From positions 1 through 41,992 of the forward strand of contig NZ_KB891219.1 in assembly GCF_000373365.1 (NCBI RefSeq): 41,992 bases of DNA. The letters are read 5' to 3'. A program made the position numbers and the translations under genes. Every line of letters starts with the position of its first letter. Positions within the stretch are counted from its first letter, which is position 1. The DNA is from Parafrankia discariae (GTDB lineage Bacteria; Actinomycetota; Actinomycetes; Frankiales; Frankiaceae). Below are positions 1-41,992 of this stretch, piece by piece. The notes below the pieces were generated by a model, which was not told the DNA's origin, did no database searches, and saw only the letters and a list, made by a program, of their open reading frames with translations.

Positions 1-174
1 GCGGCCACGGTCGTCACGCTGGTCAGCGAGCTCGGCGATGTAGGCGTCGACCTCGGCCTCCAACGCGGCCGCGAGCATCCGCCGGGCACCCTCCCGGACG
101 ATCTCATCGATCAGCGACGGGCTACCCGCCGAACCATCAGCGGGCGTGTTCTCCTCGGGGACTACCGTGAGCAC
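1..174 (-). CDS. IS256/mutator-family transposase, N-terminal fragment (cut by window edge)
   Basis: Fifty-eight codons are visible, starting at a GTG with a GGAAGG ribosome site 7 bases upstream. The peptide contains SLIDEIVREGARRMLAAALE and EVDAYIAEL, the conserved N-terminal helix of IS256-family (mutator) transposases, which act through a DDE catalytic core that would lie left of the window. This start is not in the computed ATG frames but fits the family. Whether the element is intact cannot be told. Confidence 0.8.
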   Translation of the reverse strand, partial: MLTVVPEENTPADGSAGSPSLIDEIVREGARRMLAAALEAEVDAYIAELADQRDDRGR

Positions 175-285
175 GGGCGTGCCTTCCCGACCGACGCGCC
201 AACGTCGGCCTGACTGAGACCCAAACCTCGATCACCGGGAAGGTACGCCCTCCCCAACCGATCCACAGGTCTCAACCATTGCTCC
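1..285 (-). mobile_element. End of an IS256/mutator-family insertion sequence (partial)
   Basis: The left edge holds the 5' part of an IS256-type transposase on the minus strand and its untranslated leader. The outer end is inferred to lie near 265-285, where a stretch reading (minus strand) GAGCAATGGTTGAGACCTG precedes a GTGGA-containing sequence, as in other actinobacterial IS256 ends. Just right of it begins a phage lipoprotein frame with no start codon. The exact terminal inverted repeat and target duplication cannot be confirmed because the other end is outside the window. Confidence 0.6.
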
Positions 286-585
286 GCCCGCCTCGCGGGA
301 CGTCGCTTCTTCGCCACGGCCCTTCTCGGGGGCACCATCGTCGCCTCGGCCACGGGGTGCACGGGCAAGGCCACCGAGCCGTTCCGGGACTCGGCGGTCG
401 CGAACCGCAACGACAAGCCGGCCGATGTCCTGACCTTCCCCGACGGCTTCTCGAACGTTGCCGCTAAGTGTGACGGCCGCAACCGCGTGTGCGTGATCTA
501 CAAGGGTGACGCCAACCGCGGGTCCATCGCCGTCGCCCCGAACGACCCCGCCTGCCCCGCAGCCACAGGAGCCACCCGGCGATGA
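286..585 (+). pseudogene. Lipoprotein gene truncated at its 5' end by the IS element
   Basis: An open frame from after a stop at 211 to the TGA at 583-585 reads RRFFATALLGGTIVASATGC and continues for about 75 residues. This looks like a twin-arginine or lipoprotein signal sequence with a lipobox-type cysteine (ASATGC). No ATG, GTG or TTG in this frame lies between the stop and the signal sequence. The original start was therefore probably removed when the IS inserted. The mature part carries three cysteines and no family I recognise. Its stop overlaps the ATG of the next gene, as in an intact operon. Confidence 0.55.
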
Positions 586-845
586 CCAGTAGCTATGAGC
601 CGACCGGAGGCGATGGCCGGTACGCCCGCATCTACACGGCCGACCTCGAGCCACGCGAAGAAGAGGAGGACGGCCTGGAGACGACGCCGTCCTTCGAGGT
701 CTTGGCCCTCGCGCTCGACCAGGCGCTCACCGCCGGCGACCGCGTCGGTGCGGCGGCGCAGATCCGGCTCCTACGCCTCCGGGCCCGCCGGCTCGCCCCG
801 TACTGGGAACAGGGAGGAAGCGACAGTGCCCCGGATCAGCCCTGA
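582..845 (+). CDS. Hypothetical phage protein (87 aa)
   Basis: ATG overlaps the stop of the truncated lipoprotein frame (ATGA), which supports co-translation. The N-terminal third is acidic (an EEEED run near residues 26-30). The C-terminal half is an arginine- and alanine-rich helix (residues 45-75). I do not recognise the family. It overlaps the next gene, whose ribosome site lies inside its 3' end, so it belongs to the same early prophage operon. Confidence 0.65.
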   Translation: MTSSYEPTGGDGRYARIYTADLEPREEEEDGLETTPSFEVLALALDQALTAGDRVGAAAQIRLLRLRARRLAPYWEQGGSDSAPDQP

Positions 846-1218
846 CGACCCGCGAGACCTCGGCGGGGACATCGCCGGCCCGGGCGGTCCGCATGACCGC
901 AACGCGGTGGTCGTGGACACGTCCAACGCGGTCCTGCTGGCCGGCCTGGACGTGGCCATCGCGCACAACGCGTCCGATGGGCGGGACTTCGTGACCCTGC
1001 TCGTCGAGGGCCGGATCAACCGCACCCAGGACCGGACCCGGGTCCTGTGGCTCGCCGACGAGGACGGCCTGGCCGCCCTCGTGACCGAAATCGAAGCCCT
1101 GATGCGCCGAGCAGGCCCGGCCTGGCTCGACCGCTACCGGGCCGCGAAAGCCCGGCGCATCGCGGACATGAAAGCCGCGGGCACGTGGCGTCCACTGCCT
1201 CTCGATCCGGGCAGATGA
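826..1218 (+). CDS. Hypothetical phage protein (130 aa)
   Basis: The GTG at 826 is chosen over the longer upstream frame because GGAGGAAG lies 6 bases before it and the frame would otherwise overlap the previous gene completely. The middle reads like a compact alpha/beta protein (AVVVDTSNAVLLAG, DFVTLLVEGRINRTQDRTRV). A basic helix follows at the C-terminus (RYRAAKARRIADMKAAG). No motif points to a function. It lies between two other small prophage genes in the same direction. Confidence 0.65.
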   Translation: MPRISPDDPRDLGGDIAGPGGPHDRNAVVVDTSNAVLLAGLDVAIAHNASDGRDFVTLLVEGRINRTQDRTRVLWLADEDGLAALVTEIEALMRRAGPAWLDRYRAAKARRIADMKAAGTWRPLPLDPGR

Positions 1219-1225
1219 TGTCCCC

Positions 1226-2104
1226 GTGACCGATGACCTGTCCGGCCTCGTCGCCGAGCTGGAGTCCCTCTATCGCGCTCTGGGCGCTGCGCTGGGCGCC
1301 GAACCGGCAGACGGGCCGGACAGGTCCACAGTCACCCGGACCGCGGACATCTGGTGTGCCCACCACCGTCGTGGGCATCGCCCGGACCAGTGGACACAGG
1401 TGTGCACTCCCGGTCCGGACCCGCGCATCACCGGCGGCGCCGGCTGGGCACGGCCCACCCTGACCGCGACCACGAAACCGGGTCAGGGCGGCCGGTCCGT
1501 GCCCGGGTCGCGGCCCCCGTTGGACTTGGGCATCCTGACCGCGCAGGAAGAGATCTGGACCGCGGCCACGGAGCTCGTCGCGGACCTGCGGCACCGGCTT
1601 GGACATGCCCGGCGCGAACGGGGCATGTCCGCGCTGGCCCATGTGCCCATGCTCGTGGACCAGCTGACCGAAGGCGGCGCGGAGCCGCGCTGGGTGACCG
1701 TGGGCATTACCCGCCTGACCCTGGCTCGGACACGGGCGCGTGAGGCCCTGGACATGGACCTGCGGCCCATGCGCCTGGACCCCTGCCCATCGGACCGTCA
1801 GCCCTACACCGCGGCGTGGGCCGGACTGGACTGGGAGCCGCTGGCCGAGTTCGTCGATGGGGTGTGCCGGGAGTACGACTGGGCAGCCTCGGCCGCGTGG
1901 ACCACGACTCGCCGCCGGAGCGACCCGGACGCCGGCCCGGTGGATGTCTGGCGGCCGGCCCGGCTGTATGTCCGTAACCCGACCGCGGCTGCCGAGTCCG
2001 AGGCTGCGGCGATCCGCTGTCCGGGATGTCGCCGGGTCTGGGTCGGGGTCCAGGGCCGGGCCGAGTTGTTCGACCTGATGCACGGTGACCGGAGGTCCGC
2101 GTGA
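1226..2104 (+). CDS. Hypothetical phage protein with C-terminal CxxC motif (292 aa)
   Basis: GTG start 7 bases after the previous stop. Residues 110-235 are mainly helical. A single CPGC motif near residue 271 (CPGCRRVWVG) resembles half of a zinc ribbon. Further cysteine/histidine pairs occur near residues 44-46 (CAHH), so a metal site could be made from both parts. Proteins of this layout occur upstream of terminase genes in actinophages (general knowledge), but their role is unknown to me. The stop overlaps the next GTG. Confidence 0.65.
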   Translation: MTDDLSGLVAELESLYRALGAALGAEPADGPDRSTVTRTADIWCAHHRRGHRPDQWTQVCTPGPDPRITGGAGWARPTLTATTKPGQGGRSVPGSRPPLDLGILTAQEEIWTAATELVADLRHRLGHARRERGMSALAHVPMLVDQLTEGGAEPRWVTVGITRLTLARTRAREALDMDLRPMRLDPCPSDRQPYTAAWAGLDWEPLAEFVDGVCREYDWAASAAWTTTRRRSDPDAGPVDVWRPARLYVRNPTAAAESEAAAIRCPGCRRVWVGVQGRAELFDLMHGDRRSA

Positions 2105-2319
2105 GCAGCTACATCGTCCGTGTCGCGGGATGTGATGGCAGCACGACGGTGCTCCTCGAGCTGGATGACACCGAGGCCGTGGCTGCGCGTCGGCTGGCCG
2201 AGGCGGTCAACGCGGCCAGCCGTAGCGGCTGCGAGCCACGGATGCGGATTGTCGCCGAGGCCGAGGCGACACCGATCGATCGCGAGTACCTCGACCGCAG
2301 CAGAGACGACCCGCTGTGA
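2101..2319 (+). CDS. Hypothetical phage protein (72 aa)
   Basis: GTG start overlaps the preceding stop (GTGA), a typical translational-coupling junction. The protein begins with two predicted strands (SSYIVRVAG and STTVLLELDD), followed by a helix rich in alanine (EAVAARRLAEAVNAAS) and a short polar tail. The small alpha/beta layout is not diagnostic. It is followed by a 4-base overlap with the next gene. Confidence 0.6.
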   Translation: MSSYIVRVAGCDGSTTVLLELDDTEAVAARRLAEAVNAASRSGCEPRMRIVAEAEATPIDREYLDRSRDDPL

Positions 2320-2549
2320 GCACGGTGGCGGCGGGCACGGTGGCCCAGCTCGCTCACGTCACCGGTATCCCGGAGAGCACCATTCGGCTCTACGCCCGCG
2401 ACGGCGACCTGGTTCGGGTCGACCGTGTGCTCGTCGGGCGGCGATGGGTGCCGCGCTACGACGGCGCGCAGCTGATGCGGGTGTCGGCCGCGAGGACGGC
2501 CACACGGCGCAACCGTAGGCGTGTCGGCTTGACGCCGGTGATCGACTAG
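2316..2549 (+). CDS. Small helix-turn-helix DNA-binding protein (77 aa)
   Basis: Residues 7-50 read as a MerR/excisionase-like winged helix: GTVAQLAHVTGIPESTIRLYARDGDL supplies the two HTH helices. The following VDRVLVGRRWVPRYDGAQLMRV gives the wing and a third helix. The basic C-terminus (RTATRRNRRR) could also contact DNA. In phages such proteins act as recombination directionality factors or small regulators. No integrase is visible, so the role stays open. A strong promoter-like pair overlaps its 3' end. Confidence 0.65.
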   Translation: MSTVAAGTVAQLAHVTGIPESTIRLYARDGDLVRVDRVLVGRRWVPRYDGAQLMRVSAARTATRRNRRRVGLTPVID

Positions 2550-2558
2550 CCGTATACG
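2529..2558 (+). promoter_or_regulatory. Sigma-70-type promoter candidate ahead of the HNH/packaging genes
   Basis: TTGACG at 2529-2534 and TATACG at 2553-2558 are separated by 18 bases. The pair sits at the end of the HTH gene and ahead of a 280-base stretch with weak coding. It would fire rightward into the small ORF at 2713 and the HNH gene. This is sequence inspection only. Confidence 0.45.
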
Positions 2559-2649
2559 TGATGTGCTCCCACCCGTATCGGTAGGGATCGACACCGCGCG
2601 TCCCGCCTGTGCCCGTGCCAGGTCTGGGGCGCTGTCGTACGTTGAGGGC

Positions 2650-2684
2650 GCTGGCGCCCTGTTGGGTCTGCCCGGGGCGCCAGC
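2650..2684 (+). terminator. Hairpin in the leader upstream of the HNH gene
   Basis: A 9-bp perfect stem (GCTGGCGCC pairing with GGCGCCAGC) encloses a 17-base loop. No T-tract follows. It lies about 90 bases downstream of the candidate promoter and could be an attenuator or simply GC-rich folding. Confidence 0.3.
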
Positions 2685-2712
2685 CGCACAGCGTGGCAAG
2701 GGGGCTGGTGGG

Positions 2713-2874
2713 GTGAGGCTCTCGGACATGATCCCTCTCGGGCAGGTCATCGAGCGTCTGTGTCGGGATCCCGCCTTCTGCTGCGAGTGGGAGAAGATCC
2801 ACCCCCCTGAGTGCACCCCCCACCCCCATGCCTGCGCCCCGCCCGCGCCCAGCCCCACTCCTGCCTGTGGGTAG
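2713..2874 (+). CDS. Possible small Cys/His-rich protein (53 aa)
   Basis: From the GTG at 2713 the frame reads RLSDMIPLGQVIERLCRDPAFCCEWEK and then a Pro/His/Cys-rich tail. The helical first half looks more protein-like than its shadows, and a GGTGGGG purine run lies directly before the start. The last 47 bases overlap the HNH gene in another frame. It could instead be leader sequence, so the call is weak. Confidence 0.3.
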   Translation: MRLSDMIPLGQVIERLCRDPAFCCEWEKIHPPECTPHPHACAPPAPSPTPACG

Positions 2875-3154
2875 CAGCAGGCGTAGCAGCCCCCTGCCTC
2901 GAGGCTGGCCAGCGATCCGCCGGCGCATCCTCGCCCGCGACCCGACCTGCCGTCTGTGCCACCTCGCCCCGTCCGTCGAGGTCGACCACATGGGCGCATC
3001 CGATGACCATCGCGACTCCCAGCTGCGCGGGGTGTGCCACCCCTGCCACGCCACCCGCAGCGGCCGGCAGGGCGCGGCCGTGAGTAACCGGCGCTACACC
3101 GCACGCCGACGCCCTGCCGAGCCTCACCCAGGCCTGTTGCCTCACCCTGAGTGA
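2828..3154 (+). CDS. Small HNH endonuclease (108 aa)
   Basis: A basic, proline-rich leader (1-25) is followed by a compact HNH fold: IRRRILARDPTCRLC supplies the first CxxC (C41, C44). The beta-beta-alpha part contains VEVDHMG (H54, general base) and the second CxxC is CHPC (C70, C73). HNH proteins of this size occur beside phage terminases and can nick DNA during packaging or act as homing-type nucleases. A second, larger HNH protein follows 200 bases downstream, with a strong hairpin between them. Confidence 0.8.
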   Translation: MPAPRPRPAPLLPVGSSRRSSPLPRGWPAIRRRILARDPTCRLCHLAPSVEVDHMGASDDHRDSQLRGVCHPCHATRSGRQGAAVSNRRYTARRRPAEPHPGLLPHPE

Positions 3155-3161
3155 CCGCGCG

Positions 3162-3211
3162 CCGGTCGGGGGTGGGGGAGGACCCCCGGCCCCGGGGGGT
3201 CCCCTGACCGG
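3162..3211 (+). terminator. Long GC-rich hairpin after the small HNH gene
   Basis: Outer arms CCGGTCGGGG (3162-3171) and CCCC-T-GACCGG (3201-3211) enclose an inner stem of GGACCCCCGG against CCGGGGGGTCC (3180-3202). It begins 8 bases after the HNH stop, as expected for an intrinsic terminator in high-GC DNA, although no U-tract follows. Confidence 0.55.
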
Positions 3212-3317
3212 TGGGCATACAGCCGGAGATCCACTACGGGTCATGACGTTCGGGACGCCCCCCGCGCGCCGCCCGTCGTCACCTTCCGTAGCACCCGCGC
3301 TGATCGCTGTGGGTGAA

Positions 3318-3345
3318 GAGGCCCGCGTCTCCCGGCGCGGGCCTC
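3318..3345 (+). terminator. Ten-bp perfect hairpin just upstream of the packaging operon
   Basis: GAGGCCCGCG (3318-3327) pairs with CGCGGGCCTC (3336-3345) across an 8-base loop. It ends 22 bases before the GTG of the large HNH gene and is followed by GCATGTCC. The sequence resembles the hairpin plus CRTGTCC units at 31.0-31.5 kb, so it may belong to the same class of element. Confidence 0.5.
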
Positions 3346-3367
3346 TCGCATGTCCGGGAGGTGCCGG

Positions 3368-4129
3368 GTGGAGACCGTTCGCCTCTGCCGCGGCTGCGAC
3401 ACGGAGAAGCCGATCATCGACTTTCGGATCGACAGGCGGAAGCGGGGAGGAAGAGGCACGCGGTGCCGGCCATGCGTGTCCGCTCACACTCGCGCCTACG
3501 GCGAGCGCCTCCTGGCCGCAACCGGCGCTCGACCTGAGGACCGGCACAGAGAGACCCGCCGGTGCCAGGACTGCGGCTGTTCGATCAAGGTGCGCAAGGG
3601 TAGGTCGACCACCCGATGTCGCCCGTGCGTTGCGCGGGCCGCAGCGCGAAGCCGTCAGCTCCGATCGAAGGAGGTGGCCCTCTACTGCGGCAGCGCACCA
3701 CGCCGGGCGTCGCCAGTCCCGCTGGCGCGTCCGGAGCCGAGGCTTCGCCGTCGCTGGTACGCCGGGCGTTGCCTGCGCTGCGGCAAGCCATTCATCCACG
3801 ACCAGCCGCAGACACAGACCTGCTCGGAGTTGTGCAAGAAGCGCCTCTGCAGGAGCCGACGGCGAGCGGCGAAACGCGCCGCCTATGTTGCCGAGGTCAG
3901 CGACTGGCAGATCTTCGAGCGGGACCGCTGGACTTGCAAGCTGTGCGGTAAGCGAGTGGCCCGGACAAAGAAGGTCCCACACCCGAAGTCGCCCGTGATC
4001 GACCACATCGTTCCGCTCGCGGCCGGCGTCGAGCTGGGCGGAGTCCACGCCCCGTGGAATGTCCAGTGCGCGCACTTCCTCTGCAACTCGATCAAGCGTG
4101 ACCAGTTCGCGCAGGCCGCGCTCTTCTGA
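3368..4129 (+). CDS. Zinc-finger HNH endonuclease beside terminase (253 aa)
   Basis: The GTG at 3368 is preferred to the in-frame ATG at 3350: GGGAGG lies 6 bases before it, while the ATG sits against a hairpin. Three treble-clef or zinc-ribbon pairs come first (C7/C10 with C33/C36; C66/C69 with C84/C87; C135/C138 with C152/C156). A C-terminal HNH domain follows (C190/C193, D212-H213, N231, C239-N240). In many cos phages an HNH protein next to the terminase is needed for genome cleavage, which is the likely role. It stops 12 bases before the small terminase. Confidence 0.85.
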   Translation: METVRLCRGCDTEKPIIDFRIDRRKRGGRGTRCRPCVSAHTRAYGERLLAATGARPEDRHRETRRCQDCGCSIKVRKGRSTTRCRPCVARAAARSRQLRSKEVALYCGSAPRRASPVPLARPEPRLRRRWYAGRCLRCGKPFIHDQPQTQTCSELCKKRLCRSRRRAAKRAAYVAEVSDWQIFERDRWTCKLCGKRVARTKKVPHPKSPVIDHIVPLAAGVELGGVHAPWNVQCAHFLCNSIKRDQFAQAALF

Positions 4130-4141
4130 CGGGAGGTCCGC

Positions 4142-4633
4142 ATGTCTGGCGTCCCTGGCCGTGGCGGTCCGGTCCCGAAGCGGCAGGCGCAGCGTCGGCG
4201 GGCGAACAAGCCCGAGGTGGAGGTGCGGTCCGCGCCGGCCGCTCCTGCGGGGAAGGCGCAGCCGCCGGCGGCTGCGCGGGACTGGCATCCGATCGCGCGG
4301 CGCTGGTACAAGGCGCTGGCCGAGTCGGGGCAGTCGGTGTACTACGAGCCGTCGGACTGGGCGACGGCCTACCTGCTCGCCGAGGTCATCTCCCGCGAGC
4401 TGCAGCCGCAGATCGTCGGCCGCGATGAGGAGACCGGCAAGCCGCTGACCGCGACGATGCCGGTCAAAGGGGCGAGCCTGGCCGCCTGGTTGAAGGCGAT
4501 GACCGGGCTGATGGTCACCGAGGGGGAACGGCGCCGGGCCCGCGTTGAACTGACCCGCACCGACGAGGAGCCGGCCGAGGAGGGGGCGTTGTCCAAGCTC
4601 GATGAGTACCGGCGGCGCGCTCTCTCCGGCTGA
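4142..4633 (+). CDS. Terminase small subunit (163 aa)
   Basis: ATG follows a GGGAGG site by 5 bases. After a basic, proline-rich N-terminus (1-45), residues 46-130 (DWHPIARRWYKALAESGQS, then DWATAYLLAEVISRELQ) match the P27-like small terminase layout of actinophages. This subunit recognises the packaging site and loads the motor. The C-terminus overlaps the large subunit by 32 bases. Placement between HNH and large terminase genes is typical. Confidence 0.85.
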   Translation: MSGVPGRGGPVPKRQAQRRRANKPEVEVRSAPAAPAGKAQPPAAARDWHPIARRWYKALAESGQSVYYEPSDWATAYLLAEVISRELQPQIVGRDEETGKPLTATMPVKGASLAAWLKAMTGLMVTEGERRRARVELTRTDEEPAEEGALSKLDEYRRRALSG

Positions 4634-6248
4634 CCGGCTTGTCACCCTCCCCCCTGGCCTGCCTGAGCTGACCCTCGGCTACGAGGCGGCGTGGTGGGCG
4701 GAGCACTGGCTGGTCCAGCCGAACGGGCCGCGCGCCGGCAGGCCGTTCCAGTTCACTGCGGGGCAGATGCGGTTCGTGCTGTGGTGGTACGCCGTCGATG
4801 ACGAGGGCAGGTGGCTGTTCCACCACGGGGTGCGTCGCCTGGCGAAGGGGTCGGGGAAGTCGCCGTTCGCCGCGGTGCTCGGGCTGATCGAGTTCTGCGC
4901 GCCGGTGCGGGTGCACGACATCGATCACCGCAAGGGGCAGGTGGTCGGTAAGCCGGTCGACATGCCGCTGGTGCAGATCGCCGCGACCGCCGAGTCCCAG
5001 ACCGGCAACACCATGCGGATGGTCCGCGCCTTCGCCCCGAAGGGCAGCCGGGTCGTGCAGGGGCACGGCCTGGACCCGGGGAAGGTGAAGTACTACCGGC
5101 TCCCCGAGGGGACGCTGGAGGTCATCACCTCCTCGGCGACCGCGGCGGAAGGGGCTGAGGGGTCGTTCTGCATCGCGGACGAGACCGAGCACTGGAAACC
5201 GAACAACGGCGGTGTGGAGCTCGCCTCCACCATCCAGGACAACCTCGCGAAGTCCGGCTCCCGGATGCTGGAAACGTCGAACGCCTGGGTGCCTGGCATC
5301 GACTCGGTCGCCGAGGGCACGTGGGATGCGTGGCTGGCCCAGGAGGAGGGCCGCAGCCGGGCGGAGACGCGGATCCTCTACGACGCGCGGATCGCCCCGG
5401 CCGACACCCGCCTCGACGACGAGGCGTCGCTGTTGGCCGCGCTCGAGCACGTCTACGCGGACTGCCCCTGGCAGGACCTGCGGCCGATCATCAACCGGAT
5501 CTGGTCGCTGAACGCCCGCCCCGATGAGTCGAAGCGGAAGTACCTCAACCGGCCCATCGCCGCCGAGGATGCCTGGACCACGCCCGAGGCCTGGTCGCAG
5601 CTGGCCGACACGGCCAAGGCCGTCGCCGACGGCGAACCGGTCGCGCTGTTCTTCGACGGGTCGAAGTCGAGGGACGCCACGGCGCTGGTCGGGTGCCGCA
5701 TCGAGGACGGGCACGTGTTCCTCGTCGAGGCCTGGGAGCCCGACCCGCGCCATGACACGACCGACGGGGTGCCGGTCGCCGCGGTGGACCGGGCGGTGCG
5801 CGCGGCGATCGAACGATGGGACGTCGTCGGGTTCTTCGCCGACGTCCAGGAATGGGAGTCGTTCGTCAAGGTCGACTGGCCCGAGCTGCTGGGCGGCAGG
5901 AACCAGCTGTGCGTGCACGCCGTGCCGGGTGGGCGTGAGCCGCAGCGCATCGCCTGGGACATGCGCTCGCACACCTTCGAGTTCACCAAGGCCGCCGAGC
6001 TCGTCGCGGCCGAGATCGGTGACCGCAAGTTCAGCCATGACGGGAGCGCTGTGCTCGCCCGGCATGTGGCGAACATGCGTAACCGGCCGAACCGGTACGG
6101 GGTCAGTGTCGGGAAGGAATCCCCCGACTCGCCCCGCAAGATCGACGCCGGTGTGTGCGTCATCGGCGCGCGGATGGTCCGACGCCTGGTCCTGGCCTCA
6201 CCGACCTGGGTGAAACGCCGACGGCGGACCGGCCGCGCGATGTTCTGA
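4602..6248 (+). CDS. Terminase large subunit (548 aa)
   Basis: This is the ATP-driven packaging motor with endonuclease. Walker A is RLAKGSGKS (79-87). Walker B with catalytic glutamate is FCIADETE (189-196). The RNase H-like nuclease begins at LFFDGSKSRDATALVG (349-364), with the first catalytic Asp at 352. Length is normal for the lambdoid or Terminase_1 type. It starts inside the small subunit gene, implying translational coupling, and is followed by the portal gene after 21 bases. Confidence 0.93.
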   Translation: MSTGGALSPADRLVTLPPGLPELTLGYEAAWWAEHWLVQPNGPRAGRPFQFTAGQMRFVLWWYAVDDEGRWLFHHGVRRLAKGSGKSPFAAVLGLIEFCAPVRVHDIDHRKGQVVGKPVDMPLVQIAATAESQTGNTMRMVRAFAPKGSRVVQGHGLDPGKVKYYRLPEGTLEVITSSATAAEGAEGSFCIADETEHWKPNNGGVELASTIQDNLAKSGSRMLETSNAWVPGIDSVAEGTWDAWLAQEEGRSRAETRILYDARIAPADTRLDDEASLLAALEHVYADCPWQDLRPIINRIWSLNARPDESKRKYLNRPIAAEDAWTTPEAWSQLADTAKAVADGEPVALFFDGSKSRDATALVGCRIEDGHVFLVEAWEPDPRHDTTDGVPVAAVDRAVRAAIERWDVVGFFADVQEWESFVKVDWPELLGGRNQLCVHAVPGGREPQRIAWDMRSHTFEFTKAAELVAAEIGDRKFSHDGSAVLARHVANMRNRPNRYGVSVGKESPDSPRKIDAGVCVIGARMVRRLVLASPTWVKRRRRTGRAMF

Positions 6249-6269
6249 CGAGGAGAGGAGGGCCTGACG

Positions 6270-7607
6270 ATGGTGCTGTCCGCCGATGGTGCTGTCGCCC
6301 AGGCCCGTCTCCTGCTCGACCTGCGCGAGCAGGAAGCGCCGCGGTTGAAGCGGATCCGGGAGTATCTGCGCGACGACCCCGACCGGCGCCTGTCCGGTCT
6401 GCCTGAGGCCGCGCCGCAGGAGCTGCACCGGATGGCGAAGTTCGCCCGGGTGAACATGCTGCGGTTCGTCGTTGGTGCCCGGGTGCAGGCGATGTACGTC
6501 GACGGGTACCGGGTGCCGCGCGCCGCGGACGATGTTCCGGCGTGGGGAGCGTGGCAGCGTAACCGGCTCGACGCCCGCCAGATCGGCGTGCACCGTGCCG
6601 CGCTCGCCTACGGCGCCAGTTACATCACGGTTCTGCCGGGTGATCCGGTGCCAGTGATCCGTGGGGTGTCGCCGCGGAGCCTGACCGCCGCCTACGGCGA
6701 TGACGACGACTGGCCCCGCTACGCCCTGGAGAAACGCCGGTCCGGCTGGCGGTTCTACGACGATCAGGCCGTGTACATGCTGGCCGGGGCCGACGCCGAC
6801 CGGCTGACCATGGTCGGCGAGCCGGAGAAGCATGACGCGGGGAAGTGCCCGGTCATCCGTGTCCGGGAAACCGAGGACCTCGATGAGGAGGTGCTCGGTG
6901 TCGTCGAGCCGCTGATGCCGCTGCAGGACCAGATCAACGTGACCACGTTCGGTCTGCTCGTCGCGCAGCACTACGGGGCGTTCCGCCAACGGTGGGTGAT
7001 CGGCTGGTTGGCCGACTCCGAGGAGCAGAAACTCAAGGCGTCGGCGTCGAAGTTCATGAACTTCGAGGACCCGGACGTGAAGATCGGCGAGTTTGCGCAG
7101 ACCGACCTGTCCGGGTACATCGCCAGCCGTGAGGCCAGTCTGAAGCACCTGGCCACCATCTCCCAGACGCCGGCGCATGAGCTGCTCGGTGAGCTGGTGA
7201 ACCTTTCCGCTGATGCGCTCGTCGCCGCCGAAGCCGCCCACCGCCGGGCGGTCACCGAGAACCAGGCAGTCGTCGGTGAGGCGTGGGAACAGGCACTCGA
7301 ACTCGCCGGCGAGATGATGGGTACCGAACCCGCCCCCGACGCTGAGGTGCGTTGGCGCGACACCGAATCCCGCAGCCTCGCCCAGGTCGCCGACGCTCTC
7401 GGCAAGCTCGCCAGCCAGCTGAGCATTCCCGCGGCCGAGCTGTGGGAAATGATCCCGGGCGTCAGCCAGCAGCAGGTCGAGCGGTGGCGTGCTGCGGCCG
7501 CAGAGGGTGATGCGTTCTCGCAGCTGAGCAGTCTGCTCGAGCAGCAGGCCGCGGCCCTCCCCGCGCAGACGCCGGTGCCCGAACCGCCCGCGCCCGCCCC
7601 AGCCTGA
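6270..7607 (+). CDS. Portal protein (445 aa)
   Basis: The length, place and sequence (EAPRLKRIREYLRDDP, then FVVGARVQAMYVDGYR; YGASYITVLPGDPVP; VEPLMPLQDQINVTTFGLL; SQTPAHELLGELVNLSADAL) fit SPP1 gp6-like portal proteins. These form the dodecameric ring at the head vertex through which DNA passes. The C-terminal 60 residues are helical, then proline-rich. ATG has an AGGAGAGGAGGG purine run upstream. The stop overlaps the next ATG. Confidence 0.92.
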   Translation: MVLSADGAVAQARLLLDLREQEAPRLKRIREYLRDDPDRRLSGLPEAAPQELHRMAKFARVNMLRFVVGARVQAMYVDGYRVPRAADDVPAWGAWQRNRLDARQIGVHRAALAYGASYITVLPGDPVPVIRGVSPRSLTAAYGDDDDWPRYALEKRRSGWRFYDDQAVYMLAGADADRLTMVGEPEKHDAGKCPVIRVRETEDLDEEVLGVVEPLMPLQDQINVTTFGLLVAQHYGAFRQRWVIGWLADSEEQKLKASASKFMNFEDPDVKIGEFAQTDLSGYIASREASLKHLATISQTPAHELLGELVNLSADALVAAEAAHRRAVTENQAVVGEAWEQALELAGEMMGTEPAPDAEVRWRDTESRSLAQVADALGKLASQLSIPAAELWEMIPGVSQQQVERWRAAAAEGDAFSQLSSLLEQQAAALPAQTPVPEPPAPAPA

Positions 7608-8353
7608 TGGCCGGCTCGGCGGAGGCCACGCAGCTGACTGACCAGTACCGGCGCCAGCAGCTCGCGCTGCGCGCGGCGACGACGCGGGACCTGCAGACGA
7701 TCTGGCCCCTGTTCACCGGCAGCGACGAAAGCTTCGCGTCGTTCACCGAGGCCGCGGTGAACCTGGTGCTGCAGCGGCACAGCACCTCGTCGGGTCTGGC
7801 CAGCGCCTACTACACCCGGTTCCGCGCTGCTGAGGGAGTCGCAGGGGAGATCATTCCCCGGATCGCGCCCCGCATCGGCATCGGCCTCATCCAGGCGGCG
7901 CTGTTCGCCACCGGTCTGGCTGGTACCCGCCGGGCGATCGGCGCCGGCCAGACCCTGGGGGAAGCTCGGAGGACTGGGCTGGTCCAGGCCGCCGGCGCCG
8001 CGTCCCGCCTCGTGTTGGACGGCGGCCGCCGCACGGTGGATGACACGGTGCGCGCGGATCCGAAGGCCCGCGGCTGGGTGCGGGTCACCTCCGGCCAGCC
8101 GTGCGCGTTCTGCGCGATGCTCGCCAGCCGCGGCCCGGCCTACAAGTCCGACCGGACGAGCCGGTTCCAGGCACACGACCACTGTGCGTGCACCTCGGAG
8201 CCGGTGTTCGAGGGGTCCGAGCTGCCCGCGACCACCCGCCGCTTCGAGCAACTGTGGCGCGAGTCCGCCGCCGGCAAGGACGACCAGCTGAACCGGTTCC
8301 GCCGCGCACTCGCCGAGCAGACCGGCCAGGCCGCCGTCGCGGCCGCCGAGTAG
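7607..8353 (+). CDS. MuF-like minor head protein (248 aa)
   Basis: Residues 1-150 are helical. The C-terminal part carries a conserved cluster, GQPCAFCAMLASRGP (C166, C169), followed by FQAHDHCACTSEPVF (H190, H192, C193, C195). This is the probable metal-binding MuF signature of minor capsid proteins that follow the portal in actinophages. MuF proteins are thought to be injected or to aid head morphogenesis. There is no separate capsid protease gene nearby. Confidence 0.8.
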   Translation: MAGSAEATQLTDQYRRQQLALRAATTRDLQTIWPLFTGSDESFASFTEAAVNLVLQRHSTSSGLASAYYTRFRAAEGVAGEIIPRIAPRIGIGLIQAALFATGLAGTRRAIGAGQTLGEARRTGLVQAAGAASRLVLDGGRRTVDDTVRADPKARGWVRVTSGQPCAFCAMLASRGPAYKSDRTSRFQAHDHCACTSEPVFEGSELPATTRRFEQLWRESAAGKDDQLNRFRRALAEQTGQAAVAAAE

Positions 8354-8442
8354 ACGTCTTCGCCCCGCGATGGGACGGAGATCAAATCCGGGCGCGATGC
8401 CCGTCCCTGCCGTGAGGGCGGGGTGACACGAGGGAGGCCGTG

Positions 8443-8976
8443 ATGGCCGACGAGGACGACACCGACACCGGCACCGAGACGGCGGAGGACGACGTGACGT
8501 CGACCGACACCGACGGCGGAGGTGAGGACGGCGCGCAGCGGGCGTTGGCCTCCGAGCGGCGCGCCCGCCGGGCCGCCGAGAAGGCGCTGAAGGACGCGAC
8601 GGCTCAGCTGCAGGCCGCCGCGGACAAGGACAAGTCGGAGACGCAGCGGCTGCAGGACGCGGCTGCCGGCGCCGAACGACGCGCGGAGGAAGCCGAACAG
8701 CGGCTACTCCGCATCGAGGTCGGAGCCGACAAGGGCCTGTCAGTCGCTCAGGCGAAGCGCCTGGTGGGCGCCACCCGGGAGGAGCTCGAGGCCGACGCCG
8801 ACGAGCTGCTCGCCACGTTCGGCGGCAGCGCGAAGGAGACCGCGGCCGAGGACAAGCCGAAGCCCCGGCCTGGTGGGAAGCCGACGGAGAAGCTCCGCCC
8901 GGGCGCCGCACCTGAGTCCGAGCCGAAGGTCGACCCCGGCAAGCTCGCCGCGTCGATCCTCGAACGTCCGTTCTGA
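8443..8976 (+). CDS. Capsid scaffolding protein (177 aa)
   Basis: The ATG at 8443 is 5 bases after AGGGAGG; the GTG one codon earlier is too close. The protein is highly charged. An acidic N-terminus (EDDTDTGTETAEDD) is followed by a long Ala/Glu/Arg/Gln coiled coil (about 30-115) and a proline/lysine-rich tail with a short C-terminal helix (KLAASILERPF). Together with its position just before the coat gene, this is the standard internal scaffold layout. Confidence 0.85.
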   Translation: MADEDDTDTGTETAEDDVTSTDTDGGGEDGAQRALASERRARRAAEKALKDATAQLQAAADKDKSETQRLQDAAAGAERRAEEAEQRLLRIEVGADKGLSVAQAKRLVGATREELEADADELLATFGGSAKETAAEDKPKPRPGGKPTEKLRPGAAPESEPKVDPGKLAASILERPF

Positions 8977-9027
8977 TCAACCCCGCTCGGCCAGAGCCGC
9001 CGCGGGTTCACATACAGGAGGTAGACC

Positions 9028-9909
9028 GTGGCGGTTCTGACCGCACAGGGTATTTCGGCGGTGGCAATCGAGCTCCTCACCCGGACGCTCGTCCTGCCCC
9101 GGACCGCGACCATGATCCCGGGCGAGGAGTTCGCCGGCAGCAACGGCGACACCATCACCGTCCGCGTCCCCCAGCCCGGAACGGCCCGCAAGCAGGCCAC
9201 CCCCGGGACGACGATCACCTACGACACCGTGAACGAGGTCCCGGTCGACGTCTCGCTGGAGCACCTCTACCACGCGAAGCGGATCACCGACGAGGAAGCG
9301 TCGCTGGAGCTGGAGGACTTCGCCCGACAGGTCACCCGGGTGCAGGTCGCCGCGGTCGCCACCGGGGCGGAGAACGAGCTCGCCACAGCGATGAACGACC
9401 TGACCTCGGATGACGACGACGTCACCGCCGCCAACATCAAGAGCCGGGTGCTGGAGGCCCGCACCGCGATCTCCCGGGCGAACGCGCCGGCGACGGACCG
9501 GTGGGCAGCCTGCTCGCCGGAGTTCGCCGAGGTCGTCCTGGGCCTCGACGAGTTCTCCCGGGCGGACGCCGCCGGTGACCAGACCGCCCTGCGCGAGGCG
9601 ATCATCGGCCGGTGGCGAGGGTTCACCTGGGTGGAGGCCAACGGGCTCGACGCGGGCACCGCGGTGCTGTACCACCGCTCCGGGTTCGTGATGGCCAACC
9701 GGTCGCCGGTCGCCCCGCGCGGAGCCCGCGAGTCCGCCACCACGACCAGCGGTGGCATCTCGATGCGGCAGATCTTCCAGTACGACCCGAACATCCTCTC
9801 CGACGCCAGCGTGCTGTCCACGTTCGCCGGCGCCGCGGTGGTCGCGGAGAACGAGGCGGGTACGGACATCCGCCGGGCGTACAAGCTCGAGCTCGCCAGC
9901 CTGAGCTGA
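9028..9909 (+). CDS. Major capsid (coat) protein (293 aa)
   Basis: GTG is preceded by AGGAGG at 8 bases, a strong site suited to an abundant protein. The sequence (ELLTRTLVLPRTATMIPGEEF, GDTITVRVPQPG, VDVSLEHLYHAKRITDEEAS) fits the P22 gp5-like group of HK97-fold coat proteins. No maturation-protease motif is present. It is followed after one base by the first head-tail connector. Seven or more later genes are in line, so transcription probably continues. Confidence 0.9.
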   Translation: MAVLTAQGISAVAIELLTRTLVLPRTATMIPGEEFAGSNGDTITVRVPQPGTARKQATPGTTITYDTVNEVPVDVSLEHLYHAKRITDEEASLELEDFARQVTRVQVAAVATGAENELATAMNDLTSDDDDVTAANIKSRVLEARTAISRANAPATDRWAACSPEFAEVVLGLDEFSRADAAGDQTALREAIIGRWRGFTWVEANGLDAGTAVLYHRSGFVMANRSPVAPRGARESATTTSGGISMRQIFQYDPNILSDASVLSTFAGAAVVAENEAGTDIRRAYKLELASLS

Positions 9910-9910
9910 C

Positions 9911-10327
9911 GTGCCCCTGCCACCGCTGGTCGACCTGGCCGCCTACCTCACGCGGACCGGGCAGGTCCTCGCTGACTTGGACATCGCTGAGCAGGCGCAG
10001 CTGACTGCCCTGCTCGGCGACGCCAGCGCCCTCGTACGCCTGGAGGCTGGCCTCGACTGGGTCGCCGGCGACGGGGTCACGGTGACCACGCCGGATGTGG
10101 TGGTGCCGGTCGTGGTCGCCATGGTCCGGCGCAGCACGGATAACCCCGAGGGGCTCACAGGGGAAACCCTGGGTGATCACAGCTGGCAGATGGGCAACGC
10201 GAGCGCTGACCTGTACCTGACCAAGGCCGAGACGAAGACGGTGCGCCGCGCCGCGGGCCGCGCCGGCTTCGGTTCCATCCAACTGGAGGGAGATCTGCCC
10301 GTGCAGCCGTCGGAGTGGTGTTGGTGA
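9911..10327 (+). CDS. Head-tail connector / adaptor protein (138 aa)
   Basis: Residues 1-80 (LPPLVDLAAYLTRTGQ, EQAQLTALLGDASALVRLEAG) form the helical bundle of gp6/gp15-like adaptors that dock on the portal. The TPDVVVPVVVAMVRR helix is characteristic. A less ordered C-terminal half with SADLYLTKAETKTVRRAAG follows. The GTG start is one base after the coat stop. It overlaps the next gene by 4 bases. Confidence 0.8.
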   Translation: MPLPPLVDLAAYLTRTGQVLADLDIAEQAQLTALLGDASALVRLEAGLDWVAGDGVTVTTPDVVVPVVVAMVRRSTDNPEGLTGETLGDHSWQMGNASADLYLTKAETKTVRRAAGRAGFGSIQLEGDLPVQPSEWCW

Positions 10328-10665
10328 GGATCACCCGCCGGCTCAACCGGGAGCTCGAGGTGTGGCGGCCGGTGGCTGAGGACGACGGCGCCGGCGGCCA
10401 GACCGTCACCCCGATGCTCGTCGACACCGTGCCGATGAAGATCGACCAGGCGTCCGCCGCCGAGCGGCTGCTGGCCGCGCAGGCCGGCGCCGAGCTGACC
10501 CACAACGGCTACGCCGAGCCGGACGCCGACATCGCCCGGGGCGACGAGCTGCGCGGTGACGGGCAGACGTTCCGCGTCGACTCCGTCGTCGAGCCGTCCA
10601 CGCCTCGCTACAGGAAGGCCGGCCTGGTGCAGGTCCAGGCCGAGCCGGGAGACGAGCCATCGTGA
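10324..10665 (+). CDS. Head-tail stopper / head closure protein (113 aa)
   Basis: Several in-frame starts occur (10315, 10318, 10321, 10324). GTG 10324 is chosen because GGAG lies 8 bases before it. The protein is a mainly beta fold: TRRLNRELEVWRPV, then VDTVPMKIDQASAAERLLA, and a later strand pair GDELRGDGQTFRVDSVVEP. The size and position after an adaptor match gp16-like head closure proteins that seal the filled head. The assignment rests on layout as much as sequence. Confidence 0.65.
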   Translation: MRITRRLNRELEVWRPVAEDDGAGGQTVTPMLVDTVPMKIDQASAAERLLAAQAGAELTHNGYAEPDADIARGDELRGDGQTFRVDSVVEPSTPRYRKAGLVQVQAEPGDEPS

Positions 10666-10901
10666 AGCTCCCGCCTGGCCTCGTGACCGCTGGCGCGAAC
10701 TCGCGCTACTCGGTGCAGGGTGGGCAGCACCGGCACACCCGTGGGGGCGAGGCCGCGGCCGCGACCGCGCAGGACTGGGACGGGCAGGTCGCTGTCCTGC
10801 GGCGGATGCCGATGCCCAGCGCTCCGTCCATGGCGGCGGGTGTCTGCGGTAGCTGCGAGGGGCCTGTCGAGCTCGCTGGGTACTGCAGGTGCTCGGCATG
10901 A
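10662..10901 (+). CDS. Small phage protein with C-terminal zinc-knuckle-like motif (79 aa)
   Basis: GTG overlaps the preceding stop. The N-terminus is polar and disordered-looking (SRYSVQGGQHRHTRGGEA). The C-terminus holds four cysteines, CGSC then CRC (residues 62, 65, 76, 78), a plausible single zinc site. I do not know its function. It sits at the junction between head genes and the glycosyltransferase block. Confidence 0.6.
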   Translation: MKLPPGLVTAGANSRYSVQGGQHRHTRGGEAAAATAQDWDGQVAVLRRMPMPSAPSMAAGVCGSCEGPVELAGYCRCSA

Positions 10902-11569
10902 CCGACAGCACGGGTGCTGAGCTGACGATCCTGGTGCCGATGCTCGGCCGGCCACACCGCGTCGCCCCCCTGCTCATGTCTATCGGTACGACCGTCCCCG
11001 ACGCCGAGGTGCTGTGGCTGGTCACCCCAAGGGATCACACGGTCGTCGCCGAGATCGGCCGTGTGGGAGGCCGGGCGCTCGCGGTGCGGCACGACCGCGG
11101 CGACTACGCCCGAAAGATCAACACCGGGTACAGAGCGACCGACCGGCCGCTGCTGTTCCTCGGCGCCTCCGACCTGCTGTTCCGCCCCGGCTGGTACCAG
11201 GCCGCCCGCGCCCAGCTTGCCGCCGGCATCGGTGTCGTCGGAACCAACGACCTCGGCAGCCCGCGGGTGCTCGCCGGCGAGCATGCCACCCACAGCCTCG
11301 TCGCCAGGGCGTACGCCGACCAGCCAGGAGCGACCGCGGACCAGGCCGGTGAGGTGCTGCACGAGGGCTACTGGCACGAGTACTGCGACGACGAGCTCGT
11401 ACAGGTCGCCCGTGCTCGCGGCGCCTGGGCGTTCGCCGAGAACTCCCACGTCGAGCACCTGCACCCCGACTACCGGAAAGCGCCGGTAGACCGGCTGTAC
11501 CTGCAGCGCCGCCGGCGGATGCGGCAGGGCGAGCCGCTGTTCCGGGAGCGGGAGTCGCTGTGGACGTGA
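10898..11569 (+). CDS. Phage glycosyltransferase, GT-A fold (223 aa)
   Basis: The ATG at 10898 has a GCAGGT site 7 bases upstream; the GTG three codons earlier has none. The protein opens with a nucleotide-binding strand (LTILVPMLGRPHRV). It carries GDYARKINTGYRAT, which suits the sugar-nucleotide loop, and LLFLGASDLLFRPGWYQAA in place of a canonical DxD. The C-terminal EYCDDELV and HLHPDY resemble the acceptor end of GT2 enzymes. The substrate is unknown. It is the first of six such genes between head and tail modules. Confidence 0.7.
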   Translation: MTDSTGAELTILVPMLGRPHRVAPLLMSIGTTVPDAEVLWLVTPRDHTVVAEIGRVGGRALAVRHDRGDYARKINTGYRATDRPLLFLGASDLLFRPGWYQAARAQLAAGIGVVGTNDLGSPRVLAGEHATHSLVARAYADQPGATADQAGEVLHEGYWHEYCDDELVQVARARGAWAFAENSHVEHLHPDYRKAPVDRLYLQRRRRMRQGEPLFRERESLWT

Positions 11570-12171
11570 CCGTCGCCATCGGCACGTTCGGCCTGTCCTG
11601 GTGGTACGACCTCGCTGTCCGCCGGGCGATCCCGTCCGCTGAGGCGCTCGGCGTCCCCGTCGTCCACTACCACGCAGAGACCCTCCACGACGCCCGCAAC
11701 GGCGCCCTGGCCCTCGTCGACACCGAGTGGGTCATCCACCTGGACGCCGACGACGAGCTCGAGCCGGGCTACCTCGACGCCATGGCCGCCGGCACCGCCG
11801 ATGTCCGGGCGCCGGCGGTGCGCTATGTCCGCGGCCTCGGCCGGCTGCGCGCGAGCACCCCGGCTGTGCCGACCGTGGCCGGTCACAGCCACCACTGCCA
11901 GGCAGCCTGCCTGCTGCAGGGGAACTGGCTGGTCGTCGGCGCCCTCGTCCGCACCGATCTGGTCCGCCAGGTCGGCGGCTGGCGCGACTTCGACTGGTCC
12001 GAGGACTGGGATCTCTGGCTGCGCTGCCACCTCGCCGGCGCCAGCTTCGAGGCCATGCCCGCGGCGATCTACCGGGCCCACGTCCGCCCCGGCAGCCGGA
12101 ATCGGGCGCCGAGCAGGCAGACCCGGCTCGCCGCGCACCGCGCCATCGCGGCAGCGAACGGCATCCTGTGA
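11560..12171 (+). CDS. Family 2 glycosyltransferase (203 aa)
   Basis: GTG start overlaps the preceding gene by 10 bases. ARNGAL (45-50) and HLDADDELEPGY (60-71) give the classic GT2 sugar-nucleotide site with a D62-A-D64 metal motif. DWSEDWDLWLRC (145-156) supplies the ED catalytic motif. The enzyme should move a sugar from an NDP-sugar to a protein or glycan acceptor. No membrane segment is present, so it probably acts in the cytoplasm during virion assembly. Confidence 0.82.
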   Translation: MDVTVAIGTFGLSWWYDLAVRRAIPSAEALGVPVVHYHAETLHDARNGALALVDTEWVIHLDADDELEPGYLDAMAAGTADVRAPAVRYVRGLGRLRASTPAVPTVAGHSHHCQAACLLQGNWLVVGALVRTDLVRQVGGWRDFDWSEDWDLWLRCHLAGASFEAMPAAIYRAHVRPGSRNRAPSRQTRLAAHRAIAAANGIL

Positions 12172-12184
12172 GAGAGGACATCCA

Positions 12185-12352
12185 GTGGCTCACGTCGTGA
12201 ACGAGGACCAGCCGTCGCCTCCTGATCCCTGGAACCGTGCCGCGGCTGTCGCGGAGAAGCTCGAGGCGATGGCTGATCTGGCGCCCCGTGAGGAGGCCTT
12301 GCCTCTGCTGCGGGAGGCGGCGGCTATCTGGGTGACCCTGGCACGGGGCTGA
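12185..12352 (+). CDS. Hypothetical small phage protein (55 aa)
   Basis: GTG start about 7 bases after a GAGAGAGG ribosome site. The peptide is one polar segment (EDQPSPPDPWNRAA) followed by two amphipathic helices (AVAEKLEAMADLAPREEAL and LLREAAAIWVTLARG). Its size and location between two glycosyltransferase genes suggest a small partner, but nothing proves it. It is easy to miss because the frame lies inside a longer shadow. Confidence 0.55.
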   Translation: MAHVVNEDQPSPPDPWNRAAAVAEKLEAMADLAPREEALPLLREAAAIWVTLARG

Positions 12353-12357
12353 CCTCC

Positions 12358-13068
12358 GTGAACATCGCCGTGCTCGTGATGACCGACGGCCGCGACGACC
12401 TGCTCGACCGGACAATTCAGTCGGCCCAGTGGAACCTCGGTGGCCCGCTCGTCCGGTGGATGATCCACGACGACACCGGCGATGGCGACCATCGTGAGGT
12501 GCTCAGGAGGCGATACCCGCACGTTGAGCTGATCTCGGCGAGCAACCGCCGGGCTGGATTCGGCGGGTCCATCCGGTGGGCGTGGACAGTCCTCAGCCTC
12601 CAAGCTGAGGCCGCTGAGGTCGACTTCGTCTTCCACCTCGAAGACGACTTCGTCTTTCGCCAGCCGGTCGACCTGCGTGCGATGGCCGAGGTGCTCACCG
12701 CCAGCCCGCACCTCGCCCAGCTTGCGCTCCGCCGGCAGCCCTGGAACGACGCGGAACGGGCCGCTGGCGGCATCGTCGAGCAGCACCCCGGCAGCTACGT
12801 CGAGATCTCCGGCGACGACGACGGACACGCCTGGCTCGAGCACCGACGGTTCTTCACCACCAACCCCTGTCTCTACAGGGCCGCACTCTGTTCGACGGGC
12901 TGGCCGACGGGCGCCGAGTCGGAGGGCCGGTTCGGCCTCGGCCTGCTCGAGCGCGGTCTGCCCTGGGGAGTCCCCGGTCCGGCGGTCCGCTTCGGCTTCT
13001 GGGGCGCTCGAGACAGCGGCGAATGGGTGGAACACATCGGCCACCAGCGCGCAGGCACCGGCTACTGA
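12358..13068 (+). CDS. Phage glycosyltransferase, GT-A fold (236 aa)
   Basis: GTG start 5 bases after the previous stop. The N-terminus MNIAVLVMTDGRDDLLDRTI is the Rossmann-like donor strand. HLEDDFVF (93-100) supplies the acidic metal motif. The C-terminal half (FTTNPCLYRAALC, then RFGFWGARDSGEWVEHIGH) resembles phage-encoded glycosyltransferases seen in actinophage genomes. It ends by overlapping the stop of the oppositely oriented XRE gene by 7 bases. Confidence 0.72.
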   Translation: MNIAVLVMTDGRDDLLDRTIQSAQWNLGGPLVRWMIHDDTGDGDHREVLRRRYPHVELISASNRRAGFGGSIRWAWTVLSLQAEAAEVDFVFHLEDDFVFRQPVDLRAMAEVLTASPHLAQLALRRQPWNDAERAAGGIVEQHPGSYVEISGDDDGHAWLEHRRFFTTNPCLYRAALCSTGWPTGAESEGRFGLGLLERGLPWGVPGPAVRFGFWGARDSGEWVEHIGHQRAGTGY

Positions 13069-13343
13069 ATCACGGTCTCCACAGCCAGCATGATCGGGGA
13101 CGGATCGATGAGTTGCTCAGGCGAGACATCCAACGCCGCCGCGAGCGCAACCAGATCGTCGACGCTCAGCCCCCGCTCACCATGCTCGATCTTGGAGAGC
13201 CCCGTCGGCAGGATCGGGCGCCCGAGATCCGTCAGCCGTTCCGAGAGCTGCACGAGCGTCAGGCGCCGTGCCTTCCGCAGCTGCGTCACGCGACGGCGCA
13301 CTCGTTCGCCGGTAGTTCCCACCTCGAGTGGGTGCGTCCCCAT
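13062..13343 (-). CDS. XRE-family helix-turn-helix regulator (93 aa)
   Basis: Residues 13-80 form a Cro/C1-type HTH: RRVTQLRKARRLTLVQLSERL, then SKIEHGERGLSVDDLVALAAAL, and DVSPEQLIDP. It lies opposite to all surrounding structural genes. A 59-base gap separates it from the divergent secreted-protein gene, so it probably controls that promoter and is expressed in the lysogen. No GGAGG is seen before its ATG, so it may be leaderless. This arrangement is typical of an inserted accessory gene (moron). Confidence 0.8.
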   Translation of the reverse strand: MGTHPLEVGTTGERVRRRVTQLRKARRLTLVQLSERLTDLGRPILPTGLSKIEHGERGLSVDDLVALAAALDVSPEQLIDPSPIMLAVETVIQ

Positions 13344-13402
13344 ATCGGAAGGCTAGCCGTCCACGACAGCCGTCGGGATCGGCTACCGAGGAAGGGCGGG
13401 CA
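13344..13402. promoter_or_regulatory. Divergent intergenic region between XRE gene and secreted-protein gene
   Basis: This 59-base gap must hold the start signals of both genes. GGAAGGGCGGG ends shortly before the ATG at 13403. Short inverted matches (GGCTAGCCG and CGATCCCGAC/GTCGGGATCG-type arms) could be operator sites. I see no clear -35/-10 pair. Confidence 0.4.
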
Positions 13403-13885
13403 ATGATCCGTAAGAGAGGCACATCGTTGATCGCCGTACTCGCGGTGCTGGTCGTCTGCGTGGTTGCCGCCGCGGCGATCGCGCGCGCTGACCCGTTCGA
13501 TCCGACCAGCGGAACCGTCGCGGTGATGGCCAGCGGCGGGACGGTTTACGAGGACTACACCGCCGGTCCACAGAGCGTGAACGGCAGCGTCACCGTGGCG
13601 GCGGTGACGCTACCGGCCGGCCGGTACGAGCTGCTCGCCAAGGCTTGGGTCGACAATTCCCTCGGTTCCGAGTCCTTTATTCAGTGTGGCTTCGTCGATG
13701 GCATCGCCGGAAATGACAACACTCGCGCGAGCGCCGGCTCCGCCTACGTGACGATGATCGCTTCCGGTGCCTCCGAGTTCGCAGAGGAGACGGAAGTGGA
13801 GTATGTCTGTGCCAGCGATGCGGCGGTGGACGTGCATCGCGCCTTGCTGAAAGCCACCACCGTCAGCGCGATCGTCCTCCAGTGA
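13403..13885 (+). CDS. Secreted or membrane-anchored prophage protein (160 aa)
   Basis: The ATG at 13403 has GGAAGGG upstream and starts a clean signal sequence, MIRKRGTSLIAVLAVLVVCV, then AAAAIARADP with an A-R-A cleavage-like site near 29-31. The mature part is beta-rich and carries two cysteines (IQCGF and EYVCAS) that may pair. No family is recognised. It lies divergent from an XRE regulator. Possible roles are lysogenic conversion or superinfection exclusion at the surface. The stop overlaps the next GTG. Confidence 0.65.
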   Translation: MIRKRGTSLIAVLAVLVVCVVAAAAIARADPFDPTSGTVAVMASGGTVYEDYTAGPQSVNGSVTVAAVTLPAGRYELLAKAWVDNSLGSESFIQCGFVDGIAGNDNTRASAGSAYVTMIASGASEFAEETEVEYVCASDAAVDVHRALLKATTVSAIVLQ

Positions 13886-14490
13886 CCCATATACACAGCT
13901 GCATTGTCAGCTACAAACGGCGCAAACTTACCGAACGGACCCTCAAGAGCTACCTCGCCACGGTTACCGTGTCGTATTCCGTGGTAATCGTCGACAACGG
14001 CTCTCCGGCCGAGGTGACGGACTGGCTGGCAGCGCTGGACGTACCCGTAGTTCTTCTCGGCGAGAACCGGTATCCGGGCTACGCGACCAACCGGGGCTGG
14101 GAGTCGATGCCGCTCGAGACCACGCTGCTGCATCGGATCGATAACGACACCGAGTTCGTGCCTGGCTGGTGCGACCGGGTGCTCGCCGCGTTCACCGACC
14201 CGCAGGTCGGCCAGGTCGGCTTGGCCGCGGCCGGGGACGAGCCGTGGACATCGATGCCGTCCTGGCCGGTGGGCGGCAACTCGATCATTCGCCGGGAGCT
14301 GTACGACGCCGGGCTGCGCTACTCGGAACGGCCATGGACGGCGGACGGAACGATGGAGGACCACCAGCTGACGAAAGATGTGTGGGCGATGGGCTGGCAA
14401 CGCGGATGGGCGGCCGAGGCGATCGTCTACCTCGGCGGCGGCGACCCGGAGTACTACGAGCAGACCCGCCGGGCTCGGGGGCTGGCGTGA
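13882..14490 (+). CDS. Family 2 glycosyltransferase (202 aa)
   Basis: GTG overlaps the secreted-protein stop. SYSVVIVDNGSPAEV (31-45) is the donor-binding strand. GYATNRGWE and HRIDNDTEFVPGW supply the acidic DxD region (about 84-96). GGNSIIRRELYDAGLR and DGTMEDHQLTKDVW match the acceptor-loop ED motif. It looks catalytically complete. It is read together with the next GT gene, with a 4-base overlap. Confidence 0.85.
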   Translation: MTHIHSCIVSYKRRKLTERTLKSYLATVTVSYSVVIVDNGSPAEVTDWLAALDVPVVLLGENRYPGYATNRGWESMPLETTLLHRIDNDTEFVPGWCDRVLAAFTDPQVGQVGLAAAGDEPWTSMPSWPVGGNSIIRRELYDAGLRYSERPWTADGTMEDHQLTKDVWAMGWQRGWAAEAIVYLGGGDPEYYEQTRRARGLA

Positions 14491-15278
14491 CCGTCGTCGG
14501 GATCGCGATGGTGCGTGACGAGGCCGACATCATCGCCGGCACCCTGCGGCACATGGCAGGCGAAGTCGACCAGCTCCTGGTCGCTGACAACGGGTCGACC
14601 GACGGCACCCGGGAGATCCTCGACGCCCTCATCCCCGACCTACCGCTGGTCGTTGTCGACGATCGGGATCCTGCCTACTACCAGTCGGCGAAGATGACCA
14701 AGCTCGCTGGCATCGCGCACCGGCTGTTCGAGGCCACCTGGATCGTGCCGTTCGACGCCGACGAACTCTGGTACTCCCCGGCCGACCGGATCGCCGACGT
14801 CCTCACCGCCAGCCGCCGCCCCTACGCCGTCGCCGACCTGTACAACCACCTGGCGACCGCGCTCGACGAGCCCGGTGACGATCCGTTCCGGACGATGGTC
14901 TGGCGGCAGACCGATCCCGGCCCCCTGGGCAAGGTCGCGCTGCGCTGGCAGCCCGGTGCGGTGATCCATCAGGGCAACCACGGCGTCACCCTCCCCGCCG
15001 GCGGGCCGCCGCTCGAGGGCGCGCTGGCCGTTCGCCACTTCCCGGCGCGCAGCCCGCAGCAGTTCGCCCGCAAAGGCCGTAACGGCGCTGCGGCGTACGC
15101 GGCCGCACCCGACCTGCCCGAGCACGAAGGCGCCCACTGGCGTGCCTACGGCCGGCTCCACGCCCAAGGCGGCGACGAGCTGCTGCACGAGGTGTTCCGC
15201 GAACACTGGTGGTACCTCAGCCCGACCGACGCCGGCCTCCTCCGCGACCCCGCCCCCTACCGGTGGTGGGAGAGCTAA
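14487..15278 (+). CDS. Family 2 glycosyltransferase (263 aa)
   Basis: GTG 14487 overlaps the preceding stop (GTGA) and begins the conserved VVGIAMVRDEADIIAGTL. ADNGSTDGTREIL and VPFDADELWY supply the nucleotide site and DxD. The later NHGVTLPAGG and VRHFPARSPQQFARKG fit GT2 enzymes of the glycan-decorating type found in bacteria and phages. It is the longest of the six. Its last codons overlap the convergent gene at 15275 by 4 bases. Confidence 0.85.
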   Translation: MTVVGIAMVRDEADIIAGTLRHMAGEVDQLLVADNGSTDGTREILDALIPDLPLVVVDDRDPAYYQSAKMTKLAGIAHRLFEATWIVPFDADELWYSPADRIADVLTASRRPYAVADLYNHLATALDEPGDDPFRTMVWRQTDPGPLGKVALRWQPGAVIHQGNHGVTLPAGGPPLEGALAVRHFPARSPQQFARKGRNGAAAYAAAPDLPEHEGAHWRAYGRLHAQGGDELLHEVFREHWWYLSPTDAGLLRDPAPYRWWES

Positions 15279-15610
15279 GGCGTCAGTCCGACGGACGACC
15301 CGACCTGGCGCCACGCACCGCCCTCGTGCCGGTGCTCCTCCTCTGCCACCCCGGCCGGCGCGGTGGTGATCCGCTGCACGGCGTAGCCGATCGCCCGGTC
15401 GAGGTCGCTGTGCTGCTCGACGGTCACCCGAACCTTGGCCGTTGCACCGTCACGCCGACGGCCGCTCATGGTGACCGCGACCAGGCCCGAGTGCCTGTAC
15501 ACGCGGAATCCCTGATCGCCTTCCGGGAGAGCATCCGCCGGCACCTCCTCGGTGTCGTACTCGACCTCCATGTCCTGGATTTCTAGCAGGGGCTTCAGTT
15601 CCGAGCTCAT
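15275..15610 (-). CDS. Hypothetical protein, leftward (111 aa)
   Basis: The ATG at 15610 gives MSSELKPLLEIQDMEVEYDT and excludes an implausible longer N-terminus. The rest is beta-rich with an SGLVAVTMSGRRRDGATAKV segment, then RVTVEQHSDLDRAIGYAVQR. No family is recognised. It faces against the structural operon, converging on a glycosyltransferase gene. Like the XRE gene it may be expressed from its own promoter in the lysogen. Confidence 0.55.
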   Translation of the reverse strand: MSSELKPLLEIQDMEVEYDTEEVPADALPEGDQGFRVYRHSGLVAVTMSGRRRDGATAKVRVTVEQHSDLDRAIGYAVQRITTAPAGVAEEEHRHEGGAWRQVGSSVGLTP

Positions 15611-15653
15611 GCCTGCATCATCCCGCGCCCACCCGAGAACAGGAGAACTGATC

Positions 15654-15890
15654 ATGGACGACGCGATTCCGGGCGGCCCCGGGGAGTTCGACGACCGGCA
15701 CCCTGCGACCCTCGGCCTGCTGAAGTTCTTCACCTGGGCGCACCTGCCCGCCCACCTGCAGGAGGTCTCCCGGCCCCTCGGCGAGCTCGCCGAGCAGATG
15801 GTGCGCACCCTGCCTGACGGACCGGAGCTCACCGCCGGCCTCCGCAAATTGCTCGAGGCGAAGGACTGCTTCGTCCGGGCGGCGCTCTAA
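15654..15890 (+). CDS. Acb2/Tad1 hairpin-domain-like small protein (78 aa), candidate anti-defence sponge
   Basis: ATG has AGGAG 8 bases upstream. The C-terminal half is a two-helix hairpin: LQEVSRPLGELAEQMVRTLP, then GPELTAGLRKLLEAKDCFVR (about 35-75). The spacing of E-L-A, the LPxGxE turn and the K-L-x-E-A helix with a C-terminal xAA resembles the Acb2/Tad1 hairpin family. Characterised members bind cyclic nucleotides or related signals and blunt CBASS or Thoeris immunity. The resemblance is by eye only. Many actinophages carry such proteins without a tested role. The stop overlaps the next ATG by one base. Confidence 0.5.
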   Translation: MDDAIPGGPGEFDDRHPATLGLLKFFTWAHLPAHLQEVSRPLGELAEQMVRTLPDGPELTAGLRKLLEAKDCFVRAAL

Positions 15891-16171
15891 TGTCGATCCT
15901 CGTTCCTGCCGAGCAGCTTGACGCTGCTTATCGCGAGCGTGCCCATCTGGTCGCTCACCTCGCACGCGCGTATGAGGCGCACTGGGCGATCGACGAGGCC
16001 GAGCCCGAGTGGCCGGTGATCTGTATCCACACCCCGGCCGGCCAGCTGTGCTGGCATGTCAACCGTGCCGACATGGGCCTGTTCCCGCCCGGACTCGAAG
16101 AGCGTCCGTCGGACTGGGACGGCCACACCACAGAGGAGAAGTACGCCCGACTGGCCCAGCTCGGAGCATGA
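15890..16171 (+). CDS. Hypothetical phage protein (93 aa)
   Basis: ATG overlaps the previous TAA (TAATG), so the two are probably translated together. A helical first half (AAYRERAHLVAHLARAYEAH) is followed by a beta segment (WPVICIHTPAGQLCWHVN) and the ending DWDGHTTEEKYARLAQL. I have a general memory of this ending in small actinophage and actinobacterial proteins, with no known function. Cys42 and Cys53 flank the beta turn. Confidence 0.6.
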   Translation: MSILVPAEQLDAAYRERAHLVAHLARAYEAHWAIDEAEPEWPVICIHTPAGQLCWHVNRADMGLFPPGLEERPSDWDGHTTEEKYARLAQLGA

Positions 16172-16872
16172 CGCGGGTCGCGGTCGTCGTCCCCTGGCGG
16201 CCGGATGGCGGCGAGCGGGACCGCCACTGGCAGTGGCTCGCTGACCGCTGGCGCACCACCTTCCCGGAGTGGGAGCTGCGGGTCGGCGAGCTACCGGCCT
16301 CGGTCGGGCCCTGGTGCAAGGCGGCCGCGGTCGCCCGGGCGCTCGAGGGCTGCACCGCCGACGTGCTGGTCGTCGCCGACGCCGACGTGTGGGCCACGCC
16401 CACCGACACGGTCACCAGGGCGGCCGCGTTGGCTGCCGGCGGCGCGCCGTGGGTGATGCCTCACCGGCAGGTCCGCCGCCTCACCGCGGCCGCGTCCGCT
16501 CGGGTGCTCGCCGGCGAGGCGCTCGAGGTTGTCGGCGCCGCCCGCCAGGCGCTCGCCGAGCGGCCCTACCCGGGGATGCGCGGTGGTGGCCTGTTCGCGA
16601 TCCGCCGCGAGGCCTTCGAGGACATGGGGGGCTTTGACCCCCGTTTCCGTGGCTGGGGTGGCGAGGACGCAGCGTTCGGTCGGGCCGCCGACACCCTGCT
16701 CGGTGAGGTGGTTCGCCTCCCCGGCGTGCTGTGGCATCTGTGGCATCCGCCGCAGGAACGGATCAGCCGCACCATCGGCTCCGAGCAGTCCTACCAGCTC
16801 GCCGGCCGCTACCGCGCCGCTCGCCGGGATCGCCGCGCGATGCGGACGTTGATCGAGGAAAGGGCCCGCTGA
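16168..16872 (+). CDS. Glycosyltransferase with GT2/GT7-like C-terminus (234 aa)
   Basis: The ATG at 16168 overlaps the preceding stop and starts TRVAVVVPWRPDGGERDRHW, the donor strand. VVADADVWATP (about 70-80) holds the DxD. GWGGEDAAFGRAAD (about 166-180) is the conserved GWGxED motif of galactosyltransferase-like C-terminal domains. The catalytic motifs look complete. The stop overlaps the tail-completion gene by one base, so this enzyme is firmly embedded in the structural operon. Confidence 0.85.
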   Translation: MTRVAVVVPWRPDGGERDRHWQWLADRWRTTFPEWELRVGELPASVGPWCKAAAVARALEGCTADVLVVADADVWATPTDTVTRAAALAAGGAPWVMPHRQVRRLTAAASARVLAGEALEVVGAARQALAERPYPGMRGGGLFAIRREAFEDMGGFDPRFRGWGGEDAAFGRAADTLLGEVVRLPGVLWHLWHPPQERISRTIGSEQSYQLAGRYRAARRDRRAMRTLIEERAR

Positions 16873-17249
16873 TGGCGCGACGTGGCCAGGCGGTTCGCAT
16901 CGAAGGCCTCAAAGAGCTGCGTGACGCAATCGGCCGTATCGAGGGGCAGGTGCTCCGCGGGATCCGCCGCGCTGTTGAGCAGTCCGTTGAGGCCGTCCAG
17001 GCCGACGCCGAGCGCCGCGCTCCGGTCCGTACCGGAGATCTGCAACAGGTCGGGATCGGTTCGCAGGTCGACGGCGACGGCCTGGGCGGCGATGTCGGGT
17101 TCACCGGCGACGGCTTCTACGGCCACTTCGTCGAGTTCGGAACGTCGCATTCCCCAGCTCAGCCGATGCTCGGCCCGGCCGCCGAGGCTGAGCGCGCCGA
17201 GCTGCCCCGCCGTATGACTCGCGAGATCAGCCGCGAGCTCGGAGCCTGA
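16872..17249 (+). CDS. Tail completion / head-tail joining protein, HK97 gp10-like (125 aa)
   Basis: The ATG at 16872 overlaps the previous stop. The sequence RIEGLKELRDAIGRIEGQVL, RAPVRTGDLQQVG, GFTGDGFYGHFVEFGTSHSP and QPMLGPA is the standard pattern of HK97-gp10/minor-capsid neck proteins. In particular, the H-FVEFGTS segment and the following proline motif are conserved. The protein joins the tail tube to the head connector and marks the return to the structural module after the accessory block. Confidence 0.88.
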   Translation: MARRGQAVRIEGLKELRDAIGRIEGQVLRGIRRAVEQSVEAVQADAERRAPVRTGDLQQVGIGSQVDGDGLGGDVGFTGDGFYGHFVEFGTSHSPAQPMLGPAAEAERAELPRRMTREISRELGA

Positions 17250-17259
17250 AAGGACACTC

Positions 17260-17850
17260 ATGCCGATCTTGACGGATGCGGTGAAGAACGCCGCGCTGGA
17301 CCAGGCCGCGACCCTGATGGGGTACCTGGCCGTGCACTCCGCCTACTCGGCGTCCGGCGCGAACGAGTCGAGCACGGCGCGGCAGGCGATCGCCTGGGAC
17401 GCCGCGTCCGGCGCGGTCGTCGCGATGACCGGCACGGAGAGCCTGGCCATGCCGGACGGGTCGACCGGTGCCTGGCTGGGCCTGTGGACCGCGGTGACCG
17501 GTGGGGTGTTCCGCGGCATGCTCCCGAACAGCGGCGGCGAGGCGCCGCGGCAGTTCGCCGCGGCGACCACGGACACCCTCACCTCACCCGGTCACGGGTA
17601 CAGCAACGGGCAGCGCGTCACCGTCCTGCCCGGAGTGGGCGGCGCCGTCCCGGCCGGTCTCACCGTGGGCGCCCACTACTGGGTGATCAACGCGGCGACG
17701 GACACCCTGCAGCTGTCCGCCACCCAGGGCGGATCCGCGGTCGACATCACCGCGGCCGGCTCCGGCCTGGTCCAGCGGATCCGTGTCGAGACGTTCGACG
17801 CCGCCGGGACGATCAACGTCAACGCGATGACGCTCACCCTCGCCGGCTGA
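17260..17850 (+). CDS. Phage structural protein, tail fibre/decoration-like (196 aa)
   Basis: The start (ILTDAVKNAALDQAATLMGY) and the ARQAIAWDAASGAVVA segment match a widespread phage family of short fibre or decoration proteins that face the exterior. Residues 100-180 contain DTLTSPGHGYSNGQRVTV and ATDTLQLSATQGGSAVDITA, a beta repeat common in tail-associated proteins. ATG follows an AAAGGACA site. It lies directly before the SGNH-hydrolase tail gene. Confidence 0.65.
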   Translation: MPILTDAVKNAALDQAATLMGYLAVHSAYSASGANESSTARQAIAWDAASGAVVAMTGTESLAMPDGSTGAWLGLWTAVTGGVFRGMLPNSGGEAPRQFAAATTDTLTSPGHGYSNGQRVTVLPGVGGAVPAGLTVGAHYWVINAATDTLQLSATQGGSAVDITAAGSGLVQRIRVETFDAAGTINVNAMTLTLAG

Positions 17851-17852
17851 CC

Positions 17853-19703
17853 ATGGTCGACTACGATCTGCCGGCGATCTCGACCGATCCCCTGGATCCG
17901 GATGTCTGGGGGCAGGACGTCACGGATGCGTTCGGCGCGTTCGACGCCGAGGTGGAGGCGCCGCGGGCCGTGCAGGCGTTGCGGTCCTGGCGGGCCTCAC
18001 TCGCCGGCCGGTGGACCAGCCCCACCCGGATCGTCTGCATCGGCTCGTCGACCACGTTCGGGACCGGCGCCAGCGTGATCGACCGCCGCTACGTCAACCG
18101 GCTCGGCGACCTGCTGCACGGCCGGTTCAACCCGCCCGGGATCCCCGGCGGGGCGCACGTCGCCGGCGTCGACACCGGCTGGACCACCACCGGCACCGTC
18201 GGCACCGCCGTCATCGGCCTCGGCCTGCAGTCAGTGACCCTGGCCATCGGCGCGACGATGAGCCGCACCTTCACCCTGACCACGGGCGTCACGATCCTGT
18301 TCGAGCAGGGCCCGGGCGCCGGCCAGTTCTCGGTCAGCATTGACGGCGGCGCGGCCACGACGATCACCCCGGACACGACCGGGGCCGCTAACAGGCACGA
18401 CGGCACCTGGTCGTCGGCCGTGCTCACCGCAGGCTCACACTCCCTGACGATCACAGCGATCGGTGCCTGTGTGATCAGCGGCGTGTACGCCCACAACGGC
18501 GACCTGGCCGCCGGCGTGCAGGTGTACCAGTCCGGCCGCGCCGGCGCCGTCACCTCCGACTTCCTCGGCCCGTCCATCCCCGTGCGGATCGCCCAGCTCG
18601 GCGCCGGTCTTTGCCCGATCATGCTGGGGGCGAACGAGTACGCGACTGGCGTCGCCCCCGGCGCCTTCGGCTCGAACCTCACCACGCTGATCGGCAACAT
18701 CAAAGCCGTCGCGTACCCGCCGCCGGCGATCCTCCTGCCCGGCACGTATCCACGGCTCGACGTCGGTGCAACCCCGGCCTACCCGTGGCGGGCCTACCTC
18801 GAGGTGATGCGCGAGCTCGCGGCGAACGACCCTGTCAACATCGCCTACGCCGACGTGAGCCAGCACTTCCCCGCATCGAACGGCGCCGACGCCTGGAACC
18901 TGCTCGACCCGGACCTGGTGCACCCCACCGACCGCGGCCACGCCCACATCGCCGAGCAGGTCGAGCAGAGCCTGCGCAGCCCCCGCCTGGCCGGCATGCG
19001 CGTCCACACCCCCGCCATGATCGACCCGAGTGGCCTGTCGGGCCTGCTGGCCCGGTATGACGCCAGCGCGATCACCGGCCTGGCCAACAACGACCCGGTG
19101 TCCACGTGGACGCCCGTGGCCGGATCCGAGACGGCGGCCCTCGCCCAGACCGGCACCAACCGCCCCACCTACCTGACCGGTCGGATCAACGGCCGGCCGT
19201 CCGTGTCGTTCAACGCGGCGAACTCCCAGCACATGGACACCGGTGCGTGGGCGGCCAGCCACGCGGTACCGATCACGATCGCCGCCGTCGCCCGCTTCGA
19301 CCTCAACGGCGTGCAGCCGATGAACTGGTGGTCAGGGCGCACCGGGGTGTTCGTCTACGCGGGATCCACGCCGACCGTCGTGCAGATCGGCGCCGGCGCC
19401 GCAGGGGAACTCAACAGCCGAGAGCCCGCTGACCTGGCCTGGCACGTGGCCGTCATCGTCTACAACGGCGCCAGCTCGACCATCCACTGGGACAGCCGTT
19501 CGTTCACGACTCGAGGCACCACCGGCACCGGCGTCAACGCCGCGCTGCCCGGCCTGCGCCTGGCGACCAACAGCGGTGGCACCGCGAACTACCTCACCGG
19601 TGAGGTCGCGGACCTGTCCGTGATCGGCCGCGCGCTGACCCAGACGGAGATCAGCGGTGTCGTCGCCTACCTCGCCGACCGGTACGCCCTCCCGGCGGCC
19701 TGA
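17853..19703 (+). CDS. Tail-associated SGNH/GDSL hydrolase with LamG-like domain (616 aa)
   Basis: The ATG at 17853 comes 3 bases after the previous stop; upstream frame is a shadow. An SGNH hydrolase spans about 55-375. Block I is VCIGSSTTFG (Ser66), an inserted beta domain covers about 140-215, block III is GANEY (Asn261) and block V is DLVHPTDRGH (D354, H357). The catalytic triad and oxyanion residues are therefore all present. A concanavalin A/LamG-type domain (about 395-610) follows. The enzyme probably cuts an ester or acyl group on host surface glycan while the second domain binds it. Confidence 0.85.
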   Translation: MVDYDLPAISTDPLDPDVWGQDVTDAFGAFDAEVEAPRAVQALRSWRASLAGRWTSPTRIVCIGSSTTFGTGASVIDRRYVNRLGDLLHGRFNPPGIPGGAHVAGVDTGWTTTGTVGTAVIGLGLQSVTLAIGATMSRTFTLTTGVTILFEQGPGAGQFSVSIDGGAATTITPDTTGAANRHDGTWSSAVLTAGSHSLTITAIGACVISGVYAHNGDLAAGVQVYQSGRAGAVTSDFLGPSIPVRIAQLGAGLCPIMLGANEYATGVAPGAFGSNLTTLIGNIKAVAYPPPAILLPGTYPRLDVGATPAYPWRAYLEVMRELAANDPVNIAYADVSQHFPASNGADAWNLLDPDLVHPTDRGHAHIAEQVEQSLRSPRLAGMRVHTPAMIDPSGLSGLLARYDASAITGLANNDPVSTWTPVAGSETAALAQTGTNRPTYLTGRINGRPSVSFNAANSQHMDTGAWAASHAVPITIAAVARFDLNGVQPMNWWSGRTGVFVYAGSTPTVVQIGAGAAGELNSREPADLAWHVAVIVYNGASSTIHWDSRSFTTRGTTGTGVNAALPGLRLATNSGGTANYLTGEVADLSVIGRALTQTEISGVVAYLADRYALPAA

Positions 19704-19705
19704 CC

Positions 19706-20731
19706 GTGGCCGGCTTCGGTACCCGCCGCTTCGGGCTGGGACCGTACGGCATCGGCGAGGCCGACCCGGCCGGCGACGTCGACAGCGAGGCCGCCGGCAC
19801 CCTCCTCACCGCCGCCCAGACCACCACCGCCGGCACCCGGCCGGGCAGCACCGCCGGCGCGGCCGCGGCCGCGGGCACCTCCACCGCCCGCCGCACCGCC
19901 CCCGCCGGCCCGGCCGGTCGAACCGGCCTCGCTGGCGCGGTGGTCGGCGTGCACGCGGCCAGCTCGGCGCCCGGGGCCCGTCCCGCGGTCGCCGCGGCGG
20001 CCACCGCGATCCGGGCCGCGGGTGGCACCGCCGGCGCCCGCCTGGCGCTCGCCGTCGCGACCACCACCAGCCGGACGGGCACCGCGGCGCCGGCCGGCCG
20101 GCTGCTGCTCGTCGGCACCGTCACCGCGGTCCGTACCGCCCCGGCCGCCGCCGCAGCCAGCGCGCTGTCGATGGTCCCCGCGGTGAACGGCACCCCGGTG
20201 ATACCAGGCAGGGCGGACGCGGCGTCCGCCCTGGCGGTAGCCGGAGCCTCGGCGTTGACGAGCGGCCGGCCAGCTGACACCGGCGCCGCTGTCACCGAGG
20301 CGGGAAGAGCGGCTGCGACCCGGGTCACCACGGCCGCGGCCGCCGGCGCGCTGCAGCTGCGCGGCACGGTCACACCGGTTCGCGTGGCCGCCGGCGGCAC
20401 CCGAGGTGGCCTCAGCGCCGTCGGGACCGCGGCTGGGCCGGCCGGGCACCGGGCCTCCGCGACCGCCGGCGGGATCCTGCTCGGCACGGCCATCATCACC
20501 ACCACCCGACAGGGCACCGGCTCCGGAACGCTGACCGCCCGGGGCGCTGGCGCGGCGGGCCGGCGCACCAGCGCGGCGGCCGCCGGCACCGTCCAGCTCG
20601 CCCCGCACGCCCGCGGCGTCATCCCCGTGCCCTGGGTACCGCCGACCGCCGCGGCGAGCCTCGGCCCCGTGCAGCGCGCCGTGTACGAGCTGCTCACCGC
20701 CGACCCGATCCTGATGGGCGACGACCCGTGA
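19706..20731 (+). CDS. Alanine-rich repeat protein ending in the N-terminal helix of a tail terminator (341 aa)
   Basis: GTG start 2 bases after the previous stop. MAGFGTRRFGLGPYGIGEAD is followed by about 280 residues of degenerate 17-20 residue repeats of the type G-x-L-x-x-G-T-x5-R-x-A-A, low in charge and rich in Ala, Gly, Thr and Val. The last 25 residues (LGPVQRAVYELLTADPILMG) match the usual start of a DUF3168 tail terminator, whose remainder is the next gene in the overlapping frame. It may be a surface decoration protein or a fused linker. The function is not known. Confidence 0.7.
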   Translation: MAGFGTRRFGLGPYGIGEADPAGDVDSEAAGTLLTAAQTTTAGTRPGSTAGAAAAAGTSTARRTAPAGPAGRTGLAGAVVGVHAASSAPGARPAVAAAATAIRAAGGTAGARLALAVATTTSRTGTAAPAGRLLLVGTVTAVRTAPAAAAASALSMVPAVNGTPVIPGRADAASALAVAGASALTSGRPADTGAAVTEAGRAAATRVTTAAAAGALQLRGTVTPVRVAAGGTRGGLSAVGTAAGPAGHRASATAGGILLGTAIITTTRQGTGSGTLTARGAGAAGRRTSAAAAGTVQLAPHARGVIPVPWVPPTAAASLGPVQRAVYELLTADPILMGDDP

Positions 20732-21066
20732 TCACAGGTGTTTTCGACTTCGTTCCCGAAACCGCCCGCCGCCCGTACATCACGCTCGGCGAGGCCATCG
20801 AAACCCCGGACAACACCCACAGTGGATACGGCCGGCAGACGCTGCTCACCCTCCACGTCTGGACGGAGATCCGCGGCTACGCCCAAGGCAACGCGATCGT
20901 TGACCGGCTCGTCGCGCTCCTCGACCACCAGCCGCTCACCATCACCGGCCGCAGGTGGATATCGACCCGGCTCGAGTTCGCCCAGGCACTGCCCGACCCG
21001 GACCCCCGGATCCGCCACCACGTGCTCCGGTTCCGCATCACCAGCACGATCCTTCAGGAGGTCTGA
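20728..21066 (+). CDS. Tail terminator (DUF3168-like), lacking its first helix (112 aa)
   Basis: GTG overlaps the stop of the repeat protein (GTGA). It reads TGVFDFVPETARRPYITLGE, then HSGYGRQTLLTLHVWTEIRG and later IRHHVLRFRI, the core of DUF3168 tail terminators that cap the tail tube. The family normally starts with a helix like QRAVYELLTADP, which here lies at the end of the upstream gene in the other frame. A minus-one shift at GACCCGTGA would join them. It could act as two chains or as a frameshift fusion. Confidence 0.82.
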   Translation: MITGVFDFVPETARRPYITLGEAIETPDNTHSGYGRQTLLTLHVWTEIRGYAQGNAIVDRLVALLDHQPLTITGRRWISTRLEFAQALPDPDPRIRHHVLRFRITSTILQEV

Positions 21067-21498
21067 ATGGGCGGCATGGACGCCTTCGGTACCGAGCTCC
21101 GCCGGGGCAACGGAGCTCCCAGCGAAGTTTTCACCCCGATCGCCTACGTCACCAACATTTCCGGTCCCGGTATGGAGCGGGAAACGCTCGATATGACCTC
21201 CCACGGCTCCCCGCAGCAGTGGCGTGAGTTCATCGGTGGGATCAAAGACGGCGGCGAAATCAGCATCGACATGAACTACGACACCGGTGAGGACACCCAC
21301 ACCAGCCTTCACGAGGACTTTGACGACGACGGTCCCCGTAACTACCAGGTCGTGTTCCCGGACGCGGTTCAGACCTGCTGGGAGGTCGCCCTCGTCCTCA
21401 CCAACGTCGAGCCGGAATATCCCCACGACGACAAGGTGGCCTGCAGCGCGACCTGGAAGGTCAGCGGCAAGCCCAACCTCACCACCCTCGGGAGCTGA
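21067..21498 (+). CDS. Major tail (tube) protein (143 aa)
   Basis: ATG has CAGGAGG upstream, spacing 4-5, and begins GGMDAFGTELRRGNGAPSEVF. The features PIAYVTNISGPGMERETLDM, QQWREFIGGIKDGGEISIDM and the ending ACSATWKVSGKPNL are typical of gpV/TP901-1-like tube proteins. Order relative to terminator and chaperones is standard. The predicted fold is a beta-sandwich polymerised into the tail tube. Confidence 0.9.
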   Translation: MGGMDAFGTELRRGNGAPSEVFTPIAYVTNISGPGMERETLDMTSHGSPQQWREFIGGIKDGGEISIDMNYDTGEDTHTSLHEDFDDDGPRNYQVVFPDAVQTCWEVALVLTNVEPEYPHDDKVACSATWKVSGKPNLTTLGS

Positions 21499-21501
21499 CA
21501 C

Positions 21502-21897
21502 ATGGCCCTTCTCGGTCGCGACGCGATCCTCAATGCCGACGACCGCAAGACCGTCGACGTCGAATGCCCGGAATGGGGCGGCGCCGTGCGGCTCCGATCC
21601 ATCACCGGCGCCCAGCGCGACGCCTTCGAGCAGTCCTGCCTGATCCAGAAGGGGCGGGAACGGCGCGTCAACATGCGCAACGCCCGCGCCAAACTGATCA
21701 TTCTGTGTGCGGTCGACGAAACCGGAGCCCCGATGTTCAGCGACGCGGACCTGTCCGCGCTCGGCCGGCGCAACGCCAAGCCCATCGACCGCCTTTTCGA
21801 AGCCGCGCAGAAGCTCTGCGGCCTGTCCGAGGACGATCTGGGCGAGCTGACCGAGGATTTCGACAGCGCCCAGAACGAGGACTCCACCACCGACTAG
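21502..21897 (+). CDS. Tail assembly chaperone, N-terminal product (gpG-like, 131 aa)
   Basis: ATG begins 3 bases after the tube-protein stop. The protein is helical and acidic at the end (LSEDDLGELTEDFDSAQNED), with RLRSITGAQRDAFEQSCL near the start. It matches the first of the two overlapping chaperones found between tube and tape measure genes in siphoviruses. It keeps the tape measure soluble during assembly. A downstream frame continues with the second-chaperone sequence. Confidence 0.85.
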   Translation: MALLGRDAILNADDRKTVDVECPEWGGAVRLRSITGAQRDAFEQSCLIQKGRERRVNMRNARAKLIILCAVDETGAPMFSDADLSALGRRNAKPIDRLFEAAQKLCGLSEDDLGELTEDFDSAQNEDSTTD

Positions 21898-22304
21898 CCC
21901 TCGCCCTGGGCGGCATGACCGTCGGCGAGCTCCTCGCCCGCATCGACTCCCGCGAAATCACCGCCTGGGCCGCCTACGAGCAGGTACACGGCCCGCTCGG
22001 CCCCGTCCGCGGCGACTACCAGGCGGCCCTCATCGCCGCCACCATCACCAACATGCTCGCCAGCAAAAAGGGCGTCCGGAAGAAACTCGCGGACTTCCTC
22101 CTCGAATGGGACCACAAGCCCCAGACGTGGGAAGACCAACTTGCCGCCGTCCGCTCGATGAACAAGGCGCTGGGCGGCACCGATACAACTTCAGAAGGGC
22201 GGCGTCATGGCGACAACCAGCCGGCTCGCGACCCTTCTGGTGCGGATCGCCGGGGACGCCGACGACCTCGATGGCGACCTCGAAGCGGGGATGGCCCGGG
22301 CTGA
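21885..22304 (+). CDS. Tail assembly chaperone, frameshifted C-terminal extension (gpT-like)
   Basis: In the -1 frame relative to the upstream chaperone, the sequence HHRLALALGGMTVGELLARI continues to MNKALGG and beyond. RLALALGGMT before any ATG is already family-like, which argues for a gpG-gpGT style frameshift near 21880-21895 rather than a fresh start at ATG 21915. No canonical slippery heptamer is evident; TCC-ACC-ACC precedes the stop. The last 98 bases overlap the tape measure gene. Confidence 0.7.
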   Translation, partial: HHRLALALGGMTVGELLARIDSREITAWAAYEQVHGPLGPVRGDYQAALIAATITNMLASKKGVRKKLADFLLEWDHKPQTWEDQLAAVRSMNKALGGTDTTSEGRRHGDNQPARDPSGADRRGRRRPRWRPRSGDGPG

Positions 22305-24309
22305 ATCGACCGTCACCCGGATGGGTGACCGGATCTCCTCCGCCGCGACCGCCATCGGCGCAGGCGTCGGCGCCGGCCTGGCCGCCGGCATCACACAGAG
22401 CCTGGAAACCGAGGCCGCCGGGGACAAGCTCGCCGCCCAGCTCGGCGCGAGCGGGGACCGCGCCGCCGAGCTCGGCAGGGTCCAGGGCGACGTGTACGCC
22501 GACGGGTGGGGGGACTCCCTCGACACGGTCGGCCTCGCGATTAAGGGCGTGCAACAGAACATTGGCGATCTCGGTGAGGGGGCCGAGGGTGGGCTGGAAG
22601 GCATCGCGTCCAAGGCCCTGATGGTCTCCGAAACCTTCGATCAGGACCTGGGCGTGACCACCGCCGCGGTCGGGAACCTGCTGCGCAACGGCCTGGCTTC
22701 CGACGCTGATGAGGCATTCGACATCGTCGTCGCCGGCCTGCAGGGCTCCGGTGACAAGGCCGGCGACCTGTTGGAGACCTTCAACGAATACGCGCCCCTG
22801 TTCGCCCGGGTAGGCGTCGACGGCCAGACCATGACCGGTCTTATTTCGCAGGGCCTGAAGGGCGGTGCCCGTGACGCCGATCAGGTCGCCGACGCGATCG
22901 GTATTTTCGGTGAGACCGCGCTCAAGGGCGGCAGCTCGGTCGAGGCCGCCTTCCAAAGTATCGGCCTGAACGCGGCCGACATGTCCAGGATGATCGGTCA
23001 AGGTGGGCCTGCCGCGCAGCAGGCATTGCAGATGACCATGGATGCGCTGCGTGGCACCTCGAACGAGCAGACGAAACTGAACGCTGCGGCTGCCTTGTTC
23101 GGTGATCCAGCTAACACGCTTGGTGCCGCTTTATATGCGCTTGACCCGGCGACTGCCGCGGCGTCGGCCGGCATGGATAACATCGCCGGCCGCACGGACG
23201 CTGCCATGACCACGATTGCCGAGAACCCGGCCAGGGCGCTGGAGACCTTCAAACGTTCCGCCATGCAGAAGCTCGGCGAGATATCCGGAACATTCGTGCA
23301 GTTCGGAATGCAAAACCGAGGATTTGTTCAGCCGCTCATTATTGTCCTCGGTGTGCTGGCCGGGGCGATTCTCGCGGTGCGGGTCGGCACAACCGCCTGG
23401 ACGGCCGCGCAGACCGCCTGGCGGGTCGCCACGGCTATCGGGACTGCCGCGCAGTGGGCTTTTAACGCGGCGATGTCCGCCAATCCCGTTTCTTTGATCA
23501 TAATAGCCGTTGTCGCTTTGACGGCCGGGATTGTCGCCTTGTACATGAAATCCGAAACGGCGCGCGAGATAATCAACGGCGCCTTTTCGGGTATTTGGAC
23601 CGCGATACAGTTTGTCTATAACTGGGTGCGGGATAACTGGCCGCTTTTGCTTCAGATTTTGACCGGGCCCGTTGGAATTGCGGTTGGGCAGATAGTAAAA
23701 CACTGGGATTCTATTCGAAATGGGGCGTCCGCTGCTCTCGGCTGGGTGCGGGATAACTGGCCGCTTGTGCTGAGCATTTTGACCGGGCCGATAGGTGCGG
23801 CGGTGATCCAGATCGTCACGCACTGGACCGAGATCAAAAACGCGGGCATCGGGGTGCTGAACTGGTTCAAAGATCTGCCGGGAAACCTGGGCTCCGCCCT
23901 GTCTCCCGTCGGACAGATCATTTATGCACCGTTCAAATCGGCGTTCAACGCGGTGGCCTCGGCCTGGAACAACAGCGTCGGCAAGGTCGGGTTCAGTGTG
24001 CCCGGCTGGGTGCCGAAGCTCGGCGGGAAAAGCTGGAGCATCCCTGACATTCCGCTACTCGCCGCCGGCGGCATCATCGGCCGCGGCGGCCCCGCGGTGG
24101 TCGGCGACGCCGGCCCCGAGCTGCTCGACCTGCCCCGCGGTGCCCGGGTCACCCCGCTCCCGCGCGGCGTCACCTCCGGTGGCGGTGGTGGTCAGGGCCG
24201 GGTGGTCCTCGACGTGACCGGCGCTGACGAGGAGTTCAAGCGGCTGGTCCGTCGCATGGTGAAGATCGACGGCCGCGGGTCCGTGCAGACCGCGTTCGGG
24301 GCCGGCTGA
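22207..24309 (+). CDS. Tape measure protein (700 aa)
   Basis: This long helical protein sets tail length and reaches into the tube. Residues 1-340 are alternately Ala/Gly-rich helices (TRMGDRISSAATAIGAGVGA; GDKLAAQLGASGDRAAELGR). Hydrophobic segments follow at about 376-395, 410-435 and 447-470 (VSLIIIAVVALTAGIVALY), then two tandem copies of a WVRDNWPL unit near 486 and 518. The C-terminus (GRGGPAVVGDAGPELLDLPR) is family-typical. The middle is markedly AT-richer than its flanks. Confidence 0.92.
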   Translation: MATTSRLATLLVRIAGDADDLDGDLEAGMARAESTVTRMGDRISSAATAIGAGVGAGLAAGITQSLETEAAGDKLAAQLGASGDRAAELGRVQGDVYADGWGDSLDTVGLAIKGVQQNIGDLGEGAEGGLEGIASKALMVSETFDQDLGVTTAAVGNLLRNGLASDADEAFDIVVAGLQGSGDKAGDLLETFNEYAPLFARVGVDGQTMTGLISQGLKGGARDADQVADAIGIFGETALKGGSSVEAAFQSIGLNAADMSRMIGQGGPAAQQALQMTMDALRGTSNEQTKLNAAAALFGDPANTLGAALYALDPATAAASAGMDNIAGRTDAAMTTIAENPARALETFKRSAMQKLGEISGTFVQFGMQNRGFVQPLIIVLGVLAGAILAVRVGTTAWTAAQTAWRVATAIGTAAQWAFNAAMSANPVSLIIIAVVALTAGIVALYMKSETAREIINGAFSGIWTAIQFVYNWVRDNWPLLLQILTGPVGIAVGQIVKHWDSIRNGASAALGWVRDNWPLVLSILTGPIGAAVIQIVTHWTEIKNAGIGVLNWFKDLPGNLGSALSPVGQIIYAPFKSAFNAVASAWNNSVGKVGFSVPGWVPKLGGKSWSIPDIPLLAAGGIIGRGGPAVVGDAGPELLDLPRGARVTPLPRGVTSGGGGGQGRVVLDVTGADEEFKRLVRRMVKIDGRGSVQTAFGAG

Positions 24310-27300
24310 TGGGACCTGAGACGCGGGCCCAGCTGCGGATCGGTTCCGCGTGGGTGGACGTGACCGACGACGTGTTCGTGCGGAACCCGGTCGTGATCCG
24401 CCACGGGCAGGCCGACGAGGCTCCGCGCGCCGATCCGTCGGCGTGCTCGTTCAGCCTGAACAACCGGGGCGGCCAGTACAGCCCGCGCAACCCGTACAGC
24501 CCGTACTACGGCGTCCTCGGCCGTAACACCCCGGTGCGGGTGCAGGTGCGCCAGGGCCCGACGCACCTGGCCCTCGACACGGGACGGATCACCACCCCAG
24601 GCGTGAGCGCCCTCAACATCGCCGGTGACCTCGACGTCCGCGTCGACTGCGCCGCGGACGGCGTCGGCCGCGATGGCTGGCTCACTCTCGCCGCCAGGTG
24701 GAACAACGCCGGCAACGAGCGCTGCTGGCTGTTCGACCTGGCGGCCGACGGCCGGCTGGTCTTCGAGTGGACCACCGACGGGACCAGCGCGACCTACCGC
24801 AGCGCCACCTCGACGGTGCCGGTGTTCGACCTGTTCCGGGACCGCCGTGTGATCGTCCGTGTCACCATCGACGTCGACCACGGCGGCGGCGGACGCACCA
24901 TCAACTTCTTCCGCGGCCAGTCGCTGAACGGCCCGTGGGACCTCATCAGCTCGGTCGTGCAGGCCGGTGTCACCAGCATCTACGCGGCCGGCACCGCCCC
25001 GGTCGACCTGGGCACGCCCAGCGCCTTCGCTCAGGGGGGCACGTGCCGGGTCTACGGCGCGCAGATCCGCAACGGGATCGGCGGCACCCTGGTCGCGGCT
25101 CCCGATCTGACTGTGCAGACCCCGGGCGCCACCTCGTTCACTGACTCCGCTGGCCGGGTCTGGACGGTGCAGGGCGACGCGGAGGTGACCGACTACCGGA
25201 CCCGGTTCGCCGGCGAGGTCGCGGCCTGGCCGACCGAATGGGACCTGTCCGGCCGCGACGTGCAGGTCTCCCTCCAGGCGGCCGGGGTGACCCGCCGCCT
25301 GGGCCAGGGCGCCAGCCCGCTGCAGTCCACGCTGCGGCGCCGGCTGATGAGCGGCACCCCGGCACTGCCTGTCGCCTACTGGCCGTGCGAGGACGGCGCA
25401 TCCGCCACCTACGCCGCCTCACCCCTGCCCCGCGTCGCCCCGCTGGTGCCGTCGGGATGGACGTTCGCGTCCGGGGAGGCCAGCGCTGGATCCGAGCCCC
25501 TGCCCGCGATCGGCTACCCCGCGGCCGCGACCGGCCTGGTGCCCAGCTACCGGCAGACAGGCGAATGGCGCGTCGAGGTTGTCTACCGCGTCGACGAGCT
25601 GCCTGTCGGCACGTACACGACGCTGATGGATGTCCGGGCCACGGGCACCGTGGTCCACCATCGAATCCTCACCTACGGCCCGGGCCTGTTCGTGCGGTTC
25701 GAGGGGTACAACGCCGCCGGCGGCCTGGTCTACGGCGTCGGCTACGACGGCAGCGCCAACGTCGCAGGACTCGTCGGCTCCTGGGCGCGGATCGCGCTGC
25801 TCGGCCGCCAGAACGGCGGCAACGTCGAAATCTCGCCCCTGTTCTTGAGTATCGGTGGGGCGTTCAGCTCCTTCCCGATCACGCCGTACGCAGGCACCCT
25901 CGGCGTGGTCACGGCCTGGCAGTGCACCCCGGGTGAGGGATACCAGGGCCTGCAGCTCGGCCACATCAGCGTGTGGAACGACGCCGACGTCGACCTGTAC
26001 GCCTCCGCCGACCATGGGTACACCGGCGAGACCGCCGCCGCGCGGATCATCCGCGTCGGCGCCGAAGAAGCGGTACCCGTCGTGGTGGGTGGCGCGCAGG
26101 ACACGGCGGACGCGATGGGACCACAGCCCATCGCGACATTTTTGGACGTCCTCGCCGAGACCGGCGAGGTCGACGGCGGCCTGCTCCACGACCGGCGGCA
26201 CACCCTCGGCCTGCGGCTACGCGGCCGGCGCACCGTCTACAACCAGCCCGTCGCGCTCGAGCTCGACTACGCCGCCGGCGACATCGCCCCCTACCTGCGG
26301 CCCGTCGACGACGACCAGGGCCTGGTCAACGACGTCACCGTCACCCGCAAATCCGGCGCGTCCGCGCGGGTCGCGCTCGAGGTCGGCCGGCTCTCAGTCC
26401 AGCCCCCGCCCGCCGGCGCCGGCCGGTACGACACCGGGATCACCCTCAACCTGCGGGCCGACGAGCAGACCGAGCCGCACGCCGCCTGGCGGATGGCACT
26501 GGGCACGGTGGACGAGGCCCGCTACCCCACGATCCGCGTCGACCTCCTCGCGTCCCCGCACCTCGTCGACGACGTGGTCGACCTCGACCTCCTCGACCGC
26601 GTCCAACTGATCAACCCGCCGCCGTGGATCCCCCCGGACGACGTCGAACTGATCGCCCGCGGCTACACCGAGACGATCAACGTCGATCAGTGGGACGTCG
26701 AAATCAACTGCACCCCTGGGAGCCCGTGGCTGCCCGGGGTGTGGGGGAATCCCGACTCGACCCGCGCGGACACCAGCGGCTCGGCCCTCGCCGCGGCCGC
26801 CACCCAGAACGCCACCGAACTCGTCGTCGCCACCCAGCTCGACCCGACCTACGACCGCCGGCCCTGGGCGCCTTCCGCCGGCCCGGACGCGGTCGCCGGC
26901 CAGCACCCGTTCGACGCCCGGGTCGGCGCCGAGGTCGTGCGGGTGAGCGCCGTCGACAACTGGGCCCGCGACGCGTTCGGCCGCACCGTGGCGAACAGCT
27001 GGGGAACCCCCGATGTGGGCGGCGCCTGGCAGGACACCGGCGGCGCCGCCAGCGACCGCAGTGTCGCCGCCGGCGTCGGCACCATCCTGCTCACCTCCAC
27101 CGCCGTACGACACCAGACGCTCGTCGGCGACCTCGGCGACGTCGAGATCCTCACCCGCATCGTCATCCCCCAGACCAGCACCGGCGCCGCGGTCCTCGCC
27201 GGGATCCTCGCCCGCTACGTCAGCACCACCGCGTTCTACCGAGTGCGGGTGCACGCCGAGACCACCGGCGCACTCACCCTCTCCGTCACCCGCGCCGGCA

Positions 27301-27659
27301 CCCAGCTCGCCACCGCCGACCCGGGCATCAGCTACACCCCCGGCGCCGCCGTGTGGCTGCGCATGCGCGTCGTCGGCCACACCGTCCTCGGCCGCCTCTG
27401 GCCCGACGCCGACGCCGAACCGGGCTTCTGGCAGATCAGCACGACCGTCACCACCGACATGATCGACACCGGCCGGGTCGGCCTGGTCGCCTCGTACTTT
27501 GCCGGCAACACCAACGTCAACCCGACGCTGTCGTTCGACGACTTCCGGACGATCACCGTGCAGCGGCTGACCGTCACCCGGGCCATCAACACCGTGAGCA
27601 GGGCCTGGCCCACCGGCACCGACGTCCGCCTCGCCCGGCCCATGCGCATCGCCCTCTGA
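24309..27659 (+). CDS. Large minor tail protein / distal tail hub (1116 aa)
   Basis: The start overlaps the tape measure stop by one base (TGATG). Residues 1-80 (VDVTDDVFVRNPVVIRHGQA, FSLNNRGGQYSPRNPYSPYY) are the usual opening of the first minor tail protein in actinophages. Two LamG-like carbohydrate-binding regions are suggested (about 85-255, 395-560), then a hub region (600-830) and a C-terminal beta domain (about 880-1095) of similar kind. It probably forms the tail tip that meets the host wall. No enzymatic motif is seen. Confidence 0.85.
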   Translation: MGPETRAQLRIGSAWVDVTDDVFVRNPVVIRHGQADEAPRADPSACSFSLNNRGGQYSPRNPYSPYYGVLGRNTPVRVQVRQGPTHLALDTGRITTPGVSALNIAGDLDVRVDCAADGVGRDGWLTLAARWNNAGNERCWLFDLAADGRLVFEWTTDGTSATYRSATSTVPVFDLFRDRRVIVRVTIDVDHGGGGRTINFFRGQSLNGPWDLISSVVQAGVTSIYAAGTAPVDLGTPSAFAQGGTCRVYGAQIRNGIGGTLVAAPDLTVQTPGATSFTDSAGRVWTVQGDAEVTDYRTRFAGEVAAWPTEWDLSGRDVQVSLQAAGVTRRLGQGASPLQSTLRRRLMSGTPALPVAYWPCEDGASATYAASPLPRVAPLVPSGWTFASGEASAGSEPLPAIGYPAAATGLVPSYRQTGEWRVEVVYRVDELPVGTYTTLMDVRATGTVVHHRILTYGPGLFVRFEGYNAAGGLVYGVGYDGSANVAGLVGSWARIALLGRQNGGNVEISPLFLSIGGAFSSFPITPYAGTLGVVTAWQCTPGEGYQGLQLGHISVWNDADVDLYASADHGYTGETAAARIIRVGAEEAVPVVVGGAQDTADAMGPQPIATFLDVLAETGEVDGGLLHDRRHTLGLRLRGRRTVYNQPVALELDYAAGDIAPYLRPVDDDQGLVNDVTVTRKSGASARVALEVGRLSVQPPPAGAGRYDTGITLNLRADEQTEPHAAWRMALGTVDEARYPTIRVDLLASPHLVDDVVDLDLLDRVQLINPPPWIPPDDVELIARGYTETINVDQWDVEINCTPGSPWLPGVWGNPDSTRADTSGSALAAAATQNATELVVATQLDPTYDRRPWAPSAGPDAVAGQHPFDARVGAEVVRVSAVDNWARDAFGRTVANSWGTPDVGGAWQDTGGAASDRSVAAGVGTILLTSTAVRHQTLVGDLGDVEILTRIVIPQTSTGAAVLAGILARYVSTTAFYRVRVHAETTGALTLSVTRAGTQLATADPGISYTPGAAVWLRMRVVGHTVLGRLWPDADAEPGFWQISTTVTTDMIDTGRVGLVASYFAGNTNVNPTLSFDDFRTITVQRLTVTRAINTVSRAWPTGTDVRLARPMRIAL

Positions 27660-27672
27660 CCGGGAGACCCCT

Positions 27673-28134
27673 GTGACACAGCCTGTCCCGCCGAACTTCT
27701 ACGCGGGTTCGTTCGTCGACGCCGACGACCTGCAGGGCGTCGCCGGCGGACCGAAAACCCCCTACATCCCGTCCCTCACCAACCTCAGCATCGGTAACGG
27801 GACACGGGTCGGCTGGTACCGGTGGATGAACAGCGGCGTCATCAAAGTCCTGGCGCAGATCGTCTGGGGCAGCACCACCACCGTCGCCGGCGTCATCGAA
27901 ATCGGCCTCCCATCCGGGGTCACCCTCGACGTCACCGCACCTCAGCTGGGGGTTGCGCTGGGCACGGACAGCGCCCCGTTCACGCGGTTCGCGGGCCTCA
28001 CCGTCATGTCCGCGACGACCTTCAGCCGCATGATCTTCGGCTCGACGACTTCGACCGGCGCCAACGCCACCTATCCCTGGACCTGGGGCAACGGCGACGC
28101 GCTGATCGTCTGCGGCGAATTCCACACCATCTGA
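27673..28134 (+). CDS. Minor tail / tail tip protein (153 aa)
   Basis: GTG follows GGGAGA. The sequence TQPVPPNFYAGSFVDADDLQ, then PSLTNLSIGNGTRVGWYRWM and GVIKVLAQIVWGSTTT, is a beta-rich fold typical of the last small tail protein in Streptomyces-type siphoviruses, where it follows the large hub gene. It may be a fibre-tip or receptor-contact protein. No membrane segment is visible. Confidence 0.7.
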   Translation: MTQPVPPNFYAGSFVDADDLQGVAGGPKTPYIPSLTNLSIGNGTRVGWYRWMNSGVIKVLAQIVWGSTTTVAGVIEIGLPSGVTLDVTAPQLGVALGTDSAPFTRFAGLTVMSATTFSRMIFGSTTSTGANATYPWTWGNGDALIVCGEFHTI

Positions 28135-28182
28135 CGGCCTCACGGCCGCGCCGCCCGCACGACACCAGACAGATGAGGGGAC

Positions 28183-28446
28183 ATGCGCCGATGGTCGACC
28201 ATAGCCACGGGGATCTTCGAGGCGATCTCACGCGTCGTGGGACTCCTCGGAGTCATCCACGAGCTCGCGACCGGCCTCGAGCGGCCGATCATCGTCGGCG
28301 TCTGCGCTCTCATGATGGGACTGCCCGACGCCTGGGAGATCGACCGGGCCCGGCGCGGGGCGCGCGACGACCCACCGCCGCCGCGGCCACCGTCTGGCGA
28401 GGATGGACCTGGACCCTCCTCTTCACCGCCGGCTGCCTCGGGCTGA
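28183..28446 (+). CDS. Small membrane protein, lysis region (87 aa)
   Basis: ATG follows GAGGGG. Residues 8-45 contain two short hydrophobic stretches (IFEAISRVVGLLGVIHELA; PIIVGVCALMMGLPD), so one or two membrane helices are likely. The C-terminus is proline- and charge-rich and cytoplasmic-looking. It lies at the start of the lysis cassette and could be a holin or antiholin. The ending overlaps coding of the next gene region only in shadow frames. Confidence 0.6.
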   Translation: MRRWSTIATGIFEAISRVVGLLGVIHELATGLERPIIVGVCALMMGLPDAWEIDRARRGARDDPPPPRPPSGEDGPGPSSSPPAASG

Positions 28447-28468
28447 CGGCGATCCTGGTGGTGGCCCG

Positions 28469-28774
28469 GTGATCGGCTCGGTCCGCGGCCGGATCGGCGC
28501 CGTCCTACTCGCCGCGCTGCTCGCCGTCCTCGCTGCTTGGTACGTACGCGACACCCAGCGTGCGCTTCGCCAGCTGCGCGTCGAGGTACGCGCGGACTGC
28601 GCGTTCAAACGGGACATGACCCGGCTCGCTGAGCGGCTGCCCGAGTCGGCCGGGCCGGTTACCCTGACCATCAGCTGGGACGCCTACGACGCATACATCA
28701 GGAAGGGCTGCCCGGCAGAGCTCGGGCCGCTGGCCCCGCCCCCCAAGTCGCGGCCCCCGGCCGAGCGCGGGTAG
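28469..28774 (+). CDS. Single-pass membrane protein, lysis region (101 aa)
   Basis: The GTG at 28469 is 22 bases after the previous stop and starts IGSVRGRIGAVLLAALLAVL, then AAWYVRDTQR, giving one N-terminal membrane helix (about 9-26). A soluble helical part follows with a lone cysteine pair (C46, C87). The topology resembles small spanin-like or holin-accessory proteins. No lipobox is present. The identity is not certain. Confidence 0.6.
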   Translation: MIGSVRGRIGAVLLAALLAVLAAWYVRDTQRALRQLRVEVRADCAFKRDMTRLAERLPESAGPVTLTISWDAYDAYIRKGCPAELGPLAPPPKSRPPAERG

Positions 28775-28777
28775 CCC

Positions 28778-29011
28778 ATGGCCCGCTTCTGGGACGAGGT
28801 CCGCGACGGCGAGCCGTGCCGCGAGATCGACCGGGCCACCTGGACCGACCGTCACACCAGAGCCGGCACCCCCCCTCCCCGCGGGATGGGCCCGGTCGGC
28901 CGCGTTCCCGCCGAACAGGCCGCGGACCGGCTCCGCTATGCCGCGCTCCTCATCGCCCTGGCGCTCGTCGCCGCCAGCGCCTGCATCTGGTCCCTGGGAG
29001 GCCTCCGGTGA
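28778..29011 (+). CDS. Tail-anchored small membrane protein (77 aa)
   Basis: ATG 3 bases after the previous stop. Residues 1-50 are hydrophilic and basic-acidic. The last 25 residues (LRYAALLIALALVAASACIW) form one C-terminal membrane helix. It overlaps the endolysin start by 4 bases and so is probably co-translated with it. Candidate holin partner or lysis regulator. No recognised family. Confidence 0.6.
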   Translation: MARFWDEVRDGEPCREIDRATWTDRHTRAGTPPPRGMGPVGRVPAEQAADRLRYAALLIALALVAASACIWSLGGLR

Positions 29012-29904
29012 CGAGCTACCCCACCCGCTACCCGGGCGCCCGCTGGCGCCCGATTCCGATCAACCACAGCTCCGGCGGGATGGTCCAGCCCACCCGCGGC
29101 CTGATCCCACATGTCCAGATGGGCACCAGTCCGCCATTCGGCTGGTTCAGCAACCCGGACGCGGAGGTCAGCTCGCACCTCTGGCTGTCGGTTGACGGCA
29201 TTTTCGAGCAGTACGTCGTGTTCGGCGACAAAGCCTGGGCTCAGGGCGCTGGAAATGCTTCCTGGATCAGCTGCGAGTGCGCCGGCCGGGACACCGACGA
29301 CTACACACCCATCCAGGTTCAGCGCCTCGGCGAGTTCTTCGCCTGGGGGATGCGGGAGTTCGGCTGGCGCGCCGAGGTCACCGACTCGCCGTCCGGCTAT
29401 GGCATCGGCACGCACCGGATGGGCGGCGCCGCCTGGGGCGGCCACTCCTGCCCCGGCACGATCCGCGCGAACCGCCGCGGCGACATCCTCGCCGCCGCGC
29501 TCGGCCGACCCACCACACCGACCCCGGAGGAAGACGTGCCCCTCACCGAGGCCGAAATCAACACCATCGCGGACCGGTCTGCGGCGAAGACGCTCGCCGC
29601 GCTCTGGGCGCAGATGGGCGACGTCAAGCCCACCGTCCGCCAGGGCGACGTCGGCGACGTCCTCGCGCAGACCTACAACAAGGCCGGCGACCTCCAGGCC
29701 ACGATCGCCCGGATCGAGAACTTCCTGGGCGGGCCGTTCAGCGCCTGGACCGCCACCCAGGAGACCGCCCTCCGGGAGATCCGGACCCTGCTCGCCGGCG
29801 GCACCGGCGCCGATCCCGCCGTCGCCGGCGCGCTACTCGAGCGGCTCGACAGCGTCCTGGCGGCGTTCGCCGCGCCCCGCACGTACACCGTCACCCCAAC
29901 CTGA
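29008..29904 (+). CDS. Endolysin, N-acetylmuramoyl-L-alanine amidase (298 aa)
   Basis: The GTG at 29008 has GGGAGG 6 bases before it and overlaps the previous stop. The catalytic Amidase_2/PGRP-like domain (1-165) carries PIPINHSSGG, GLIPHVQMG (His35) and WGGHSCPG (His146, Cys148), the probable zinc ligands. It cuts the bond between muramic acid and the stem peptide. The rest (175-298) is helical, with EAEINTIADRSAAKTLAALW and a possible wall-binding or oligomerisation role. No signal peptide, so a holin must release it. Confidence 0.88.
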   Translation: MTSYPTRYPGARWRPIPINHSSGGMVQPTRGLIPHVQMGTSPPFGWFSNPDAEVSSHLWLSVDGIFEQYVVFGDKAWAQGAGNASWISCECAGRDTDDYTPIQVQRLGEFFAWGMREFGWRAEVTDSPSGYGIGTHRMGGAAWGGHSCPGTIRANRRGDILAAALGRPTTPTPEEDVPLTEAEINTIADRSAAKTLAALWAQMGDVKPTVRQGDVGDVLAQTYNKAGDLQATIARIENFLGGPFSAWTATQETALREIRTLLAGGTGADPAVAGALLERLDSVLAAFAAPRTYTVTPT

Positions 29905-30662
29905 TGGGGCTACCCACCCCCTACTACCAAAACGACCAGGTCACCCTGTATCACGGCAACAGCCTGGAACTCCTCGCCGAGTACGCCGACCAGCTGACCG
30001 CCGAGGCGATCGTCACCGACCCTCCCTACGGCGAGATCAGCCTCGCCTGGGATGTATGGCCCGACGGCTGGCCCGGGCTGGCCGCCGGCGCCGCGGCATC
30101 GATGTGGTGCTTCGGCAGCATGCGGATGTTCCTCAAGCACTTCGACGACTTCCGTGGCTGGCGCCTCTCCCAGGACATCATCTGGCAGAAAGCCACCGGC
30201 ACCGGCCCGGTCGCCGACCGCTTCCGCCGGGTCCACGAGTACGCACTGCACTGGTACCGAGGGAAATGGCGGGAGATCTACAAGGACCCGCAGTGGGAAC
30301 CCAACCCGGTCTCCAAGCTCAAGGTCGGCACGGTCTCGCGTTCCGGCCCGGACAAGGCCCCGCACTTCTCCGGGATGGGCGCCTCCACCTACCTCTACGA
30401 CGGCACCCGCCTCGTCCACAGCGTTATCCCCGCGAAGAGCCTCCGGGGGAAGGCGCTACACCCGACGGAGAAGCCGCGGGAGATCCTCGCCCCGCTGATC
30501 CGCTACTCCTGCCCACCCGGGCGCGTCGTCCTCGACCCCTTCGCCGGCTCCGGCAGCACCCTCCTGGTCGCCGCCGCCCTCGGCCGCCGCGCGATCGGCA
30601 TCGAACGCGACGAGCGCTACGCCGAAATCGCCGCACGCCGCCTGTCCACCGCGTCCCGATAG
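29904..30662 (+). CDS. DNA adenine/cytosine-N4 methyltransferase, beta-type order (252 aa)
   Basis: ATG overlaps the endolysin stop. Motif IV is DPPYGE (39-44), and motif I comes late, DPFAGSGST (211-219), so the order is that of beta-class DNA methyltransferases. HPTEKP (186-191) is the usual pre-motif I loop. The N-terminus YHGNSLELL is also characteristic. No partner restriction enzyme is next to it, so it is an orphan that may protect phage DNA or regulate expression. Its location between lysin and holin is unusual. Confidence 0.88.
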   Translation: MGLPTPYYQNDQVTLYHGNSLELLAEYADQLTAEAIVTDPPYGEISLAWDVWPDGWPGLAAGAAASMWCFGSMRMFLKHFDDFRGWRLSQDIIWQKATGTGPVADRFRRVHEYALHWYRGKWREIYKDPQWEPNPVSKLKVGTVSRSGPDKAPHFSGMGASTYLYDGTRLVHSVIPAKSLRGKALHPTEKPREILAPLIRYSCPPGRVVLDPFAGSGSTLLVAAALGRRAIGIERDERYAEIAARRLSTASR

Positions 30663-30677
30663 CCCTGGAGGAACCCC

Positions 30678-30959
30678 GTGCGTAACGTCCTCACCCGCAT
30701 CGCCGCGGCCGCCCGCGACCTCGCCGAGCGCGCCACCCGCGCGGCCGGCGTCTCGTTCGGCGCCAGCCTGGCCGCTATCACCGCGGCGGCCGCCGCCGGC
30801 GACATCTCCACCGCCCGGCTTCTCCTCTCCGCTGCGGCCGGCGCGGCCGCGGGCGCCGCCGGCGACGTCATCCTCAGCGCCATCGGCGCGAACCGCGGCA
30901 TCACCGGCTCGGCCTCCCTCGACCCGACTAACCAAGGGCCGGTCAACCCGGCCCGGTAA
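30678..30959 (+). CDS. Probable holin (93 aa)
   Basis: GTG has TGGAGG 7 bases upstream. After an amphipathic, basic helix (NVLTRIAAAARDLAERATRA) come two short hydrophobic stretches (VSFGASLAAITAAAAAGD; ARLLLSAAAGAAAGAAGDVI), fitting the r1t-like actinophage holins that follow endolysins. These form membrane lesions that let the lysin reach the wall. It is the last rightward gene before a strong terminator. Confidence 0.75.
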   Translation: MRNVLTRIAAAARDLAERATRAAGVSFGASLAAITAAAAAGDISTARLLLSAAAGAAAGAAGDVILSAIGANRGITGSASLDPTNQGPVNPAR

Positions 30960-31003
30960 CCCCGACAGGCGCCGAACCAGGCGCACCATGCCGCGAACGA
31001 CAG

Positions 31004-31033
31004 CGCCGGCCACCCCACCCGGGGTGGCCGGCG
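31004..31033 (+). terminator. Strong intrinsic terminator of the prophage late operon
   Basis: CGCCGGCCACCCC (31004-31016) pairs perfectly with GGGGTGGCCGGCG (31021-31033) through a 4-base ACCC loop, followed by TTTCGTC. It lies 45 bases after the holin stop. It is also the first unit of the hairpin array. Confidence 0.8.
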
Positions 31034-31540
31034 TTTCGTCATGTCCAGTCCTAACAGCGCGGGTTAGCCTGCGGGCGGGTGCTCCTCCCGGTGCATCTGC
31101 AACGAAGCCCCGTCCGTGTCCCCGGGCGGGGCTTCGTCGTGTCCGGGGTCTGACGGCGCGCCGCGCTGGTCACCGGGGTGACCTTGGAATGGCGGGTACC
31201 GTCACCGCCGCGTCGCCGCACCTCGAACCCGGCGCCGCCGGCCCGGTCACCCGCAGGGGGGCGACCGGGCCCCTCATGTGTGCGGGACAGGCCAGCGTTT
31301 CATCGTGTCCAGCCCCGGGGGTGCGGGCTAGCCTGCCGGTGGATGCACCTGTCTGCGGGGGGCATCCGCAGCGCAGCCCCGCCTGATGGGGAACACGGGC
31401 GGGGCTGCGTCATATCCGGGTGCCGACACGCGCCGTAGCGCCAGGGCAGGCGACACCGAGCCCGGTAACCTGCCGCTGTCGATGGCAGACGCGGCGACGC
31501 CTCACCTGGTAGTCCCCCTTCCGGGTGGGGCTTCGTCGTG
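31004..31540 (+). repeat. Tandem array of hairpin plus promoter-like units (non-coding)
   Basis: Four clear hairpins (31004-31033; 31103-31136; 31240-31271; 31372-31409) and a weaker one near 31514-31531. Most have after their 3' arm, directly or within about 35 bases, a CRTGTCC or close variant (31041-31046, 31139-31144, 31305-31310, 31412-31417, near 31537). TGTCC is followed after exactly 18 bases by TAGCCTGC at 31065 and 31329, and TATCC after 18 bases by TAGCGC at 31436. A further TAACCTGCC stands at 31466. No convincing ORF fills the region. It reads like repeated terminator-promoter modules that could make short RNAs; this is inference. Confidence 0.6.
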
Positions 31541-31547
31541 CCAAGGA

Positions 31548-31955
31548 TCAGCCGACGATGCGCCGCAGCATGGCCAGGTTCGCCTGCTCGCCAGCGACCC
31601 GCCCACGGCGCAACGCCTGGCGGAGCCCAGCGAGATCTACCGACACGACGAGATCGCTCATGCCCTCGTGGTCCGTGGTCAGGAACCAGCGGCGCAGCCT
31701 GCCGGCTGCTGCTTCCCGCAGCCACACACCGCGGCACTCCGTCGCCAGTGCGCGGACGAACCGTGCCCGCTCGTCCGACCCATCCGCCCACTCCTGCAGC
31801 GCGGTGTAGAGCGCTGCGGCTGCGGCCGCGCTCTGGTCTGCGCGTCGCGCGGCCCGCCGCGCCCGCCGGCGGCCGAGCGCCCGCCTCAGAGCTCCGGGCC
31901 GTGCCGGAGCCGACTCCGGCACGGAAACCGGCGCCTGGATGCCCATCGCGTCCAT
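31548..31955 (-). CDS. Hypothetical prophage-edge protein (135 aa), third gene of leftward operon
   Basis: The ATG at 31955 overlaps the stop of the gene upstream (TGATG) and has GGGACGG before it. An arginine- and alanine-rich stretch (ALRRALGRRRARRAARRADQ) is followed by a folded helical part (LYTALQEWADGSDERARFVR, then RGVWLREAAAGRLRRWFLTT). The end is DLAGLRQALRRGRVAGEQAN. No family is recognised. The basic character suggests nucleic-acid contact. Confidence 0.6.
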   Translation of the reverse strand: MDAMGIQAPVSVPESAPARPGALRRALGRRRARRAARRADQSAAAAAALYTALQEWADGSDERARFVRALATECRGVWLREAAAGRLRRWFLTTDHEGMSDLVVSVDLAGLRQALRRGRVAGEQANLAMLRRIVG

Positions 31956-32176
31956 CACGCCGTCCCATCCCCTGTGGGCGCCGTGGCGGCCGCCTGCTTG
32001 GCGAGGGGGGTGCCGTTCGCGCGGCACTTCGCGCATCCGAGCGGGCAGCTGATGCTCAGATTGCGGGCGGCGCGGCGCTGCTCGCGAGTGCCGTGCGGGT
32101 CGGCAGCGATATCGCGCACGCGCTGACTGGCGTAGCGGCCGCCAGCGCCACGCTCGTGCCCGCCGGCGCGGCTCAT
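31955..32176 (-). CDS. Hypothetical small protein with cysteine cluster (73 aa), second gene of leftward operon
   Basis: ATG overlaps the stop of the first operon gene (ATGA). A basic N-terminal half (GGRYASQRVRDIAADPHGTR) leads to SISCPLGCAKCRANGTPLAK, with three closely spaced cysteines (CPLGCAKC) that could bind a metal with a fourth ligand. It is too short to identify. Confidence 0.55.
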   Translation of the reverse strand: MSRAGGHERGAGGRYASQRVRDIAADPHGTREQRRAARNLSISCPLGCAKCRANGTPLAKQAAATAPTGDGTA

Positions 32177-32517
32177 GCGGAGCCGCGCAGTTCGATGAGA
32201 CGGGCACGTGCCACACGGGCGCCGGCGGCCATCTCGCGCACCAGGCGGGCGATCAGATCGACGGCGTCACCGTCGAGCTCCTCGGCGAGCATCTCGGCCC
32301 TGACGGAGATGTATGTGCCGGCCGCGTGCTGGACGGCAGCGGGGGTGTCGTGCGGGGCGCAGATCCGCTGCGCCTGCGCCAGGTCGTTGTCGCTCGGCTG
32401 CAGCGCCGCCAGGGGGAGAGCGGATGCCTGCTTGGGGCTCGTGTCGACACCTCGATGTTCCGTCGCGCTGTGAGGTATCTCATGTGCCGATGGGGTCGAG
32501 GGTATAGAGCCGTGCAT
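32173..32517 (-). CDS. Hypothetical protein (114 aa), first gene of leftward operon near the attachment site
   Basis: The ATG at 32517 has CCGGAG 6 bases upstream. After a polar N-terminus (1-45), residues 50-110 are helical (AVQHAAGTYISVRAEMLAEE, AVDLIARLVREMAAGARVAR). No family is recognised. Together with the next two genes it forms a compact operon facing the rest of the prophage and ending at the hairpin array. Accessory genes of this kind, at prophage ends and expressed in lysogens, often concern immunity or defence, but no motif supports that here. Confidence 0.6.
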   Translation of the reverse strand: MHGSIPSTPSAHEIPHSATEHRGVDTSPKQASALPLAALQPSDNDLAQAQRICAPHDTPAAVQHAAGTYISVRAEMLAEELDGDAVDLIARLVREMAAGARVARARLIELRGSA

Positions 32518-32603
32518 GGGTATCTCCGGCGGTCAGGCGCCCTTGTAAGGCGCGTGTGGCACCGCCGTGGGAGATGTTAACTCGACCCCGTATGGTGCCC
32601 GGC

Positions 32604-32722
32604 GACCTGCAACAATGCAGGTCAGCTCTGCGTTAACGGGGGAGTAACTTACAAGCGAGTGGTCGCAGGTTCGATCCCTGCCGCGCCCACGCGCTGGTTC
32701 CGCGTGCTTGTCGATCCTTTGG
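32604..32722 (+). repeat. Prophage right attachment site: tRNA 3'-half, copy 1
   Basis: GCAGG-TTCGATC-CCTGC (32665-32681) is a perfect T-arm, followed by CGCGCCC and A73 (32682-32689), a tRNA acceptor end. The part before it, CTTACAAGCG, resembles the 3' side of an anticodon arm. No matching 5' half lies upstream. It instead has an ACCTG-N8-CAGGT inverted repeat. This is the partial tRNA left at the far end of an element that integrates into a tRNA gene. The core 32648-32722 repeats at 34535-34608. Confidence 0.7.
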
Positions 32723-32965
32723 CCGGGCTCCTGACCAGCATGTATGTCTGCCGGGGGACAAGTGTCTCCTAGCTCCGAACCTCGTAAAGATCGATTCTCG
32801 GGTCGGCGTGGAGAGTGCAGCGCTCAGACACAACTTAAGTGCGCGATCATGAGGTAGTTGACCACGGCCCTGGGCGTGGTGTGTACGGGTTCAGTGCTTT
32901 GGGGAGTGCGGCCAAGCCCCTGGTCCCGGCATCGGGCCCGGCGACCGTGCCTCCTGTTCTGTCGA

Positions 32966-33244
32966 GATGGCTGCCACCCATGTCCTGATTGTCGGTTCTC
33001 ACCCGAAAGCGCTGCCAGGTATTGATGCCCAGGAGGTTGACCGGGGTCTCGCGTACGGTCTCGAATCGGTCCAGGAAGCCGGTTATCTAGGGGAGCAACT
33101 CCTTGTCCCACTCGATGAGTCGGCCGTGGGTCGGATCGAGCGGGCGGTCGCCAGCCAAGGTGGGATGTCGTTGTCATCGGCGGTGGTGTCCGCAAGCCTG
33201 AGCCGCTGCTGGAGTTCTTCGAGGCCGTGGTCAACCTCGTTCAT
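32966..33244 (-). pseudogene. Decayed gene between the two tRNA scars
   Basis: The minus strand reads MNEVDHGLEELQQRLRLADT and DNDIPPWLATA from 33244, then after a frame change LIEWDKELLP. An in-frame TAG near 33088 is followed by ITGFLDRFETVRETPVNLLG and INTWQRFRVRTDNQDMGG. The pieces look like one continuous protein broken by one frameshift and one stop. I do not recognise the family. The extent is approximate. Confidence 0.35.
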
Positions 33245-33770
33245 GCCGGCGCGCCGACGGCCAGGATCGCTTTCAACTCCGACGGTGGATCGACTCTCGA
33301 AGCCGTTGAACGGGGCCTGTCCTGAAAGAACCCGCGGCCACCACAATCCTGTGGGTGGGGTCAGCCGTATGCGGCCCAGCCTGTCCAAGCCTTGCGGACC
33401 AGTGTTTGACCGCAACCTGCGTGTCGGCCTGAGTAAGGACCCGGCCCAGTCGACCGAGGGCGGCTTCTGGGCCTATGTCATCGGTGTCGCCCGCAAGTCG
33501 TAGGGCTGTCGCCTGGACCCATCCAGCACGCCGGGATGCCCTCAGATACTCCCTGGAAGGGGGCCCCTGCGCGCCGCTCGACGCGGCAGGGCGTACACGC
33601 CGCGCGACGGTCGCTCGTCGCGCGCCGAACCTGCGTCGTCGGTGCTTCCTGGCGGTTGCGGCTGGCGACCGGTTCATCGGATCCGTTCCGGGTGATCTCG
33701 GTGGGGCGCGCTGGTCCGGTCCCGGCGCCCTCTATGGCGGTCCGGCTGCAGGTCGAGGTTTCGTATTACG
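33245..33770. other. No supportable gene; remnant DNA upstream of the toxin gene
   Basis: Frames here are short or atypical in composition and none has both a start with a ribosome site and a protein-like sequence. A possible N-terminal continuation of the decayed gene extends left-to-right complement to about 33310. The last 40 bases, including TTTCGTATTACGATGG, would carry the toxin promoter. Confidence 0.4.
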
Positions 33771-34019
33771 ATGGTGGATGTGGAGATCCACCGGTCGGCG
33801 CGTAAGCACGGAGTGGCCGACGCCGACATCCTTCACGCCGCTGTGAGGTACCTGGTCGCCTTCGCGCTCGACGACGAGAACCCGCGGCGGGAGCTTCGGC
33901 TGGGTCCGGATAGGTCGGGCAACCTTCTGGAGATCGTCGTCCTGCTCCTTGACGATGGCACCGAACTGATCATCCATGCGATGCGTACGCGTCCGAAGTA
34001 TCGGGGTCTCCTGCCGTGA
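33771..34019 (+). CDS. Toxin of a type II toxin-antitoxin pair, BrnT/RelE-superfamily candidate (82 aa)
   Basis: ATG 33771 (or the GTG one codon later) starts VDVEIHRSARKHGVADADIL, with a helix and then beta strands: RRELRLGPDRSGNLLEIVVL, DDGTELIIHAMRTRPKY. The HxSxxKHG opening and the I-I-H-A-M-x-x-R-x-K-Y end are typical of small nuclease toxins of the BrnT-like class and related DUFs. The gene stands directly before an RHH antitoxin gene. The toxin-first order is the BrnTA arrangement. No ribosome site is obvious, so a leaderless start is possible. Confidence 0.6.
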   Translation: MVDVEIHRSARKHGVADADILHAAVRYLVAFALDDENPRRELRLGPDRSGNLLEIVVLLLDDGTELIIHAMRTRPKYRGLLP

Positions 34020-34033
34020 TGAGGAGGGGTGAG

Positions 34034-34312
34034 ATGACAGGCGAGACAGGGCGTGTCCCCACGTCAGGTGGGGTGCCAGTTACTGACGAGCTCGTGGCGC
34101 GGCTTGCTGGGGAGGCTGAGGCCGGCTATGACGTCGAGCTTCTGCGGCGCCGGGGTGGGCGGCGGCCGATCGGGTCGGCGCCGGGCGAGGTCGTGCCGGT
34201 GCGGCTTGATCCGGAGCTGCGAGCGGCCCTGGCGAGTCGCGCGGCTGCTGACCACACGAATGCCAGTGAGGTGATCCGGCAGGCCCTCCGTGCCTGGCTC
34301 GACGTCGCCTGA
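34034..34312 (+). CDS. Ribbon-helix-helix antitoxin, CopG-like (92 aa)
   Basis: The ATG at 34034 follows an AGGAGGGG site, which decides it over the GTG at 34016. The C-terminal 40 residues (VVPVRLDPELRAALASRAAA, NASEVIRQALRAWL) are a ribbon-helix-helix fold for operator binding. The N-terminal part (SGGVPVTDELVARLAGEAEA, YDVELLRR) is the segment expected to neutralise the toxin. It starts 15 bases after the toxin stop. Autoregulation of the pair is likely. Confidence 0.75.
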   Translation: MTGETGRVPTSGGVPVTDELVARLAGEAEAGYDVELLRRRGGRRPIGSAPGEVVPVRLDPELRAALASRAAADHTNASEVIRQALRAWLDVA

Positions 34313-34489
34313 CAGCGCGAGACTCGTGGGGGAAAGGTCTGCGTTCCCATGCCGTGATCCTGTCTGCGCTCGTTCAGGAGATCCGGCAGTGCTGTGATGT
34401 GTGTGATTTTCGTCATGTTGGGTATCTCGGAACCGTGTCGATAGAGATCGTTTAGACACAACTCAATTGTGGGCCCGACGCTCCGCGGT

Positions 34490-34608
34490 GACCTGTATCT
34501 ATGCAGGTGAAGTACGGCGTTAGCCCTATATCCGCTTACAAGCGGGTGGTCGCAGGTCGATCCCTGCCGCGCCCGCGCGCTGGTTCCGCATGCTTGTCGA
34601 TCCTTTGG
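34490..34608 (+). repeat. tRNA 3'-half scar, copy 2
   Basis: The core 34535-34608 matches copy 1 with three substitutions and one deleted T (TTCGATC became TCGATC), so its T-loop is broken. The flanking upstream part also matches loosely: GACCTG-N5-ATGCAGGT at 34490-34508 against 32604-32622, then GCGTTA. It has no intact 5' tRNA half. It is probably the older boundary of a second element integrated at the same tRNA gene, or a duplicated attachment site. Confidence 0.6.
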
Positions 34609-34638
34609 ATCGCCTGCGGCGCAGCCGTAATGCTGGTC

Positions 34639-34688
34639 GGGGGACGTCCCCCGAGCCCCCAGACGGGGCGCCTGCGGCGCCTCTGGGG
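34639..34688. terminator. Nested hairpins between tRNA scar and sepF
   Basis: GGGGGACGTCCCCC (34639-34652) is a perfect palindrome. CCCCAGA (34657-34663) pairs with TCTGGGG (34682-34688) around GGCGCC-TGC-GGCGCC. They lie about 60 bases downstream of the leftward SepF stop and may end its transcript. Confidence 0.5.
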
Positions 34689-34750
34689 CCCGGGGAATCG
34701 GCCTTTTGTAGCAACGTCCGCCGTGGCTGTCGGGGCACGGGCGGAGTCGG

Positions 34751-35086
34751 TCAGGATGCGTAGCGGTGACGGAGCTGGCGTTCCTGCTCCGGGGGCAGAT
34801 CTTGTCCGGCCACCAGGTAGACGCCGACGCCGAGCGAGGACGCCTCGGCGCGAAGCACGAAGGCCGCGCCGATGGCGTAGTCGCGAACCCGCTGGGCATC
34901 CGCGGCCTCGATGGCGCGTAGATCCATGATGACGGGGCCCCTGTCGCGGATGGTCTCCACGATCCGGCCGCAGTCGGAGAGCGTCTCGACCATGATTGTT
35001 TCTGGCTCGTTCGGCTCATCGAGATTGGTCATCCCGGCAGGACTCATGTGCAGATTATCCGTCGATGTCGCTGCCTGAAACCTCAT
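34751..35086 (-). CDS. SepF-like cell division protein (111 aa)
   Basis: Residues 30-95 hold the SepF core: ETLSDCGRIVETIRDRGPVI, MDLRAIEAADAQRVRDYAIG, AAFVLRAEASSLGVGVYLVA. SepF polymers tie FtsZ to the membrane in Gram-positive and actinobacterial cells. Here the N-terminal membrane-binding helix is not clear; the first 30 residues are polar, and the true start could be the internal Met19 or later. It stands alone, away from ftsZ, like the extra SepF-like genes known in some actinobacteria. It may have taken another role. Confidence 0.75.
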   Translation of the reverse strand: MRFQAATSTDNLHMSPAGMTNLDEPNEPETIMVETLSDCGRIVETIRDRGPVIMDLRAIEAADAQRVRDYAIGAAFVLRAEASSLGVGVYLVAGQDLPPEQERQLRHRYAS

Positions 35087-35244
35087 CCCGCCCGCCTTCG
35101 CGTGCCTTGATGGAGAGTGACAGGAACCCCGCCACTCGCCGAGGCCGATCGCACGGGGCTGCCGCCGGAGGAACTGCTCGTCAATCTCCGATCAGGCGGT
35201 CGTCGAGGCCAGCCGCCGGCTCTGCTCCGCGTGGGACGAGTCGC

Positions 35245-35760
35245 TCAGTGGGCTGTGCGCGGCGGGGTCGGGTTGATGCTGTCGCTGTCCCAGGTGATCC
35301 GTTGGTCGGCCTGGACGGGTATGGCTTCGAGCCGATCGTCCGCGGTGAGAGCGTTGATGCAGGCCTGGCTGCCGCCGACGTAGGTGGTCATCAGGTCCAC
35401 ATCGGTGGCGACGCACCATGCACGGTCCTCGGGCCACCACAGGCTGGCCCGCTGATCCCAGGGTGGATGCTCCAGCGATGTGGTCGCCGCGGTCAACGGG
35501 CCGGTCAGCAGGACCATGGGACGGTGCGTCATGGCGACGGTCGGGATTCCGACGGTGGGTACGACGAGTGCGCCGAATCCTCGCCATACCGCGAACCAGC
35601 ATCGGTTCGTGGTGGTCGTGTGCCGAGCGAGCAGGCCGGAGAGATGCGCTGTCTGCGGAACGGGTAGGGATCCTTGCGCTGGTTGGTTGTTCCACAGTCC
35701 GGGCTGATCGCTGCTGCCCTGCAGGTATTGCCAGGAGCCGGTGATGGAGATCCACTCCAT
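35245..35760 (-). CDS. Conserved hypothetical actinobacterial protein (171 aa)
   Basis: From ATG 35760 the protein reads MEWISITGSWQYLQ, then LLARHTTTTNRCWFAVWRGF, TSLEHPPWDQRASLWWPEDR, AWCVATDVDLMTTYVGGS and LEAIPVQADQRITWDSDSIN. I recall this pattern from many actinobacterial proteins of unknown role. The upstream frame is open to 35958 but becomes proline-rich and shadow-like, and no clear ribosome site marks any start. The N-terminus may be truncated. Confidence 0.65.
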   Translation of the reverse strand: MEWISITGSWQYLQGSSDQPGLWNNQPAQGSLPVPQTAHLSGLLARHTTTTNRCWFAVWRGFGALVVPTVGIPTVAMTHRPMVLLTGPLTAATTSLEHPPWDQRASLWWPEDRAWCVATDVDLMTTYVGGSQACINALTADDRLEAIPVQADQRITWDSDSINPTPPRTAH

Positions 35761-35933
35761 TCGTTCACTGTCACCGGGCGGCGGTGGCGGCGCAACGAAG
35801 TTCGTGCGGGAAGAGGGGGATGGCGTCTCGTGACGGGCCGGTGGGCTCTGTGTTGGCGCGGTTCGGGGGTCTGGAACTGATCGTCCTGGCAGTCTTCGAT
35901 CTGTCCCAGGACGGCCTGTCCCTTCGGTGTGAC

Positions 35934-35967
35934 GGTTCCACGTTCCCTGAGGTTCCACGTTCCTTGA
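35934..35967 (+). repeat. Tandem 17-bp direct repeat
   Basis: GGTTCCACGTTCCCTGA at 35934-35950 is followed directly by GGTTCCACGTTCCTTGA at 35951-35967, one mismatch. It lies just beyond the end of the DHA2 transporter gene. It could be a protein-binding site or chance duplication. Confidence 0.6.
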
Positions 35968-35979
35968 AGGGGCCCAGGC

Positions 35980-37647
35980 CTACGTTGCGGGCTTGCTCGA
36001 CTCGGCTGGTGTCTGGCCCGGAGCCGGAGTTGCCGGCGGGCTCTGGTCCCCGGCAGGGGCCTGAGCCGGCGTGGCACCGGTCGGGGCGGTACCGGTTGAG
36101 TCCGTGCCAGTCGGGCTCGCGCCGGTTGGCGGGGCCTGCTGGGGGACGGCGGCGAAGTCCTTGCCGCGGATCAGGGCGAGGGCCAGGGCGCCGCCGAGGA
36201 TCGCCAGGACGCCGGCCGTGACGAACAGGTCGTTCAGCGCACCGGCGAAGCTGGCGTGGATCGCGTCGGTCAGCGCGGGCCGGGCCGCTGCCGGGGCGGC
36301 GCCGATCACCTGGCCCGCGCCGCCGCCGTGCACCGCGTCGGCGATCTGGTCCGCCTGCCCGGCCAGCGCCGGGACGCCCGCGAGCCGGTCGTCGAGGCCG
36401 TGCGCGAGCTGGGCGGTGAAGATCGAGCCGTAGGCGGCGGTGCCGACCGCGATGCCGACCTGGCGGAACGTGGTGTTCACCCCCGACGCCATGCCGGACC
36501 GGAACGGATGCACGACGCCGACCGCCGTCGAGGCCAGTGGTGGGTTCACCAGACCCGACCCGGCGCCCGCGATGACGAGTCCCGGAATGAGGTGCGTCCA
36601 GTCGGATCCGGCGTCCAGGCCGGCCATCAGCAGCAGCCCGGCGCCGACGAGCGTGAGGCCCGGGCCGATGAGCCAGCGGACCGGTACGACCGTCGACAGC
36701 CGCCCCGCCGCGGCCGCCACGACCATCGCCGTCGCGGAGAGGAGCAGCATCCGCAGGCCGGCTCCGAGCGCCGAGTAGCCCAGGTCGTTCTGCAGGTAGA
36801 CCGTCAGGTAGAGCAGCATCGCGTACAGCGAGCCGTTCATCGCGAACGCGGCGACCGAGCCGCCGAGGAACGTCGGGATCCGCAGCAGCGACAGGTCGAA
36901 CATCGGGTGCGCCACCCGCGTCTCGGCCACGACGAACGCCACGAGGAGCACCGCCGCCAGGACGAGACAGATGATCACGCCGCCGTCGCCCCAGCTGTCC
37001 TCGCTGGCCCGGATCAGCCCGTAGACGAGCGCGACCAGCCCCGAGGTCAGCGTCGCGAACCCGGCCCAGTCCGGCCGGTGGGCGTGCGGGGCGCGCGACT
37101 CGTCCACCTTCCGCAGCGCGATCGCGATCGCGGCCACACCGACCGGCAGGTTCACCCAGAAGATCCCTCGCCAGCTCACTCCGCTGGTGATCAGACCGCC
37201 GAGGATCGGCCCGAGCGCGGTCGACACGCCGGCGACCGCGCCCCACGCGCCGAACGCGATGCCGCGCTCCCGGCCGTGGAAGTTCATCGCGAGCAGCGCG
37301 AGCGACGTGGCGAACAGGATCGCCCCGCCGACACCCTGCAGCGCCCGGGACCCGATCAGCATCAGCGGCGTCTGCGCCGCCGCGCACAGCGCGGAGCCGG
37401 CGGTGAAGATCCCCAGGCCGATGAGGAACAGCAGCCGGCGGCCGTACCGGTCGGCGAGCGAGCCGGAGGTCAGCAGCAGCGCCGCGAGGGTGAGCGCGTA
37501 GGCGTCGACGACCCACTGCACGTCGCTGAAGCTGGTGTTCAGCTCCTGCTGGATGTCGGGCAGCGCCACGACGACGATCGTGATGTCGAGCAGGAGCATG
37601 AACGTCGACGCCAGCACCGCGACGAGCGTCCACCATTTGCGTTCCAT
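35980..37647 (-). CDS. DHA2-family MFS drug exporter (555 aa)
   Basis: Fourteen membrane segments are expected from length and hydropathy. The first helix carries LLLDITIVVVALPDIQ (18-33), the DHA2 signature. Motif A GSLADRYGRR (62-71) lies in the first loop, and RALQGVGGAILFATSLALLA follows. The family exports drugs or metabolites by proton antiport. A Pro/Thr/Ala-rich tail of about 50 residues at the C-terminus is unusual. ATG start faces the divergent Lrp/AsnC gene, so that regulator probably controls it. Confidence 0.9.
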   Translation of the reverse strand: MERKWWTLVAVLASTFMLLLDITIVVVALPDIQQELNTSFSDVQWVVDAYALTLAALLLTSGSLADRYGRRLLFLIGLGIFTAGSALCAAAQTPLMLIGSRALQGVGGAILFATSLALLAMNFHGRERGIAFGAWGAVAGVSTALGPILGGLITSGVSWRGIFWVNLPVGVAAIAIALRKVDESRAPHAHRPDWAGFATLTSGLVALVYGLIRASEDSWGDGGVIICLVLAAVLLVAFVVAETRVAHPMFDLSLLRIPTFLGGSVAAFAMNGSLYAMLLYLTVYLQNDLGYSALGAGLRMLLLSATAMVVAAAAGRLSTVVPVRWLIGPGLTLVGAGLLLMAGLDAGSDWTHLIPGLVIAGAGSGLVNPPLASTAVGVVHPFRSGMASGVNTTFRQVGIAVGTAAYGSIFTAQLAHGLDDRLAGVPALAGQADQIADAVHGGGAGQVIGAAPAAARPALTDAIHASFAGALNDLFVTAGVLAILGGALALALIRGKDFAAVPQQAPPTGASPTGTDSTGTAPTGATPAQAPAGDQSPPATPAPGQTPAESSKPAT

Positions 37648-37795
37648 CGACCCTCACACGTCCCTTCGGACCGGGCGTCGGCCCCGCGACCTGGACGACC
37701 TCGCCCGCGGGGACTGCCCCGCGACGCCGGTCTCCACTTTGCCGGCCGTCGGGAAACGAACCGCCGGATATGGCACGCCGTGTAGATTTCCAGCC
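37648..37795. promoter_or_regulatory. Divergent promoter region between exporter and Lrp-type regulator
   Basis: The 148-base gap separates divergent genes. It should hold promoters for both and a binding site for the regulator. I see no strict -35/-10 pair or long dyad by eye. Confidence 0.4.
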
Positions 37796-38875
37796 GTGAC
37801 GACGGCCGTCCCGCGGGAATCCGACACGACGCGGGCTCGGCACGTGGTGACCGACCCGGACGACCTGCGGATCATCCGTGCGCTGCAGCTCGCGCCCCGA
37901 GCGCCCTTCGCGCGGATCGCGGCCGTGCTGTGCCTGCCCGAACGGACGGTCGCCCGGCGCTACGGCGCGTTGCGCCGCGACGGGATCCTGCGGATCTTCG
38001 GCATTCTGAACCCGGCCACGACGGGCGAGCATCCGTGGAGCGTCCGGGTGCACTGCCGTCCTGACAGCGCCGAGGCGCTGGCCGCGGCGCTGGCGCGGCG
38101 CGACGACATCGCATGGGTGGTCCTGTCCGCGGGCGGATCCGAGGTGACCTTCGCGATCCGGTCGCTGTCGGCCGAGCAGCGCGACACCCTGCTCACCCGC
38201 CGGCTGCCCCGCGCGGCCCATGTCCTGAGCGTCGAGGCCTCCGTCCTGCTGCACTACTTCGTCGGCCAGCGCTCCGATGACTGGGGAGCGCTGGCCGGGT
38301 ATCTGGGCACCGACGAGACGGCCGCGCTGCGCGTTGCCGCCGTCCCGTCGGCCGCCGCCCCCGCGCCGCGGCCTGTGCCGCTGGAGCCGGCTGACGAGGC
38401 GATCGCCGCCGTGCTGGCCCGCGACGGCCGTGCGAGCTACGCGGAGCTGGCCGCCGCGGCGGGGATGAGCGAGGGCCGGGTCACCCGCCGGCTCGGTGCG
38501 CTGCTGCAGAGCGGCACGATGCACCTCGACATGGACCTGGCCATGACCAGACTCGGCTACAACGCGAAGGCCCACCTCTACATGGGAGTCAGCCCGGCCC
38601 GGCTGCACGAGACCGGCCAGGCGCTCGCCGACCTGCCGGAGGTCGCGTTCGCCGCGGCCCGGTCCGGCCGGCACAACCTGGTGGCCTCCGTCGTCTGCCG
38701 CGACCTGGCCGATCTCTACGCCTTCACCACCCGCCGCGTCGGCCAGCTCGACGGCATCCAGACCCTGGAGATCTCACCGGTCTTCCGTACGGTCAAGCAG
38801 TCCGGAGCCTGGACCGACGACGGCCGTCTGGTCGAACCGCCCCTCGTCCACCGCCCGCGCCGCCAGCCGGCCTGA
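37796..38875 (+). CDS. Two-domain Lrp/AsnC-family transcriptional regulator (359 aa)
   Basis: GTG at 37796 starts about 25 residues before the first winged HTH: DDLRIIRALQLAPRAPFARI, AAVLCLPERTVARRYGALRR. An effector-binding (RAM-like) domain follows: WSVRVHCRPDSAEALAAALA. A second HTH (ADEAIAAVLARDGRASYAEL, AAAAGMSEGRVTRRLGALLQ) and a second RAM-like part (AKAHLYMGVSPARLHETGQA) complete it. Normal Lrp proteins have one such unit, so this is a fused double. It is divergent from the exporter, its probable target. Confidence 0.88.
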   Translation: MTTAVPRESDTTRARHVVTDPDDLRIIRALQLAPRAPFARIAAVLCLPERTVARRYGALRRDGILRIFGILNPATTGEHPWSVRVHCRPDSAEALAAALARRDDIAWVVLSAGGSEVTFAIRSLSAEQRDTLLTRRLPRAAHVLSVEASVLLHYFVGQRSDDWGALAGYLGTDETAALRVAAVPSAAAPAPRPVPLEPADEAIAAVLARDGRASYAELAAAAGMSEGRVTRRLGALLQSGTMHLDMDLAMTRLGYNAKAHLYMGVSPARLHETGQALADLPEVAFAAARSGRHNLVASVVCRDLADLYAFTTRRVGQLDGIQTLEISPVFRTVKQSGAWTDDGRLVEPPLVHRPRRQPA

Positions 38876-39317
38876 TCGGCAGGTGCGCCCGCGTCGTCCC
38901 CGGCCGGCGCTGGTGATGATTGGGCTCCGGAGCACAGCTGTGTCCTCGATCCCGAAAAATCTGTCGCCGCCACGGTAGACATTGGCTGCCGTCCTGGGTA
39001 GAGTTCATCTCGTAGCCAAGAGAGTCCATGGTCGCGGCAGACATGAACTGTCGCGAGCGGGGCGGCGGCCAGGCGGGTCGCCGAGCATCACCGTAAGGAG
39101 TCCGGCAAGTACCCGGTAGTCGGTCTGTATGGAGAGGGGGCAGGCGCCGTCAGGCTCGGCCGAGCGATGATCCAGCTCGTTCGGTCACCGTAGGCCCCGG
39201 ATTGGAAGGTGGTCCCCGGTCACGCACACCCGATCCCTGCATCGCCACCCTCTCAGGTGGGCATGCGGTTTCCAGAGTCCGGCGCGTTCTGGCCGGTAAA
39301 TGGTTTTGAACCCCCCT
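38876..39317. other. Intergenic stretch without a supportable gene
   Basis: About 440 bases follow the Lrp gene. Short frames occur on both strands but lack ribosome sites and protein-like sequence. A few AT-richer spots (ATCCCGAAAAATCTGTCG near 38949-38966) might mark promoter DNA. No repeat or RNA gene was recognised. Confidence 0.5.
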
Positions 39318-39349
39318 GGGGCCTTGGTGCCGTACGGCACCAAGGCCCC
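39318..39349. promoter_or_regulatory. 32-bp perfect palindrome upstream of the MerR-type gene
   Basis: GGGGCCTTGGTGCCGT (39318-39333) is followed with no spacer by its exact reverse complement. The centre is CGTACG. It ends 22 bases before the MerR ATG. It could be an operator, a bidirectional terminator or a recombination end. Confidence 0.75.
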
Positions 39350-39371
39350 TAGACGTGTCCCGAGAGGCGCG

Positions 39372-39722
39372 ATGACCCCTGGAAGCACACGCAAAACGGC
39401 CGACAGTCTCGACGACGACGACTACCCCGCCTACACCATGGGCCGCGCCGCCGAGATGCTCGGCACCACGCCCGCTTTCCTGCGGACCCTCGGCGAAGCC
39501 CGCCTGATCACGCCGCTGCGCTCAGAGGGCGGCCACCGCCGCTACTCCCGTTACCAGCTGCGGATCGCCGCCCGCGTCCGTGAACTCGTCGACCAGGGCA
39601 CCGCGATCGACGCCGCCTGCCGCATCGTCATCCTCGAAGATCAACTTGCTGAGGCTCAGCGGCTCAATCAGCAGCTACGCCAACCGGCGACAGGCTCGCC
39701 GCCGCCCGCTGAAACCTCATGA
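39372..39722 (+). CDS. MerR-family transcriptional regulator (116 aa)
   Basis: ATG follows GAGAGG by 4 bases. YTMGRAAEMLGTTPAFLRTL, GEARLITPLRSEGGHRRYSR (about 21-60) is the MerR winged helix, with the GGHRRYS wing. A coiled-coil dimer helix follows (ACRIVILEDQLAEAQRLNQQ). No effector domain is present, so it resembles the short single-domain MerR proteins common in actinobacteria. The palindrome just upstream may be its own operator. Confidence 0.85.
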   Translation: MTPGSTRKTADSLDDDDYPAYTMGRAAEMLGTTPAFLRTLGEARLITPLRSEGGHRRYSRYQLRIAARVRELVDQGTAIDAACRIVILEDQLAEAQRLNQQLRQPATGSPPPAETS

Positions 39723-39820
39723 CGGCGGACTGGCAGGAAGGCGAGTGGGACGCGGTGCGGTAGCGGGAGTGGTTCGGCCCCGGCGGCCCGCCTTGGACCG
39801 GGCGGCTTTCGAGGCGTGTC

Positions 39821-39836
39821 GAGCTCCCGGGAGCTC
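39821..39836. repeat. 16-bp perfect palindrome after the MerR gene
   Basis: GAGCTCCCGGGAGCTC lies between convergent genes, 100 bases after the MerR stop and 10 bases before the leftward exporter stop. It is a plausible shared terminator hairpin core, although it has no loop or T-tract. Confidence 0.4.
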
Positions 39837-39845
39837 ACCGAGAGG

Positions 39846-41105
39846 TCAGGGGCCGGCCGGGGCCGCGTGGGGCTGGGGCGTTCCCGCGGAGGACCAGCGC
39901 AGGGCCGGGGTGGTGGCCGCCACCACGGCGACGGCGCCGAGGCACAGCAGGCCGCCGCTGATCAGGCTGGCCGTACCGGTCGTGGCGGCCGCGACGACGC
40001 CGCCGCGCAGGTTGCCGAGGTGCGGGCCGGCCTGCCCGACGATGGTCTCGGCGGCGCTGATGCGGCCCAGTAGTTCACCGGGGGTGTGCAGCTGGACGAT
40101 CGTGCTGCGGGAGACCACCGAGACGGTGTCGGCGCCGCCGGCCAGGACCAGGAAGGCCAGCCCGACCCAGGGATCGTGGGCCAGGGCGAACAGGGTGAGC
40201 GCCGCGCCCCAGGTGGCGGAACCGCAGATCATGACCAGGCCGGGGCGGGGGAGTCGGATGAAGGCCCCGGAGAGCAGGGACGCGACGAGGCCGCCGACGG
40301 CCATCGCGGTGAGGAACAGGCCGAGAGTGCGCGGGTCGTTCCCGAACCGCTCGGCGTTGATCAGCGGGAACAGGCTGACGGGCATCGACAGTGCGGTGGT
40401 GGCCAGGTCGGTGAGCAGGGCGCCGCGGATGACGGGGGTGCGGACCAGGAAGGAAAGACCTTCCAGCACTCCGCGCGGGCCGGGTGCGGCGGGCGCGTCC
40501 CCGGGGCTCATCGGGGGCAGGCCGAACGCGCCGAAAATGACGGCGGCGAAGGTGAGCGCGTCGAGCAGATAGCACCCGCCGACGCCCAGCCAGCCCACGA
40601 TCAGCCCGCCCAGGGCGGGGCCGGCGAGCATGGAACCCTGGACGGCCAGCCCGCGCAGGGCCAGGCCGGCGGCCAGCTGCGACCGGGGCAGCAGGTACGG
40701 GATGAAGGTGCGCGACGCCGGGCCGCTGCCGGCGGTGAAGCACGACTGCGCCGCGACCAGTCCCAGCACGCCGACGGTCGGAAGATGCCCGAGAAAGCTT
40801 TGCAGGGCGAGCAGGAGCGAGCAGGCCGCCTGCCCACCGGTGGTGATCAGGTAGAACGTCCGCCGGTCCACGCGATCGACCATCGATCCGGCGAGGAGCC
40901 CGAGCGTGACAAGCGGGACCGCCTGGGCCAGACCGACGGCCCCGGTCCACACGGTGCTCTGAGTCGTCTGCCAGACCTGGAACATCACGGCGACGAGCGC
41001 CATCTGACCGCCGATGCCGGAAAGGGTCTGCCCGATCCACAACCGCCGGAAGGCGGGGGACGAACGCAGGGGAGCGACGTCGAGCAGGGCGTGCCTCAGC
41101 CCCAC
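39846..41105 (-). CDS. MFS exporter, enterobactin-exporter-like (MFS_3) (419 aa)
   Basis: The GTG at 41105 is chosen because GAGGA lies about 6 bases before it and the first helix (FRRLWIGQTLSGIGGQMALV) starts soon after. The longer upstream frame is arginine-rich and shadow-like. Twelve segments are expected. Motif GSMVDRVDRRTFYL lies in loop 2-3. The HTPGELLGRISAAETIVGQA segment is typical of MFS_3 exporters. Substrate unknown. Opposite in direction to the MerR gene and ending 124 bases from it. Confidence 0.85.
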   Translation of the reverse strand: MGLRHALLDVAPLRSSPAFRRLWIGQTLSGIGGQMALVAVMFQVWQTTQSTVWTGAVGLAQAVPLVTLGLLAGSMVDRVDRRTFYLITTGGQAACSLLLALQSFLGHLPTVGVLGLVAAQSCFTAGSGPASRTFIPYLLPRSQLAAGLALRGLAVQGSMLAGPALGGLIVGWLGVGGCYLLDALTFAAVIFGAFGLPPMSPGDAPAAPGPRGVLEGLSFLVRTPVIRGALLTDLATTALSMPVSLFPLINAERFGNDPRTLGLFLTAMAVGGLVASLLSGAFIRLPRPGLVMICGSATWGAALTLFALAHDPWVGLAFLVLAGGADTVSVVSRSTIVQLHTPGELLGRISAAETIVGQAGPHLGNLRGGVVAAATTGTASLISGGLLCLGAVAVVAATTPALRWSSAGTPQPHAAPAGP

Positions 41106-41406
41106 GCGGAATCCTCGGCCGGCCTGGCGGCGATCCGGTCGTGGGAACGTCCCCTTTTCCGGGCCTGCTCGACGGCCGCGACGACCTGGGTGCGTGGGCA
41201 GGGCATCTCGGCCTCGATCTCGGCTTGGGTGGCGTGGGCGACCCGCCACCGACTCGGTGGACGTCCAGGCCACGGAGGCCGACGGCGAACGGACCCCGCG
41301 CCGGTGTGAGCTCTGGTCAAAGGATTCCGGCGATCACGGCCGTGACGTTGACGTCCTCGCTTCGATCCTGCCCCGTCCGAACGCATTCCGGGGATCGGGT
41401 GGCATT
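41106..41406. other. Gap between exporter and WD40 gene; possible gene remnant
   Basis: On the minus strand, AHATQAEIEAEMPCPRTQVV, AAVEQARKRGRSHDRIAARP ends just inside the exporter start. It could be the tail of a lost regulator or simply a shadow frame. Nothing else protein-like is present. Confidence 0.35.
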
Positions 41407-41992
41407 TTACTGGTTTTCTGATCCTGACAGCGCCCATAGCTGTATCTTATTGTCTTTGCTGCCGGTGGCCAGAGTGCGGTCGTCGGGAGAAAATGCTATC
41501 GACCATATCCAGTCGGTATGGCCGGTCAGGGGTGGGGTGAGCCGTCGGGGATTGGACCGGTCGGTCAGATCCCACAGCAGCGCCGTGTTGTCGTAGCTGC
41601 CGCTGGCCAGAATGCGGCCGTTGGTGGAGAAGGCAAGAGGCCCTACTGTATTTTTGTGGCCAACCAGGGGTGGGTCGAGTAGCTGAGGTTTTTCTCGGTC
41701 GGTAACGTCCCACAGCCGGATTCTGGTATCCCTGGCGCTGGTGGCCAGCGTACGGCCATCAGGGGAGAACACCGCCGAGTTCGCCCCGCCAGTGTGGCCG
41801 GAGAGAGGTTGGCCGAGAGGGCGGGGCTTTGATCGGTCGGACAGGTTCCACAATCTCACTGTGTTATCGAGGCTGCTGCTGGCCAGAGTTCGGCCGTCGG
41901 CGGAGAACGCCACCGAGTTCACCCAGTCGGTGTGGTGATCGGGGAGTGGGCCGAGTGGCTGGGGGTGGGTCCGGTCGGTGACGTCCCACAGG
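41407..41992 (-). CDS. WD40-repeat protein, C-terminal part (cut by window edge)
   Basis: Reading from the window edge, one partial and four complete WD repeats are seen. The units share the pattern GHT-x(5)-VAFSxDGRTLASxSxDNTVRLWDLSDR (for example LWNLSDRSKPRPLGQPL, LWDVTDREKPQLLDPPL). The beta-propeller end lies at LWALSGSENQ. In actinobacteria such proteins often carry an N-terminal kinase, caspase-like or NTPase domain, which would be outside the window. Repeats are highly alike, so recent duplication is likely. Confidence 0.9.
   Translation of the reverse strand, partial: LWDVTDRTHPQPLGPLPDHHTDWVNSVAFSADGRTLASSSLDNTVRLWNLSDRSKPRPLGQPLSGHTGGANSAVFSPDGRTLATSARDTRIRLWDVTDREKPQLLDPPLVGHKNTVGPLAFSTNGRILASGSYDNTALLWDLTDRSNPRRLTPPLTGHTDWIWSIAFSPDDRTLATGSKDNKIQLWALSGSENQ

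Follow-up and report, generated by a model that had tools for sequence, protein, structure and literature searches.

What does a 78-aa protein do whose gene stands within a phage head-to-tail gene run? The gene (15654..15890 including the stop codon, plus strand) lies in a window of 41,992 nucleotides, which is the whole stretch of DNA that was analysed. A preliminary description had called the product (P0001) a candidate Acb2/Tad1-type sponge. The likeliest reading, which we put at a probability of about one half, is that P0001 would act, by analogy, as a nucleotide-signal sponge that works like Acb2. We prefer it because of the recurrence of weak matches to the Acb2/Tad1 profile (PF24729), the predicted helix topology, and coinciding genome positions; membership in the Acb2/Tad1 family, however, is not established. 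That the protein serves counter-defence of some kind, whether as a sponge or by binding a protein, seems probable.

The gene is supported by its open reading frame, by PHROG and tblastn matches, and by an AlphaFold2 model. It runs from an ATG at 15654 to a TAA at 15888-15890, and a likely ribosome-binding site, AGGAG, can be read just upstream (15641..15645, plus strand). The upstream head run comprises the terminase large subunit (4602), portal (6270), maturation protease (7607), scaffold (8440), major head protein (9028), and head-tail adaptor Ad1 (9911-10327). A run of glycosyltransferase genes begins after Ad1 at 10889, and an HK97-gp10-like gene (HK97-gp10 / tail-completion protein, 16872-17249) follows downstream. 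Between Ad1 and the HK97-gp10-like gene is a cargo region (10889..16872) that holds, besides the candidate and the glycosyltransferase genes, an HTH gene on the minus strand and a gene for a WDGH-domain protein; glycosyltransferase genes flank the candidate at 14490-15278 and 16168-16872. As the phage head-to-tail run surrounds the candidate, we regard the gene as cargo inside a structural operon, so the location given in the preliminary description is borne out. An identical stretch (100%) occurs in an IMG/VR contig (L008). (For a minus-strand ORF of 111 aa at 15275-15610, which lies just before the candidate gene and diverges from it, neither Pfam nor PHROG gave a match at E up to 0.1.)

That the gene is real, as first described, is evident from its relatives. 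P0001 matches PHROG 5120 (E 9e-31) and PHROG 1761 (E 1e-29), both of which are function-less entries; the PHROG 1761 profile has an extra N-terminal part that is absent from P0001, and the match falls at positions 76-138 of 148. A tblastn search of 50,697 phage records found relatives in 365, with an identity of 60-80% in 220 and below 60% in 145; these are records for Vibrio (99), Mycobacterium (53), Erwinia (48), Acinetobacter (43), Brevibacterium (32), Gordonia (30), and others. The family is also found in 25 of 72,556 plasmid records. Of 268 pattern matches in species genomes, 197 encode a relative; among the 80 that were kept, the record titles name Actinomycetota, Pseudomonadota, Cyanobacteriota, Bacillota, Chloroflexota, Verrucomicrobiota, and Gemmatimonadota, with the proviso that several are metagenome-assembled genomes whose phylum assignment may be wrong. 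Within the phylum of the source genome, 4 of 296 genomes carry the family, the source genome included. Searches of Pfam, NCBIfam, and PADLOC with P0001 found nothing, and the sole phmmer match in the PDB was one designed protein (E 0.52). Our literature search found no paper on the family, although it is possibly named in 2026 sponge work cited by PMC13232231; queries with the two PHROG numbers, crAss001_48, PF21825, and two motif strings likewise found nothing.

The conserved part of the family is a 57-aa core, residues 22-78 (15717..15887, plus strand), which we compared across 331 distinct relatives. Nine of its polar residues are conserved at 95-100%: H30, S39, E58, R64, K65, E68, K70, D71, and R75. 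By position, conservation is 100% (rounded) for E58, L66, and K70, 99% for H30, L31, E68, and D71, 98% for S39, V74, and R75, and 95% for R64 and K65.

The AlphaFold2 model of P0001 (72 sequences) has a mean pLDDT of 91.4 and a pTM of 0.80, and its helices at residues 17-26, 33-52, and 57-77 form a short helix plus a two-helix hairpin. The hairpin at the end of the protein, as first described, is thus predicted with high confidence; its helices are alpha1 (residues 33-52, 15750..15809, plus strand) and alpha2 (residues 57-77, 15822..15884, plus strand). From their spacing, R64, E68, D71, and R75 should lie on one face of alpha2. If there is a pocket, we would look for it first in the charged conserved strip of alpha2 together with H30 and S39.

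This same strip bears on a rival explanation, in which the protein counters defence by binding a host or defence protein instead of a small signal molecule, as the strip could equally be a protein interface. In the same vein, Tad2-like, Lar, and RyR neighbours (2, 2, and 1 of 124 downstream genes, see below) argue for counter-defence but not for a ligand. However, nine polar residues that are conserved in relatives from many phyla would be better explained by an invariant ligand than by a protein partner that evolves fast, and the weak yet recurrent PF24729 signal (5 of 47 sequences, as against 0 of 47 reversed ones) also speaks against this rival. We consider a protein-binding function unlikely.

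How closely does P0001, as a putative sponge, resemble Acb2? Acb2 is described (PMC12043709) as a pair of long antiparallel helices preceded by a short helix at the N-terminus, and the model of P0001 has this topology. As the arrangement is a common one, the likeness of a predicted structure to Acb2 is weak evidence. Tad1 also has a C-terminal two-helix hairpin (PMC12043709), but in Tad1 an N-terminal antiparallel beta-sheet precedes it, whereas the P0001 model has no strands. Tad2-like proteins (PF11195) are different again: Tad2 is a tetramer of sheets and helices (PMC12043709). In the models, alpha1 is 20 residues long in P0001 and 25 in Acb2 (a short true Acb2 has predicted helices at 10-34 and 41-63).

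Structure searches gave a mixed picture. With the P0001 model as the query, the first six Foldseek matches in BFVD were apparent relatives (27-58% identity). Two proteins named as Acb2/Tad1-hairpin proteins were among the best 50 of 95 matches, one ranking 8th (probability 0.96, E 0.44) and the other 22nd (probability 0.57, E 4.4). A fold search of the PDB gave no significant match, and Acb2 (8h2j, 7uq2) was not among the matches listed. As a positive control, the model of a true Acb2 returned 8h2j, 8h2x, and 7uq2 first (Z of 8.6, 8.5, and 8.4). The best 50 of the 492 BFVD matches of the true Acb2 model included none of the six apparent relatives that head the P0001 list. One Acb2/Tad1-hairpin protein, A0A8S5NKU4, was among the matches listed for both models.

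Like Acb2 (anti-CBASS 2; p26 of Pseudomonas phages, Vs.4 of T4; PF24729), P0001 is a small phage protein. By our comparison, both conserve (I/V)-R towards the end of alpha2, and five positions before alpha1 the residue is aromatic in 95% of the PHROG 5120/1761 family, where Acb2 has an invariant tyrosine. Apart from these, the invariant residues of the family differ from those of Acb2. The profile search that the preliminary description had proposed went against it: P0001 had no match to PF24729 at E up to 1, and so falls short of the curated cut-off, while T4 Vs.4 as a control scored E 7e-20. Under the curated definition, P0001 is not an Acb2/Tad1-hairpin protein.

Nevertheless, PF24729 recurs among the relatives. 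In a Pfam scan of 47 diverse members (P0001 and 46 relatives), 5 matched PF24729 weakly (best E 0.0071); six other families had one match each, so PF24729 alone recurs. Reversed copies of the 47 matched ten families once each and PF24729 in none. Among 72 closer relatives, there were 2 matches (best E 0.12). We see the recurrence as a hint of remote homology at the sequence level, not as proof. Profile-profile comparison did not strengthen it: hhalign runs of the family against p26/Acb2 alignments gave probabilities of 0.13%, 1.19%, 1.25%, and 0.44%, which is noise. In the 1.25% run (P 0.042), 6 of 100 column shuffles reached the score and the reversed profile scored higher. Also, HMMs of Acb2 and of the family did not pick each other above background. 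The family may be a very remote branch of Acb2/Tad1, and P0001 is either a very remote homologue or an independent look-alike.

Matches to PF24729 were absent from the source genome (0/1), from the 296 genomes of the phylum, and from 50 virus records that carry the family, but control genomes were equally without a match in each of these searches, so the zeros do not imply absence. (Acb2 annotations do exist in actinophages; PMC13348362.) The source genome also had no match (0/1) to AGS_C. We take AGS_C (PF18134) to be a CBASS-associated domain.

The best profile match in the PDB was to another kind of protein, the tail sheath Gp22 of phage P1 (8jaj, residues 426-471; E 0.0034 and 0.00058). 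The Gp22 stretch scored 29.9 bits, as compared to at most 9.4 among 2000 shuffles (1,871 of 2,001 sequences scored). However, a designed helical protein scored nearly as well (E 0.0027), and the Gp22 stretch opens domain I, whose fold is common to the sheath proteins of other phages (PMC10304247). For these two reasons we take the likeness to be due to chance, though as a sequence match it still counts against the Acb2 reading.

Gp22 also raises the question of whether P0001 is an accessory protein for head or tail assembly. The gene lies between head and tail genes in the window, in several phages it is flanked by portal, minor head, scaffold, or terminase genes, and in one locus (L148) it runs in frame into what we presume to be a head maturation protease. 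But in Brevibacterium phage AGM3 it adjoins genes for a holin and an endolysin, and in Henu6 it has a topoisomerase gene on one side and an RNA ligase gene on the other; in Adawi, it is near genes annotated as RNaseE and HNH, with one "structural protein" four places upstream. Also, 46 of 49 sequences of one slot lack the gene, and true Acb2 occupies the same slots. (Acb2 is a sponge and not part of the virion.) Its occurrence next to lysis, replication-type, and other genes makes a structural role very unlikely in our view.

The sponge reading draws on these shared slots. We compared the flanks of 80 Acb2 loci with those of PHROG 5120/1761 loci, omitting BLAST matches under 60 aa. Both flanks matched in 15 pairs, and the family gene and Acb2 were in the same two-gene interval in 9 of these but not in the other 6. 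The nine pairs represent four head-module contexts, with gene labels as read from the sequences. The first context is minor head, slot, scaffold-like gene, and capsid (Acb2 in L172, the family in L507 and L161; flanks 57-71% identical). It includes the best pair, L172 and L507, whose flanks are 57% and 71% identical, and its scaffold-like protein is named DUF6651 in a relative. The second is portal, slot, and minor head of the Mu type (Acb2 in L195/L204, the family in L368/L414; 28-50%). The third is portal, slot, and scaffold (Acb2 in L208, the family in L262; 29-36%). The fourth is terminase, slot, and portal (Acb2 in L233, the family in L416/L160; 32-48%). The six exceptions come from two contexts: L508, where both flanks are upstream, and L247, where the same Tad2-containing neighbourhood has a changed gene order. 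There is also a one-sided case, with a portal gene before the slot, in L205 (Acb2) and L473/L511 (the family) at about 26% flank identity; here L207 repeats the BLAST match of L205 and L206 matches L511 only. In Acinetobacter phage vB_AbaS_SA1, a 192-bp gene for a "hypothetical protein" overlaps the family match in the minor head-scaffold slot. As for Acb2 itself, in JBD67 its gene adjoins a PF07030 (Mu Gp36 family) gene in a region of virion genes, and in PaMx35 it is near pyrophosphohydrolase and primase genes.

For the minor head-scaffold slot we surveyed 83 loci, 55 of which had both flanks, and these gave 49 distinct sequences. The PHROG 5120/1761 family was present in 3 (two of them seeds), Acb2 in 2 (one a seed), Tad2-like in 2, and crAss001_48 in 1. 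A Pfam scan of 46 of the 90 slot ORFs found Gp49_66 (8), PF24729 (3), Tad2-like (2), crAss001_48 (1), SieB (1), and four other families once each. The presence of Gp49_66 and SieB, and the fact that 41 of the 49 sequences match none of our five HMMs, count against the sponge reading. (Gp49_66, at 8 of 46 ORFs, is the commonest Pfam family in this slot, L517-L596.)

The neighbours of the family gene are diverse, and we looked for a single frequent partner gene but did not find one. Removal of near copies and long ones reduced 181 downstream neighbours to 163, of which 124 were scanned; the upstream set went from 162 to 137, and again 124 were scanned. Downstream (25 of 33 families listed), Pfam matches were to Amidase_2 (4), Tad2-like (2), r1t-type holin (2), and Lar anti-restriction (2), with RyR, WDGH, crAss001_48, and others once each. 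Upstream, they were to Amidase_2 (6), AAA_24 (2), and others once each. RyR-domain phage proteins are described as degrading or sequestering Thoeris signals (PMC13232231).

In the window, the downstream neighbour is the WDGH-domain protein (15890..16171, plus strand; PF25311, E 2.2e-8, above the cut-off), and the start of its gene overlaps the stop of the candidate gene (TAATG). The preliminary description had suggested that the two genes form a counter-defence pair. Such pairing is rare: by Pfam, WDGH is 1 of the 124 neighbours scanned downstream, and by HMM it lies beside the family gene in 2 of 332 distinct loci, one of which is the same prophage. We therefore hold to the idea only weakly. 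Our literature search found nothing that links "WDGH domain" with phage.

Tad2-like genes are also infrequent, but when present they are close by. In searches of whole records (50 of 134 loci used), a Tad2-like gene was found in 2 of 50, each time directly beside the family gene. With a local HMM, 8 of 332 distinct-core loci have one, always on the same strand (3 upstream and 5 downstream), and it is within 250 bp in 7 of them and at 924 bp in the other. Under random placement, which was limited to the 8 loci that have a Tad2-like match, a mean of 0.92 fell within 250 bp, and at least 7 did so in 0 of 100,000 runs. The same neighbours occur in true Acb2 loci: of 82, 3 have a Tad2-like gene and 4 have crAss001_48, with one near-duplicate pair in each count. 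In a reverse survey of 75 distinct loci seeded from Tad2-like genes, 2 had a member of the PHROG 5120/1761 family, within 300 bp in each case (p 0.016), and one of these 2 is the seed record. Acb2 was in 4, with 3 within 300 bp (p 0.0125), although three of its matches are weak (E 9e-5 to 5e-4). crAss001_48 was in 13, with 7 within 300 bp (p 0.0012). Part of both the Tad2 adjacency and the sharing of slots may reflect a general habit of small phage cargo genes.

In 7 distinct loci (L113, L116, L362, L365, L366, L371, and L374), the hairpin continues in frame into a crAss001_48-type helical domain, which occurs elsewhere in 4 more. This domain may itself be a counter-defence domain. Such fusions, together with a zinc-ribbon-like stretch in L164 and the very wide spread and strong conservation of the family, could instead suggest a general host-takeover or regulatory protein with no connection to immune signals. 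This seems distinctly unlikely to us because of the adjacency to Tad2-like genes and the interchange with Acb2.

If P0001 is indeed a sponge like Acb2, then the gene would be phage cargo for counter-defence, with P0001 in the place of Acb2. Its small helical product would oligomerise via the two-helix hairpin and would bind and hold a nucleotide immune signal. The signal could come from CBASS (a cyclic di- or trinucleotide) or from Thoeris (an ADP-ribose signal). With the signal held, the host's death effector would stay off. More tentatively, we propose that the whole PHROG 5120/1761 family is a new and very widespread family of helical sponges that replaces Acb2 in its slots, some members being fused to, or paired with, Tad2-like and crAss001_48 domains, which are probably other small counter-defence domains. 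Acb1 and Acb2 are described as relatively rare, and Acb4, with over 1,300 members, as the largest anti-CBASS family at the time (PMC11722364, a preprint of December 2024). A helical sponge family this common and conserved would, if confirmed, be a large missing piece. Because its members are short and have clear invariant residues, the family is directly testable. The positional argument, the same slot with a different sponge, may also help to find further counter-defence genes.

A few of the loci have unusual architectures. In Ochrobactrum phage vB_OspP_OH, gp62 (L164:765-1133) has a zinc-ribbon-like N-terminal stretch before the hairpin, and this stretch has weak matches to DUF5351, DnaJ, and Anti-TRAP. 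The hairpin ORF that starts from 4371 in L148 continues for 558 residues in frame. At about 3259-3471 in L031, the hairpin is fused in frame to a further stretch, which we take to resemble a multiubiquitin domain. Finally, three proteins of the minor head-scaffold slot (L544:1731-2348, L539:1523-2053, and L541:1525-2055) are mutually 44-45% identical where aligned. L544 carries at its end a stretch of Acb2/Tad1 hairpin (PF24729 E 1.2e-5, just below the cut-off) while L539 and L541 end in a Tad2-like domain, an apparent swap of sponge domains to judge from these sequences.
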